DNA of 64,000 nucleotides from the NCBI GenBank assembly GCA_010093605.1, contig MU004195.1, positions 684,708 to 748,707 of the forward strand. Direction: 5' to 3'. Below the pieces are notes generated by a model that saw only the letters and a list, made by a program, of their open reading frames with translations, did no database searches and was not told the origin of the DNA. A program made the translations under genes and the position numbers. Source of the DNA: Lophium mytilinum (lineage: Eukaryota; Ascomycota; Dothideomycetes; Mytilinidiales; Mytilinidiaceae). This document shows positions 1 to 64,000 of the stretch, one piece after another. How positions within the stretch are numbered: position 1 is the first letter of the stretch; the number at the start of each line of letters is the position of its first letter.

Positions 1-292
1 TGTCCAAGGAAATAAAAAGGACGTGGCGTGATAAGTTCCGCAGAAAGAAATTTTAAGCAGGCTAGAAAAGCTGGCAATTGCCAATATGATACTCATGTAG
101 TAAGGATGCATACGCTCGCGTGAAGAATTTTGACAGAGCAATTACCTCCACACGGATTCCATAAATTGGTATCATGGCAAAATGGGTCATCATGACGGCG
201 TGACATATAGATCATCGTCCAAACGCTTCAAAAAACACAATTGGCCGCCGGAGTCGTGTTTTGTGTAAGTGAATCCCAAGGGGAAAAACGCC

Positions 293-1443
293 TTATATGC
301 CGACCGTATCTTTGAACGAACGAGGGGTAGTAGTTCTGTGTTGTTGTTGGGGATCTTCGACTCCTTCCATCCGCACGTCGCGGTCGCGGTCTCGCTCCCG
401 GTCTCGGTCTCTATCTCTTGGGTCTGTTGCTGAATATGGGGCTGCTGATGCGGGTGTGTATTGTTGGGAAAATAGCGGCGGCCGTAGCCCTTCCGCTGAC
501 GCCGATCCAATTAACGAGGGTGATTCTGTATCGATTACTGCCTCTCCTCTGGGCCCTCTCTCCAGCTCTAATGGCGAGGGCTTTTGGCGCTTCCTCTTGC
601 CTGACGACGACTCTTCTACCTCCATGTGAGGCACCTGTGGTGTTGTTACCATGGACGCCATTGGGGCTGGGCCTGGTGTCATTCGGCCTGATGGTAGTGG
701 TGACGGCTCTACGGATGGGAGAGAGGTCCTCTGCTTCCTGGGTGGTGGGTAGACCTCTCCTCGCGCCGCCGCGGCGTCTGCTCTTGCTTGTGCCTCTGCT
801 TTGGTTGGCCGACCCCGCTTCTTCTTGTTCGCCGGTTCAGTGACGGGCGACATCACGTAAGTCGGCCCGCTCGTGTACTCGCCCGGGTAGGAGTGTGGTG
901 GTCGAGGTTGCAGCAGGCGGCCAATCGGAGTGGATGTTTCAGGCTGTAGCGGACGTTTCTTCGGAACCTCAGGGCCGGGATAGGACCCCACGACAGGAGC
1001 AGGTAGCGGAGGGCGCTGTCTATAGTCGGCGCCAGGGTAGCTCGGCGCGAGGTTGTCGAAGGCTTGTTGACAGGACCGGAGCGAGCGTCCTGGGCGAGTA
1101 CGTTAGTGATTACTGCGGGAAGTGAGTGTGACTCTGAAGGCAAGAGGGCTTGTCAGACCGCTGGAGCAGCGCAGCACAGCACTTTGGCGCCGCTGCGGGC
1201 GTCAGTTGGACGTGGACGTACCGTGAGGTAGGGCAATGTCGGACCATTTGGGCTGGATCTGAGCGTCTCTGATGATGCCGTACAGCACACTTGAGGGGAT
1301 GGGCGCCGCCTTAATTATCTCGGCGAGTAGATACAGCTGGCAGGGAAGGCGATTAGCGGCGTGCAGTGTGTCGGTGGGCGAATGGTGGGCTGGGTACGTA
1401 CCTTTTCATGCTCGGCCCAAGGCGCATCCCTCGCGGGCTCCAT
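293..1443 (-). CDS. AT-hook nuclear protein, 317 aa, 3 exons
   Basis: Exons on the minus strand are 1443-1402, 1336-1222 and 1089-293. Both introns have GTACGT donors; the second ends with a CACTAAC branch point and CCCAG. The splice phases fit (0, then 1). The start MEPARDAPW leads into a short conserved-looking helical N-terminus (LYLLAEIIK, then WSDIALPHGRSLRSC, residues about 15-60). This is followed by a proline-rich disordered region with the basic AT-hook-like motif KKRGRPTKAEAQAR, a second basic patch (GKRKRQK) and a run of alternating Arg-Asp (RDRDRDRERDRDRD) near the end. AT-hooks bind the minor groove of AT-rich DNA, so a chromatin or transcription role is likely. The N-terminal block may be a Myb-like helix set. 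I do not know a named orthologue. Confidence 0.8.
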
Positions 1444-4400
1444 GTCGTGACGCGAGAGGGTGTGCAGAGAGACAGAGGCAAAGAAAAGAGGGTTTGGGGC
1501 GCGTGTGGTCCTCCAGCGTCTGGGGATATGCAGCAACTCAGATGACAGGCCGTTAGGGTGCGCGTGCAGCGTGGGCGCTCGAGGCCCGGCGACGCAGCTC
1601 TAGGTGAAGGTGACAAACGAAGGTGAGAAGGAAACAAGGGGAAAACAGAAGAGAAGAGGGCCGGTGGTGGTACTCATGCCGGAGGGCCGCGAGGTTAGCA
1701 GAGGCGGTCCATGAGGCTGGAGTCGGACGGAGGCAGAGGTAGAGGTGCGAAGCTTGGGAGGAATTGGCCTGTATGCACCTGTAGGGGAGAATTGCTGCAC
1801 GTCCGGTTAGATGTTTTGCATTAGCTTACCTGGGTTTAAATGACGACGGCGCCCTCAACCCAAGCCTGTGAAGCTGCAGTAGCCCCAAGCGCTGGGATGG
1901 CACGATGGCCGGTGTGCTATGGGAACAGACGACAACGCAAGCGTGAAGAGCGCCCTAGGAGCCCCAGGACCCCGAAAAGTAGCCCTGGGAGACCCCGTCA
2001 TGGGCGTATCGACGCCGTTGCAGCCCCAGAGAAGAGCCGCCAAACAGCGCCGCCAAACAGCGCCCGTTGTGCTGATGGCGCAACCCAGGCGCCCCCACCA
2101 TGCCAATGGCCAATTGCCCGCTGTTTCGCCTCCCGCGCCGAGCAGTCCCCTGCCGTCGGCGGCCAATTTGAGTGGGCAGCAGGGCGTATGGGCGTGCGGG
2201 CGTGCTTCAGGCGGGAGGGGGGAGCTGGTAGAAAGGCCGCTCTTGGCGTGCACAAGCGGAGGTTGTGCACTCGTAGCGCGGGGCATTATACGGCCCCCGC
2301 AGAGCGTATGTAGACAATGTCGCCCTCTCGCCTAGCGTGCCTGGCGATTCCCGACGGCGTTATCCTGCGCAGCTGTGAGTCTGGTTTGTGCATGCCAAGG
2401 ACGGTTATTTTACAAGCTCCCCCTAGCGCTCGGCTTCCCGAGGTCAGGTCCTCCAGGGCTGGCTGCGTGCATCACCCCCAACCTCTGCCACCGCGTCGCC
2501 TGTGCTCCTATCATTGAGCTCCATCGCGCTCATTGTGTTCGTCGTCGCGTTTCTATTCCGTTTCTACTGGCATCGCCTTGCTCCTATCATCGGCCTCCTA
2601 TCGCTCGCACCCACCCGCGGTGTCGCGATGGACGTCCTCTCAACTCCTTCGGGCTGGGGGGCAGCGAGCTGCTAATTCGAGACCATCCCGCGTCGAACGG
2701 GGCACCGGAGGGGAGCGATGGCAGCCGCCGAGGCGTCCATTATGACATTTTGGGCAAGACGAGGGCGCTTCAGGATCTCTGCTCTCTCATATGTCTTTTA
2801 CTTACGACTTTATATCCTCGATGCAGCAGCCCGCTGGCACGACTCGCTGGCACACCGCACACCAGCAAATCACCTCCCTCCGCGACCTGCAACGCCACGT
2901 AGCACCAATGGGGCATTCACGACGGCCCGTCTGATAAAGCCGTCTGGATAGAGAGTCGACCGTCGGCCAGCACAGGGACAGTGACAGTGTCAGGCGAGAT
3001 AGCTGCCGCGTCCACCCCCGTGCTTTCTCGGCGCGGCTCAGAGAGAGACTTCCCGTCGCCTTGAGACGAGCGAGCGAGGGATGGACGTTGATATGCCTGC
3101 ATGCGATCGCGGAGCCATACGGCAGGGCAGACAGGGCACATGTTGCCCGCCGTGCCTATCTCAGGTGTGGTGGACTTCGCAGCACCTACCAGATTGCTAT
3201 GCTGGCAGCATCGACTGGCTAAACGGTAACCCCTCGTCCCGAAACCAACACTCCAAATTCGACTCCATCTCTCCCGCAGATGAATTGACGTCGCTGTGCG
3301 TCTTCTTGCTGCGCTCTCGTGAGCCGCAAACGCCTTCTGCTCCCTGTCTGCATCTGGTGGGGCGCGCCGGTGACTTCATCCGTCCCTCGCTCCACATCCA
3401 ACGCTCCATCGTGTACCTTGCAGTAGTTCCAGAAGCGCTCTATAGTGCGCCAGCGCGGCACGGTTCGGGCGCCGAGCCTGCCTTCATGTAGGTAAGACAA
3501 GCGGAGGATTCTCCAGAGCCCTCTGACACGATTCAATTGTACATTCAGAGCCTGCACCTGCAGCCCTCCACATCTTTTTACCATATGTACATATATACAC
3601 ACTAGCAGTAGAATATTCCACATCCAATCCTCCCGCATATATATGATACGCGCCAACAAAAACCCCGTCCCAACCCATTCTCCAAAATGCTCTCGTTCCA
3701 GTGATTCCATAGGCCAGCGAGCCGCATGCCCGACACCCAGATTCTGCGGCCGTATTCGCGACCCAGGGGTTCGGCCTCGGTGTCGTCTGCTGAACCTGAA
3801 CCCATGCACGCACATCTCGCTCGCTGCCCAGCCAAGCAAAATATATCTCTCAGACATTCCTCGCGCAGAGCCTGCATATGTACGCTGGCGGATCCCCCAG
3901 GGTTCAGTGCATACATGAATAGCTTTTCGGGGCTTCAATTGTCTGAGGAGCGTGTTGGATGAGTGGATGGCAGCCAGCAAGTTTTGAAAAAGACATCTGC
4001 AGCCAGACGGTTAGCAGAATTGGGATGTGCAGCTGACGGAGAATCCTCCGGTCATCACGATGCGAGCTGGCGTTCTTGTCGGCATAGCATCAATTCCTTG
4101 ACTGGGAGCTGCATGCATGGGCCCTGGTCGGCACCTGTGATTCTGGCAGTACGGTGCCGGCTAAGTTCCAGAGCAAACCCGCAGAAGGGCCGGTCGAGTG
4201 ACTAATGGAGAACGGAAGGTCACAGTCAGTTGAAGTAGAAAGAGAGAAAGTCGACAATGTATAGAGAACAAACGCGAGATTGTTGAGATTTTCCCCAGCT
4301 ATACTCGACATCATCATACGCAAGCGTGAGCAGATACCCGGATGTAAATCGTAGTGTAAAGGCACTAATTCCAAGACAATGCGCTCAAGAACTCCCGCAA

Positions 4401-4770
4401 TGCACAGTATTGACTCGTACTTTTACAGTGGGTATTATTTTTCTTCCCCTACTGTCTCACCATCAAGGAGGGATCGTCCACGTAGCTCGTACCCAAATCG
4501 CCCTCCAAGTCGCCCTCCAAGTCGCCTTGTTTTAGTCGACGCAATAATAGCAATGTCTGTCCGCTCGCTAGAGCAGCAAAATCTGAACGCTATGACAGCC
4601 AATTGAATCCAAAAATCTGACATGCCATCAAAAAAGATCTAGCCACATCGACAGTGTAATCCTCTGCAGGCCTCACTAGAGATGCCGTCTGGATCGTCGA
4701 TCTTCAACTACCGTTTCCATGTGATAGACCCAATGGTTTGGTATCGAGGTAAAAGACCGAGCAACGCGAC
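1444..4770. other. Gene-free stretch, 3.3 kb
   Basis: I see no gene that I can support. The many open frames on both strands (up to 253 codons at 3219-3980 on the minus strand) are Arg/Pro/Ser-rich, overlap each other and show no domain, as expected for GC-rich non-coding DNA. There is a small direct repeat of about 12 bases (TCGCCCTCCAAG) at about 4498-4525. The stretch probably includes the promoter and 5' leader of the AT-hook gene and the 3' end of NUP57. Confidence 0.5.
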
Positions 4771-6109
4771 CTATTTAGCAGGAGCCGGCTTCTGAGCCAC
4801 TTCCCATTCTTCATAGTCTTTCCGTATGCCGTCAATCTCCTTTTTCAGGTGCGCCAACTGCGAATCGTAGCCCTCGAGGAGCTGGAACTGCGTTAGCCAC
4901 GTGACTCGGAGCAATTCTTCACTTCAAGGATGCATGTAACTAACCTGACGAAGCTGCTTCTGATCTGCCTCGTTCAACACGCTCCCATCCTGCGTCTGCG
5001 TGGCTTGACCCAGCTTCTCCGACTCAGATTGAAGGATCTGTGCCCTAGCACGAGCTGCTGACATCCGCGCCCATATTTCCTCCTGCCGACCACCCAGTAT
5101 GGGATCGAATGCCTTCTTCTCCAGCTCCTGTAGCTTCTTCCTTAGCTCCTCCTCCGTGCTGTCCATCGCGTAGCCCCTGTTCCTGAGAATCTGCACCTTC
5201 GCTGCAAGCTTGACGACACGCTGTGTGAACGCATTGTGCCTATTCCTCGCCTCGTTGCACCGCACTTGAAACTTCAGGTCATGGTTCTGCATGAGGAACT
5301 TCAAGTGATTGTTGATCTCGTGGAGCTTCTTCGTGAGCAGGTTGACCGCATTGTCCTGTATCTGGATCCGAATGTGTATTGCCTGGAAGCCGCGTAGGAG
5401 AAAGGGTGCAGTTTCTGCGTTGGGCCTATTCGCTAGGGCCTCTTCCCATTTGACTGGGTCTTCGTCTTGTGTGGGCGTATATTTGATTACTTCTTCCTTC
5501 TCGACTCGGTTGTATGTGTATCCCTCGAACGCGCAGGCGGCGTCGTTGGCGTCCCATTTCCTATAGAGCAATGCGATCTGTTCTAAGGTGGGCTTTTCGC
5601 CTTTCCCGTCGGTTAACAAAACCCAGTATAGATGTGATCGAAGTCAACTTACGAGGGCCGGCTGGTTTGTCTAACGATACACCGAGTGCCGATGCTCTTA
5701 ACGGTGGTAGACCGGACGGCTGAGATTGCTGCGCTTGAGGCGGAGGTTGTGGTAAGAGGCCGCCGAACAGACTTTGCTGAGGCTGTTGCTGTTGTTGCTG
5801 CTGTTGTGAAGCTCCAAGCTGAGTTCCACCAAAGAGACTTCCCGCTGGAGCAGGCGCTCCCCCAGCTGCCGTTCCTGCCAGGGTGCCGCCAAAGAGGCTT
5901 CCGGTCTGACGTTGCTGAGGTTGCTGGGCGGTGCCCCCGAATAGACTGCCGGTCGGAACAGCTTGCTGCTGTGTCGAGGCGCCGAACAAACCGCCAGTCG
6001 GGGCAGATTGTTGAGGCTGCTGGGTTGAGGCACCGAATAGACCGCCAGGGGGCGCCGTGGTACTCCCGAGCAGCGTCCCAAACTTCTGGGGTTGTGATTG
6101 CTGAAACAT
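4771..6109 (-). CDS. NUP57: Nucleoporin Nup57/Nup54 family, 409 aa
   Basis: Exons are 6109-5653, 5600-4945 and 4887-4771; phases 1 and 0 fit and the last intron has a GCTAAC branch point. The start is the ATG of MFQQSQPQKFG; the GTG two codons upstream is ignored. Residues 1-150 carry GLFG/SLFGG repeats spaced by Gln-rich linkers, the phase-separating part that binds karyopherins. The rest (from EKPTLEQIALLYRKW) is the conserved Nup54/Nup57 alpha-helical coiled-coil domain, ending in LEGYDSQLAHLKKEI. In yeast, Nup57 joins Nsp1 and Nup49 in the central channel of the nuclear pore. Its promoter is shared with the divergent complex I gene. The length is shorter than yeast Nup57, mostly because of fewer FG repeats. 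Confidence 0.93.
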
Positions 6110-6522
6110 GGCGGCCACGATGTAATGTGCTCTTTCTGGAGATGCGGAAGTATGGGCTTTGCGACGTGAATGTTGGCTGGGCGCGGAAGTCGAGAAGGGT
6201 CAAGTAGGCGCGAACTCAGGCGAACGCGTCCGCGGAGGCGGAATGTAATGAGCGGAAGGTCGTCGCGTGAGGAGGTTCGCGGAGATGCTGTTTATGGAGG
6301 GTCCATGGGAGTCTCGGTGGTGGATGGTGCTGGCGACCTGGACAAAGGTAGTGTTGTGTTGCGCGTGGAATCTTCGAAGGAGAGCTTGAAGCTAGCCGTC
6401 AGTCTAGCCAATCAGATAAGCCGCGACCGAACTTCACAACTTCACCCGAACCTCACCAGCCTCCGCAGTCATCCACCACCTCTCCATTCCTCCAAAACAC
6501 CCATTGCGGCCGCATAATCAAG
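6110..6522. promoter_or_regulatory. Bidirectional promoter NUP57 / NDUFA8
   Basis: This is the only non-coding DNA between the divergent start codons of the nucleoporin and complex I genes. Both 5' leaders and core promoters must lie here. There is no clear TATA box. A CCAAT-type box (AGCCAATCAG) is near 6407-6416. Confidence 0.6.
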
Positions 6523-7181
6523 ATGGCCGCGAGGCAGCCCAGGTGTGTGCTTCTAGTGAGGCCATTGGTGCTATCGACTGACCACAGCCACCTAGATTCA
6601 ACTCGCACGTCCTCATCGACACCACCCCTCTACCCGACGACATCCCCAAGGTCAAGGAGATTGGAGCCAGCTCCGCACCCCTTCTCAGCGCGTCCTACTT
6701 TATCGGTGCCCGGTGTAAACCATACAATGACGACTACATGATGTGCAAGACCGAGGCCAATGGTCGGGGAGAGCTGGACTGTATGAAGGAAGGACGGAAG
6801 GTCACTCGATGTGCCGCGAGCGTGTACGAGCTTCCCCAGCCATATCTATGCCATAAAATACCCTTAGGATTCATGAGAGAGCTCTCTCGCTAACAACCAG
6901 TCTCTGTAGGATCGAGGACATCAACAAGCACTGTCTAGAACAGTTCCGGTCGAACTGGAAGTGTCTGGAAAACAACAACCACCAAATGTGGAACTGCCGC
7001 GGCTCGGAGAAAAATCTCAATGCGTGTGTGTTCGAGAACCTGGTGAGTCGTTCGCGATAATTATCGACGAAGACTTTAAGCTAAACTGCGGTCCTAGAAA
7101 TTGGAGAAGACAATACCAGACACTCCCAAGGGCGAGGAACCCGTGCATTTGCGGAAGAAGCAGATTTTTGCCATGCATTGA
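6523..7181 (+). CDS. Complex I subunit NDUFA8 (PGIV/19-20.8 kDa), 154 aa
   Basis: Four exons: 6523-6542, 6596-6823, 6910-7042 and 7098-7181; phases 2, 2 and 0 all fit. The 20-base first exon encodes only MAARQPR. The protein has four exact CX9C motifs: CKPYNDDYMMC, CMKEGRKVTRC, CLEQFRSNWKC and CRGSEKNLNAC. These are the paired twin-CX9C helices typical of NDUFA8, which is oxidised and trapped in the mitochondrial intermembrane space by Mia40/Erv1 and sits on the membrane arm of NADH:ubiquinone oxidoreductase. The protein ends in KKQIFAMH. The length fits the family. No start other than the ATG at 6523 gives the conserved N-terminus. Confidence 0.95.
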
Positions 7182-7841
7182 GATTTGCGCAACCTGTATA
7201 TTACCAGCAATTATCCAAAGCAATGGGAAGATAGTCGCACTTGATGTCCCTATTGAGTTGAGCGTCCCAGTACATTTACGTATTCCGTTCTCGTGCATAA
7301 CGTCAACTTGGAATTTATTGAATGTTTCTCTCGTCATTACTATTGCGAATATGTGGTGCTAGAGATCATTCAACAGCTCGCTCCAAGCCCCCAAACGATA
7401 TCCTTAAGGCTTCGCCCTGAATCTCTCATTCTATAAAGAAGCAAATAGGGATGTGACATGGAGGAGGCGAAGAGTCATGGGTTCGATTCGGTAAGTAGGT
7501 GTTGCTTTTGCTTGTGTGTTGTTGGTCATTAAGTCGCGGTGAATGGCTTGGAACGTGACATGCTTTTGAGGAGGATATGAACGCATTTCAGGCAAGTGTG
7601 TTCCATCGGACTCACGAAAGATTTTCGGTTTTTCGTTCCATTATCTAATTCGAAATGCCGGTAGGAACTCCTAACGAAACGATCCTCCAGACAGCTCGAA
7701 TTCCGCCGCGCCCATCTTTCTTAGTGACCTCTTCGAGGCCAAAGGGGGTGCGCCTCAAGCTGTGATGAACGAATGTGCGCCAACCCATACCAAGACACTT
7801 CCCATACGTTGCAATAATCCATCAAGCCCTTTGCCACACTC
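7182..7841. other. Intergenic, no gene seen
   Basis: This holds the 3' flank of the complex I gene and of the convergent unknown gene. A lone B-box-like word (GGTTCGATTCG, about 7481-7491) occurs without an A box or a foldable tRNA. Confidence 0.5.
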
Positions 7842-8771
7842 TCAAACGCACCCGCTTGTGCTCAACTTTCTGGTATCCGTTGGTGATGAGTTACTCTCAA
7901 GAACTGGTTTGCCTGCAGCCTTAGAACCATCCATTGGTGGTGGCTCGTCATCAAGAACTGATTTGTCGGTGGCCTCGGACTCTTCTGGTACCCGTGAGAA
8001 GGAAAGCGATTTTTCCACCTTGGGATTAGCTTTGAGTTGCCGAATAATCTCGACGCCTTCGGGTGAGTGCGGTTTGATACCTAGGACTCCAAGAAAATCG
8101 ACGGCTAAGAGTGGTTCGTGGTTCAGTCGTGAGAGGAGATCTTCTTCGCTTGGGACCTTGGTCCAATCGATGATCGCGGGGTTGCAGTATTGTTCCTTTT
8201 CGCTTTCTAGCTGGTTCCACAGTTTCCGCCACTCCTTGTCAAATGACGAATTTCCATAACTTCGATTGACTAGCCTTAACTCCTCATTGCTGTACGCGAT
8301 GTACTCCACTACAGCTCCTAGACGCCCAATAATGTCCCGAACCAGTTCAACCATTCTATTCGAAATAGTTTCGCCAACCATAGGTACAAGCGTACTAGCG
8401 CAGGCCTCTGTGAATGCCACAAAGAGTCTCTGTAGCTGAAGGCCGATCTTCCAAGCTTGTTTGGGTTCGAAGGTCGCCAGGCGTCGACCCTCGCGATCCC
8501 CTTGAAGGCCATCCATGTGTCCGAAAATTTCCGCGAGTCCGGTTTGAATGCCCTGTATTCTAGTCTGGGTGAAGTTGGTGGCCTCTCGAAAACGTGTCAT
8601 CTGATAATCGATGATATCTTTTTGATACCTGTTGGACCGTTGCAGCTGTGCACATATATGGTGAGCCAGTTGAAGCTGCTGGTCTAGGGCTGAAGTGATA
8701 GCTCGTTCTGCCACGAGTGGGTCCAGTTGTTGGTATTCGCTGGCAAGCTGTTCATCTGCTTGTTGCGACAT
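7842..8771 (-). CDS. Unknown helical protein, 309 aa
   Basis: This is a single open frame with a true ATG (MSQQADEQLASEYQQL). I do not recognise the family. The first 190 residues are predicted from composition to be helical with coiled-coil-like heptads (QLQLAHHICAQLQRS, then TQTRIQGIQTGLAEIFGHMD). A conserved-looking middle follows (KEWRKLWNQLESEKEQY, WTKVPSEEDLLSRLNHE). The C-terminus (from about residue 255) is Ser/Pro/Glu-rich and probably disordered. Codon use and the lack of low complexity make it a credible gene. No membrane segment or signal peptide is seen. An upstream exon cannot be excluded, since the ATG follows a CAG. Confidence 0.65.
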   Translation of the reverse strand: MSQQADEQLASEYQQLDPLVAERAITSALDQQLQLAHHICAQLQRSNRYQKDIIDYQMTRFREATNFTQTRIQGIQTGLAEIFGHMDGLQGDREGRRLATFEPKQAWKIGLQLQRLFVAFTEACASTLVPMVGETISNRMVELVRDIIGRLGAVVEYIAYSNEELRLVNRSYGNSSFDKEWRKLWNQLESEKEQYCNPAIIDWTKVPSEEDLLSRLNHEPLLAVDFLGVLGIKPHSPEGVEIIRQLKANPKVEKSLSFSRVPEESEATDKSVLDDEPPPMDGSKAAGKPVLESNSSPTDTRKLSTSGCV

Positions 8772-10523
8772 TCTGACGCTGGGGACAACGAGGAGCCCAG
8801 GGAAGAAGATGAGCTCGTGCTAGGTGAGGAGACAGTCTTAAGCGATTGTGGAAGTCGTCCCGATGACGGGATTGAGGTAGCTCTTCGGGCACTGTCACAG
8901 CGGATCGAGGGCTTGTCGTGCAAGAAGATTCGGTTGGATGCCCAAGTTGTTTTTGTTTGCTGTCACGTAACAAGAGCGAGTAGACTCTTTTCTTGCGGTA
9001 ACGGATGAAGATGAGGATGTGCAGGAGAAGGAGAGACCTGGAGGAAGGTAAGTTTATAGATAAGGGGTGCCGTGCGCCTGCCGTAGCCTTCACCGCTCCT
9101 TCCCTGATAGCCGACTGATGCGAGCTCTAGTCTTGTTCATATCTGCCTGTAGCTGTCTGAGGTGGTCCTTTTCGACATTCTTGTAGTGCAAAGGATCCAG
9201 AATATATTAGAATCCTTCAAGCGGTCGGGAAGTGTGCTTCACTGATACGCTAGGTGATGTTTGCCGTCACTGGGTCTTGTACGCTGTCAAAGCCTCCTAT
9301 CCCTTCTCATGAAAATGATAATGGTTAGTGGGCGCCAAATGGTCATCGCTTCGCTCTCACATGTAAAACCCTCACCGACACCCTACCAACTAAGCCTTCT
9401 TACTGGTACTACATCCCAGAGCACCACTCATTTGGCGAATAATTTTCGAACCCGGGTTAGCCTGTAGCAAATGCAAATATGCCGGCAAAAAGTTATTGTG
9501 AACTCATTCGACTGCCCGCTGCACCCGCAACGACGTTTAGGGACGTTGAGAGGGTCATAGTACGAATGAAGTACGAGTAGTAGACAGCAATATGCAATGG
9601 GTAGTCGTCTCTTAATAATATGGAATCCTATCGAGTTAAAGCCGATTGCGTAAATACGTTCAATGGAGACGAGTACGAGGACATGTCTTTGTATATTTTG
9701 TAGACATACAGGGCGTTGATTGGAGGTTCAAAGACAAAGAAATTTCTACACCAGGGATTTTTGAGTGGACGATCTCAAATTGGCCTCCGTAAACATAAAA
9801 GTAGGAAGTTGGTACTCACTATAATGTAAGTATATTAGCAAGTCATACACTGTTGTGCTTTACATGCTTCTGCTGTTTTCTTGGGGCGGGATCTCCGCTA
9901 GAATGTGAACAACCAGAGCTCCGTAGACTGTATCCTATAGACCGCCAACTGTATCGTTAGCTACATCTTAAATCACCACTAGGAATGGTCCGTGATCCAC
10001 CAGTGACCGATCTGATAGATCGCTTTGTCGCGTTTATGATGAAGAAAGCCACGAAAGCAGAGTGGTTTGGCGGAGGTCAAGACAACCGCACGCGCTTACC
10101 AAAACCAGTCTAGCGCCATGAACGAGTCGACAGACTCAACCCGCCCCCCCACCCCCCTGCCTATTAGATTTACCCCCATAAGATGTACATAAACGAGTGT
10201 TTCCTTCGTCCTTTCAAGTCTTCTCTTTTGTACATGTTCACTTCGATGACGTTTTCCCCCTCACAGCTCCGAAAGTCGAACTCCTTCGCCGAGACTGTAA
10301 TGGAGTCGACACTGCCCGGACCAGGCCCTTTGCCTATAGAGATAGAGTGGCACATTTATCCTACCATTCAACGATTGATCATTCATACTCTTTTTACTGC
10401 ACTGCATTACTTCGTGTTCGAGGGTCAATTGCGTATGCGCTGTCAAAGGGCACTGTGAAGGCTGTACACTTCACAATGTCCTTCACGGCACTCCTATACA
10501 CGTACAATGCGGCCTCGTTGTAT
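8772..10523. other. Gene-free stretch, 1.75 kb
   Basis: No supported gene. Near 9386-9396 the minus strand has an A-box-like word (GGCTTAGTTGG), but no properly spaced B box follows. A C-rich run lies at about 10140-10158. The stretch ends at the TATA box of the first nuclease-array gene. Confidence 0.5.
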
Positions 10524-10532
10524 TATATAAAT
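10524..10532 (+). promoter_or_regulatory. TATA box of array gene 1
   Basis: TATATAAAT lies 158 bases before the start codon. The same nine bases occur 141 and 136 bases before the starts of the two downstream paralogues, each followed after a few bases by CTCGA/CCTCG-like sequence. The repeated placement supports a working core promoter. Confidence 0.6.
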
Positions 10533-10681
10533 CATGCCTCGAAGAATTTCTGTATATCACCATACCTCAAGTCAAACTTCTCAACACTTCAAAGATTCTA
10601 GAGCACCAAAACCTGAAACTCTCTTCGCAAGGAAGTCTGCTTTCCACAACCATACACCAACCTACGCGTTCTCAGAACAGA

Positions 10682-11692
10682 ATGACTACCATTTCGGCCA
10701 CCCAAGGCTCATTCCCCACTGATATCTCGGAGATTCGAAGCAGGCTTCGATCCTGGAATCAAGTCAAAACGATGCGATGGGCATTAGGAAATGGGTCAGA
10801 GTCCGCTGAAAACCAACCCTCGAGTGCCATCCTTATCGCAATCGATTGCGAGTGGCACGAGAATGAACCCAGGGAGTTGACCGAAATCGGCATCGCCATG
10901 TTAGATACTCGGGACATCCAAGGCCTGGAACCCGGTCCAAATGCGGAGAACTGGCTCGACAAGATCTGGTTTTACCATTTGCGAATAAGGGAACATGGCC
11001 ACATGCTGAATACTAGGTTCTGCCCTGGACACCCAGATGACTTCAACTGGGGCACCACCAAGTGGGTGACGAAAGCGGAAGCATCGCGCGCGCTTCATGA
11101 CTTGTTCACCGAACGGGTCGAACCCCCCAAGCCAGAGCTCTGTCCTGTCGTTTTCCTTGGACACGCAGTTCATGGAGACTCCCAGAAGCTGGCAGAACAC
11201 CTCCAGTTTGATATGGGTGCCATTGGCTCGGTAGTAAGTACGCTCGATACCCAGGTAATCGCCAATGAATGCGGCTACCGTGGTAGAGGAGATACAATCG
11301 GCCTAGGTCCGCTGTGCTCGCGATTCGATATCAGCCCAAAGCACCTACACAATGCAGGCAATGACTCAGGCTACACACTTATTACTGCCGTAATGATGGG
11401 GCTAACTAGCGAGCAAAAGGAATTAGCCAAGGTTGACAAGCCTGTGGATAGCCTTATGACTTCGCTAATGGCCGCTAGGAAATCTTATAGGCCACCTTCA
11501 TGGGGAGTCGAGAGCTTCTGCACTCGCTGCGACCGCGTTGGTCACGTCCAACCTCAATGTAGGGCCCGAGTAGAGTGCTCCAAGTGCAAGGCCAAAAGCA
11601 GGAGAGGATACCGTAGCCACTCAACACATCGGTGCACAAGGGTGGAGCGAGTGTACGAATCGATGGACGAGTTTAACAACATCCAGTGGTAA
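10682..11692 (+). CDS. Gfd2/YDR514C-like DEDDh nuclease, zinc knuckle (array 1)
   Basis: The protein has 336 residues and no intron. It has an RNase H-like 3'-5' exonuclease fold of the Gfd2/YDR514C type. The DEDDh motifs are all visible: exo I IDCEWHE (D55, E57), exo II LGHAVHGDSQKL (D166) and exo III HNAGND (H223, D228), so two-metal catalysis looks possible. The C-terminus has a zinc knuckle CX2CX4HX4C (C280, C283, H288, C293), then a second Cys pair CSKC and an H...C pair, suggesting single-strand nucleic acid binding. It is the first of three head-to-tail paralogues. Its substrate is unknown; yeast Gfd2 is a multicopy suppressor linked to mRNA export. The nuclease assignment comes from motifs, not from a tested member. 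Confidence 0.8.
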   Translation: MTTISATQGSFPTDISEIRSRLRSWNQVKTMRWALGNGSESAENQPSSAILIAIDCEWHENEPRELTEIGIAMLDTRDIQGLEPGPNAENWLDKIWFYHLRIREHGHMLNTRFCPGHPDDFNWGTTKWVTKAEASRALHDLFTERVEPPKPELCPVVFLGHAVHGDSQKLAEHLQFDMGAIGSVVSTLDTQVIANECGYRGRGDTIGLGPLCSRFDISPKHLHNAGNDSGYTLITAVMMGLTSEQKELAKVDKPVDSLMTSLMAARKSYRPPSWGVESFCTRCDRVGHVQPQCRARVECSKCKAKSRRGYRSHSTHRCTRVERVYESMDEFNNIQW

Positions 11693-12981
11693 TTCGGTAC
11701 AGTAATCCCTTGTGTATGGCTTTATTTCTCTTGATCCATATTTCTCTTGATCCACGAAGCGGCCGCGGACATCCCAGCTTTTCTTAACGCTTTTTAGAAT
11801 CGACGGGCTAAGCTGCCCGTAGTTCCTAGTAATCACCCTTCAATGAAAACCCACGCAGGTTCGTAAACTTGATAAGAACTAATTTGTTGTTGAACCCAGT
11901 AATATCGAAAGTGAAAGGGTTTGAAAAGAAGGATATGGCTTACATCGAGGTACGCGACGAAGACTGAATTTTGACATAACAGCCTAGAATTCATAGAGGC
12001 AGTGTACGCGGAGGACATTTGACACTATGCAAATGGCAGTCGAGCTGCGATTGTCAGCATACGGTGTCTGTCTCATCGGTCAATAATCGGTGCTCACAAG
12101 CTACGGAGATTCCAGTTCTTCGCGTCTCACGCTCAGTACCCATCTCCGTCCCGTGTTTCAACCAACAAAATGCCTTGGGCGAGCATTTTGAGAGTTCGGC
12201 GCCAAGATCAGAAGCAGCTCTCAGCGCATGAAAGCTCATCAGCATGCCCTAAGAACTCACTCATTGAAGGCATGATTGCTCAACGCCGTGCAAACATGCT
12301 GCGGAGACTCACAATGAACCAAATAGCAAAGATATAGCAATTCGCACACGCAGCTAGGACCTAAGTATATTGCTTTCGAAGCGGGCAGCCGACCATGCCA
12401 TTCATATCGTTGGCTAGCATTTGCACCGTCGATATACTTTCAAACTCACCCAAACTATACCTGCGAGTCTTTCGGTTAATCTATTTTGTTCATCGCTTCT
12501 ACCCTTCGGTTCCATTCTATTTAACGAACGGTAAAGCATATATGAAACTCTCAAAGCCTGACTAAGAAGTACTAAAAGCATAGTTCAGATCCTGCACGTA
12601 ACTACTGGCAGGGTCTGATCATCGAAAGGTCTATGCATTGCATTGTCAAGACCCTTTATTCTACATCCTGGTGTGTTTAACAGGGCTGAGTGACAGCCAA
12701 CATAAATATGCTCACGGACCAAGACCTTACTTTGCATCTGTTGTCGAAAGGATACTATAAAGATCATTGGTTGATGCTAATATATGGAACGAAAGAAGAA
12801 GCCTCCCTACAACGAGGTACTTATCAAAGCTTTGCTTGGACATTTCAACCTGGATCCCACCATGACAGTGTGGGCGGGGAAGTTTGGCGATCAGGTGAAT
12901 GATCATTGAGCTCCGAGTATGAATGCATGGTGCCTGCAAAATCATTCACACTTCGAAACTCTCAAGCTGCTGGGATACCCC
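11693..12981. other. Spacer between array genes 1 and 2
   Basis: No gene can be supported. Open frames here are short and unlike the paralogues. I see no terminal repeats or transposon that would explain the duplication. Confidence 0.5.
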
Positions 12982-12990
12982 TATATAAAT
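12982..12990 (+). promoter_or_regulatory. TATA box of array gene 2
   Basis: TATATAAAT lies 141 bases before the chosen ATG at 13123, in the same position as in the sister genes. Because it lies inside the longer open frame that begins at 12919, it supports the internal ATG as the real start. Confidence 0.6.
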
Positions 12991-13122
12991 TACCTCGATC
13001 TCATGAATAGTCTTTACAAACCACAACACCTTCCACCACACCAGAAACACCAAACAAGCCACACCACCCAGTGTACCTCCAAAATCCACAAGCAATTCCC
13101 GTCTCATTTGCCAAACTGCAAA

Positions 13123-14454
13123 ATGTCCTGGGCGAGCATTGTCCGGAAGTCTCTCGAGGAATCAACGCCAGCATCGAGGCCACCAAATAGCTCGGCCAGC
13201 ATGGCCACTGCTATTCGAACTCCGGCAGCCCCAGGAACTACTCCTGTAGTTCCAAAACTGGTTCCTGCGGTTCCAAGAATCCTTTCCAAACAGGGTTGCT
13301 TTGCTCCAGCCGCTCCTGGGAAGGTTCGCGATTTGAACGACAACTCGACATCCTCCACTCCCGACACGCAATCAGTTCCTTCAACTAACGACTCGGAATC
13401 GTCAGCATCTTCGAGCCTTCCTGCTCCCGGAGTAAGCCTCCTGAACCGGAAGTGCAAATTCCCTCAACTCCATGACCAGATGGTTGGCTTGACGGACAAA
13501 GAAGCCATGCAGCATGCCCTAGAAATTAAATCGACTGAGAATGGGTCTACTGATATCGTCATCTGCGCCATCGACCTTGAGTGGCATGACGTCGAGCCAA
13601 GGGAGTTGACGGAAATTGGCCTTGCGATCCTCGATACTCGCGATTTCCACGGTCTAAAAGATGGACCGGGGGCGAATGGGGAGAATTTGATGAAGCAAGT
13701 ACAGTTCTATCATTACCGCATCAAGGAGCACGGCCACATGGAGAACAAATATTGCATCGGCCACCCTGAACGCTTTGAGTGGGGTACTACGATGTGGGTC
13801 AGCAAGGAAGAAGCCAAGGACATGATTATCAAGTACTTCACCCTTCGCACTAATGAGGCGGACAAGACGTCCGACCTACGACCCGTCCTCTTCCTGGGCC
13901 ATGCGATTGGAAATGACGAGAAAGAGATCAAGAAAGGCCTCGGCTTGGACATGGCTGACCTCGGAACCATTGTCAAGACTGTGGACACACAGGTGATAGC
14001 TAGGAACTTAGGCCTTGGTCCGCGTCGTGGCAGGAGAACCATTGGCCTCGAGAGTCTCTGCAACAAGTTCAAGATCAACCCTACGGAACTCCATAATGCA
14101 GGGAATGACATTGCATATTCTATGCTCTGCGCCCTCTTGATGGGTTACAAGGACTATGAGGTCAATGAACTCAGGGAGATCGACGATTACGACGAGATAC
14201 TCACATTGGCCACATCGAAAGTCAAGGAGGAGAAGGAGAAAATGACCCAACTAATCCACCGGATCAAGGAAATGGGGCGCTTGCAGAAGCAGCCGACCTA
14301 CGGTGTTCGCAGATACTGCATTCGGTGCAGCGCCGAAGGCCACTTCCACGTCAACTGCCGCGAACGCGTTCGATGCCAGAAGTGCGAGAAGGCCAAGCAG
14401 CCATGGCGTACGGTATTCAGCCACCAGACTGATCGGTGCCTACGATATTACTGA
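13123..14454 (+). CDS. Gfd2/YDR514C-like DEDDh nuclease, zinc knuckle (array 2)
   Basis: The protein has 443 residues and no intron. The frame is open from 12919, but the start MSWASIVRKSLEE is chosen because it follows the conserved TATA box and a CA-rich leader like those of the paralogues. Residues 1-110 form a Ser/Pro/Ala-rich disordered extension absent from array gene 1. The nuclease fold then shows exo I IDLEWHD (D151, E153), exo II LGHAIGNDEKEI (D265) and exo III HNAGND (H324, D329). A charged linker precedes the zinc knuckle C399-X2-C402-X4-H407-X4-C412 and the following Cys pair (CQKC). All catalytic acids are kept, so this copy looks active. Its MSWASIVRKS start differs from the other copies. 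Confidence 0.82.
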   Translation: MSWASIVRKSLEESTPASRPPNSSASMATAIRTPAAPGTTPVVPKLVPAVPRILSKQGCFAPAAPGKVRDLNDNSTSSTPDTQSVPSTNDSESSASSSLPAPGVSLLNRKCKFPQLHDQMVGLTDKEAMQHALEIKSTENGSTDIVICAIDLEWHDVEPRELTEIGLAILDTRDFHGLKDGPGANGENLMKQVQFYHYRIKEHGHMENKYCIGHPERFEWGTTMWVSKEEAKDMIIKYFTLRTNEADKTSDLRPVLFLGHAIGNDEKEIKKGLGLDMADLGTIVKTVDTQVIARNLGLGPRRGRRTIGLESLCNKFKINPTELHNAGNDIAYSMLCALLMGYKDYEVNELREIDDYDEILTLATSKVKEEKEKMTQLIHRIKEMGRLQKQPTYGVRRYCIRCSAEGHFHVNCRERVRCQKCEKAKQPWRTVFSHQTDRCLRYY

Positions 14455-15013
14455 TTCTCCTGTTGCTGCCTGGTATAGACAGTCATTCCTCAAGAAGGGC
14501 ATTTGGTAGCCGGCGTTCGATATTTTGAAGTATTGACAAGATCATGTCTTCGAAGAGCGATACCTTAGAGATTTAATCAGTACAAAGAGATGAGGCCGTG
14601 GCTTTGATTCCGAAACAATCCTCCCGTGGTGAGCTGCAGTGATGTTATGAATAAACCAAGATTTCAGCTACAGCTGAAGCCTCTGAGAAACTGACTTAGC
14701 AGCATCTGTAAGGTGCAATCAATGAACGTGATGGCAAAGCATCTCGAAAGTTTGTTTTAGATCTTGAGGACGTAGGCTAGCATTGCCCTGTTTCTCGCCT
14801 TGTCAGAGCACTTTGTCTGGCCATCCATGGTTTGCTCGTGGATGGAGGTACATGTACATAAAAGAACCGGGCGGCGTCCAACATCGAGCTGCTCGGCGAC
14901 CTGTCAGTCTGTATTCACCTGAAAACGTTGCATATCAAAGTGAACGCTCACAATGTCTGCCATCCACCACCCCGTCCACGTTATAGATTCACTTCGAGGG
15001 GCCATTCTGGGGA
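14455..15013. other. Spacer between array genes 2 and 3
   Basis: No gene seen. Short unrelated open frames only. The last part carries the promoter of the third copy. Confidence 0.5.
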
Positions 15014-15022
15014 TATATAAAT
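15014..15022 (+). promoter_or_regulatory. TATA box of array gene 3
   Basis: TATATAAAT followed by CAGCTCGA lies 136 bases before the ATG at 15150. The promoter word survives although the gene behind it is broken. Confidence 0.55.
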
Positions 15023-15149
15023 CAGCTCGAACTTTGCGATGTATAACTCACCACAACTTTTCCAAACCACCAAACCCACCTCCACCATACTCACAAGATT
15101 CTGGCAACCCTCTCTTTCAACCACAATTCCCACTTCATCTTCCGAGAAC

Positions 15150-16046
15150 ATGGCTGAGTGGGAGATCGTTACCAGGAAGCGCCGGCGCCCACAACAGCAG
15201 AAGCCAGCCATGGAGCAAGCCACGGAGCAAGCCACGGAGCCAACCAAGGAAGAAGTATTCTCCTTCTCGAAGATGGACCCTGACAGTTTCCATCATTACA
15301 TGGTATGGGATAAAGAGGACCCATCGGTGGATCCAAACTCGAAGTTTCCCGAACTGTTGCGCAAGATGACAAAACTCAGTGACATCGGGGCTCTCCGTTA
15401 CGCCATAGATTCTGGAGAAGATATGTTCATCAATGCCATCGATCTGGAATGGCACACTAGGCTTCCACACGATCTGATCGAGGTTGGCCTGGCAGTGCTC
15501 GACAGCCGCGACATTCGAGGCATGGCACCGGGCCGTAACGCAGAGAATTGGATGAAGAAGGCTTAAGTCTATCACTTCCGTATAGAGAAAGCAGGCCATC
15601 TCCCCAATACCCTCGCGAACTCGGAAGCCTTCAATTGGGGAAAGACGGTGTGGCTAAGCAAGAAAGACACCAAGGAGGCACTCATCCAGTGCTTTTCTTG
15701 GCCAGTGGACGATAGCCAGGGTGCCGATTTGCAGAAAGGCGAGAACGTCAAGCTAAGCCCCGTTCTCTTCCTTGGGCATGCCGTCGGCAACAATACAAAG
15801 GAGCTAAAGAAAGCTCTGGACCTTGACCTAGAGATTCTGGGTACCATTATCAAGACTGTAGATACCCAACAGATGGCCGAGACCATGGGAATCGGGCCAA
15901 AGCGACGTTCACGCCGGGTCATCGAGCTTCGTGATCTCTGCTGGGAATCTGAAGTCTACCCGAAGAATCTCCATAACGCCGGGAACGATATAGGATGCAT
16001 GGTAGGGGTTGATTTGATTTCGAGCGCCTTGGCTTTTGATGCATAG
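15150..16046 (+). pseudogene. Decayed Gfd2/YDR514C-like nuclease (array 3)
   Basis: The frame starts MAEWEIVTRKRRRPQQQ, with a repeated EQAT segment, and aligns with the sister proteins. It is interrupted by an in-frame TAA at 15564-15566, where array gene 2 has Gln (QVQFYHYRI against stop-VYHFRI); a CAA to TAA change explains it. The frame then resumes without a shift to HNAGNDIG, but about 10 residues are missing around ANSEAFNWG. The exo II aspartate is Asn (LGHAVGNNTKEL), and the protein ends before the zinc knuckle. Exo I (IDLEWH) and exo III are intact. Most likely this is a recent pseudogene; stop read-through, or use as a 138-residue fragment, cannot be excluded. Confidence 0.75.
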
Positions 16047-16743
16047 TATGGGTTGGGTCATTTTTGCGGATTCACGTGTACTCACGGTTTCCTTCAGCAC
16101 CTCATTTATACGACAAACGAGATGGCTTTGCTTATAGTTATCGACATAGCAAGAAGGCGCTTTTTGGCCGTAGTCCAAACACCCGGAAAACTGGGAGCTA
16201 TGTCCCTCAAAATTCCCGGTTATCTTTGCGGGTTACGAATTACGACCTTCAGATAATCAGAAAATCAACTTTTGAATGAACACGAGCCCCCATGATGCAA
16301 ATGAAAGTGCCATGAGGTTACTGACAGGGATCTGTTCCCCAGAACCGTTTTTGTGCCCATGCTTGTACGTCCCCACCCGGAGTGAACAAGTTCGTTCAGT
16401 GCTCACTGCGGCGGTGTCGTTCGAGGCAGTCTCAGCGCAGTATTTTCCTCCGTCCGTCCTCGCCATCTCCACGCGTAGGCGGCAGCAGGGCAGTCCATCG
16501 GCAACCGACCTCGGCGTCTGGGGGCCTTTTCCGTGTTCGGCGCCACCAGGTGCTCGGTCTGACGGGAACTTTGGTCCTGGGCTTGGCCTGTGCCGAAAGT
16601 AGCTTTCCAACCTCAACCTCGAGCTCCCGCCTGTCCCTAGGTCCTCTCCTCCATCCGCGCAATTGTGCTCTTCACCATCTCTCTACTCCGGCGCGCTCCT
16701 CACTCCCTCGTAGCATCCTCCACGTTCCTCACGTTCCTGCGCA
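16047..16743. other. Intergenic, upstream of adenylate kinase
   Basis: No gene seen. It holds the 3' remains of array copy 3 and the pyrimidine-rich leader of the adenylate kinase gene. Confidence 0.5.
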
Positions 16744-17759
<1,016 letters not shown>

Positions 17760-18240
17760 GTCATTATGTAGCGGGTGGAGCGAGCGGCGAGACGGGGTTT
17801 GGAAGCTTGTATCAAGGTGGGCGGTTGGGTGCATTGCCTTCTAGTAGCGCATATCCAGGATGGGGCGAGCAAAAGTTCTATCTATCTCGAATCGCGCCTT
17901 GGTGAAGGGTGTGCACATAGGTAATGATACGCGTCCTGTACTTGTAAAATGAATGGGCTGGCATTTGGGTCTCCTTGTGTAACTTTCTCTCGGGTGTCAT
18001 TTTTCGTCTAGAGATGCGACAAGGAAAACATGATGATGCTCGTGCTGGAGGCGGCTCGACTTGAGGAAACCTCTCTAGTTTCACCGCGGGAATGCCAGTT
18101 GCTCCTTCCTCCATGTTTACTTCTGGCACGTGACCTAATATTCCCGACGTCAACTCGCACATTCCCTCAATCTTCCTCTCGATACGCAGCTTTATAATCT
18201 CTGTCGCTAGATCTTCTTCCACTGCTCAAATTCAGTTGCC
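17760..18240. other. Intergenic, no gene seen
   Basis: This is the 3' flank of the kinase gene and the putative promoter of the next gene. A short open frame on the minus strand has no recognisable content. Confidence 0.5.
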
Positions 18241-19590
18241 ATGGCCGCTGCTGTCCGTCTGCCTAGCCAAACCAACCACAAACTCGTCGGCCTCGGCATC
18301 ACCTCTTCTCCACCCCCGAAGGTAATTCAAACCACCTCTCTTAACACACGCAACTCATCAAAGTCTAGGCGCGTCCCCTTCAACCCATCCACAATCGATC
18401 GCCTCGCGATCCTCGTGGCTACGTCAGTCCTGGACAAGAGTAAGAATTCTCCCTCTGTGTGCTGCCCCCTCCCTCTGTGTACTGCCTCCCCCCCTGTGTG
18501 CTGCCTCTCCCCTCTGTGCGCGGTCTCGTCATGAGCCCGTTACTACTAGTCTGCCATTGATTGAGGTTATCGGTAAGTGGCCGAAACAATGGACTAAAGG
18601 TGCCAACCTTTGACCAACCTGTTACCTCTTCAGTGCATCAAACGTCAAGTAAGGTGACGCTGGTGTCATACTCTTTCACCACTTCCTCTAACCTCGAGCT
18701 TACCTACACATAGCAGGCGTCTCGATCGCCGAAACCGCCGCTCTAGCATACCGATTCGGACCACTACACCACACAAACCCCGCTCCACACTGCCGCGCAC
18801 AATGATCACTCCAGCAACCCCAGAACTCGTCAAGCGCTCGCCCACTCCCTCGAACCACTACAGGCTTCCGCCCACTCCACCTCCAAAAGACAACATGCTT
18901 TCCACCACCTCAGTAAAGAGCACCATCCGCCACGTTCCCTCCACCGACTCCTTCCACACCAGCATCACCCGCGCCTTTGACGAAGTCGACGGTACTCTCC
19001 CTAGCGATTCCATCGCCAGCACCAGCGCGACCACGAACAACAACATTCCCCCGCATCGCACTGCCTCCCTCTCGTCCATCCGTCCTGTCAGCGCCATCAA
19101 GCCCCACGAATCTGACTACAACTACAAGTACCCCGAGGCCAAGGCACTGCCGCCTTCCCACATGCCAAAGTCGTGGAACGCCCAGCATGACCGCTATATC
19201 TGCGTGGCTGACGCCAGGGGTGATACGCTCGGCGAAATTGCGCAGGCACTGCGCGTCAAGTTTCCAGATATCGGCATGCCAATCAGTATGGGGTTAGTGG
19301 ACAAGCGGCTGAGGACGCTGGACATGCGGCATGAGGGGTATTGGAAGGAGGGGCTGGGAACGGCAGAGGAGGGGGAGAGTGGATACGAGTCTGGCGTGAG
19401 TAGCGTAGCTGCTAAGCTGAACGGTGGCACTGGAGAGAAGGGAAAGGAGAGGGCTTCGGATGATAGGAGCGGTAGCTGTGGCAGTGAAGGAAAGCGGAGG
19501 AGCTCAGGGCTGCCAGTTCCTGTTGGTTCGAAGGTTGCGAGGAGGAGTCTTCCCCCCCGAGCGTCTTTGTCTTCTGACAGGAAGAATTGA
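18241..19590 (+). CDS. Unknown Myb-like fungal protein, about 347 aa; 5' model uncertain
   Basis: The firm part is the open frame from 18714 to 19590 (first internal ATG at 18802). A model with exons 18241-18321, 18369-18439, 18634-18648 and 18714-19590 keeps phase throughout and starts MAAAVRLPSQTNHK, but its 15-base exon is weak evidence. The N-terminal half is basic and Pro/Ser/Thr-rich (LPPTPPPK). A globular block (about SWNAQHDRYICVADARGD to KRLRTLDMR) looks like the degenerate Myb/SANT-type helix set seen in many fungal proteins of unknown role. The C-terminus is disordered, Gly/Ser/Lys-rich. It may bind DNA or a nuclear partner; the function is not known. Confidence 0.6.
18450..18528. 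repeat. C/T-rich minisatellite in an intron
   Basis: There are three to four imperfect copies of a roughly 22-base unit (CCCTCTGTGTGCTGCCTCCC type). In the spliced model they fall inside intron 2 of the Myb-like gene. They may be a degenerate polypyrimidine tract that expanded. Confidence 0.7.
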
Positions 19591-21110
19591 GGGTCGGATG
19601 GGACTATCGCTTACGAGAGAGCTGACACTATCTGACATGGCTCAGTAAAATGGCATGAACGCCAACCGATCATGGTGGATTTGAGTTGTCTTCATCTTGG
19701 AGCTTACGGAGCTGTCCATGATATTTTGGGCCTCATGGACGATGTGGGGCTGGCAAAAGCTTTACCCATGTGAGGGTCACATTGGGCAAAAGGGTTTTGC
19801 TCAAAATGGAACATGAGTGTTTCATACTTTCCCTTCTGATTGTTTATAGAGAAATTGAAGTTCATCACAGTGTATTCCCCTTGAAACTGGAAGTGAGGAG
19901 GTTCTGAAAGGGCACGGTGTCTAAATTCACTTGATATTATCCATGATGATGATACACCCTTACAGTCTACTCAGCAGGTAAGCTCACCGTTAGTATAATT
20001 ACTTCGTAATTTACAAGATCTAAGAGAGGAAACCGCATTTGAGAACCCGGATCATTGACGTATCCCAAGTAGCTTTAACTCTTCTTGCGATGCATTAGTA
20101 CGCTATTGAATGATAAAACAATCGTTACGCCGCGGAACATCATCGCTGCATATACGAGCGCAATAAGGAATTTCAGTGCTCCGAAAGCTCCTCAGTGCTG
20201 ATGTATTATTTGAGGGTAAACGTTGAGTATACCTCTATCCAGCCTATCAGAGCTCAGGCTGTGATGGTGCCAAGCACGCTAAGATCCGATCGACTTGCTG
20301 CAACCCTTGGACCAACTCTCCTCCCTTTCATTTAATCGAGCGGAACCTCAACTCAACCCTGCGAGTTAGACACGCCTATTCCTCGCGTCTTTCACACTCC
20401 TTGGATTATCTCTTCTTTCACTTATCTCGCTCTCGTCCTGATCATACGGCACGTGGTGGTAGCCCTGCGGCCTTTGGTGTTGCTCTCAACAGAGGTCAAG
20501 CCACGAACCCAAACAAAACTACAGAAGCGACGTACTATGGCCTTCCGTACTAGCTGAGCTCTCCGAGATACTGCTGCTGTCACGGATACGTCTTATTGAC
20601 GCGATTTCGAGCGATTTCATTTCACTATTATCACCTCACTTATCTTGCACATTCCGCCGAGACTTGGTACCCCTACCCTCTCGGACACATTTGTTTCCCT
20701 ACCTCAGCCCAGTATACGAACGCTCTGGAATATGGGTTGCTATTAATGCTGTAAGTTGACTTTTTGATATAAATTGCGTGCATGTTGTTTCTGTTCGATA
20801 ATTCCACTGCCCTTTGGCCTTTTCACTTTGTCAAGATATCTCCTTCTGTCCGTAATACATTAACTCCTCTTCTATCACTACTATGGCCAGTCAAAGACGG
20901 CTCGTACAATAGTTCATCCAATTGGGCATGAGTTTGATGCTCGTTGTATGCTCAAAACGCACCACGAGACCGCGGTTCTAGTACATTTATCGCACTTGAT
21001 TATTGTTTATCTCAACAAGTACCTAAAGCTAATTGAATGCAGCCCAATATTTGGTCCTGATTCCTGATTGAAGTGCATAGACGCTCAGCGAGACTGCTGA
21101 CTCCGTCTCG
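19591..21110. other. Gene-free stretch and HDA1 leader
   Basis: No coding region seen. The second half (from about 20300) is pyrimidine-rich like a promoter and 5' leader. A strong donor GTAAGT at 20751 and an acceptor TGAATGCAG ending at 21042, with GCTAATT before it, suggest an intron of about 290 bases in the HDA1 5' untranslated region. Confidence 0.45.
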
Positions 21111-24057
21111 ATGGATGACCCAGATTTCCTCATGGGTGATGACACTGTCATAGGGTCGACCGAGCTGAACGGCGATGCTCAGACCGTTGACCCTTCCGTG
21201 CTTGTCATGGACACTTCTACACATGAAACGTCGCCAAGAAAGGAAGACCTGCCGATTCTTTCGTACCAAAATCTTGCAACAGCATCGTCTCCTCCAAATA
21301 TGCTTGCAGATCATGACTTGGTTCAGCACGATGAGCTCATGTATTCTACGGATCCATCCTCGTCTCCTCCTCAGGCAACAAGCGAAGAATCGCCAGAGAC
21401 TACCGCGCCAATGGAAGTTCAAGTGCTTGTTAATGCCCCGCCACCACCACGATCCTCCGCTTTGCCACGATCAACTCTTCGGTCGGGTTTGGTTTTTGAT
21501 GCTCGCATGAAGCTGCACATGGAACCCGAAGCAGGTGATCATCCCGAGAAGCCCCAGCGAATCCAAGCCATTTGGGACACTCTATACAGGGCTGGTCTGG
21601 TGCAGCAGTTTGGAAACCCTGTTGAAAGCCCGGACAGACTCTGGAACATTGAAGCCAGGGCTGCTGTAAAAGCAGAAGTGACTACAGTACATTCTAAGGA
21701 ACACTGGAAATTTATTAGGAGCTTACAGGGTAAGCGATGAGCTTCTCGACAATGTATACGAAGTACTAATGAAGCGATAGGCAGGACGATGCAGGAGTTG
21801 AAGGACATGGGCGATGCGCGTGACTCGATATATTTCAACTTACAAACTCTTGACTCCGCCACCGTCGCCGCTGGCGGCGCTATCGAAGCCTGCAAATTAG
21901 TTGCTCTCGACAAGCTGAAGAACGCAATTGCGTTGATTCGACCTCCAGGTCATCACGCGGAGCAATCTGAACCATCGGGCTTCTGCATCTTCAATAACGT
22001 TGCTATTGCTGCCAAGGTCTGCCAGACACAGCTTCCCGAGTTTTGTCGTAAAGTAATGATTCTGGATTGGGACGTGCATCACGGCAATGGCATTCAGCAT
22101 GCCTTCTACGATAATCCAAACGTGCTTTACATATCGTTACACGTCTACAAGAACGGCATGTTCTATCCCAATGGACCGGATGGCGATCACCTTCATTGCG
22201 GAGAGGGTGCTGGCGAAGGCAGGAATGTGAACATCCCTTGGATCGACCATGGGATGGGCGACCATGACTACCTCTACGCATTTGAAGAAATCGTCATACC
22301 GATCGCCAGGGAATTCAACCCGGACCTGGTCATTGTGGCCGCTGGATTTGATGCGGCCGAGGGTGATGAGCTCGGAGGTTGCCACGTATCTCCGCCCGGA
22401 TACGCGCATATGACGCACAAATTAATGGAATTAGCAGAGGGTAGGGTAGCCGTGTGCCTCGAGGGTGGTTACAACCTTGACTCCATCTCGAAATCTGCGT
22501 TGGCGGTGACAAAAACTCTCATGGGAGAACCGCCGGATCGCCTTCCCGGACAGGATGAGGATGCATTTGATACAGCTCCCCAATCAAATGCATCTAAGTT
22601 GGGGGCCGCCACTGTGGAACTAGTCAAGAAACAGCAAGCAAAGTGGTGGCATTGCATGCGTCAAAAGCAACCACCTGGGCCAAGGCTGACCCCGCAGAGT
22701 GTTCAGATGCACGATCTTGTCAAATCATGGCGAAACATGTTGTTCGATAGGGAATATGGCATGCAAACAATGGCCATTGATCGGAACGTCCTCCACGAGT
22801 GTTTTGAAGATAACGTGCTAGTCTCGTAAGTCATCTGAATATTATCCATAAGGACAGACAGGACAGCTGCTAATATGACCCAGGGACAACTTCTTCGAGC
22901 CAGTCTCAAGGCCGCTCTTAGTGATTTTCCATGATCCGCCAGGCTACGACGTCGTTAACGACCCAACGAATGAGGTTCTCCAGAACGAACTGCACAACTC
23001 TTGGCTGGTAAGTCACGAGTGCAGAGATGTGCTGAAAATCCCGCTGACTGTAAACCACAAGACTGATGGTACTAAGTCTTATGTTGATTGGGCCCATAAA
23101 CACGACTTCGCCATTGCCGACATCAACATCCCAAAGGTAATGGAAGACTGGCCGGTAGGTTCGCCGTTTCCTAGATTGCACACGAAGCGTTGACTTTTGA
23201 TCAGGATCCGGGCGATACGAGTGAAAGAGCTCGCTCTGTGCTACGAGAAGATAGGGGCGACTATCAACCAGCTCGACCGCTGGAAGATAGAGCGATCGCG
23301 ACTCGTGAGATCGCCAAGTACTTGTGGGAGAACTTTATTGAGTATGAAGCGCCGTCCGGTTTCGAAGAAGTGATACTGACAGACGATTAGGATAGGAGAG
23401 TTTAGTGATGTCTTCATGATGGGAATTGGGGATGCATCATCAGGGCTGGTTGAGTTCCTTGGTACCCAAGGTAGACCCTCTCATGCCCAATTTTAATGCA
23501 TCTAGACATAGCTAACCAGACATCTTACAGAATCCGTCAACGCAGACGAAAGCCCCCTCCGCCACGTCTTCACCTTTCTCGCCGAAAGCCCTCTGCGCTC
23601 CATCAAACGCGCAACAGACGACTACATCGGCACATGGTACTACAACGTAAGCACCCTCTTCCCCACCACCCAACCAAACCCCCACTAACCTCACCTCTCT
23701 CCCCAGCACTCCCACGTCTACATCAACCACAAGCACCACGTGTGGCAGTACCAACGCATGCGCAAGCTGCGCAAGAAGTACGGCAAGACGATCCAATCGC
23801 AGTTCGAGACCATCGGGCAGATGCTCGAGGAGGCCCGCGACAACGTCATCCGCATCCTGCTCGAGGAGACCGAGGACTGGCGCGCGGAGCAGAAGCAGCT
23901 GCTGAAGCTGAAGTCGGCGCCGGCGGCGCTAAGGCTGGAGGAGCGCGATATGCGGGCGAGTAGTGCGCCGGGTGCGGTTAGGAGCCCTGGGATGCCACCG
24001 ATTGGGATGTTTTCGGTGACGAGCCCGAGCCCGAGGAGTCCGGCGAAGAGGGCGTGA
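21111..24057 (+). CDS. HDA1: Class II histone deacetylase Hda1 with Arb2 domain, 867 aa
   Basis: Seven exons: 21111-21729, 21781-22825, 22884-23154, 23205-23341, 23406-23470, 23531-23646 and 23707-24057. All phases fit; the fourth intron uses donor GTATGA inside the codon after FI. Residues 1-125 are disordered. The deacetylase domain has the active site RPPGHHAEQ (His264-His265), zinc ligands D304 and H306 in DWDVHHGNG, and D397 in AAGFDAAEGD. A connector leads to an Arb2 domain (from PLLVIFHDPPGY to VFMMGIGDASSG and AESPLRSIK), then a basic coiled tail (QYQRMRKLRKKYG). Hda1 removes acetyl groups from H3/H2B and acts in repression and, in fungi, secondary-metabolite control. All catalytic residues are present. 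Confidence 0.95.
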
Positions 24058-26117
24058 GGTGGGTGGGTGGAGGGGTTGGTAGGGACGTTGCGAGGCGAGA
24101 GGTTTCAGCGCTTGAATGGGAGATGGATAGGCGGCAGTGTGTGAGAGAGATGGGGATGCATTGCTTCAGCGGTCCTATGAGATGAGTTGAATTGAATTGG
24201 GACCGCAGCTGTCGCGACATAAGAAAGACGGCCTGACAACCGTGGTGCTGTGTTTAGTGGGCTTTGCTGCCGATGCGACCGAACTACCTTTTTTCTACCT
24301 ATCCTCATTTCAGGTTACTGATTCGTATAAATCGCCTACCATGGATGGAAGGAACCTGAATGCCCCCTTTTTACAAAATCGCTATTTGCACCTTTCTCTC
24401 TTCAAGGCGATCGCGGCGCTCTCTTGCTTTCACCTGAGACATTTCCGGCATGCGCGGCGGTGGTAAGACGGCCTTACCTTATAGCTTATAGGAAAGCAGT
24501 GAGGTGGCAGTGGCGCCAGCGAGGCGCAGGAGGGTTGCGTAATAGCTGTGGTTGATGACGGTTGAGATTTCTGCGGTGCGCCCAGGCGCTGTCAGACGGA
24601 GCTAGGAGGTCGTGGTGAGATTTGCTGACGAGTGGCGCTGATTCATGGAGGCTGGAAAGGTTTTTATTGGGTTTTAGGGGTGGGATGGGATAGTGGCGGA
24701 GGTGCGAGGGGTGTGGAGTGGTATATTGGTAGAGGATTTTTTGGGGTGGAGTTGTTGGGTATGCTTGTTGGGTTTCTTGATGACCGGTGGGTTACTGCTG
24801 AATTGAGTCGATTCTGGTGTACTTATTTTATGGTTTGGTGTTTAGCCGGCTTGGGGGCTGAAGTGCTGAAGGGTTGTGATTCTCCTCTGGAGTGCTAACT
24901 TATACGGTAAGTCTGTGGCTTGATAGTAGAGGGTGTCCCTGGATATAAAGAGAGGCTGGAGTGAGTGGTAAGGCAGGTTGGACGAGCATAAGGAAGCTTG
25001 TGGTGGCTTGGAAATTTATACGTGCACTAGAGGAGCTGGATTAGGGGGTTTGAGGGGAAGCACGTGACGGGATATGCTACATGCTGTTCGTCCAACCGAG
25101 CCTGCAAGATAGTGAAAGAAGCAACGAAATCAAAGCGAAGTAGTAGTTCTATAGAAAGTCGTACCTATACAGAACTATTCTTGGTTGCCTCTATGTACCA
25201 TTGAACCACCTCGTCACCTAGTAATCAATCTTCCAAATCATCAAGACTCACTTGGGAAGCATGAATAGATATAAGCAGCACATATCCCCAAAGCAGCTAG
25301 CCCATCCCCACAACCCGTCCGATGCCCGCCTCTGTGCGTCTCCCTCGCAGCAACCTCAACCCTCCACTCACCACCTCTCACAGCCATCCAGCCACTGACA
25401 GCACATTCCCACATGCAACCGACACCGGCTGGTGCAGCCGCCTCGTGGATCGCGAGAGATAGGCGTTCCCTCCCTCGTGCCCCGAAAAAGCCACGGATCG
25501 CCCGCGCCCTCTCCCAGATGCAGCGTCCCAAGAAATGGCTTTTTCTTGGCCCTTGGGTGCCTGTCAGCACTACGAGCAGAGGCCTCGTTGGCCCAAGCTG
25601 GGATGAAGCATAGCGTAGTATCATGGGTTTGTTTAAGTTTAATTCTATTTTCAGCTCTCTTCAAGACAAGGGAGTTTCTAGCCTCGGGCATTCGATCCCA
25701 CATGCGGCGTCGCCAAGCCGTCAGCCCAGCATGCAACACCGCACGGAGACAGCGGCGTAGCTAGCGAAGGCTGGGATGTCGCAGGAATTTTGCGGGAGGT
25801 GAGTGGTGGGATTCGAGGCCTTGCTACAGTTAAGGCGCAGCTGTGGGCAAAACTCGCACTCGTGGGACCCGGCTGAGCTGCTGACAGCGAGGCGTGCCCA
25901 GCCAGCTAGGTAAGGTAGGTATGCGGTGGTGCAAGGGTGGGATTAATCAATTTGATATGAGTTTGGGATCCCCGCTCTGCCTTGCGCTTTCTCTCTCACG
26001 TCTTATTCTCTCTCGGCTTACTTCGCGCGGCTTCGAGCTTGCGCTGCCTTATCTGGACCTGTTTCTGGTGCTTGAGAGTCGTGTTGCTTGTTATTGATAT
26101 ACTGAGTGTGGTTGCGA
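24058..26117. other. Gene-free stretch, 2.1 kb
   Basis: No gene can be supported. Open frames are short and overlap on both strands. It contains the 3' flank of HDA1 and, at its right end, the pyrimidine-rich leader of the cupredoxin-like gene. Confidence 0.5.
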
Positions 26118-27396
26118 ATGATAATGGGCGGATCTACCCGCCATAGGGCGCTGATGGCGTCGGTGTTGTTCGTCGTGGCGAGGATTGGGGTGGTGTCAGC
26201 ACAGATCGTCAATATCGCGACATCTTTTTCGACGTCTACGGGGACTGCGAGCCCGTCATCGACGGCGAGTAGCGCGCCGAAGGTCATCGATGTTACTGTC
26301 AACAAGGGGAGTACGCATCGGTTCGATCCGGAGGATATACAGGCCAATGTTGGAGACATCCTTTCGTTTCATTTCTACCCGACAAACCACTCTGTCGTCA
26401 AAGCCGAATATGGATGTGAGTATTGTTCATGGAGGGGAGTGGGAGGAGCATGATCTAATCGGCGATAGATCCTTGTGTACCATACGACTATGTGGAACCT
26501 GGGTCGAAGGATATGTTCTTCTCTGGGAACCATCCAATGCAGGCGGCAGATGCGGTTCAGACATGGAACCTTACTGTAAACTCGACCGAGCCAGTCTTTT
26601 TCTATTGCTCTGCGCTGGAATCGTGTAATAAGCAAGGCATGCTCGGGGTCATCAACTCGGTAAGATGCAAATGTCAACACCTCTCTTAGGACAGAAGCTC
26701 ATGTGAACACAGAACGACACCATGACTTTAGACCATCAGAGAAAGTTAGCATTGGAAGCGAATACTGTCCAATTAAGCCCCGGCGACCCCATACCAGCTG
26801 AAGCCTCGGCCACAATAGTCCATTCTGCATCCTCTGCCGCCCCAACGAGTGCTACTAGCGTACCACCACTACCGACTCAACCAGCGGAAAGCTCTGATCA
26901 CCATCACAGTTCACTAGGAGGTGGTGCCATTGCCGGGATCGCTATCGGAGGCGTTGTCGTCATACTGATATGTGGTCTGCTATTCTTCTACATGGGCCGC
27001 ACGAAATCTCTAAAGGACGTTTTGAAGCGGAACTCGGCTACCGTCCCGATGAGCAACAACCCGCAAGATCCTAATTTCCCAGCATATGGATATATGCCGC
27101 AGCAGCAGAACGAGTATCGGCAGAGCCACCTCCCGCCGTATGGGAGCCCGTACACTGGACCGCCGTCGGAGGCACCGGGGAGTCCGGGTTATGTAGCAGC
27201 TGAATATGAACGCCGCGAGATGGCTTCGCCGACGCCTGAGTAAGCTTGGTAGTTGGAAAAAATGACGTTGGATAAGCGACTGACATGTAATAGGGAACAA
27301 GCTCATAAGGCTGCATTGGCAGCTCAAAGAGTCCAACAAGATGGCCCAGCGGAATTGGCATCGGAGCCAATACGTGAGAAACGAGATGAGCCTTGA
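26118..27396 (+). CDS. Membrane-anchored serine-rich cupredoxin-like surface protein, 372 aa
   Basis: Exons are 26118-26415, 26469-26659, 26713-27239 and 27294-27396; phases 1, 0 and 2 fit. The start is MIMGGSTRHR; the next ATG two codons on is also possible. A signal peptide (LMASVLFVVARIGVVSAQ) is followed by a Ser/Thr linker and a cupredoxin fold (VIDVTVNKG, FHFYPTNHSVVKAEYG, then VFFYCSALESCNKQGM). The copper-site pattern H...C...M resembles plant phytocyanins and fungal extracellular serine-rich proteins. A Ser/Pro/His stalk leads to one transmembrane helix (AIAGIAIGGVVVILICGLLF) and a cytosolic tail rich in Pro/Tyr/Gln. It is probably at the plasma membrane facing the wall. Copper binding is not shown by sequence alone. 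Confidence 0.88.
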
Positions 27397-28218
27397 GCAT
27401 GATATACCCCTTTCGTTCGAATCTCTCCTTTGACTCGTTCTACGGCACCGGCGTTGGGGTCATGGCTTGATTTGGGGAATAAAGGGAACTGATGAGAGGC
27501 AGCTGTGACACTAGGGAGGACTAATCCCTTTCTTTTGCGAGATGTGGCGCTGCTTTACTGGAGACATGTTCGACTGGGAGCTCGGCTCTGACTTGAAAGC
27601 TTTTACAGCTTTGAGGCATTTCAGCTGTACAGCTTTCAGGAAGGTTTACTTTAGGCGGGAAAAAGAAGGTCTTAAATCAGGGGCCAGGAGAATTGTTTCA
27701 GCCCTGGGCCCTCTGATTATGTTTACATCGATCCTTGTGGTTTCAGTTCGACAACCCCGCGCTGAGAAAGCTTGAACTGCAGATTTTCAGGATCGACATG
27801 GCGTTCACAATGCCATTCACTCTACCAGGACAATCGCATGTAGTGGCTCCCGTACATAGATATAATCTTATAGTGTGTATTGTACATTGATCAGAGAGCT
27901 ACTCCACATTTTCAATCAATCCCCTGAATATATCCCCGCAGTTCATCCTGAGTTCGATAGCGCGGGTACGACGTGGACGGCAACTTTCCCGGTTTGGAGC
28001 ACGCTTTCGGCCCACGATTGCGTCAGCCAATCCTGTGCGGTAAAGAAACCCGTGGTCACCAGCTCTGGCTCCCACGGCATCCCACTCTCTCTACAGACCG
28101 CAAATTCTCCCATCCGCGCCCCAGTAGCCTCACCGAGCATGCCCACAGACGCCCGGCGACAACGGCCTCCCATTAGCACCAGCGTGCGCGTACCGAGAAT
28201 CGTGGCCTCCATACCGCC
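27397..28218. other. Intergenic, no gene seen
   Basis: This is the 3' flank of the surface-protein gene and the promoter of the cyclin gene. Frames around 27940-28320 on the minus strand are shadows of the cyclin 5' end. Confidence 0.5.
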
Positions 28219-29616
28219 ATGCTGACTTCGTCGCCGTCGCCTACGCTCTCTGCACCCTCGAGCCCAACCTCCTTCCACCAGCGCTCCTATCATGCTACCT
28301 ACCGCGCCGCGACCTCGACTCACTCGCCGCGCTTTCCTCCACAGCCAGCGGCCACTCGACGCCTGCCTCTAGATGCACCCGCCGCCCCAGCCCATTCACC
28401 AGCCCTGAGCTTCGCCCGCTCACCACATCAACCCCCACGACGCGAGTACGCCAATGCGAGCACGCAGTATACACCGCCAGGACTGCCGCCGACAGCTAAG
28501 CTGGCACGAGACGCCCCACGACCGGAGCCTGAGCCCTCGCCGTCACTCGGACTAGGCACGAAGCGGCGGGAAGCCTCTGCAGAGATCGTCGCCTCGGGCC
28601 CTCCCGAACCCAATCTGCGGGTCGACCCTGAACCGCCCAAGCCGCTGGATGTCGCGCAGTCCTCACAATCAGGAGCAGCAGGCGGGGGGACACCGCAGCG
28701 GGCGCAGCAGGTGACAGCGCCAGCAGGGGCGGCGAGCAGTGCAGCGGGTGAAGAGAGCCAGCAGCAGCCGTCGGCGGCGAAGCGGGCGCGGAACATGGAC
28801 CCCAGCCTGAAGGTGATGCCGCTGAAGTACGAGACGTGCGATGTCAAGGACCTGGGAGTCTTGATTTCAGACATGCTCATGGAGCTCGTGCGGCTCAACG
28901 ACGGCATCCCGCTGCAGGACGGGCAGCTCACGCGGTTCCACTCCAGGTATGATCGATTTCGGTTTGTTAAGCGGCGAGCTGGTGTCCTGTACGGTTTGGC
29001 GAGCTAGGTTCGCTTCCGCGCCGCTGTGCTTTCGCCCAATTGAGTGGTGCTTGTTGGGCTGACGCTTGTTACTATATGCAGAGCCCCGCCTGGCATTTCG
29101 GTCCGCGATTATCTCAATCGCCTTATTGTCCACGCGACTTTGCCTCCGCCGATTCTGCTGTCTATGGTGTATTATGTGGATAAGTTATGCGCGTTATACC
29201 CGGCGTTTACGATTAGCAGCCTCACGGTGCATCGGTTTCTAATCACGGCCGCCACTGTGGCGGCGAAAGGGCTCAGCGACAGCTTTTGGACCAATAGTCT
29301 CTATGCGCGAGTGGGTGGCGTCAGCGTGCGGGAATTGGCGTTACTGGAGCTAGAATTTCTGCGGCGGCTGGACTGGAAGATTGTGCCGAAGCCGGAGGTG
29401 CTGGTGGACTACTATAAGGGCTTGGTGGAGCGGGGAGAGGGATACACAATGGAGAGGGAGCCGGAGCCGGCGCAACAGGTGCAAGAGGCAGCGGCACCAG
29501 AGGCGGCCAGCATGCAGAGTGGGTCGTCGAGCAGTGGGGACGTCTTCATGGAACCGGCGCCCGCGCCAGAGACACAGGCACAAGGGGCCGGTGAAGCAGA
29601 GAGAAGAGGAGGCTAG
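28219..29616 (+). CDS. PHO80-like cyclin, 420 aa
   Basis: Exons are 28219-28946 and 29082-29616; phase 2 fits (HS-R-APPGIS). Residues 1-195 are a Pro/Ala/Ser-rich disordered extension. The cyclin box of the Pho80/Pcl type starts at DVKDLGVLISDMLMELVRLNDG and continues through ISVRDYLNRL, LSMVYYVDKLC, LTVHRFLITAATVAAKGLSD and ELALLELEFLRRLDWKI. The tail after residue 370 is Gln/Glu/Ala-rich. Such cyclins activate Pho85-type kinases, which control phosphate response (Pho80/PREG) or glycogen and polarity (other Pcls). The sequence places it in the family; choosing PREG against a Pcl6/7 type needs a tree. Confidence 0.9.
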
Positions 29617-31244
29617 CACGCGATCAGGTAGGACTATTGCTCAACCTCTCACTCATCCTGTCTCTTGAATTTCCGCGACCCTGTTCATGCTGTGTGTGTT
29701 CACGGATCCAGCATCTTGCCGCACCCGCAGAAACATCGACCATGACTCACCCCGCGACAACCGGATTCCTTGCGCCGTGGCTCCATTCACAGAGGCGAGA
29801 AATTTCAGGACGATGAGCTGTTCACTTCCCTTCGACGACGCGATAACGAGCTCCGATGGTCTGCGAGCGCGCAAGCACGCTTTCCAGCCCGTGAAGGCGC
29901 AACGGCGTCCAGAGCTCACAGCTCGTGTGCCTCTGCGCGTTCGTGATAGGCATGCGGGAACGACGTCGCCGCGGCTCTGGACATAAGCCCAGCTTGCAAT
30001 CCCTGGACTTGCAGCGGTTGCGGATCAGCCCGCCTGCCGGGAAGAGTTCCAATTGGGAGGGCACTGGCGACGCTGATAACAGTCTGGGCGATCAGTCGTT
30101 TGCGCAGTGCTGCAGTCGTTGACGGTTCGGCGGTAGCGGACATGGGAGAAAGAAGTTTGGCCAGGAATCAACTCGGACAGTGCTGGGGCAGAGGTCTTTG
30201 TACACGTATCCGGCGCAGTCTGAGGTCTTTCGGTGCTTCGGTGCATTGCGGTGGTTCTACTGGACTGGCAGACCACGGTGGTTGGAGTGGAGCATCGACG
30301 TAGCAGGTTTTTTTTAGGAGGAGAGAATACAACCCATCCAGACTTCTGGAGATATATTGTACGACGTCAAACTGGAACAAGCAGGTGCATTGCACTAACG
30401 TTCGACACTGGATTGGCAGTGCAGAGGGCAGACAGCCCTATCTCACGAGAAATTAGGCCGACAGGAGGCCTTTGACAGCGTGCCAGGCTTGAGGCGGGAG
30501 CGGTTGGAGGGCGTGGTTCAGTGCTATCGAAGGCTAAAGTGCTTCACTGCTCGCCGTGTTGTTGTGAGGTGATGCGCTGGCCCAATAAGGGCGTTTGATA
30601 CCGGGCCCTGCTCCGCTACCTAACGTGCTAACCACGTCTCTCTGGCAAAAGTGAGGCTAGGCTAGCGGCCTCCCTCATGGTGCCATTCCACGCGCCTTCT
30701 GCTGGCTTCCTTGCAGAGTGCAGTGCAGGCCGAGTGAATGCCCCTCGTGTGCCTGCGATCCCAGCTGCGATCGAAGCATGTCCGACCTGTCTGCATGTTA
30801 TGGCGCCCTCCACCGCGTCGCCGCCAAGCCAGCTGCCGGACAATTGCATTTTGAAACACGGCCAACGTAGAATACATATCCACCTCCGCCTCTCCCTCTA
30901 CCGCCCCACAGCTCCGCCAAACCAGCCCACCCCCGAGCACGCGCGCACCCGTCCAGAGAGCCCCTCCCCCAGCCTCGGATCCAAGTGCCCGTGTCTCTGC
31001 GCCCATACATCTCACCACCACTCCAGCGACACGCCTGCGCTGTTTCGAGATTGCAGCATCACCGTCTGTCTCAGTATCATGAGAGTAAGTCAAGTCTCGC
31101 CTACGCGATCTTTCTATTCTCCGGATAGCCCGTTTGCTTCAAGTCTGCCTCTCCTCCACTTCAACCACTGTCCGATCACACCGTCGTTCGCCTTGCGCCG
31201 CCGTAGAACCCGCGGGGTGGTAGCCCTACGCCTACACTGCTAAC
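29617..31244. other. Gene-free stretch, 1.6 kb
   Basis: No coding region that I can support. The right end (about 30880-31240) is C/T-rich, as expected of a promoter and leader. A GTAAGT at 31084 could be a leader-intron donor. Confidence 0.45.
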
Positions 31245-33816
31245 ATGTCGGATAACAGAAGTTCCGGGTGCTATAGCTACATAGACGATCGTTATGCCAA
31301 AGACATGAACAGCGACATTGGCCGGTGGGAGCGGAGTCAACGACACCAGTTCGATGCATACCAGCCTCAGTATCCTCAGGTACCCCACCGACCGAGTCCG
31401 TCGCCGCGCGCCCTCGCCGCTGACCACTTCGCCCCGCTCGACCACCAGATCAAGAAGATTGCCCGCACCAGAACGAGCCCGGTCATCACGCGGACGCCTG
31501 TCCAACGCCATGCCTCATCGCACGAGCGCCCGACGTCGAGTGGAGGCCGAGAAGCTCTACTCACTCTCCGACCCTTTGTCCCCCCTCGACGCGCCGAGTC
31601 GTACTCGCACCCGACCGCCCTCGAGGATTTCCGGACAACGAGGAGGTGGCCGCCGCGAGGGTTTGCTGAACATCAGGCCCTGACCCACAGGGAGGCCGAA
31701 GACTTGATATGTGCGGGAGCGTCGACTTTCAAGGGATACTATGAGGCGATTCCAAATGCGCCGGAGGGCTACAACAAGTTCTTTGCCGTCATGGGATCGG
31801 AGCACAGCCTGAGGACCGACCGCGCCGAGTTCCATCATCTGTCATATAGGGACATGTCACTGCCAATGACCGGGCCCGTGGATTGCGAGTTCTCGTGGAT
31901 TTCGCTGGAGCAGCCGTCGATGGCGTATTGCTTTGGAGCGAGTCCTGGAACCACAACATTGAATTTCCGCGTCAGCAAGTCCGGCAGCGCACACCCCGCA
32001 ATGAAGTTTGCTGGAAACGTCAAGCCGCGGAAGCTGAAACTGTTGTTGATTTTGGAGCGCCTCCGGCAATTGGAAACAGGGCTCGAAGAAGATGTTCGTC
32101 CATCTTTTTCCCTCCCACTAGGTTAGGTCTAGTACCGTTTCTGACTATTTGGTTTGTAGGATCCCGACGAGCTCTACCGCTACCTGTACAGCACCCTCAT
32201 CGAGGACCCGGAGCGCTACAACAACCCCCACGTTGGAATGGAGCAGCAGATTGCGGACCTCATCACCGTGTTGACAAACCGGGATTGGATTGATTTCACG
32301 TCGCCTAAGAATCAGGTTGTGGCCAAGTACTTTGACTCTCCGGATGCGGCCCGCAAACAGCTTTTCTTTCATCAGCTTCTCCTTTCTGTAGAATTATATC
32401 TGCGCATCCATTCCAAGGACCACACGGAAAAGGCCAAGCGGAAACTTCTAAAACAGCTCCCGCCCAAGATTGCTTGGGATCTTGCTGTGGCCCAGCGCTG
32501 GCTGGAGAACATGTCCATCTCAAAACCGCGGACTTCGTCTAGACAGAGCACCTTCAGCTTTGACCTCCGGAGTAAGAAGAGACAGAAGGCCGCCCTCCGG
32601 ACCTTTGCCCTAACCTTGAAATGGCCAAACATGGACGAATTAGATTACGTGCTCGACGAAAAAGACCGCGAGGAGAAGACCCTAGAGGACCGCTCCGCGG
32701 ACACCATGTCCTGGTTTACAGGCGTCATCCTACCTGGCGTAACCCTTCCCTGGCTTCTGATGAACACCCTTATAGACTGCGACCGTGACACCGGCGACCC
32801 CTTGAAGTACCTCACCCACATCCACCCGGAATCCGGCTTCCAGTACCGAGCTAACACCTACTGGTCCTACCAATGCATCGTCGGCAAAGTCCTCGGCGCC
32901 GCCCGAGGCGTCAACGAAATCGCAGGCTGGATCGGCCCGTGCATCTTCACGCCCGACCTCAAGCGCACCGAGTGCGTGCGTGTGCGGCAAGCTATACCCC
33001 TGGAACCGCGCCTCACGACGCACGACGTCAGCTCCATGGACGTGCGGACGAATCCCCTAGGGCCGGTGGAAGAGGCGTACCCGATTGCGGACTACGAGGT
33101 GCCGATGCCGGATACGGATGAAATCACTGACTTGATCCGCATGGAGAAGCTGGGGTTTCAGCCCGTGAAGAACCAGCCGAGCTCGAGCCGGTATGGGGAT
33201 GGCGCGCCGTTGATTTTCGATGCTGCGATTGTTTTTGCGTGCGGGGGGCAGAGTTGGCCGATGCGGTTGCGGTATGATGTTGATTTTCTGGCGGCGTTTC
33301 CGTGCCATCAGGGGCCGCATGGTGAGCTTAACCCCACTTTCTACTCTCTCTATTTGAAGCGCGGGCATAGAACAAAAGCTAACCAGCACAACAACAGTCC
33401 TCTTCTACGACTTCGCCTATCGCGCCATCAAAGTCGACGGCGGCCTCGTCGACATCCACGACTGGGACCGCCAGTCCGGCCGCTCGACCGTCTCGCGCTC
33501 GTCGTCCTCGCGGCCCTCGTCGTCCCACCACTCCTCCCCTTCGTCGCGCGCGCTAACTACCCGTCCGTCGCTCGCTGATGAAGACGCGCATATGCAGGTT
33601 AAGAAGGTGCTGGTCATCGAGGCGCTGGGGGTGAGCGATAACGAGGTCTTTGCGCGCGCGTGGTGCAGTCAGTGGGGCCATTCGGCCGTGGTCGCGAATA
33701 TGAACTACACGTGTCTGGCGTGTGCGGTGCGGGAGGCGTATGCGGCGTGTGTTAGTGTGGTGATACTTACGCAGGGGGGCGTTAAGGGGGAGGGGGATGA
33801 GGGGGTGAATGGCTGA
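31245..33816 (+). CDS. Unknown conserved-type fungal protein, 809 aa
   Basis: Exons are 31245-32093, 32160-33321 and 33398-33816; phases 0 and 1 fit. The first donor is GTTCGT, unusual but the only one that keeps frame. I do not recognise a domain. The N-terminus (1-145) is disordered with Arg/Pro/Ser. Residues from about 155 form a globular block (AGASTFKGYYEAIPNAPEGY; FHHLSYRDMSLP). A helical basic part follows (VELYLRIHSKDHTEKAKRK, WLENMSI), then a second globular part (MSWFTGVILPGVTLPWLLM). The last exon has a Ser-rich insert (SSSSRPSSSHH) before a conserved end (VLVIEALGVSDNEVFARAWC). No signal peptide is seen. WLLM-type hydrophobic patches do not reach transmembrane length with confidence. 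Confidence 0.82.
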
Positions 33817-35184
33817 GATGTCAGCAATAGTCTCTGCACCTGCACGGTTTTCTCCTTTGTTAGACGGTGGTCTTCTTGCATAGTGAGCTTGGGCGAAGGG
33901 GGGTTTGGAAATGGGTATGGGTATGGGTATGGGTATGGATGAATAGGGGGTTTAGGATGGATGGATGGATGGACGGACGGACGGTTCTGGAGTTTTTGCA
34001 TTCAATGGGATGGGACGGATGGATGGATGGGGCTTGTCTTACGAGACTTGAGGGGGCGATTGGCGGTGTTTTGAGTATCGTGGGGCTTCGACTTCTGGTG
34101 GCTGCATGGTTCTTGCTCTTGGGTGGAAAAGTGAATCTGGAAGGGGTGCTGTGTATTAGGGTGGACACCTCACGGTGGTGGTGGGATGGGTAGATCAATT
34201 GAACTCAGTTCGAAATCGATTTGAAGGCGCGCGCGGGAGTGTGGTTGTGTTGATGTCTCGTACAACATAGCTTAAAAAGCTTTGATGGCCTTCCAAGTCA
34301 TGAGATTACAGACTTTACATCCAGCCCGTAATGCTTGTCATAGATCCGAAGTAGTTCAGATGGCGATGTACGTCTTGATATATTCATGCAAGGCATAGTC
34401 AGCCTACACTCCTGGAGGGTTCTAGTGGTGAGTGCTGATTGGTTCCATGCTACTTCATGGTAACCTACCCTTCCTGGATGGTGGTATGGAAGTATAGTAT
34501 TTAGTCTATGACTCATGAACTCAAATAGGAGTAGAGGTCTGATTCGCATTGATATAGGCAGTAAATTGGCTAGCGACTCTACGTGATATGTGATTGTGGA
34601 TGGGATTGGTACGGTGATGTTGTTACCCCAGTCTTCCCCGCGGTTTTTAAGGGCTCCTCCGGTGAGCCACGCCAAGGCCGCCGCCTTCAGGACGCCCTTG
34701 TTCCAACGACCGCTGCTTTTTCAAGCCTCAACGAACTGCTCATACTCACTGTCGTCTTCTCGAGCATCAAGCGCCTTGTTTCTCGTTCCTCTGCGTTTGA
34801 TGATCGCGTCGGTTGCTAATTACGAATGACCTTTTGGCAGATTTGTTCGTACCACCGCGCGGCTGCGGGATAGCTTGACGAAGATACCACTTCTGAGCTC
34901 TGGTACAGGCACGACTCCCAAACCACGGTACCAGCCAACCTCACTTCGGGGTCAACGTGATAGTGGATCCGGAGAAAACTTGAAGAAGAGAGAGCGGTAC
35001 GACCGACGACTGCGAACGGGATTTCCTTTTCACTCCGCTGCGCCTTCCGAAGAGCCCGCACCGAACCTTACACCCCGAACGTCTTATTATACAAACCACG
35101 AACCTACCGAGCACAACCTTACTTCCTGAATCGCAAGTCCTCTATAACTGAACGCACTGGACTAAGCCCGCCGGCGACTATAAC
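33817..35184. other. Intergenic with simple repeats
   Basis: No gene seen. Apart from the microsatellites at 33911-33984, the rest is ordinary sequence ending in the VID28 leader. Confidence 0.5.
33911..33984. repeat. Microsatellites (GGGTAT)n and (GGAT)n/(GGAC)n
   Basis: Between 33911 and 33938 ATGGGT/GGGTAT repeats about 4.5 times. Between 33955 and 33984 GATG units pass into GACG units. A smaller GGATG cluster follows at about 34012-34029. They lie just after the stop codon of the 809-residue gene. Confidence 0.85.
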
Positions 35185-38100
35185 ATGACCCGCTCCTCTA
35201 TACCCCCGGCTCTGCTGGAGCTCCGCAGCCCCTCCACACCCTCCGCGCAGATTGCCGCCTTACGCGATCTGAAGAATGAGATTGTGGGCCATGACCAACG
35301 GAAAGAGATGGCTGTACGGAGCGGGGTCGTGGGACCTCTAGTCAGAATACTGAGTGAAGGAGCAAGGAGAGTCGGGAAGAGGAGGAACGGCGGCGGGGTC
35401 GAGCTAAATGGGAGTGCGGGCAGAATAAGAGGTGGCGAAGCCAGGATAGGCGGCGTTCAAGAGGACTGGTCGGCTGAGGACGAGATGAGACTGCAGGCTG
35501 TGCTTGTGGTGGGCAGTCTGGCGCTGGGAGGGCCGGCTTTCGTCACGCCTCTCCTGGCTGGCAACATTCTTCCGCCCCTCCTGGACTCTCTGGCCCCGAG
35601 CGATGTCCCGTCGAAGCTGATCGTGGCTACTTTAAGGACTATTATAACAATTGCGGATGCTGTGGCTTTGGATCGGTCGTGGACGGAGACAGCGGACGGA
35701 CCGCTACGACCCTCAGCCTCGACGGTGATGGCTGCGCAACTATATACGAAGACGGTGTTGGATAGCTTTGCGGAGATCCTTGTGCAGCCGCATCCGTCGA
35801 TGGTCGTGCATCAGGAGATATCACTGACGCTGCAACTAATCACAAAAACGTGCCAGGACGATCGGCAGCGGAATCTACTACTCGGCGCAGGTATTCTGGA
35901 CGTTCTTGCGACGAAACTAGCAGTCATGGCAGCTAGCGGAGATGGAACGCTAAGAGCTATTGGATGCGAATCAAGGCATCAATCTCGAGAAGCGCTCCCG
36001 GCCATGTATCTCCCGGATATCTTAGAGGCAATCTGCGCGATTGTGAAAGGCTCGAATTACCGCACTGCACGGTTTCTATATTCGCAACCCATCATAGAGG
36101 TATTCCCGATGTCCTCTAAGTCAACTGGCGCGAGCGAGATACCAAATCTGGATGGACATAGCGATCGATTCCTCCCTCGACTCCAGGCAGTAGCGAATAA
36201 ACACGAAAGTCAGTTCTCGAAAGCCTTTCCGGCGCTGGGATCGATGTCAATGCTGGGCATGAACCCACAGGGCGACGGGGGGCAATTCGCGCGGATCGCT
36301 AGCTTCACGGAGGCTCACGCAGCGATGAATAGGACCATCTCAGGGGATGAGTTTGAGAGCCCGATTTTTCCGTGGCTGATCAACATCGCGAGGACGCGCC
36401 ATGGATTCGATCGACTGAGCGCGGCGAGGCTACTCAGCATGCTCAAGAAGTATAGCGAGGCTTATCCGTCTGACGAGTCGCCTAAGAACCGGGAGAGGGC
36501 GCTAGCGTTTTTGGTGGTGCCGCTGCTAGTCAATATGATACAGGAGGCGGCGCATAGCTGCGACACGAAGAATAAGAGTCCGCCGGGAAACGCGCAGCAA
36601 AAGGTGAACGATCGGAAGTTCCTTGAGCAGGCGCAGATTGTGCTTGCGGATCTCATCGAGGGTAGTCCGGCGTTGCAGAAGGCTGCTGTGGATGCGAGAG
36701 CCATCCCAACTCTCTGTACGATCTTGAAGCGATCGTTCGACCCGGTCGCGGCCTCGTCGAAACCGCTGTGGAGTCCAAGAACGAGTGCCGAGGATGTAAT
36801 TGATCCGGCTGTCGATCCTGGGTCGAGTACGCTGGGCAGGCCCGGGCTGACTCCCGAGCTTCTACATGCTCTGAGGTATAGGGAAGGCGCTCTGAGGAGC
36901 ATTGCCGCTCTTACGGATAGAGAAGATGCTTACCGAAAGGTTGTTATTGAGAACGGAGCCGTTGCGTGCATCACGGAGGCGTTGGTGCCATACTCCTCGC
37001 AAGAGCTAGAAGAGAACAGTGCGAAACAACCAGGACCTAAAGATGGTAATCCGATACCAGTTCTTATTGCGGCGTGCTGGGCCGCCAGATCGATGTCGCG
37101 GTCTGTTAGCATACTAAGGACGAGTCTGATTGACTATGGCGTTGCGAAGCCAATACACGGGCTTTTGACGCATCCGAATGTGGAGGTGCAGATTGCGGCG
37201 ACGGAGGTGCTGTGCAACCTCGTGTTGCATTTCTCTCCGATGAGAGATGTGAGTTCTTCTTTAGCAGTATTCAACAATCACTTATGTGTCGTTCCGCAGA
37301 GCCTTATCGAAGCGGGATCACTGAAGACCATCTGTGAGCATGCTCATTCGGCGAACTCGAGGATGCGACTGAACAGCCTTTGGGCTCTCAAGCATATGGT
37401 TTTGACAGCGACCAACGAGATCAAGATTAAGTGCCTTGACGAACTAGGAACGGGTTGGTTGATACGGACTATCCAAGGCGAACAAAGAGACTTTCCCGGG
37501 CCACCGAGCCAGAGCCATGTTTCAACCCCTATTGGTATGGGAACACCCAACGCAGCCGGCGAACAGGTGGATCTACTCAATGCCGTCGATGAGCCGAGCA
37601 TGGAAATCGACGAGGAACCATCGTCGTCCGGCGATGAAGACGAGGACAACACCCCCGAAGTTCTCCTCCGCCGACCACCCCATCGCACCTTCAACTCCTC
37701 CACGATTCGCTCAGAACTCAAAGCCATCAAGCAATCCGAACAAGACCCGCGCCTCCGCGCCGAGCACGACGACCTCCGCATCCAAGAGCAAGCCCTCGAC
37801 TTCATCCGCAACCTGATCGCGGAATCCAAAGCCGGCGCCGCGGAAATGATCGACCACCTCCTCAGCACCATCGGCTCAACCCGCTTCTTCGAGATGATGG
37901 CCAGCAAGCTGCGCCCCACGAGCTCCTCGTCCTCGTCGCCCTCGACCATCTTCCCGCCCTCGCCCGCCCGCACGCGCTCCCCATTGTCAAACCCTCGAGA
38001 CCAGGGCCTCACCTTCGGCCAACTCCACTTCAACCAACCTGTGCTCGCCCCTCCCGAGATCCTGCTCTCGGTCGTCTTCATCCTCATCCACATCGCCAAC

Positions 38101-38478
38101 GGCCGCCCGCAGCACCGCGCGCTGCTCGGCCTCGTGCTGCCGCTGTTCCAGCACCCGGACCGCCGCTTGCGCGTCGCGTGCGTGTGGCTAGTCAATAACC
38201 TAACGTGGATGGACGATAGCTCGGATATGCCGGCGGCGCGGGAACGCGCGATGAGCTTGAAGACGCTCGGGGTTGCGGCGAAGGTGAGGGAGTTAACGCA
38301 TGATCAGGATTTGGATACGAGGGAGCGGGCGAAGACGGCCGTGGAGCAGATTGATAAGCTGCTGGACGGGGGGAATGTGGGGCAGGGCATGGGGGGTGGG
38401 ATGGAGGGGGGGTTTGAGGGGAGGAGGCCGTTGGGGAGTGGGTTGGGGGGGATGAGGGGGTGGAGGGGGGGTGATTGA
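35185..38478 (+). CDS. VID28: Armadillo-repeat GID complex subunit Vid28/Gid5 (ARMC8), 1080 aa
   Basis: Exons are 35185-37248 and 37300-38478. The 51-base intron is a multiple of three and has no stop, so the frame reads through it; splicing joins HFSPMRD to SLIEAGSLK, the conserved ARMC8 junction. The start MTRSSIPPALLELRSP leads into armadillo repeats across the protein (AQIAALRDLKNEIVG; CWAARSMSRSV; VEVQIAATEVLCNLV; RMRLNSLWALKHMVL). An acidic insert (DEEPSSSGDEDEDN) lies near residue 800. The last repeats (VACVWLVNNLTWMD) precede a Gly-rich tail. In yeast Gid5 is a scaffold of the GID/CTLH ubiquitin ligase that recruits the Gid4 receptor to destroy gluconeogenic enzymes. Confidence 0.92.
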   Translation: MTRSSIPPALLELRSPSTPSAQIAALRDLKNEIVGHDQRKEMAVRSGVVGPLVRILSEGARRVGKRRNGGGVELNGSAGRIRGGEARIGGVQEDWSAEDEMRLQAVLVVGSLALGGPAFVTPLLAGNILPPLLDSLAPSDVPSKLIVATLRTIITIADAVALDRSWTETADGPLRPSASTVMAAQLYTKTVLDSFAEILVQPHPSMVVHQEISLTLQLITKTCQDDRQRNLLLGAGILDVLATKLAVMAASGDGTLRAIGCESRHQSREALPAMYLPDILEAICAIVKGSNYRTARFLYSQPIIEVFPMSSKSTGASEIPNLDGHSDRFLPRLQAVANKHESQFSKAFPALGSMSMLGMNPQGDGGQFARIASFTEAHAAMNRTISGDEFESPIFPWLINIARTRHGFDRLSAARLLSMLKKYSEAYPSDESPKNRERALAFLVVPLLVNMIQEAAHSCDTKNKSPPGNAQQKVNDRKFLEQAQIVLADLIEGSPALQKAAVDARAIPTLCTILKRSFDPVAASSKPLWSPRTSAEDVIDPAVDPGSSTLGRPGLTPELLHALRYREGALRSIAALTDREDAYRKVVIENGAVACITEALVPYSSQELEENSAKQPGPKDGNPIPVLIAACWAARSMSRSVSILRTSLIDYGVAKPIHGLLTHPNVEVQIAATEVLCNLVLHFSPMRDVSSSLAVFNNHLCVVPQSLIEAGSLKTICEHAHSANSRMRLNSLWALKHMVLTATNEIKIKCLDELGTGWLIRTIQGEQRDFPGPPSQSHVSTPIGMGTPNAAGEQVDLLNAVDEPSMEIDEEPSSSGDEDEDNTPEVLLRRPPHRTFNSSTIRSELKAIKQSEQDPRLRAEHDDLRIQEQALDFIRNLIAESKAGAAEMIDHLLSTIGSTRFFEMMASKLRPTSSSSSSPSTIFPPSPARTRSPLSNPRDQGLTFGQLHFNQPVLAPPEILLSVVFILIHIANGRPQHRALLGLVLPLFQHPDRRLRVACVWLVNNLTWMDDSSDMPAARERAMSLKTLGVAAKVRELTHDQDLDTRERAKTAVEQIDKLLDGGNVGQGMGGGMEGGFEGRRPLGSGLGGMRGWRGGD

Positions 38479-39387
38479 TTGAGCGGAGAGAGGGTGGGGT
38501 TGATTGCGTACGGGTATGGCGTTCTAGGACGGGTCTTCGAAGGAAAGGCGTTTCTGGGGTTGTTTGGGAGGGATGGGTAGTGTGGGAGGTGGTTTTCGTT
38601 GAGGTGGACGACTAAACTGTAAGCGAATTGCGCGCCGTCGATGGCAGAGGGGGTGAATTGCGCGGATTGCGGTGTAGCTTTATAGCGTTATGAAAACATG
38701 AATATGATTGGCATTCGCTGTTGCTATTCTGTTTCACAATCCAAGTCTTAGCACATGGTCAAAAGTAGAATATATTAAGGTGGCCCTACGAAACTTTACG
38801 AGAATCTATGGCTATTGCCTAACGTCGAATATTTGATAAGGTGTCGAGAGTATGACGTTTAGGGCCGTATTACCGGAGTCAATGTGAAAGAGTCCCTGCT
38901 GAGTCCATGACAAAGACGAAGCACTCTAGACTCACAATTAGAAGGTCCAACAACAGCGGCAGCAGCGCTGGAGTCTGATGTGCACGCTTGGAAAGCAAGC
39001 AATTTATCTCATCCCGCTAACTATGCTATCCACTATACCTAACCCGGTTGAGGTTATTTTTAGCGGGCATTTTGGGTGACTAAGCGTTAGTGCTTTTTAC
39101 ACTACCTAGCACCTCTCCCTGTCTCTCAACTCTCAAACTCCCAGTTCCCATCATCTCATCGAATGAGTGCTAATTTCAATCCTCGCATATTCCACGACAG
39201 TCATAACATTAAGGCCTCAATCAGTGATGTCTAAAAAGTGTACTCTTTTTATCAGTCAGTAGCTCTATGTGTTTGTCCAAGGTTCTTTGGTCTAGACCGG
39301 AAACCGGGCTATAACAGTTCTTTCAAGGTGCCATGCCTATGTATACACAGCAACAAAGAGCCCGTAGCGTCTCGAAGCCCCTGATTT
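38479..39387. other. Intergenic, no gene seen
   Basis: Convergent 3' flanks of VID28 and the reductase gene. AT content rises towards the middle. No open frame of note. Confidence 0.5.
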
Positions 39388-40497
39388 CTATTCGTTCAGC
39401 GCGGGAAGCGCGACCTCCGGTACGAGGCCCTCAACCAAGCCGTCTTGCTCGTATCGTTTGATATCATTGACCATATCCACGACCGAGTCCTTCCAATTTT
39501 TCCATCCCTTTCCAAAGGCCGCCTCCGCTCTTGAGATATCTGTCTTGACAAACCCCTCTGGTATTACCACGTTCTCTGCTCCGGCTGGGACTCGATTCTT
39601 CAACTCGGGGTACTTCTCTCGGATGAAGTTAGCGATCGTATTCTCGTTCAACATGTCATCGGCGTGAAAGAGATAGCGGAGGTTTCCAGGTATAGATGGC
39701 GAGAGAGATTTTAGGTGGAACGCGGCCACATCTTCGACATCCCTAAGACGATTGTTAGCTTCCTTCACTAATGTGGGAGGGTAAGTGGAGGCTTACATGT
39801 AGTAGGGGAATTGCCATCCAGGGGTTTCCACGTCGAAAAGCCCTCTGTAGAACCCTCCAGTACCTCCAAGATGCTGCCGATTGAGCTTCGCACCCGGTTG
39901 AATGCTCTTTCCGATGATGGATGGCGCCAGGAGATAGACTAGCTCGAAGGATGGCTTCTTCTCCTCCATGTAGGCCCACGCCTCTTGCTCTGAAATTGTT
40001 TTGGAGTATGCATAGGCGTTGAAAACGTTCTCAACCCCTTGTTCTAGAGTCAACGAGTTCCAGTCCTTTTCGGAGATCGTCTTTCCGACGGCAAGCTCGT
40101 CCGGGATCTTGAACGTGGACACAATACTTCCAGTGATGATGAGTCGCTTGACTGTCGGTGAGGCAGCGGCAGCATCAAGTACATTCTCCTCGATGATCGA
40201 AACAGGCTTGATGATTTCCTCGAGGAAGTTAGAATAGCTCAAGGGGGTGGCGGCATGGATGATTGCGGATGCCTTCTTCGCCGACTCGTGGAATGCGTTC
40301 GGGACTGTCATGTCCGGAATCTCAGTGAAGGTGAGTCTGCCGGACTCCACTGCCTTCTCGTATTGCTTTGTGAGAGCATCCTTGTTCTTTGCGAAAGATC
40401 GAATGACGGCGTTGACAGTGTGGCCTTCGCCCAGGAGCTGCTCTAGAATCACCGCCCCTAGGTTGCCCGACGCGCCGGTAAGAAGGATATAGGCCAT
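39388..40497 (-). CDS. Extended SDR, Gre2/dihydroflavonol-reductase-like, 351 aa
   Basis: Exons are 40497-39797 and 39742-39388; phase 2 fits (YYM-DVEDVA) and the intron has a GCTAAC branch point. The NAD(P)-binding Rossmann motif is TGASGNLG (residues 7-14), with the usual HAATP near residue 83 and the YxxxK active site in AYAYSK. Family members reduce aldehydes and ketones with NADPH; yeast Gre2 acts on methylglyoxal and isovaleraldehyde. The length is typical. It is divergent from the SDR gene at 41851, sharing 1.35 kb of upstream DNA. The substrate cannot be read from the sequence. Confidence 0.92.
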
Positions 40498-41850
40498 TTT
40501 AGATTCGAATTGAAGCTTAAGGAAGACAGTTCTTTCTCAATCAGATTCGACTAAGTTGGAGTATCTAAGAGGGTTGGAGGAGTTGATTGATCTACTCCGA
40601 ACACTGTTGGTGAGTATTTATCCATCTCCGGAGTCGTTAAGAGCTTCTTTCGAACACTGTGTTCAGTCTTCGTAATCAGGCTTTCCATTTGGTCTGTATA
40701 AGGAATGTATTTCCAATATCCAAAGACCCTTGAAGAAAGCTAGGTTGATGACTATTCATCGCCGGTATCTGATTGGTTGGTGTGGACTACCTGGAACCCC
40801 AATCTCGCTTACTTATCCTACCGTGGATCGCAAACGTCCACCGTAGTACACGAACGCCCACCGATCACTAAACAAAGAGCTAGATCACGTTCTTCAAGGA
40901 TCATTGTCACACCAATCGCTAGATCTTTCTACCGAGGAGTGGTAAGTAAGCAAAGACCGAAGTGCGAGATCGTGGCTTGCATTTACCGCGCGACCTCTTT
41001 CCAGTAATTATGACCGTATTGGGCTAGTACCGTACCCATCTCCTGCCTATTTCATGGCCTTCTACGATTCCTAAGCCTATGTTGCAGAGAGAAGCTGTTC
41101 ATTTGACGAGGGTGCAACTGTTCGGAGAAAAGAGTTTTTTTTGTCATCACGACAGATCATGTTGATGTGGAGTAAGAACCGCTCAATCAATTGAATGAGC
41201 CTTGACCCAATGGCGCAGGCTGTGGAAACACGTTACAAAGCGTCATGATAGGTGTCCCCATTGTGTGGTTGGTGGTACGCGTTACTCGGACCTCCTCCGC
41301 TTCTTTGGAGGCGCCTTTGTGAACTAACCAGCCCTTTTCTTCAATTGGCTAAGCAGGCGGTAGATGTGGGGTCGCGTAAGCCTGGGTCCAGTAAAAGCAT
41401 GCCAAGATATACAACCATGATGTATTCACGAAAAGATCTCCACCAAACGGCTCCATGCAGTTGGCGATAATAATTAAGGTTCTGTTGTCCAAACAAGGCT
41501 ATTTTGAGGGTAAGGATAGACGGCGACACCAGCCCTCATGCGATGGAACATAGATGAGGCATCATCAAAGCGATCGGCCTAACATGAGGACCGATGAATC
41601 TACGCCAACTCGATACTGTGCTATAGCTTGAAGCTTCGGAGGGAAAGAGCTCACGTCTGATACAAGTATAAGACGTCGCAGCTTCTCAGACTTCACAACT
41701 AACTCCAACAACCTTCGAACTTCACCAAGCCAACTACCGACTACCAATTACCACCCAACACCAACCACCGACTATCAACCAATCCTCACCAAGAGACTCA
41801 CCTTCTCCGTAAGTTCGCTTCGAAACCAATCTTCCACAAATTCCTTCGCC
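40498..41850. promoter_or_regulatory. Shared upstream region of two divergent SDR genes
   Basis: No gene seen in 1.35 kb between the divergent starts. The right end (41690-41850) is a CA-rich leader. The arrangement allows joint control but does not prove it. Confidence 0.4.
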
Positions 41851-42881
41851 ATGCTCCCTCCTCCTCTCTTCGCGGCCCCAGTGCCCGAATGGCGCAACGA
41901 GACCTACGCCGCCATCGACCCCAGCAACGCGGAGCTCTCAATGGCAGGTAAGACCATCGTGATCACGGGAGGCGGCACCGGAATCGGTCGCGAGACTGTC
42001 CGAGCCTTCGCCATCGCCGGCGCAACAACAATCCACATCCTAGGCCGAACTCAATCCTCGCTTTCAGAGACCAAGCAAATCGTAGAGAAGGATGTCTCGG
42101 GCAGCAGCATAATCATCCACGTCGCCGACGTGACAGACCTGGCTAGCGTGGAGAAGGCAGCGGCCGAAGTAGGCGCCTGGGACGTCTTCGTGTCGAACGC
42201 GGGCTACCTCCCCAAAAGCAAGACGCTGGATAAGCTCGATCTTGCGGACTGGTGGCAGGGGTTTGAGGTATGTTCTTTTCCTCCTCAACATCGCTCCCCC
42301 CTTGGTACGTCATGTGGTGATTCAACAATTGATGCAATTTATAGATCAACGTTAAAGGCAACCTCATCGTCGCCAAAGCCTTCCTCCCCTCCCGAAAACC
42401 ATCCGCCTCCCTCGTCGCCGTCGCATCCGCAGTCGTCAGCCTTCCCGCTGCGCTGCTTGAAGGTGGCTCTTCCTACGTCGTGTCCAAGCTCGCTACTATC
42501 AAGCTCTTCGAGTTCGTGGCGGCTGAGTACCCGGATGTGCAGGTGTTGACGGTGCATCCCGGCGTGGTTGATACGGCTATGAACAAGAAGTCGGAGATTG
42601 ACGGGTTGCCCATGGATGATGGTGAGTCCAGACCCAGATCCCTAACAGTCCTACTACCCCAAGATAAAGTACGGAAATTTAACGGCTTTGTGTGATGTCT
42701 AGTCAAACTCCCGGCGCATTTCATCTTGTGGGCTGCGAGTCCCGAGGCGGCATTTGCGAAGGGCAGGTTCTTGTGGTGCAACTGGGATGTTCAGCAGCTG
42801 AAGGCGCTGAAGAAGGTGCAGGAGGAGCCGCTGTTCTTGACGTCGGGGATCTTGGGGTGGCCGTTTGAGCATACTGGTTAG
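41851..42881 (+). CDS. Classical short-chain dehydrogenase/reductase, 290 aa
   Basis: Exons are 41851-42267, 42345-42621 and 42703-42881; phases 0 and 1 fit. The cofactor motif is TGGGTGIG (from about residue 39), followed by NAG in FVSNAGYL. The active site is SSYVVSK (Ser-Tyr-Lys), followed by HPGVVDTAM. An N-terminal extension of about 30 residues (MLPPPLFAAPVPEWRN) is common in fungal SDRs of this type. It is a soluble oxidoreductase, probably NADP-dependent (Arg after GRT). The substrate is unknown. Confidence 0.93.
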
Positions 42882-43168
42882 GTCTGGTGTGGCAGAGCGG
42901 TGGGTCGGGAAAAGCCTTCATATAGGCAAAGTAGGAAGTTTAGATCTCTAATCACTCTCATTAAGCTGATCTCATGATGTGTACTGTGCTTCTCAAGTCA
43001 CACTAAGTCTCGGTGAGTGTATTTGATAAGTACTATGTAAAACTACATAGCTTAAGGGTATGGGGATTTTTGACACCCACGTTGATTACTAGAATACTCA
43101 CTAATACCTAGACAGAAATGTGTATATTGGTTACTCGTTCCAGCTGCGTCTCTCAACTTTAATGCAAG
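42882..43168. other. AT-rich flank of the tRNA-like array
   Basis: No gene. The sequence becomes AT-rich after the SDR stop codon and stays so until about 43500. Confidence 0.5.
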
Positions 43169-43276
43169 TTGATGTGGTTTAGTTGGCTATAATAGTTCTG
43201 CTGGAGTAATAACTCCGCGGAAAGGACCCGAGTTTAATCCTTAGCGCTAACCGCTCACTCTCCCCTATCTTTTTTT
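43169..43276 (+). repeat. tRNA-like unit, copy 1 (decayed)
   Basis: Body 43169-43252, with a T7 run at 43270-43276. Compared with copy 3 it keeps the A-box region (TGGTTTAGTTGGCT) but the T-arm reads GAGTTTAATCC. The acceptor stem is changed on both sides. The middle has a hairpin GGAGT-AATA-ACTCC inside an outer stem TTCTGC/GCGGAA. Confidence 0.7.
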
Positions 43277-43364
43277 ACACCTCTTACTAATATATATATA
43301 GATCATAGTATATATAAGGTTCTAAATTAGCCGTCTCTTTTAACCTTATTATAAGTTAGTATAG

Positions 43365-43467
43365 TTTTGGTTAGCTATAATACTTTCTACTGCTTCCTGC
43401 CTAGTAAGTGTAAGAGACCTGAGTTTAATCCTCGGCGCCGACCGTTCGCTTTCTATTATCTCTTTTT
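43365..43467 (+). repeat. tRNA-like unit, copy 2 (decayed)
   Basis: Body 43365-43443, with a T5 run at 43463-43467. The 3' half (CCTCGGCGCCGACC) equals copy 3 but the 5' half is more changed (GTTAGTATAGTTTTGGTTAGCTATAAT, read in two parts). A weak hairpin (CTACT...AGTAA) sits in the middle. Confidence 0.65.
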
Positions 43468-43495
43468 GCTTATATCCCCGAAACTTCGTTACAAG

Positions 43496-43609
43496 TCGGT
43501 GTGGTTTAGTTGGCTATAATGGTTCCGCGGCGGCTGCAAGTCCAGCCATACCCGGAAAGGACCCGAGTTCGATCCTCGGCGCCGACCCTTCGCTCTCTAT
43601 TATGTTTTT
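43496..43609 (+). repeat. tRNA-like unit, copy 3 (best preserved)
   Basis: Body 43496-43587. The ends GTCGGTG and CGCCGAC pair perfectly as a 7-bp acceptor stem (one G-T). The A box TGGTTTAGTTGGCT is at 43502-43515 and the B box GAGTTCGATCC at 43565-43575 within a perfect T-arm (CCGAG/CTCGG). A T5 run at 43605-43609 would end Pol III transcription. The anticodon-arm position holds stem TTCCG/CGGAA, but the 25 bases between contain a second hairpin (GGCTG...CAGCC) and no U33-anticodon loop. It could be a tRNA pseudogene, a tRNA with an odd intron, or a tRNA-derived SINE head. Confidence 0.7.
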
Positions 43610-44156
43610 GCTTGTGGTGCTGTAGAGGAGATGTGTGTGGAAGAGATGGGTAGACAGCAAGGTAAGGAATACGAGTCACGGATGCCTGGGCAGCCATCTT
43701 TCAGAATAGTAGAGCCAAGTAGTTCTATCTTACGCCGTTCAAGAGAGACATCACCTAATCGATCAGGCTATAAGAAGCCTAACGACATGCAGCAATATGG
43801 AATGCCAAGTCGAGTACACCAAGAATGATTCGTTTAACAAGGATGTATGATGGGAAGTCTATATTGTCTACCTTTCCTGCGACGTTCTCCGCCATAAGTC
43901 TAGAAATTTCGGTTTCGTAATAGGCATACTCATTCAAGAGCCCAGGTATCCTACTGTGATCCGAAATAAGCACTGGTAGATTAACACGAGGCCCCCGCAA
44001 ACACATCACGAAGTCAGAGTACGAAACGCAACACCATTGCGCTACACTACGCTTTCGCACCTTATATGTGGTGGTTTTTGTTTCTATGGGGCCTGATACC
44101 CGCCCTCTTGTGGAAAGAATCAAATAGACGACAACGCCACTCCATTAATCTACCGT
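43610..44156. other. No gene seen
   Basis: Short open frames only. The minus-strand frame 43779-44123 has no ATG-anchored, domain-bearing content that I can support. Confidence 0.45.
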
Positions 44157-44640
44157 CTACTGCTCGCACACACGAGGTCCACTTGCCTGCCATGAAAGCC
44201 TTACTACGAGCGTGACTGGCCTCCATCTGCGAACTTCTCTCATCTCCTTCTCCAAGGCCGCGATCTCAGTCAGATACTCTATCCTCGGTTGTTGGAGCTG
44301 ATGAAAGGTCTCCTCCTGCCTCCGAAGTTCCTCTGCGGTGGGTGGATCATAGACCCGCGGAAGCCGAATAGCAGCCTTGTGATCGTTGCAGATCTGAAGG
44401 TCCCTTTGGCATTTCTCAAGTCGTTGCCTTCGGTTGTCGGCCAAGCCGACGGAGGAGGGGCTGGACCAGGCAAGGCCTCATCTTCGGTAAACTCTGCATC
44501 CTCTCGCTGTCACAGTAGGTGTCGGGAGAGCTGTCACCTCCGAATCCTCCGCGGGCTAACCACCAATCAGACTCGTCAAAATCGGTTCGCAACGAGACAT
44601 CTAGTCCCAACAAGACGGCAATAAGAAGGAATTGCTGAAA
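44157..44640 (-). pseudogene. Possible broken coiled-coil gene fragment
   Basis: Reading down the minus strand, protein-like sequence uses three frames in turn: FDESDWWLARGGFGGDSS, then an acidic Pro-rich stretch (FTEDEALPGPAPPPSA), then a helical part (DNRRQRLEKCQRDLQI to IAALEKEMREVRRW). No GT-AG pairs at the changes explain it, so two frameshifts are likely. The family is unknown. It might instead be a real small gene with non-obvious introns. Confidence 0.3.
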
Positions 44641-46605
44641 CTTGAGTGCTCATAGCTGTCTAAACCGGCGTGGTCAGGTACTAGCTATCTTTAAGCCAAA
44701 TACTTCGAACGTGGTGGACTTTTCCTTCGTAATTTGTAGGGTGACAGCTCTCCTGACACCTACTGTGCTGTCAAATTTGCTTTCGTCCAAAGCTAGGCCA
44801 CGGTAAAGGAACTTCTAGTCATGGTCTCGGTTTTCCCGTCCAGACGGGAAGACCATGGAAGTGATTAGATCGATGTTTGTTGCATGCATCAAGTATGCTG
44901 ACCAGCCAAGCATCTGGCCCATTCGATGAATTCGTTTAATGCCCTGCAGATACGCACTGTAGGAGACCTGTGGCTCAAGAGGTGGCAAAACGCGGTGCAT
45001 TGGGCCAATGCCTGAGGAGATATTGACGATAAAAGAGCCTGCTGACGGTTCCCTAGTTCTAAAGACGCTCCTCTTCTGTCCGTCCACCACATCGCTATCT
45101 TAGTCTGGTGCCGGACGACCTCCAGCGCATCTTTTGTCCTCTTTAATGTGAAATAGATTTCCGAGAGAAGTAGCGTCCTCTTCTCTCTGTTCCGCAGAAG
45201 GCCGTACGAGAAACCCCATGGTAGACTGAAGGATGACAGATTCAACGGTCTTATCCCCACGGAAATAAGTGACGCATCATCTTATTATAGAGGTTCCTGC
45301 TCAGTCTGCTCATGCATGAATCCAATGGTTACGTTCAAGTCTTCGACGATTTCCTCTCCGGAGGCGCGGTGGCCCGGGGGTCCTCTACTCGTTAGCTGAG
45401 GGGCCCCTCTTCTGGCTCACGACAGACAGCGAAAGGCGCGGTCTTGCCCGCGGTGGCGTAGAGGTCTAACGATTCCAGGACGATCTTGAGCCGCAGTCGG
45501 CGTGAGGGCGCATGGAGAAAGTTTGTAACAGGGCGCATGTCCAATTTCTTAGCCTGCGTGCCTCGATGCGCCAGCCGTCGCTGCTTGATGAAGGGTAATG
45601 GTCGTCCATCTCGGTCCAGAATTTCGAGATGTGGCTGTTGTTATATATCGATGAAGTATTAGGTTGTTATATACGGCTGAAAGAGTAACTTGGTACGTCC
45701 CGGGGACTTTGCTCATGTGGTAAGACGATGCCGCTGGTAAAGGGTAGGGCATTGACGAGGCACCGATGAACGTCCGCGCCATGGTTCATCAACTGACGAA
45801 TTCTTGAGCTGTTTCACACTACCCAAGATGAAGTAAGATGAGGGATCTTCCCGCTAGCATGAATGTGCTTTTCAATTCCTCATCGTTGAGGAAGATGAAG
45901 GAGTAGGTTGTAAGAGTTGTTGGTCCTTCGACTCCTACTACTCGTTTCTCGGGTCGTTCGGAGACACTTTCATGACCCGGTTGATCGCTTCGGTAGCGTC
46001 GGTATGAATTACCCGCTGAGTTTCCTCCAGCAGCTCAAGGGCGATTGGAAGGCGTTATATAAGCCGATGGGAGTTAAGCGGGTCGTATATACAGTACAGC
46101 GGCGGGCGAGTTAGATGGAGAGTGATTATATACAACCTGGACATGAACGAGTCAGCAATAGGCGATAGAGATTAGGATCGAGGAGATCTTACAGAGCTAT
46201 AGTGTTTCGCCGCTGAGTATCGCTGCTCTGGAAGCTTCGACCTAATCGGCGACTGGTGTGAGGTTTAGAGGAGCTTTCCGAGCGTAGAACTATGCTCTCG
46301 AAACTCTGGAACATGGTACCGAACGGTGGGCCTACTGAAGCCCCCCATGTGATAGAACGCGGCAAGTCCGCGAAAGCCTTCAGCTCATCATCACCCGTGG
46401 AGTGATCTCTCTCAAGCCCTTGAAGGTTGCTCTGGTCTGGTCGACGAATTGCGCTGGGGTCTTTCTCCCTGGCCATCTTGCCTCCTTCAGCCGCTTTATC
46501 CGACTCGTAGTGTCTGAAAGGCGAGTTGTTCGCGGCGATGTCCTCTCCACAGATCCTTTTTCGCACGCCTCCTGAGAACCGAGGACCCAGTCTGCTTCCC
46601 TTTAG
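44641..46605. other. Gene-poor stretch with doubtful frames
   Basis: Minus-strand frames at 44815-45260 (LLSEIYFTLKRTKDALEVV) and 46189-46566 (charged, FADLPRS) have some protein-like character but no intact start-to-stop gene or known domain. I do not call them. A GC-rich inverted repeat (GGGGTCC...GGGGCCCC) is near 45373-45405. Confidence 0.4.
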
Positions 46606-47133
46606 TCATCTATCTTTAAGCTGTCTGCGTCGTCCTCGAAGGCTCGCTTTGCATCGCCGCGGTTGCTCTAGAATGTTATGAGTCTGCACGTGCTCTCCAG
46701 AGGATGATGATGTTGAGGCCTTCAAGCGCGGCCGTAAGGACATGCTGTGAATGCTCTGTCGCCTGTTGACAGGAGCTGGAGTTCCTGGCGGATGAGTTGT
46801 TTTGAGCGAGCGTTGGCCAGGAGGCCAGCCGTGCCGCATGACGGCGATCTCTTTGTAGGTAGGGAGCCGGTAGAGGGATGGTAGTGTGAGGAGGATGATA
46901 ACGAATAGAATAGCGGCGCAGGCGAGGAGGATAACGAACATAATAGCGGCGCAGGCAAGAATATGCTCTGTAGCGCTACATATCTTGTGGACTGAATGGG
47001 CGATGGATGTAGCGATGGTGGCGATGGCCTTCTCGGTGGTGCTTTGCGGGATGAATGCTCCCCAATCAAGTGTCAATGTGTTCGTGTCAGACTCTTCTAT
47101 GAAGTAGCACGATAAACCTAAATAAGAGGCCAT
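46606..47133 (-). CDS. Hypothetical single-span membrane protein, 175 aa
   Basis: The frame is open further upstream, but the first ATG, with good context (GCAAAATGG), is at 47133 (MASYLGLSCYFIEES). A hydrophobic stretch (ILACAAIMFVILLACAAILF and on to IILLTLP) gives one long or two short membrane helices. At DNA level it contains a direct repeat of about 33 bases (46887-46919 against 46920-46952). The C-terminus is basic and Ser-rich (RRCKASLRGRRRQLKDR). No family recognised. It lies in the decaying island, so it may be a chance or relic frame. Confidence 0.35.
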   Translation of the reverse strand: MASYLGLSCYFIEESDTNTLTLDWGAFIPQSTTEKAIATIATSIAHSVHKICSATEHILACAAIMFVILLACAAILFVIILLTLPSLYRLPTYKEIAVMRHGWPPGQRSLKTTHPPGTPAPVNRRQSIHSMSLRPRLKASTSSSSGEHVQTHNILEQPRRCKASLRGRRRQLKDR

Positions 47134-47756
47134 TTTGCCAGCGTCTTTCAGGGCAGGCGTGTGGTTCTGGTGGCTCTTTCGAAATTTGTGATGGAAAGGC
47201 AGGGCAGTCTGATACGTGGCACCGAGGAATCGCGTCTCCACAGTTTAAGCTTCAAATTTCACCACCACCTCTCCCGTCTCGACGACACACTCCTCTACGA
47301 GCTGCCTGTTGTTCCGGTGTGGTTGAAAATGGTACGTCTCGGGGGGCTGGAGTGCGTGGTGTCGCATTCCTGCATCGTTATCCGTTCCATCGGCATCTCT
47401 TTCATGTGTCTTCAACGTGCTACTTTTCGAATACGCGCCTATCATCGACGGTGACGAAACAGCTTCTCCAAGATGGACAAAGCTGCCAAGATGTATAAAG
47501 CGGCCGCCATGCAAAGAGTCATTAGGGCAGTCGCTGGGTTTGTGTCATGGTCTTGTACGTCTTTCTTCATAAGGTCGTTGTGCAGATCCACTGCTCCGGA
47601 GCAAATAAGCCGACTTTGCACCACTCCGCCTCCATGGGTTCGAACATGCATGTCCAGGTAGAAGGTGCTCGTTCAGACTTTATTCGTGCATTGCAATCTT
47701 CTGGAGACCATGAATACACTCGGGCATGAGTTTCGAGATCGCGATCTGATATAGGG
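47134..47756. other. No gene seen
   Basis: Only short frames on both strands without recognisable content. Confidence 0.4.
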
Positions 47757-48296
47757 GCGATTCGAGTTCGATCACTCCATGGGGAAGCCACTCAACGGGA
47801 TTGTGAAGACCATGCCCTCGCATATCCGAATGGTCGTGCCGTGGTGACGCAACTCGATTTTCAAGTTCTCGGATTGGAGGTCATGCTTTGTGCCCAGCGT
47901 TGGATGCGACCTCTACATGGGCGGGACTTCTGCGTTGTCGATCGAGATCTTCTCGCTTCCCAGCAGTATGTACGACAAGTGCGACGGGTACGAGAAATTG
48001 TCATTTTGAGGTGCAGACATCTGAAACGTAGTTATGATAGCTGGCATGGCGTCTTTCCTGGACTGCAGCATCTTTCGAGTACGTAAGGTCTGCAACCATG
48101 CTTGATGCTCAAGCTGAGTATGGTCGTTCGCCACACCATCGAAGCAGGTACAGACGCTCTGGTCGAGGTCATGCAGGGTGGAGATTCCGATATCGCCTTG
48201 GGCAGAGCGACGGATCGCATGCTTGGTATTATGCAGGCTGGCCTTGATTCCTGTAAAGAAACTGACACAGAGCTGGGGACGTAGCTGCTTGGGCAA
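47700..48296 (-). pseudogene. Possible gene relic on the minus strand
   Basis: Protein-like text runs in order on the minus strand: a helical part (ASLHNTKHAIRRS, HDLDQSVCTCFDGVAND, LEHQAWLQTLRTRKML), then after a stop and frame changes KIELRHHGTTIRICEG and MVFTIPLSGFP, and finally GVIELESPLYQIAIS with MPECIHGLQKIAMHE. No ATG opens the first part and no splice sites join the parts. I read it as a broken gene of unknown family; the helical N-terminus recalls the leader of fungal STAND-type proteins, which is a guess. Confidence 0.3.
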
Positions 48297-49694
48297 TTAC
48301 TTGGCGCAGGTAGGGTAGTAGTGTAATAGCACTGTTCCTTTCGATGATTGACATTATTGATGGCTTCCAAAACATTGGTATCACTGGTGGTGCGAAGGTG
48401 GTAAAAGTGCCCTATGAATATCAGCGATCGCTCAGGTAATATAGTACTGCTGTAACTAACTTGTAGAGAGCGTTCTCCCGAGTCGTATTCAAGAGCGAAT
48501 ATGAGGAGCCGTGAGGGGCATAGATGTAGAGGCGGTATATATAACGAAATCGAGATTGACTATATATCAAATAGAAAAACAAATATAGCGTCATCCCCAG
48601 CCACCCATCACCTCCGCCATGAGCGTAGTCCGGGCTGAGACAAACAACCAGCCAGGTACTAGGCCCATGGCCAGTGAAGCGAGCAGAATCGGATGAACCA
48701 TGGACGGAGGGCCGCTGAATGAGGGGGGTCTGCTATTGATATACAAGTCTAAGAGTTTTGATATATCAGTGATATGAAAGAAGATGAATCTCGCCGGAAG
48801 CAGTCACAAGAGTGTGTCAAGCCACTGCGCGTCGGCAGTACACGGACGCGTCTCGCCGGCACGCATAGGGATGATGCATGGGAACCAATTGACACAAAAA
48901 CAATCTTTCGCGGCTGCGGAGGCGAGCATGTAAGCTTTGAGAGCAAGGGACGGATAGGATGCCTTGTATGGCTAGATAGCAAGAAAGCGATCGGTAGGGA
49001 GTCCTACGCGGAAAGATCATGGCTGATGCAAGAATGAGTGGCTTTATACATTAGCGTTGTCTGAATACCAGAGGGCTCGGCTTACTTGCCTAGGTAGTAT
49101 TGCGCGTGCTCTGCTGCAGTTTGCCATCATGCTATGCTCTGCCGTTCCCAGATCGGGGCGTTCGAGCAAGTCCTCGAATTCGAGGTTGCGCCGAGACTCG
49201 GGACGAAGTGGTAGAGTAAAAGTGTGTTTAAAACACGATCAGGCTATATACGAGATACTGTATACGCTAAGATAGATAGAGAACACCTCAAGCTATGCCC
49301 GTCCAGACCGGATATCAAATTCCCGTTTCCTCCTCCGTAGACCCTTCCCAATGTATCATACATTCCCCGACTAGCTCCCAGAGATTAATGGTGTCCTTCA
49401 ATAATCCGCCAATTTCAGCCTCCTCCCAATGTTCCTCCGCACAACGTCCTTCTCGGCCTCGGCGGGGCCTTCCTCCTTTGCTTTCAGGGCTTGTAGTAAC
49501 ATGCCCGCGTCGAAGAATCCATCTAAAAAACAAGAGAATCAGCAAATGAGAATATATAGAAAGAAAAACATGCGTATATTCACGCCGGGGAGCCGCAAAT
49601 CTAGTGTCTAGATCTTGGGTATCGGTGGTGGGATGATAGGAAAAGGGATAGGAAGTGAAAGTAGAGAATATGTGACGATGGAAGAAAAGGAAAT
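48297..49694. other. Gene-free stretch
   Basis: No supported gene. It contains AT-rich patches (about 48530-48590). The right end is the 3' flank of the carnitine acetyltransferase gene. Confidence 0.5.
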
Positions 49695-52362
49695 CTAAGA
49701 GAAGACATGAGGGTGAGGTCTCTTCACAACTCTTCGCGCATTCCGCGGCGGAGTCAATTCTAGGCGGCGACGCGGAGAGTTGAGGATCGACGCTTTGAAT
49801 GAAGGCGAGTGAGGTGGTGTGGGAGGTAATGCAGGCATAGGCAACGCAGTAAATGTAGCATCTGACTCTAGGGAAGGGGGTTTCATACATCCTCCAAGAC
49901 CTTCATCGTCGGACTCGGCAGCGCTTTCCGTGGTGGGTGTCTGCGCTTTTCCATCGGCGAGTATGATGCGGCCGCGGCTCTTCATGCGGCCGCTCTTTGG
50001 TCGGTGTTTATCTTCAGCCTCACGGGCCCGGGACGCTGTCTTATCCTGCGAGGTGCCGCGACGCTTTATTTGTCTGAGCAGCTTCCGTATCTCAAGGAAG
50101 TATGACTCAAGTGCGTCAATGAAACGTTTTGTCTGTCGGTGTTTGGACGACGCGCAAATCGAAATGCTGCCGTCTTTGATGATGTAGCCGATACCGAACC
50201 CGTCGCCTGAAGTCGGTCCAAACCCAAATTGGCGAAGAGAAGGATTGCCGCAGTTTGACGTTGACAAGATTGTCGTGTTCAGTTTGTCCCATCCTGAGTC
50301 GGCAAACAACGCAGGCATGGAATGCTGGACTGGGTGAGCGGGCGGGGAGCTGGAAATGGAGCCGTTGTCAGAGATCACTGAGTTTCGACCCGGTGAACCG
50401 ATTACAGAGTTCACTCTTTCAGACCCGTTGGGGCTATTTGGCCGAGTCGAATCCATACCATCACTGCTAGCCATCTCGGCACCCTCTTCGTCAATGGCAC
50501 GCTGCCAGATGCAGTACAGGGCATACAAATGCCGATCTGGGCCTTGAGCCTTGGCACAGTCCCTAGTGATTTCTGTGTGCCTTTGAGTGGCTTTTCGGAG
50601 AGTCTCGACCTTCTGGACCGCTGGGTTCTCGGCCCAGAAAGTGCGTACAAACTCAACAGATTCTTCCGTAACCGGTCGGATGGCTTCCGTTCGGCCATGG
50701 AAGAACGCTTTGGTCATCGCAGGCTCGTATACATTTTCTATTCTCCCATAGAGCCCGTAGTACGCTGCCTGGAAAGCCATCTGAACGAAGGCATCTGGCG
50801 AAAACCCCATAGAAGTGATGAAGTTCTTGCCATACTCTTGAAATTCGAGCGTCTCAAACTCATTTTGCTGGATGAGATCTGCAAGGCGAGTTTCGGCAAA
50901 TCGTAGAGCGGTACTGAGCTCCGGCAACATGTCCCACTCTAGTTTGTGAGGGGTCGTCTGGACATCCCCGAAGCTATCTGGATCCCGTTTCGCCGGGTCT
51001 GGGCTCGTCGAAGCCCACAGACTTGGTGCTTGTCCGTTAATGGTCCGAGCAAATCGGAGAATGGTGTCAGTGTAGACATCGCTAGCAAAGCGTAGTACCG
51101 TGTGACCATCGACACCAGTATGCTCGAAATTGATGCCCGCACTTCCGTTCTTGCAGACAATGATTTGCAGCTTGTCGTACCAGCGGTTCGTACAAGTGCC
51201 GACCTGCACACCGCGCTCGACTTTGCTAGATCCACAGAGCATATTCATGCACAGGTCAGCACCAGTTTGAGGCTCGGTATAGTCTAGACATAGGATGAAC
51301 AAAGCGGAGTCTACAATGTTCAAGCAGTCCGAGTTATTCGATCCTTCTTCTCGGTGTAGCACGTCGCGGAGACCGGACCAAACCTTTCTGTTCTCTGTGC
51401 TCAAGACGCCCAAAGCCCCTTTCGCTGCTTCCAGGATAGGCACTTCGGCGGCATCCTCGATAATGACCTGGAGGTTGAGAGCTACGTCCTTTTCAGTCAT
51501 TATGAGATCCGAGTTGTCGTCGAGAACATCGAACCAGTAAAACTGGCCGTGGCAGAGGACGACGATGTGCTTAGCAGTCGGGTCTTGGCCAATTTGACAG
51601 CCATTCTCGGTGGGAATCCTTGCGGTTCCGAAAAGTCTGGAGAACTGGTACATGCATAGTGGCTGTCCTCGGATGGTGTCCGGCGGCAGCTCTTCCTTCC
51701 TCACAGCACGGACAAATGATAGAGCCGAGACGACTAATGAAGCCGCACGGTTGACCTGATTGTTCCTCGCTGGTGTTGGGTCATCTTCGAGAAGAAAGAA
51801 CGGGTTAAGGTTCAAGACTACAGGATTGTCGAAGTTAAGATAGGAGTCGTACCCTGGGTACAGTCAGCCGTTCGGTTATTTCATAAGGCTGCAGACGAGA
51901 CGATCGCCAAAGCGGAATCGGAATTCGGAATTTCGGAATGGGGTACATACAGAACTGCTCAATGTAATTGGCTTTCCCGTTGGCATACTTCTTCAGCTTC
52001 TCCTGTAGCTCAGGACCGTCTGCCTTCAGGAACTCGGACACCGCGGCGGCAGTGTCATGGCTCTCCTTGGGACTTTGTAGTGGCTTCAAGGCACGGATGT
52101 ACTTGTTGACAGACGATTCTAGGTCTGGTATAGGAAGCTTTGGGAGACGGTCTTGGGCGGCAAAGGTGATGCCTGGCTTCGACTTGGGGTTGGTGTGAGA
52201 TGCAAGAGGGTTCTTCTCCTCGTGAGAGTATGACTGCTCTTTCTCTTTGGCTGCATCCGCAGACCGCGGGATGCCGTTCGTCTGAGCTGCTGCCATCTTG
52301 AGATCAACAGTGGCTAGAGACTCGTCCAGTGAGCCTGGTTGTGTGAAGGTGCGGACTGCCAT
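49695..52362 (-). CDS. Carnitine acetyltransferase, FacC/Yat-type, 856 aa
   Basis: Exons are 52362-51951 and 51853-49695; phase 1 fits (QF-WYDSYLNF). This choline/carnitine acyltransferase moves acetyl groups between CoA and carnitine, letting acetyl units cross membranes during growth on acetate or fatty acids. The core begins at LPKLPIPDLESSVNKYI. The catalytic histidine is H382 in NFEHTGVDGHTVLRF. Substrate-binding signatures near the end of the core include STSNCGNP and GFGPTSGDGFGIGY. No mitochondrial presequence and no C-terminal peroxisomal signal (it ends HPHVFS), so a cytosolic place like Aspergillus FacC is likely. Fungal extras are a Ser/Asn insert (RPNSPNGSERVNSVIGSPGR) and a 150-residue basic, Pro/Ser-rich tail. 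Confidence 0.93.
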
Positions 52363-53676
52363 GGTAGAAGAGGGGACGTTAGCTAAGCGTACAGCGGCGA
52401 TATAGAAGTAGCGATAGAGAGCAACCGCAAAGCACTGCGGAAGAAATAGTGACAGTCCTGAAGACAGTAGGCCGGCATTGGTACTCTGCGTGGCAGGTCA
52501 CGATCTGGGGGGGAGTGGAGGTGTATGTACTTATAGCGGGAAGGACGAATGGGGAAAGATGGCATCAGAGCCGACCCCGCCACAGAGGTACCCAGCACAT
52601 GTAAAAGGCGCGATAGCCTATGCAATTACATGGTGGGAGCCGCAGAGCAACATCTAGCGAGCCGCAGGAGGCGGACAGCAAGCCGCTTTTGGACAAATTG
52701 TACATGAGTGGAGAAGCTGGGACTAGGAATGGCTTGCAGTTACAAGGAAACGACGTACCGTGGAGAGCTCAGCTAGCGGCCGATCTGGGGGGGTCGTGAT
52801 ATCGGGGTCTGCGCGTGTCAGTGAGGTCCACGTACTTACTTTCTAATCAGGATGCGTGATTCACACTCAGACAATTCTTGCGACAGGCAGCAGGATGCGG
52901 CGCCGGAAAAGGACTGCCGCCGCTGACAGCCGGTCAAGTATCACACAAATCCGGCCAAGAGGATATGGTGGTGAGAGCGCGCCCGAGGATGCGAGGATGC
53001 AAGGATGCGAGACTCAGCAGATAGGACGGCGGACGAGTGGAAGACCAGTAGAGTGGGCTTTAAAGCGAGCAGTGCCCAATGGTTGGCTGGCCGGCTATGT
53101 CGGAGCCGCAGGAGTGTCAGAGAGAGAGAGCAGAGCGGACGATTGTCGTCGAGGTGCAGTGCCGTCGAGCTATCACGGATGGTTATGCAAGCTTCACGCA
53201 GCGTGGTCAGGTCGCTGGGGAGAGTTATCGACGTGTCGAGCTTGGAGACTCGCGACTCTTGTTTCAGGACTCGGAGACAAAGAAGACAGCTTGGTCGACT
53301 TGGGTGAGGGTGGATTACGGGTTGATTGCCGTCACGGCCGCGGGACCGCGTGGTGCCATTACTTTCGGCGTCGTTCTGGGTCATCTGAGGACGCGGGGCG
53401 TGATGTCAGGTCGTCGGCGCGGTTTAGTGTGGGGTATTTTACGGAGGAAAGGAGGAGAACCTGGACCCCGATCCCACAGCACCACCTCGCGCCGAACAAG
53501 CTGCAGCATTCACCGAACGCGCCATCGGCAGCCACCCCACCTGCACCTGCACCCGGTTCCCAGGTCGTGCCACCGCGCGAACAGTTCCCGGACTGCTGCC
53601 CCGGCCTCGTGGATGCCACCGCCGCATCAAGCCGCATGTCTATCCGCAGAGCCGCGTTATGAGCCGCGGGTGATCG
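52363..53676. promoter_or_regulatory. Divergent promoter region, carnitine acetyltransferase / RAD57
   Basis: 1.3 kb of GC-rich DNA without a gene between divergent starts. Large open frames on both strands (up to 268 codons) are mutually overlapping, Arg/Ser-rich and without domains; I treat them as chance. Confidence 0.45.
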
Positions 53677-55074
53677 ATGACCGTGGACCTGCTTCAGGCG
53701 TGTCCTGACCTCGACACACGGCCCTTTTCGCACCTGCTGCCATCACTGGACAAGGCCTTGGTCACGACGAATGATCTCCTCACGCTCGACGCCCAAGATG
53801 TCGCAAAGCGCGCCCAGGTGCCGGCCCAGGACCTGAAGAAGCTGGCCGACGCGATCCTGGTTGCACTGCATCGGGATCTCGGTTTCGGTCTGGAGGAAGA
53901 TCGGAGCAACACCATATTATCGCCGGCTGGAGACGTCGCCTGGAATGCTATCAGCACCTTGGATTCGGGCCTGGACGCTGCGTTGGGCGGCGGCATCCCC
54001 CCGGGGTACCTGGTCGAAGTGACAGGAGAGAGGTACGCGAACGCCTTCATATCAGCGCGTCTTTATGATCCAATCTATACTCTATGCGAGTGTTGACTGA
54101 TTCCATCCAGTGGAGCCGGCAAGACACAGCTGCTCCTTACTCTGCTGCTCTCGTCCCAGCTTCCTCCGCCGCGAGGCATCTCGAAATCGGCCCTGTATAT
54201 CTCCACCGAAGCTCCACTTGCGACAACCCGCCTGACGCAGCTCCTGGCGACTAATGCATACCTATGTTCGCTTCCAGCGGCCGCGAAGCCCTCCCTCGAC
54301 CGCATCCTTAGCATCCAGACGCCCGATCTTGAATCCCAGGACCACATACTCCGATATCAGCTGCCGGTAGCAATCCGGAAACATGGCATTGGTCTCGTCG
54401 TTATCGACTCTGTGGCGGCAAACTACAGGGCAGAGTTCGAGAGGGCAGGCGTTCGAGCGGGGGCGGCTGCAATGGCAAGACGTGGCACGGAGCTGGTACA
54501 GCTAGGAGCCATGCTACGCCAGCTCGCGCGGAATGAGAATATTGCCATCGTAGTGGCCAATCAGGTCGGGGACAGATTCACTGCTAACCCAAGCTTTACC
54601 ACGAATCCTACGTCTCGGAACCCGTCTCACAACAGCCAGAATAGCAACCTCAGAGAGAAACCTGACATGGTAGAGGTGTCCAATCAAGAGCCAGAAGTCA
54701 CTCTGATATCTCCCGACCCATTGGCGCTTGATCATCAGCAGCGTTGGTTCACTGGCTGGGGTGATGTTCAACCTTCGTTTGATGGTCGCACCCAGAACCT
54801 CAAAACACCCTCTCTAGGCCTCGTTTGGGCGAATCAGATTTCTTCTCGCCTTGCGCTCATCAAAGAACCGGTATACAATACCCAGCCGCTTGTCACCACC
54901 ACGAACGGGCAAGACACCTGGACCGATGGCGAGAAAGAGATTGTGAAGTGGCGGCGGTGGCTGAAGGTGGTTTTCGCTCCTTGGGCCGCGCCGACTGATG
55001 CTGTGGGCGTCGAGTTCGAGATTCTAGGAACAGGCCTCAGACACGTAGCACAAGAGCAGGTAGCAGACGAATAA
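53677..55074 (+). CDS. RAD57: RecA-like recombination mediator Rad57 (XRCC3-like), 439 aa
   Basis: Exons are 53677-54032 and 54111-55074; phase 2 fits and the junction falls in the P-loop. Residues 1-70 form a small helical N-domain (LLTLDAQDVAKRAQVPAQ). Then come the lead-in ISTLDSGLDAALGGGIPPG, Walker A GESGAGKT (117-124) and Walker B LVVIDS (D218). The ATPase core continues through RRGTELVQLGAMLRQLA and IVVANQVGD. Rad57 pairs with Rad55 and stabilises Rad51 filaments during homologous recombination. A disordered insert of about 60 residues (TTNPTSRNPSHNSQ region) separates the last strands. Among Rad51 paralogues, the lead-in and size fit Rad57 best. Confidence 0.88.
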
Positions 55075-55878
55075 CATTCTGGCTATTATAAAGTTATCAG
55101 TCGAGACAATACTTCGAGGCAGGTCCAACCCGTCACTAATCATTGCGTCTCGAATCATCCCAGTAGACCTCAAACAGTGTTAGAGTGGGAACTACTGTAC
55201 TTTACTTATATAGAAACCCTCAGAACTTAGTACAAGCGCACGGCCTCGTAGACTGCTACCTTTTCGTGGCCCTAAGCCTACGTAAGTAGTACGCTTCGCT
55301 TCTTGATCTCCGGACTTGCAGGTGCCATAATCATGCTAAACCACATTAGGCTCCGCTATCTTAGTACTATGGTTAATTCCACTTCATGGTTTTCTAGATA
55401 AAACTTGATTTCTCTGGGTAACACGTATGAAACAACCGTCCAATGTGTCCAAGTCTTGCCCCAATCTGGCAGGATGCCACGGATGTTCTCCGCACCTACC
55501 CCGCCTCGTATCGATCACAGCGCACACTAGCAAGCAAGGGTAGGTAAAGGAGTTCAGTACACAGTGGATTTCCACTGCCTGGAGTTCTCCAACACCGTAT
55601 GAAATATCAGAGCAAAGACGTAAATATCAATGTAACTCATTTCTAAAGCCTTAGAGCTCGTGCTTCACAGGCTGTGGGGGGGAATTTAGCTCCAGTCAGT
55701 GGTGTCTAGTAAGTTGAAGTGGCACAAGTGCAGAGGTACGTTCGTAGGTAGCATGGTGCCTCGGCAGATCGTAGCTTCTATACTCGTATATCAGGTCTCA
55801 CACCGGACCTCACCTCAAAGACAACGCGTCCCCACTGCAATCTCACGGTTGCGTCTCCGAATCGTAAAGCCGTCCACT
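55075..55878. other. Intergenic, no gene seen
   Basis: This is the 3' flank of RAD57 and promoter of the next gene. The frame from 55699 is an in-frame extension of that gene, which I do not use. Confidence 0.5.
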
Positions 55879-57363
55879 ATGTCTTCTATCCTCTCCTCAA
55901 ACTTCTCCCTCCTGTCTTTCACAATCAGCGCCGCGCTGAATCCATACCTCACCGTGCCCCTACTTCTCCTCCTTGCCAAGACCCCGCCGTCGCTTCATGA
56001 GCAGCTACTTCGCCGACTTTCACCCTCCTCGCTCTTGAAAGTTCAAAGAGCACTTCCCACCATCATCAAGACCCTGAAATGGCTGGTCTCGCTTGGTCTA
56101 ATCGGAAGTGTCAGCCGGGTCCTCAATCAAGCCGCATTGAACGGATGGCGCTTCAGGACTTTAAAGGAACGCAAGAGGTGGAACTGGGAAAAGGAGGTCG
56201 CGGTCGTGACGGGTGGCAGTAGCGGGATTGGGGAGGCGGTGGCTAAGCTGCTGGTCGCGAGGGGCGTGAGAGTTGCGGTTGTGGATGTGCTGCCGTTGGG
56301 CGAGGAGGCAGAGAAGGGTGAGTACGGTACTTGGACTCAAGTTTGAGTACCCTTTCTTCGCCATTTCCCATCTCTTTTCGAGGTTTTCATTCGTACACCG
56401 AGCTACCCGAACAACACTATGTGGTAGGCGGATAAGAAACATTTCGTAACACTTCAGTCTGCGCGGACGTGGCTTTTATACATCATCTCTATATCTGATA
56501 TGGCAACGAAGGATCTCCGACAATGGCAATCCGTAAAATACGGGTTCTATCCCGACACCGTTCCTACCGCCGAAGAAGCCACACAGACCAAAGAGCGTAT
56601 CAACACAGAAACGCTAACCCCCTCTCCCAGACCCCCACATCACCCATTTCCCCTGCGACCTCACCTCCCCCACCGCCATCACCTCCACTGCCGCCCTCAT
56701 CCGCGAAACCTTAGGCAACCCCTCCATCCTCATCAACAACGCCGGTATCGCCAAAAGCCACAGCATCCTCGCCACCTCCGACGACTTCCTGCGCAAGATG
56801 TTCGCCGTCAACCTCTTCAGCCACTGGAGCACCGTCCGCGAATTCCTGCCCGACATGATTAAAACCAATAAAGGCCATGTCGTCAGTATCGCCAGTCTCG
56901 CGAGCTATGTCACGCTGGCGGGGATGGCGGATTACGCTGCTGCAAAAGCGGGCGTGCTTGCGTTCAATGAAGGTGCGGGACCCCTTCCCGATACCCTTGT
57001 GTGTAGATGGGGGATGGAACGCTGACCTGCGGCAAACTAGGACTCAACCAAGAACTCCGCGCCCTTTACCACGCACCGGATGTGCTGACGACGTCGGTGC
57101 ATCCTACCTTCGCGGCTACGGCGCTGACGAAGGAGTGGCAGAGCACGCTTGAAGGGAATGGGGCGACTATCTTAACGAAGGAAGCGGTTGCGGAGGCAGT
57201 GGTGGAGCAGGTTTTTAGTTGCCGGGGTGGTCAGTTGGTCATTCCGGGGAGGGTGGGCTGGATGACGATGATGAAGGGGCTGCCGAACTGGGCGCAGGAG
57301 GTGTTGAGAGATGGGGGGAGTAGAGGTGTGATGGATGCGAGGGGAAGGTTGATGGGGACTTAG
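55879..57363 (+). CDS. Membrane-anchored SDR (RDH10/SDR16C-like), 367 aa
   Basis: Exons are 55879-56317, 56631-56972 and 57041-57363; phases 1 and 1 fit. The first intron is long for this window (313 bases) but ends with GCTAACC and CTCCCAG. The start is MSSILSSNFSLL; the frame is open 60 codons upstream, but that part is not protein-like. An N-terminal hydrophobic helix (LNPYLTVPLLLLLA) and a second one (LKWLVSLGLIGSV) suggest ER or lipid-droplet anchoring. Catalytic features are TGGSSGIG, NNAG, and the Ser/Tyr/Lys set in SIASLAS...DYAAAKAG. Family members oxidise or reduce lipid-like alcohols and ketones. The exact substrate is unknown. Confidence 0.9.
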
Positions 57364-58773
57364 GGTTTGAGGTGTACGGCTTGGGGGGAGCAGATGGAGA
57401 AGAGGGGGCCTATGGGCGTAGGGGTGGTAAATTGACTCGTCACAGATATCTGTACGCTTCCTTGCCACTGCTTGTGGCACTTCATGGCATTTCAGGAACT
57501 CCAAACAAATTGGGCTTATAGCATTCTGAATAATCGTGAACTTATAAGGATGCCGCTAACGGAACACACAGATGGGAGAATGACATGTTCTTCTAGTTCA
57601 TTATGCGTCGTAGAATATCGATGAAGAGACACTAAAAAGAGGGGACATCATGTGAATATGCCTTTGTCACGTGCTTGCTGACCTCTTCCGTTATTGCGAG
57701 AATTTAAGAGGCTCATTCTTTTGCGTTGCATTTCTCTCGACAGAGGTGGATGGTTTCCGAACAGGGTCAAAATTATTAACACCGAGACCGCGTGGTGGTA
57801 TTGGCTTGTCTGGAAGCAACGCACTGACCGTTACTCCATGGGAGTTGGGTCCTGCGGTCTGGAAGATTCGAAAAGAGAGGCTTGAACTGGATCGCAATGG
57901 AGGACGATGGAGACTCGGTCTGCCTACAATGATTGGGTCTGATGATACCAATCATCCCCTTCAACACCAATCCACGTCATCTTCAACACCCAGTTGTGAT
58001 CTCCATTCTTGCCCCTTTCAGCCATCAGCTCGTTCATCGGCACCCGAAATCTAACAAAAGCACTTTGTCGTCCTGCATTAATGTACATCGCCGTCAACTG
58101 CTTGAGATAACAACCATCACTTCAAAAGACCGAGCGCCCTCCATCCGCTCGTTGGTATCCCTGGTTTTACTCTAACCCCACCACTCCATGGGTCTGCGGC
58201 TGACGGATTGTTAGAAATTCCCTACGAGGGTAATCGTTGGGGAAAATTTTAGACCTCATCCCGGCGACCGCGGTGCTCCATCGATATGGCCCGCTCAACA
58301 TTTCAAAGAAACCCCGGCCGACCTCACTTCTAGGGTTAAGATTCAGGAAGAGAAAGTTTATATAGGCGAAGAAAGGGACGGTCACATGGGTATCATGTGA
58401 TTATGTGAAATGGAGCCTAGAGCTATTGGCCTTCGGAGTTGTGGTGGACACTGAAGCGATGATATGAGGCTAGTCTAGGAGGTGTTCGGCATGAAAGAAA
58501 CCAGAATTATGAAATGGGAGTGCGAAAAGTTACCCTTATACTTATCCTATCTCTTTAACCCAAGAATTTGACTTGTATGTACAATGAATTGCCACTTGGG
58601 CTAAACCTGCAGCCCTTTTCAATCTGAGGACCTTGTGTATGATGTATACATATCTACAGATTTGGGCTTTCAATCTCCATAATGACATCCTTGCCAGTGT
58701 AGAGAATATCCCGGCCCTAATCTGGAGAATATTTCAAAAGCATGGTCGTGTCAAGGACCCTGGTCATTCATAC
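57364..58773. other. Gene-free stretch, 1.4 kb
   Basis: No gene that I can support; convergent 3' flanks. Confidence 0.5.
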
Positions 58774-60252
58774 TCACCAACCCCTCTCTCTTCCATAAGC
58801 TTCCTGCACGAACCCATCCCACTCCGCCTTGAACTGCTGTGCACTTCCACCACCAGCTGGACCGATCCGCCGCGATCCCCAAAAGACGGTCACTTCTCCA
58901 TGCAATCCGTATATGCGACCTTGCATATTTCCATCATCGGAGAACATCAGCGTACCGAGTTGATCGCGTCGGAATAGTAGCTCGCCAGTCCCATCCTCAC
59001 GCATACGCCAGCGAAACTGCAGCTCCGTTTCGAAGATAGGTCCCGGCGGTATGTCTACCCAGATGACTCCAGACCACGGGCCAAACTTTTGGATATTGCC
59101 CCAGAGGCAGCCGCTGTCTTGATCAGCGCGAAGACGGAGGTTCATTCCTTCGCTCTGATACGGCCAATCGTCGGAAATAGCAGGACATGTCAGGTTGTAG
59201 AAGGCATTCAAGCGGTAAGTAGGGCTGTCATTCCCATTTTGCTGTTCCCGCTTTATGGCTGGCTCTTTCTTGAGGCGTGGTTCTTTCTTGGGGCTTGGCT
59301 CTTTCTTGACGCTGGCTTCTGTCTTGACGATAGGCTCCTTCTTCACGGCTGTCTCTTTCTTGATGCTTGGTTCCTTTTTTATGGCTGGCTCTTTTTGGAC
59401 GCCGGCCTCTTTCTTGACAGCGGGTTGTTTCTTTACCACGGGTTCCTTCTTGGCATTCGCCTCGTCCTTGACTTTAGGTCCGCTCTTCCGAGCAGTTTGC
59501 TTGCTGGTCGCCCCATTCTTCGTCGCATTTGCGTTCAACTTTGGATTCGAATCCTTTTTCGCAAGGCCATCCTTCTTCACCGGAGCAGCCTTCTTACCCA
59601 CCGCCCCTTTCCTCGCCACTTCCTCCTCCCTCTCCGCAGCCATCCTCTCCAACTCCCGCTTCTCCAACTCCCTACTCTCCAAAATCTTCTTCGACAAACT
59701 CGCCGATTTGGCCGTCCCGCTTCCCCTCTGCTCCGGTACAGGCGACTCAATATGCAAATGATAATGCACACTCACCGGCGCCCCTAGCCCGCCTTCAGCC
59801 CCCTTAACCTTCTTCGCCACCTCCTCACCCCCATCTTCCGCCTTCCTCTTCCTCGGCGCCGTCGTCCCCTCCGCCTTCGCCATCTCCGCCTTCGCCTTCC
59901 GATTCGCAGCATCATACTCTCTCTTCAACGCCCCCTCCAACCTCTTCACCTCCCCCGGCACCTCCAACCCCCCCGAATTCAGCGCATTCAGCAACCGCAC
60001 CTTCGCCGCGTTCTTATCCTTGCACATCGGCAGCCCGTAATGCTTCAATTGCGCGAAGTACCAATGCCCAACCTGATCTTTCGGCGTCTCCGTCGTCTTT
60101 GACTTTCCGCTGGAGGAGAGCTTCGGGCGTAACATATTCGTGAGTTCGGTGATGGAGGCGCGGGGATGTCGATTCAAATTCCCGACGTCGGCGTACAGCG
60201 CGCCGTGGTAGACGAAGCCATCGCGGGAGATTGGGGGGGCGAAGTTGGACAT
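58774..60252 (-). CDS. Unknown lysine-rich nuclear-type protein with KKEPxx repeats, 492 aa
   Basis: A single exon from a true ATG (MSNFAPPISRDG). Residues 60-95 (HWYFAQLKHYGLPMCKDKNA and on to LLNAL) look like a degenerate SAP helix pair, a DNA-binding fold. Basic patches (RKRK, KKVK, 133-150) can serve as nuclear signals. A charged coiled-coil stretch (ESRELEKRELERMAAERE) follows. Residues 268-339 are about 12 copies of a hexapeptide KKEPxx. The C-terminus (345-485) is a compact Trp/Gly-rich beta-like domain (LTCPAISDDW, GCLWGNIQKFGPWSGVIW, FETELQFRWRMRED) that I know from fungal proteins but cannot name. Probably chromatin-linked; function unknown. Confidence 0.82.
   Translation of the reverse strand: MSNFAPPISRDGFVYHGALYADVGNLNRHPRASITELTNMLRPKLSSSGKSKTTETPKDQVGHWYFAQLKHYGLPMCKDKNAAKVRLLNALNSGGLEVPGEVKRLEGALKREYDAANRKAKAEMAKAEGTTAPRKRKAEDGGEEVAKKVKGAEGGLGAPVSVHYHLHIESPVPEQRGSGTAKSASLSKKILESRELEKRELERMAAEREEEVARKGAVGKKAAPVKKDGLAKKDSNPKLNANATKNGATSKQTARKSGPKVKDEANAKKEPVVKKQPAVKKEAGVQKEPAIKKEPSIKKETAVKKEPIVKTEASVKKEPSPKKEPRLKKEPAIKREQQNGNDSPTYRLNAFYNLTCPAISDDWPYQSEGMNLRLRADQDSGCLWGNIQKFGPWSGVIWVDIPPGPIFETELQFRWRMREDGTGELLFRRDQLGTLMFSDDGNMQGRIYGLHGEVTVFWGSRRIGPAGGGSAQQFKAEWDGFVQEAYGRERGW
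59236..59451 (-). repeat. 18-base minisatellite encoding KKEPxx
   Basis: About 12 tandem 18-base units inside the coding region above, all in phase. Many units contain a hydrophobic-Lys-x-Glu word. Confidence 0.85.
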
Positions 60253-61363
60253 TTTGAGGTTTTTTGGCTAGATCACCCGCCTGGGAGAAGATGTTGTGCG
60301 CGATGGGGTTATTGGATTTGTGTGAGTAATTGAGGGGGGAGGGGTTGGCTATCTTGGCATGAGGTTGAGGTTGGGGTAGCACGTGATAAGGGGTTAACGG
60401 GGCCAAGAATAGCGCCTCGTCTCGAACTATTCTAGCGGAAGCAGGCCGCCATTTCCTCACCCATTACAACGCACTCATACACCTGTTCGCCACTGCTTGA
60501 AATGCCCTGACAGGCTTTCACATAAATGCTTCTCTCTCATTTAGGTTTCTGAAAATGCACTGGGGCAACCCGAACAGTGACATACATGGATACGCGTTCA
60601 TCACGTCTTGATCGACACAGGAGTGCCACATTTTTAATGCCCCGCGTGTGGGCTTCGATGAGAACAAGCACAGATAGAGTCAAGCATCAATCAACGGACC
60701 GTAGACCAAACCCACGCACATGAGACAGACTCGAAGGATCTTGATGAATATACAGACTGCGACGGCCATGGGAAGCAAGAGATGAAGCATACACTAGAAA
60801 GACTCGCGAGGATGAGGAGGTATTTGAGAAAACTTGTCATCCATCCTCGAGGCAGATGTTGCAGACTTCGTGTCCATAGAACCGTCTACTCGTACCTCAT
60901 TTCTTCATTCCTCCTAAAGCTACTGAAACCATTGTGATAATTGTTAATAGATCTCGCTATAGCTGGCACAGTCTAGGGATGCTGGAGGCAATGCGTAATA
61001 CAAGCTGAGGTTCTGGCCGCAGTATGTCGGGAGCCCTTCCATGGTCTCGCCTTCTATGTTCTCTTTTCAGGATACCAAAGTATAAGTAGAAGAGAAGGAT
61101 ACATGGGCATCGTACTCGGCAAGTGTTGTGGTATCCACTCTTCAATCCTATGGTACCGATGATTCCACACCCTCACCAACCATGGAACCATCAGCTTCAA
61201 CACACCGACTCCCACAAATCTCCAAAATCATGCCTTCATACAAAAAGCTCTCCTCTCCTCCCACACATCCTCAGTAGTGCTCCCCCATAGACCCCGACCA
61301 CCACGCACTTCCCTTCTCATAACCCCGAAACCACTACCCAGGCCACAGAGCACCCACTTCACG
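60253..61363. other. Intergenic, no gene seen
   Basis: This is the divergent upstream region of the lysine-rich gene and the first RING gene. The right end is a CA-rich leader. Confidence 0.5.
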
Positions 61364-61981
61364 ATGTCTCCTACCCCAACCCGCACCGCCTTTACCAGCA
61401 ACCTCGCGCACTACGCTACCTTCCACTCCACCGGCGCCAACCCCGACTTCCCCGACTGCGTCATCTGCACGCGCCCCTACGGCCCCAAACGCAAGCGGTT
61501 GCACCTCCTCGACTGCGAGCACGACTTCTGCACCCCCTGTTTCAAAACTTGGATCAACAGCGAGCAGCACGCCGCGAATCTGTGCCCCATGTGCCGTAAG
61601 GTGCTTTTTGTGCCTGACCACGTGCCTGACGACGATAACGAGGAGCACAGCGTCTCCATAGGCCCGAGCTGGGCTCTCATGAATTCGTACTGGTATCTCA
61701 CGCGTGATGCGGACTCTGATACTGAGAGGCTTGAGCCGCTGAGCTGGGAGGAGCAGGTGAAGAGGGTGAGGGAAGTGGCTGCGGACATTTGGGACACGGG
61801 ACGGTGGGTGTGGTTTTTTGTAAGGTTATGGGATCTTGGGGAGGTGAAAGATCTTTTGAAGGAGGCGCGGAGACGTAGGAGGTCGTATGCGGGGTCTCAG
61901 TATCGGAGGGAGCTGAGGCATCGGCGTGGACTGGAGAGGTTGAGGGGGGACGAGTACTACGTTATAGAGTCACAGTGGTGA
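61364..61981 (+). CDS. RING-finger protein (C3HC4), 205 aa
   Basis: The start is the ATG of MSPTPTRTAFTSNL; a GTG 29 codons upstream is in frame but not used. The RING is CVIC (two ligands), CEH, FCTPC and CPMC, i.e. C3HC4 with a long first loop (TRPYGPKRKRLHLLD). It is probably a ubiquitin E3 ligase. After the RING comes an acidic linker (PDDDNEE) and a helical, Trp-rich part (WEEQVKRVREVAADIWDTGR), ending in an Arg-rich tail (ARRRRRSYAG). No membrane segment is clear. It is convergent with another RING gene 200 bases away whose RING has similar end words (CP.CR.VLF). Confidence 0.85.
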   Translation: MSPTPTRTAFTSNLAHYATFHSTGANPDFPDCVICTRPYGPKRKRLHLLDCEHDFCTPCFKTWINSEQHAANLCPMCRKVLFVPDHVPDDDNEEHSVSIGPSWALMNSYWYLTRDADSDTERLEPLSWEEQVKRVREVAADIWDTGRWVWFFVRLWDLGEVKDLLKEARRRRRSYAGSQYRRELRHRRGLERLRGDEYYVIESQW

Positions 61982-62181
61982 TATGAACCCTATTGGTGTT
62001 GTGAAAGCTACACTAGAAAACGAGGGTTTGCGTCCTTGCTAGGACCGGAAACAAGAATGAGAACGCGCGCGCAGTACGTAACAAAGAAAATATCGAATGT
62101 TGACCAAGCAATGCTTAAAATCGAAAGCCAATGTCCGTACAGTGAAGAGTAGACAAAAAACGAAAGCAGCTATTGCTCACC

Positions 62182-62811
62182 TTACACCAGCGAAGTCCCC
62201 TCTCGATTGCTCCGCCTCCAATCTAGTTCTCCAACTACTAGCATAGCGCAAGAATAAACACTCACAACCATAATAACGACGCCATAAACAATCGCCGCGA
62301 ATGCCACAGTTGCAAGTGGGATAGCCATGAGCTCGCTAAGAATTAGTAGCCAGCTACTATATTCAACAATTCGGAATATCAGGAAAAGAAGTGGTCCCGA
62401 TAATAGGAAGGCGCACAAGAGCAAAGGAAAGAGATGCCGGCCAGCGGCAGTCTCGATCCCGGTATCACTCTGAGGATGCCCGTCAAGTGCGGAGTCTGTC
62501 GCTTGTGCTCGATATACCGGTACTTGATATACCGGGAGTTCAAAAAGCACACTACGGCATAGCGGACAGGTGTTGCGGTTAGGGTGTGGGCCTTCTACCC
62601 ACTCGATCAGGCAACTGCGGCCGAAAGTGTGAGTGCATGTAGGGATGTTCTTTACCCGCACCGCTGGGTGATCTGCGGAGAAGTCGAAGAAGCAAATGGG
62701 GCAATCAGCGGGATCATAGGGGCTGATGGTGGTGTCGATGGTGCTGAGGTTCTTTGAGATGAACTCCGCGGAGCTGATAGGAAGTGGGAGACAATCAGGT
62801 TGTGAAGACAT
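62182..62811 (-). CDS. RING-type membrane protein, 209 aa
   Basis: Single exon from ATG (MSSQPDCLPLPIS). The RING region shows CPIC, then CTH-TFG-RSC and CPLC. The usual fifth metal ligand (Cys or His after the Phe) is Gly here, so one zinc site has an altered ligand set. I believe fungal RINGs of this CTHTFGRSC type occur elsewhere. After the RING two or three hydrophobic helices follow (LFPLLLCAFLLSGPLLFLIF; MAIPLATVAFAAIVYGVVIM and on). Probably a membrane-bound E3 ligase facing the cytosol. The basic C-terminus is RRSNREGTSLV. Confidence 0.83.
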   Translation of the reverse strand: MSSQPDCLPLPISSAEFISKNLSTIDTTISPYDPADCPICFFDFSADHPAVRVKNIPTCTHTFGRSCLIEWVEGPHPNRNTCPLCRSVLFELPVYQVPVYRAQATDSALDGHPQSDTGIETAAGRHLFPLLLCAFLLSGPLLFLIFRIVEYSSWLLILSELMAIPLATVAFAAIVYGVVIMVVSVYSCAMLVVGELDWRRSNREGTSLV

Positions 62812-63446
62812 GCTTGCTGGGTATTGAAATCAGTCGAATGATGTGGAAAGGATAGACTATCGGAACGGATTAGGTCTAATATGAAGAGTTGAAAAGCATT
62901 GTGAGAACGCATTGTGTGACCATTGTTGGGACGAGAATCTAGTCCTGAACATACTATGGTGAGAGGCAACATTGTATTCGTTGGCATGATGTGATGTTTG
63001 ATGCGCACTCCTAACCGCTTGATACGCGTGTTAGCTCTTAAGAAGGGGCTGGACACCTCTAATAGTGGGGAGATGAGCAGAACCAACAGTGTATTAGGCT
63101 ATGTAATCTTTGCTTTTGACGGTCCTACCCCCACCTCCGATTTTTGTGAACTTTCGATGTACCTAACCAGTGCCAACCAAGTGTACATGGACTTCCATCC
63201 AAACAGTGTGTACTAGTTCTTTTCAAGCGCCGTACCCGGATTTGAAGTGAGGAAGACTGAAGATGATCGAGGTGTCAGGAGTTCGCCGTCTTGTTTCGAG
63301 AAGTAACAGTTTTAAAAGCTGACCAGGATGCTGGCTATACAACGAGATCCTTTAATGGAGTCGCACCTTCGGACATCACCACGAAGAAACGATTAAGGTA
63401 CGCGCTCTCCGACCCACTACGCAGTCTAGCCTGGGCGTCGCTGCCA
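62812..63446. other. Intergenic, no gene seen
   Basis: Upstream of the membrane RING gene; no coding content. Confidence 0.5.
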
Positions 63447-64000
63447 CTACTGCCTAGAGCGCCACTCCTCCTCATCGCGACGCTGATGCTGGTACGCCTG
63501 GAAGTGTAGTTGTCCAAACTGGTTCGACGGCATGCCTCCCCGCTCCAGCGTCAAAGAATCCCCCATCTGCGCGTGCAAATATTGCCTCTGAGTCGACATC
63601 GAACGAACAACGACGTTCTGTGAAGTGGCTTCCAGCTCCGCCAGCCTCGAAGCAATTCCACCCGGTGTCAAACCTTCTCCACGCCTAGGTTCCCCTCGTT
63701 GAAGTTGTTTCTGTCGCTCAGACTCTTGTTCGCTCCGCCACGCCTCCGCCATTCGCTGCCGAACGTTCGCTGCCTCCTGCTGAACTCCCGCTAAACGTTG
63801 CTGAGATTCCTTTAGCTGATTCTCCAGTGCCCGCTGCTGATCCTTTTCCTTGCGGATTCCGGTTTCCAGGTCGGTAAGTTCCTGGCGGAGCTGGGCATGG
63901 CTGCGCGCAGACTCACTCTGAACATCCGCGTCTCGAGGCAGCCACGCTGGAACTCCTCGTTCGCTTCTAGCTTCCATCATAGCACGCGCCGCGTTCCTGT
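63447..64000 (-). CDS. C-terminal part of a coiled-coil protein, cut by the window edge
   Basis: The frame is open to the end of the window; two ATG codons at 63980-63975 (MMEARSERGVPAWL) are possible starts, but the frame also continues upstream (RNAARA). The middle is a strong coiled coil rich in Gln, Glu, Arg and Leu (QLRQELTDLETGIRKEKDQQ, then LENQLKESQQRLAGVQQEA). A Gly/Gln-rich tail with RSMSTQRQYLHAQMGD and repeated Gln/Arg ends the protein. Family unknown. Confidence 0.6.
   Translation of the reverse strand, partial: RNAARAMMEARSERGVPAWLPRDADVQSESARSHAQLRQELTDLETGIRKEKDQQRALENQLKESQQRLAGVQQEAANVRQRMAEAWRSEQESERQKQLQRGEPRRGEGLTPGGIASRLAELEATSQNVVVRSMSTQRQYLHAQMGDSLTLERGGMPSNQFGQLHFQAYQHQRRDEEEWRSRQ

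Follow-up and report, generated by a model that had tools for sequence, protein, structure and literature searches.

Two intact genes and one pseudogene of a single exonuclease family lie in tandem in Lophium mytilinum, within the window, the whole 64,000-nucleotide stretch analysed here (assembly GCA_010093605.1, contig MU004195.1). Our preferred explanation, which falls a little short of an even chance, is that the two intact genes, g1 and g2, encode active QIP-like DEDDh 3'-5' exonucleases, most likely acting on RNA and serving silencing or surveillance as inducible or specialised duplicates. An array does exist, but it is smaller than in an earlier sequence-only reading, whose heading had given zinc knuckles to all three tandem genes on the strand: three stretches matching PF21762 (DEDDh_C) indeed follow one another head to tail on the plus strand (Table 1), and g1 and g2 carry the CX2CX4HX4C knuckle, whereas g3 is a pseudogene lacking it.

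Table 1 Features of the exonuclease array and its surroundings (positions within the window)
Feature	Position	Strand	Description
g1	10682..11692	+	336-aa DEDDh exonuclease, intact
g2	13123..14454	+	443-aa DEDDh exonuclease, intact
g3	15150..15999	+	pseudogene, same PF21762 family as g1/g2
Segment X, 215 bp, replacing the g3 3' end	15998..16212	+	94% identical to the segment directly upstream of the c15b promoter region
g3 upstream region	14616..15060	+	79% identity with the c15b upstream region (C15:1.51 Mb)
TATATAAAT upstream of g1	10524..10532	+	direct reading
TATATAAAT upstream of g2	12982..12990	+	direct reading
TATATAAAT upstream of g3	15014-15022		within the g3 upstream region
Possible relic upstream of g1, from the second zinc motif of another copy	9457..9528	+	stop inside
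Possible relic from the start of translation of another g2-like copy	12166..12187	+	22 bp

That g1 and g2 encode nucleases is well supported. Pfam, the sequence match to a solved exonuclease and the Foldseek search all agree on the DEDDh fold proposed earlier, and the profile search placed both proteins in PF21762 and not in an unrelated fold, at 171.7 bits (E 2.4e-50) for g1 and 151.1 bits (E 5e-44) for g2 against a curated cut-off of 27 bits, with NCBIfam matches to DnaQ-type and related models all sub-threshold. One sequence match in the PDB is strong, the QDE-2-interacting protein QIP of Neurospora crassa (4wbq; profile E 4.4e-52, next match 0.0026; E 1.1e-24 for g1 and 1e-17 for g2), which is also the top Foldseek match of g1 (E 4e-10), followed by TREX1 and TREX2. 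QIP shares its fold with both array proteins, at 30% (g1) and 28% (g2) identity over about 200 residues, and alignment to it bears out the full Asp-Glu-Asp-His-Asp set claimed for two copies, with all five catalytic positions kept (D55, E57, D166, H223 and D228 in g1; D151, E153, D265, H324 and D329 in g2). The order DxE, Asp, HxxxxD is correct in these two genes but not in g3 (ExoII Asn, stop, truncation). The Foldseek match to 4wbq also lends indirect support to a putative spatial cluster of these acids around two metals. The AlphaFold models have a mean pLDDT of 74.2 for g1 and 67.5 for g2, whose N-terminus of about 100 residues is of low confidence.

In the C-terminal region, a CCHC knuckle (residues 280-293 in g1, 399-412 in g2) is followed by a second C-C-H-C motif (299-318 and 418-439), which is also found in one relative and which, like QIP as the closest solved relative, was absent from the sequence-only reading. 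The CX2CX4HX4C pattern arose by chance in 8/20000 shuffles of g1's own C-terminal tail and 13/20000 for g2, and it is present in eight of the nine non-truncated copies read in the genome (at most 19/20000 tail shuffles each). The array knuckles have the same CX2CX3GHX4C spacing as those of retroviral nucleocapsid, LIN28 and Air2, the last known from TRAMP RNA surveillance, but the matches to such proteins are weak (profile E 0.0026 to 0.96; g1 to Air2 E 0.013), the second site has a longer loop, and the scanned nuclease copies lie below the Pfam zinc-knuckle cut-offs: zf-CCHC_5 gives 11 bits against 27 in g1, g2 has no Pfam zinc-knuckle match, zf-CCHC gives 13.8 bits against 20.8 in copy c15b, c11b reaches 11.1 bits, and zf-CCHC_4 gives 14.8 against 27 in c13. 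Ten-residue mean pLDDT is 44-58 across the g1 zinc region; for g2, the knuckle scores 62-75 and the second site 44-62. Because the knuckle is below the Pfam cut-off and the zinc region is modelled at low to moderate confidence, we infer rather than observe that it acts as a single-strand binding module.

PF21762 has 13 matches in the genome, three of them partial, and in the tree ten copies together with QIP fall into three supported groups. The partner of QIP is c1a (support 95/96), a copy with an RGG tail and the probable QIP orthologue; the array forms a group of its own that includes a second pair 0.8 Mb away (96/97), and one-knuckle copies make up the third. The array is thus separate from QIP and c1a, and therefore function need not carry over; the array proteins moreover carry a C-terminal zinc module, which may set them apart from QIP. 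In Neurospora, the exonuclease QIP turns siRNA duplexes single-stranded (PMC8482848, PMC6764512), and a role in RNA control, earlier advanced as a mere hypothesis, gains a concrete basis because QIP is the closest testable relative. RNAi genes are present in the same genome, with three long stop-free Piwi matches of Argonaute (C12, C2, C15) and further Piwi matches on C1, RdRP at four places (at one of them, the frame read contains a TAG) and Dicer_dimer at two. Three of the Argonaute frames show an N-terminal knuckle pattern.

In the mechanism that we propose, Asp-Glu-Asp-Asp of the exonuclease domain would coordinate two metal ions, with the ExoIII His as general base, and the enzyme would trim a single strand from its 3' end, while the C-terminal zinc module (CCHC knuckle and second C-C-H-C site) would grip either single-stranded RNA or a partner complex, exposing the 3' end. 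The two genes g1 and g2 are duplicates in a family that here also includes a probable true QIP, and they would be inducible or specialised versions for RNA silencing or surveillance. RNA rather than DNA is assumed as the substrate. The next structural neighbours after QIP, TREX1 and TREX2, are DNases, which counts against this explanation.

For PF21762, which we take to be the Gfd2/YDR514C-like C-terminal domain, 'Gfd2/YDR514C-like', the name used in the sequence-only reading, may serve as the family label of the array proteins. The label 'Gfd2/YDR514C-like C-terminal domain' comes from PMC11412873, where an expansion under it is already reported in psychrophilic Dothideomycetes (OG0000354, 113 members in total), and the passages describing that group are silent on zinc knuckles, tandem arrays, any link to QIP and copy counts per genome. 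Yeast Ydr514c is a putative nuclease of stated unknown function; growth is slowed when it is overexpressed, and the defect of an rnt1 deletion is suppressed when it is lost (PMC13183374). Budding yeast is reported to have lost RNAi (PMC4778953), and therefore, if YDR514C belongs to the family, some of the family's roles lie outside RNAi. Both yeast phenotypes, together with the weak Air2 match of the g1 zinc region, favor general RNA turnover, with g1 and g2 as Ydr514c-type nucleases working on some pool of mRNA or structured RNA and not on small RNAs, their dose low because excess is toxic; however, among solved structures, the set compared, QIP is the nearest relative, and we regard this alternative as somewhat unlikely.

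As claimed earlier, N-termini and linkers are more divergent than the nuclease part. Among the five close copies, the exonuclease part shows 40-63% amino acid identity (10 pairs), compared with 17-37% for the N-terminus (eight of the ten pairs had enough codons, two of these eight just 11 and 12) and 12-24% for the linker; the zinc region shows 43-56% (linker and zinc region, 6 pairs each, g3 having neither). In the exonuclease part, dS is saturated and not computable (NG86) in all ten pairs at dN values of 0.26-0.57, which fits long purifying selection. The uneven divergence accordingly stands, but the specialisation that it was thought to suggest is weakened because one of the three array copies has decayed. 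This copy, g3, has an in-frame TAA at 15564-15566, Asn in place of the ExoII Asp and a truncation after ExoIII, and its PF21762 match is split into two pieces of 32.1 and 48.6 bits; its homology ends at 15999, and therefore it has no knuckle. The end given by the sequence-only reading, 16046, is the next stop and lies within the segment replacing the g3 end. RIP was rejected as the cause of the decay, since composite RIP indices of -0.58 to -0.92 (g1, g2, g3 and two gaps) give no signature.

The stretch 14932-15086 upstream of g3 shares 87% identity with a promoter on C7, that of a SET-domain gene. TATATAAATCAGCTCGAAC was rejected as a genome-wide core-promoter motif, occurring with up to two mismatches in only three places (g3, c15b and the C7 SET gene). 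Two short possible relics hint at further lost copies. In the one upstream of g1, 12 of 24 residues match g1 297-320 (E 0.006 in a 5.6-kb search), with no exonuclease part found beside it; in the other, 20 of 22 bases are identical to 13119-13140, a match equalled by 0/300 dinucleotide shuffles, with a protein match at E 0.66 only. In the g1-g2 gap, tblastn found no exonuclease remnants, and aligning the gap DNA with the complete coding sequences gave nothing remarkable, shuffles doing as well in 5/300 cases for g2 and 233/300 for g1. A birth-and-death family in decay, with little function left today and with g1 and g2 as the last intact array copies, would accommodate these possible relics, the broken g3, a copy without four of the five catalytic residues (c1b) and the three partial matches; yet g1 and g2 are open over their full length, keep catalytic and zinc residues despite saturated synonymous sites and have upstream TATA boxes, and we consider such an outcome quite improbable.

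Also quite improbable, finally, are TREX-like DNA 3'-5' exonucleases for repair or transposon cDNA clearance, with a knuckle binding single-stranded DNA, a proposal favored by the Foldseek rank of TREX1 and TREX2 after QIP (best E 2.4e-5) and by nucleocapsid and Gag knuckles among the weak profile matches (2bl6, E 0.0026), whereas the TREX matches are far weaker than QIP, at 12-18% identity among the 48 listed. A phage origin was also rejected: a search of 50,697 phage records gave no match to g2 at E 0.01.

A further and improbable reading would be that a zinc-knuckle second branch of RNA silencing evolved here, pairing QIP-like exonucleases that carry a C-terminal knuckle with Argonaute paralogues whose CCHC knuckle is N-terminal; both sets, locally multiplied and shedding broken copies, would jointly target a shared RNA class, e.g., transposon or mycovirus transcripts. 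In yeast, an excess of YDR514C is toxic; among the relatives, QIP has a described role. If the zinc-knuckle members do belong to silencing, there would be more strand-clearing nucleases here than the single QIP reported e.g. in F. oxysporum, of which each of 12 strains was reported to carry one (PMC6106068). This genome, in which 13 family matches accompany several Argonaute copies, offers a natural test of the place of zinc-knuckle members in RNA silencing, and also of what the added zinc module does.

The profile search of the window, 64 kb of contig C15 in a genome of 43.2 Mb and 24 contigs, placed the DEDDh_C family PF21762 at three places on one strand, here called g1, g2 and g3. Alignment to QIP, the QDE-2-interacting protein of Neurospora crassa (an exonuclease, PDB 4wbq), showed the full set of five catalytic residues preserved in both g1 and g2, and Asn instead of Asp at the ExoII position of g3. 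Homology of g3 to its nearest copy stops at 15999, and its zinc region is therefore lost. Given its in-frame TAA, the ExoII Asn and the lost zinc region, the array consists of two intact genes and one pseudogene; an error in the assembly might explain the TAA, but the other two lesions, at ExoII and at the truncated end, are separate from it. The title of the sequence-only reading had claimed three zinc knuckle proteins, but only g1 and g2 carry the knuckle (CX2CX4HX4C). By eye, an adenylate kinase-like gene with introns appears to lie just downstream of the array.

Coordinates of the features discussed (plain numbers, window positions; C, contig; L, extracted locus)
Feature	Coordinates	Length	Details
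g1	10682-11692	336 aa	all 188 PF21762 profile positions matched, E 2.4e-50
g2	13123-14454	443 aa	all 188 PF21762 profile positions matched, E 5e-44
g3	15150-15999		PF21762 in two pieces, split by in-frame TAA 15564-15566
Segment upstream of g1	9457-9528
Segment between g1 and g2	12166-12187
TATA-box segment	14932-15086	155 bp
SET-domain gene promoter, C7	L033:4386-4539
SET-domain frame, C7	L033:3381-4343
Segment replacing g3 end	15998-16212	215 bp
Its second place	C15:1514330-1514544
Adenylate kinase-like gene	16743-17759
c1b	C1:2170901-2171443 (L013)
Viral-contig exonuclease	L041:4737-5501		PF21762 E 6.7e-25
Viral-contig exonuclease	L042:4527-5594		PF21762 E 2.1e-19
Knuckle-first Argonaute frames	L062:354-1847, L062:4761-6299, L061:7416-8990		at C1:0.83 Mb and C1:2.19 Mb

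QIP is the nearest solved relative by both profile and structure. A nine-copy profile matched 4wbq at E 4.4e-52, followed by weak zinc knuckle proteins (E 0.0026 or higher), and single sequences matched it at E 2.2e-41 (c1a, a copy on contig C1), 1.1e-24 (g1) and 1e-17 (g2). In a Foldseek search with the g1 model, both 4wbq chains ranked top (E 4.0e-10 and 1.0e-9), with TM-scores by target of 0.70 and 0.72 and rmsd of 5.2 and 4.8; a TREX-like DNA exonuclease is one rival reading, and TREX1 and TREX2 follow 4wbq in this ranking.

The knuckle was found in eight of the nine non-truncated copies read (g1, g2, c15a, c15b, c11a, c11b, c13 and c1b, the further copies being named by contig), c1a being the one without it, and is intact in 8 of 13 PF21762 matches; when the tail of each copy was shuffled 20000 times, the pattern turned up 19 times at most. 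A partial match on C19 has a knuckle with Cys changed to Tyr in the frame read, and the partial matches at C15:1.37 Mb and C13:1.53 Mb have none in the frames read. A second motif, CX2CX10-12HX4C, on which the sequence-only reading was silent, follows the knuckle in g1, g2 and c15a, and in c15b Arg replaces its His. None of the nuclease copies scanned scored above the cut-off of any Pfam zinc-knuckle family, and 10-residue mean pLDDT was 44-58 across the g1 zinc region, 62-75 at the g2 knuckle and 44-62 at the g2 second site. Judged by pattern and conservation, this region likely binds zinc.

Genome-wide there are at least 13 PF21762 matches, 12 of them over the cut-off. A tree of ten copies and QIP, leaving out three partial matches, gave three groups: g1, g2, g3, c15a and c15b (96/97); c11a, c11b, c13 and c1b (100/98), with a very long c1b branch; and c1a with QIP (95/96). 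The copy c1a, which has an RGG-rich tail and no knuckle, is probably the QIP orthologue. Lacking an outside root, a tree of three groups gives no order of branching and so does not imply descent of the array from QIP. The exact five-residue set is present in four of the ten aligned copies (g1, g2, c15a and c1a). The catalytic Glu is Asp in c15b; c11a, c11b and c13 have Glu in the ExoII column with Asp adjacent, where the alignment may be one position off; and c1b, having lost four of the five residues (to Tyr, Lys, Ala and Gln) and kept its knuckle, may be a pseudo-enzyme. About 17 kb from c1b there is a Piwi match containing stops. Three loci were found on IMG/VR viral contigs (L041, L042 and L043); L041 and L042, on contigs of 224 and 290 kb, each encode a PF21762 exonuclease that passes the cut-off, and the frames read there show no knuckle. 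Family expansion as such is already in print, since PMC11412873 lists a Gfd2/YDR514C-like orthogroup as expanded in psychrophilic Dothideomycetes; for F. oxysporum, PMC6106068 reports one such protein per strain in 12 strains.

Among the five close copies, dS over the exonuclease part (NG86) was saturated and gave no value in all 10 pairs while dN was 0.26-0.57, which fits old duplicates under purifying selection. The upstream regions of g3 and c15b, about 0.8 Mb apart, are 79% identical over 454 columns, although the genes themselves agree at 41.5% of third codon positions. Within the g3 flank, the segment that includes the TATA box shares 87% identity with promoter sequence of a C7 SET-domain gene, unrelated to the nucleases; the 19-mer at this TATA box was found at just three places in the genome (g3, c15b and the SET gene), one with one mismatch. 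The segment replacing the g3 end occurs at two places in the genome, 94% identical, the other lying just upstream of the c15b promoter region. Either these flanks were exchanged or copied long after the gene duplications, or strong selection has kept them. Two further segments are tentative signs of lost copies, and no exonuclease remnant was found next to either: that upstream of g1 resembles the g1 second zinc motif (12 of 24 residues, an internal stop, E 0.006 in a search of 5.6 kb), and that between g1 and g2 shares 20 of 22 bases with the g2 start (equalled in 0 of 300 shuffles; as protein, E 0.66 only).

Long, stop-free Piwi matches lie on C12, C2 and C15. C1 holds further Piwi matches, several of them interrupted by stops in the frame read, where introns are possible; RdRP has four matches, one of which contains a TAG, and Dicer_dimer has two. 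A knuckle scan of open frames of at least 60 aa in 20 of these silencing loci, many overlapping and most short of a whole gene, found the knuckle at three distinct places, all N-terminal in Argonaute reading frames on C1. One has zf-CCHC (30.2 bits, cut-off 20.8), ArgoN and RGG-like repeats; the other two have ArgoL1 over the cut-off and no zf-CCHC match. These frames sit amid further C1 Piwi matches. The N-terminal region read of the C2 Argonaute has no knuckle, and the N-termini on C12 and C15 fall outside the stretch read. A tree set four C1 Argonaute pieces apart from the other three, weakly (70/84). The open-licence papers examined gave no description of a fungal knuckle Argonaute, and full-text searches of open-licence literature returned no paper combining zinc knuckle and DEDDh exonuclease, or one joining QIP, Argonaute, RNAi and expansion in Dothideomycetes; none of this proves absence.

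The analysis establishes the family and fold of these proteins, their catalytic residues and their knuckle pattern, and that copies have duplicated and decayed. DEDDh enzymes hydrolyse from the 3' end with two metals, the ExoIII His acting as base. General RNA turnover of the Ydr514c type is the chief rival: in yeast, according to PMC13183374, excess YDR514C is harmful, its loss helps rnt1 deletion cells and its function is unknown. QIP is reported to make siRNAs single-stranded in meiotic silencing (PMC8482848) and to aid passenger strand removal in quelling (PMC6764512). As QIP-like exonucleases, g1 and g2 would act on RNA, with the single strand held by the zinc module, and may serve in silencing or RNA surveillance. 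The knuckles in Argonautes and QIP-like exonucleases are a parallel within one genome and a candidate link only; because of that parallel, the two may work together as a zinc-knuckle branch of silencing, an unlikely reading at present.
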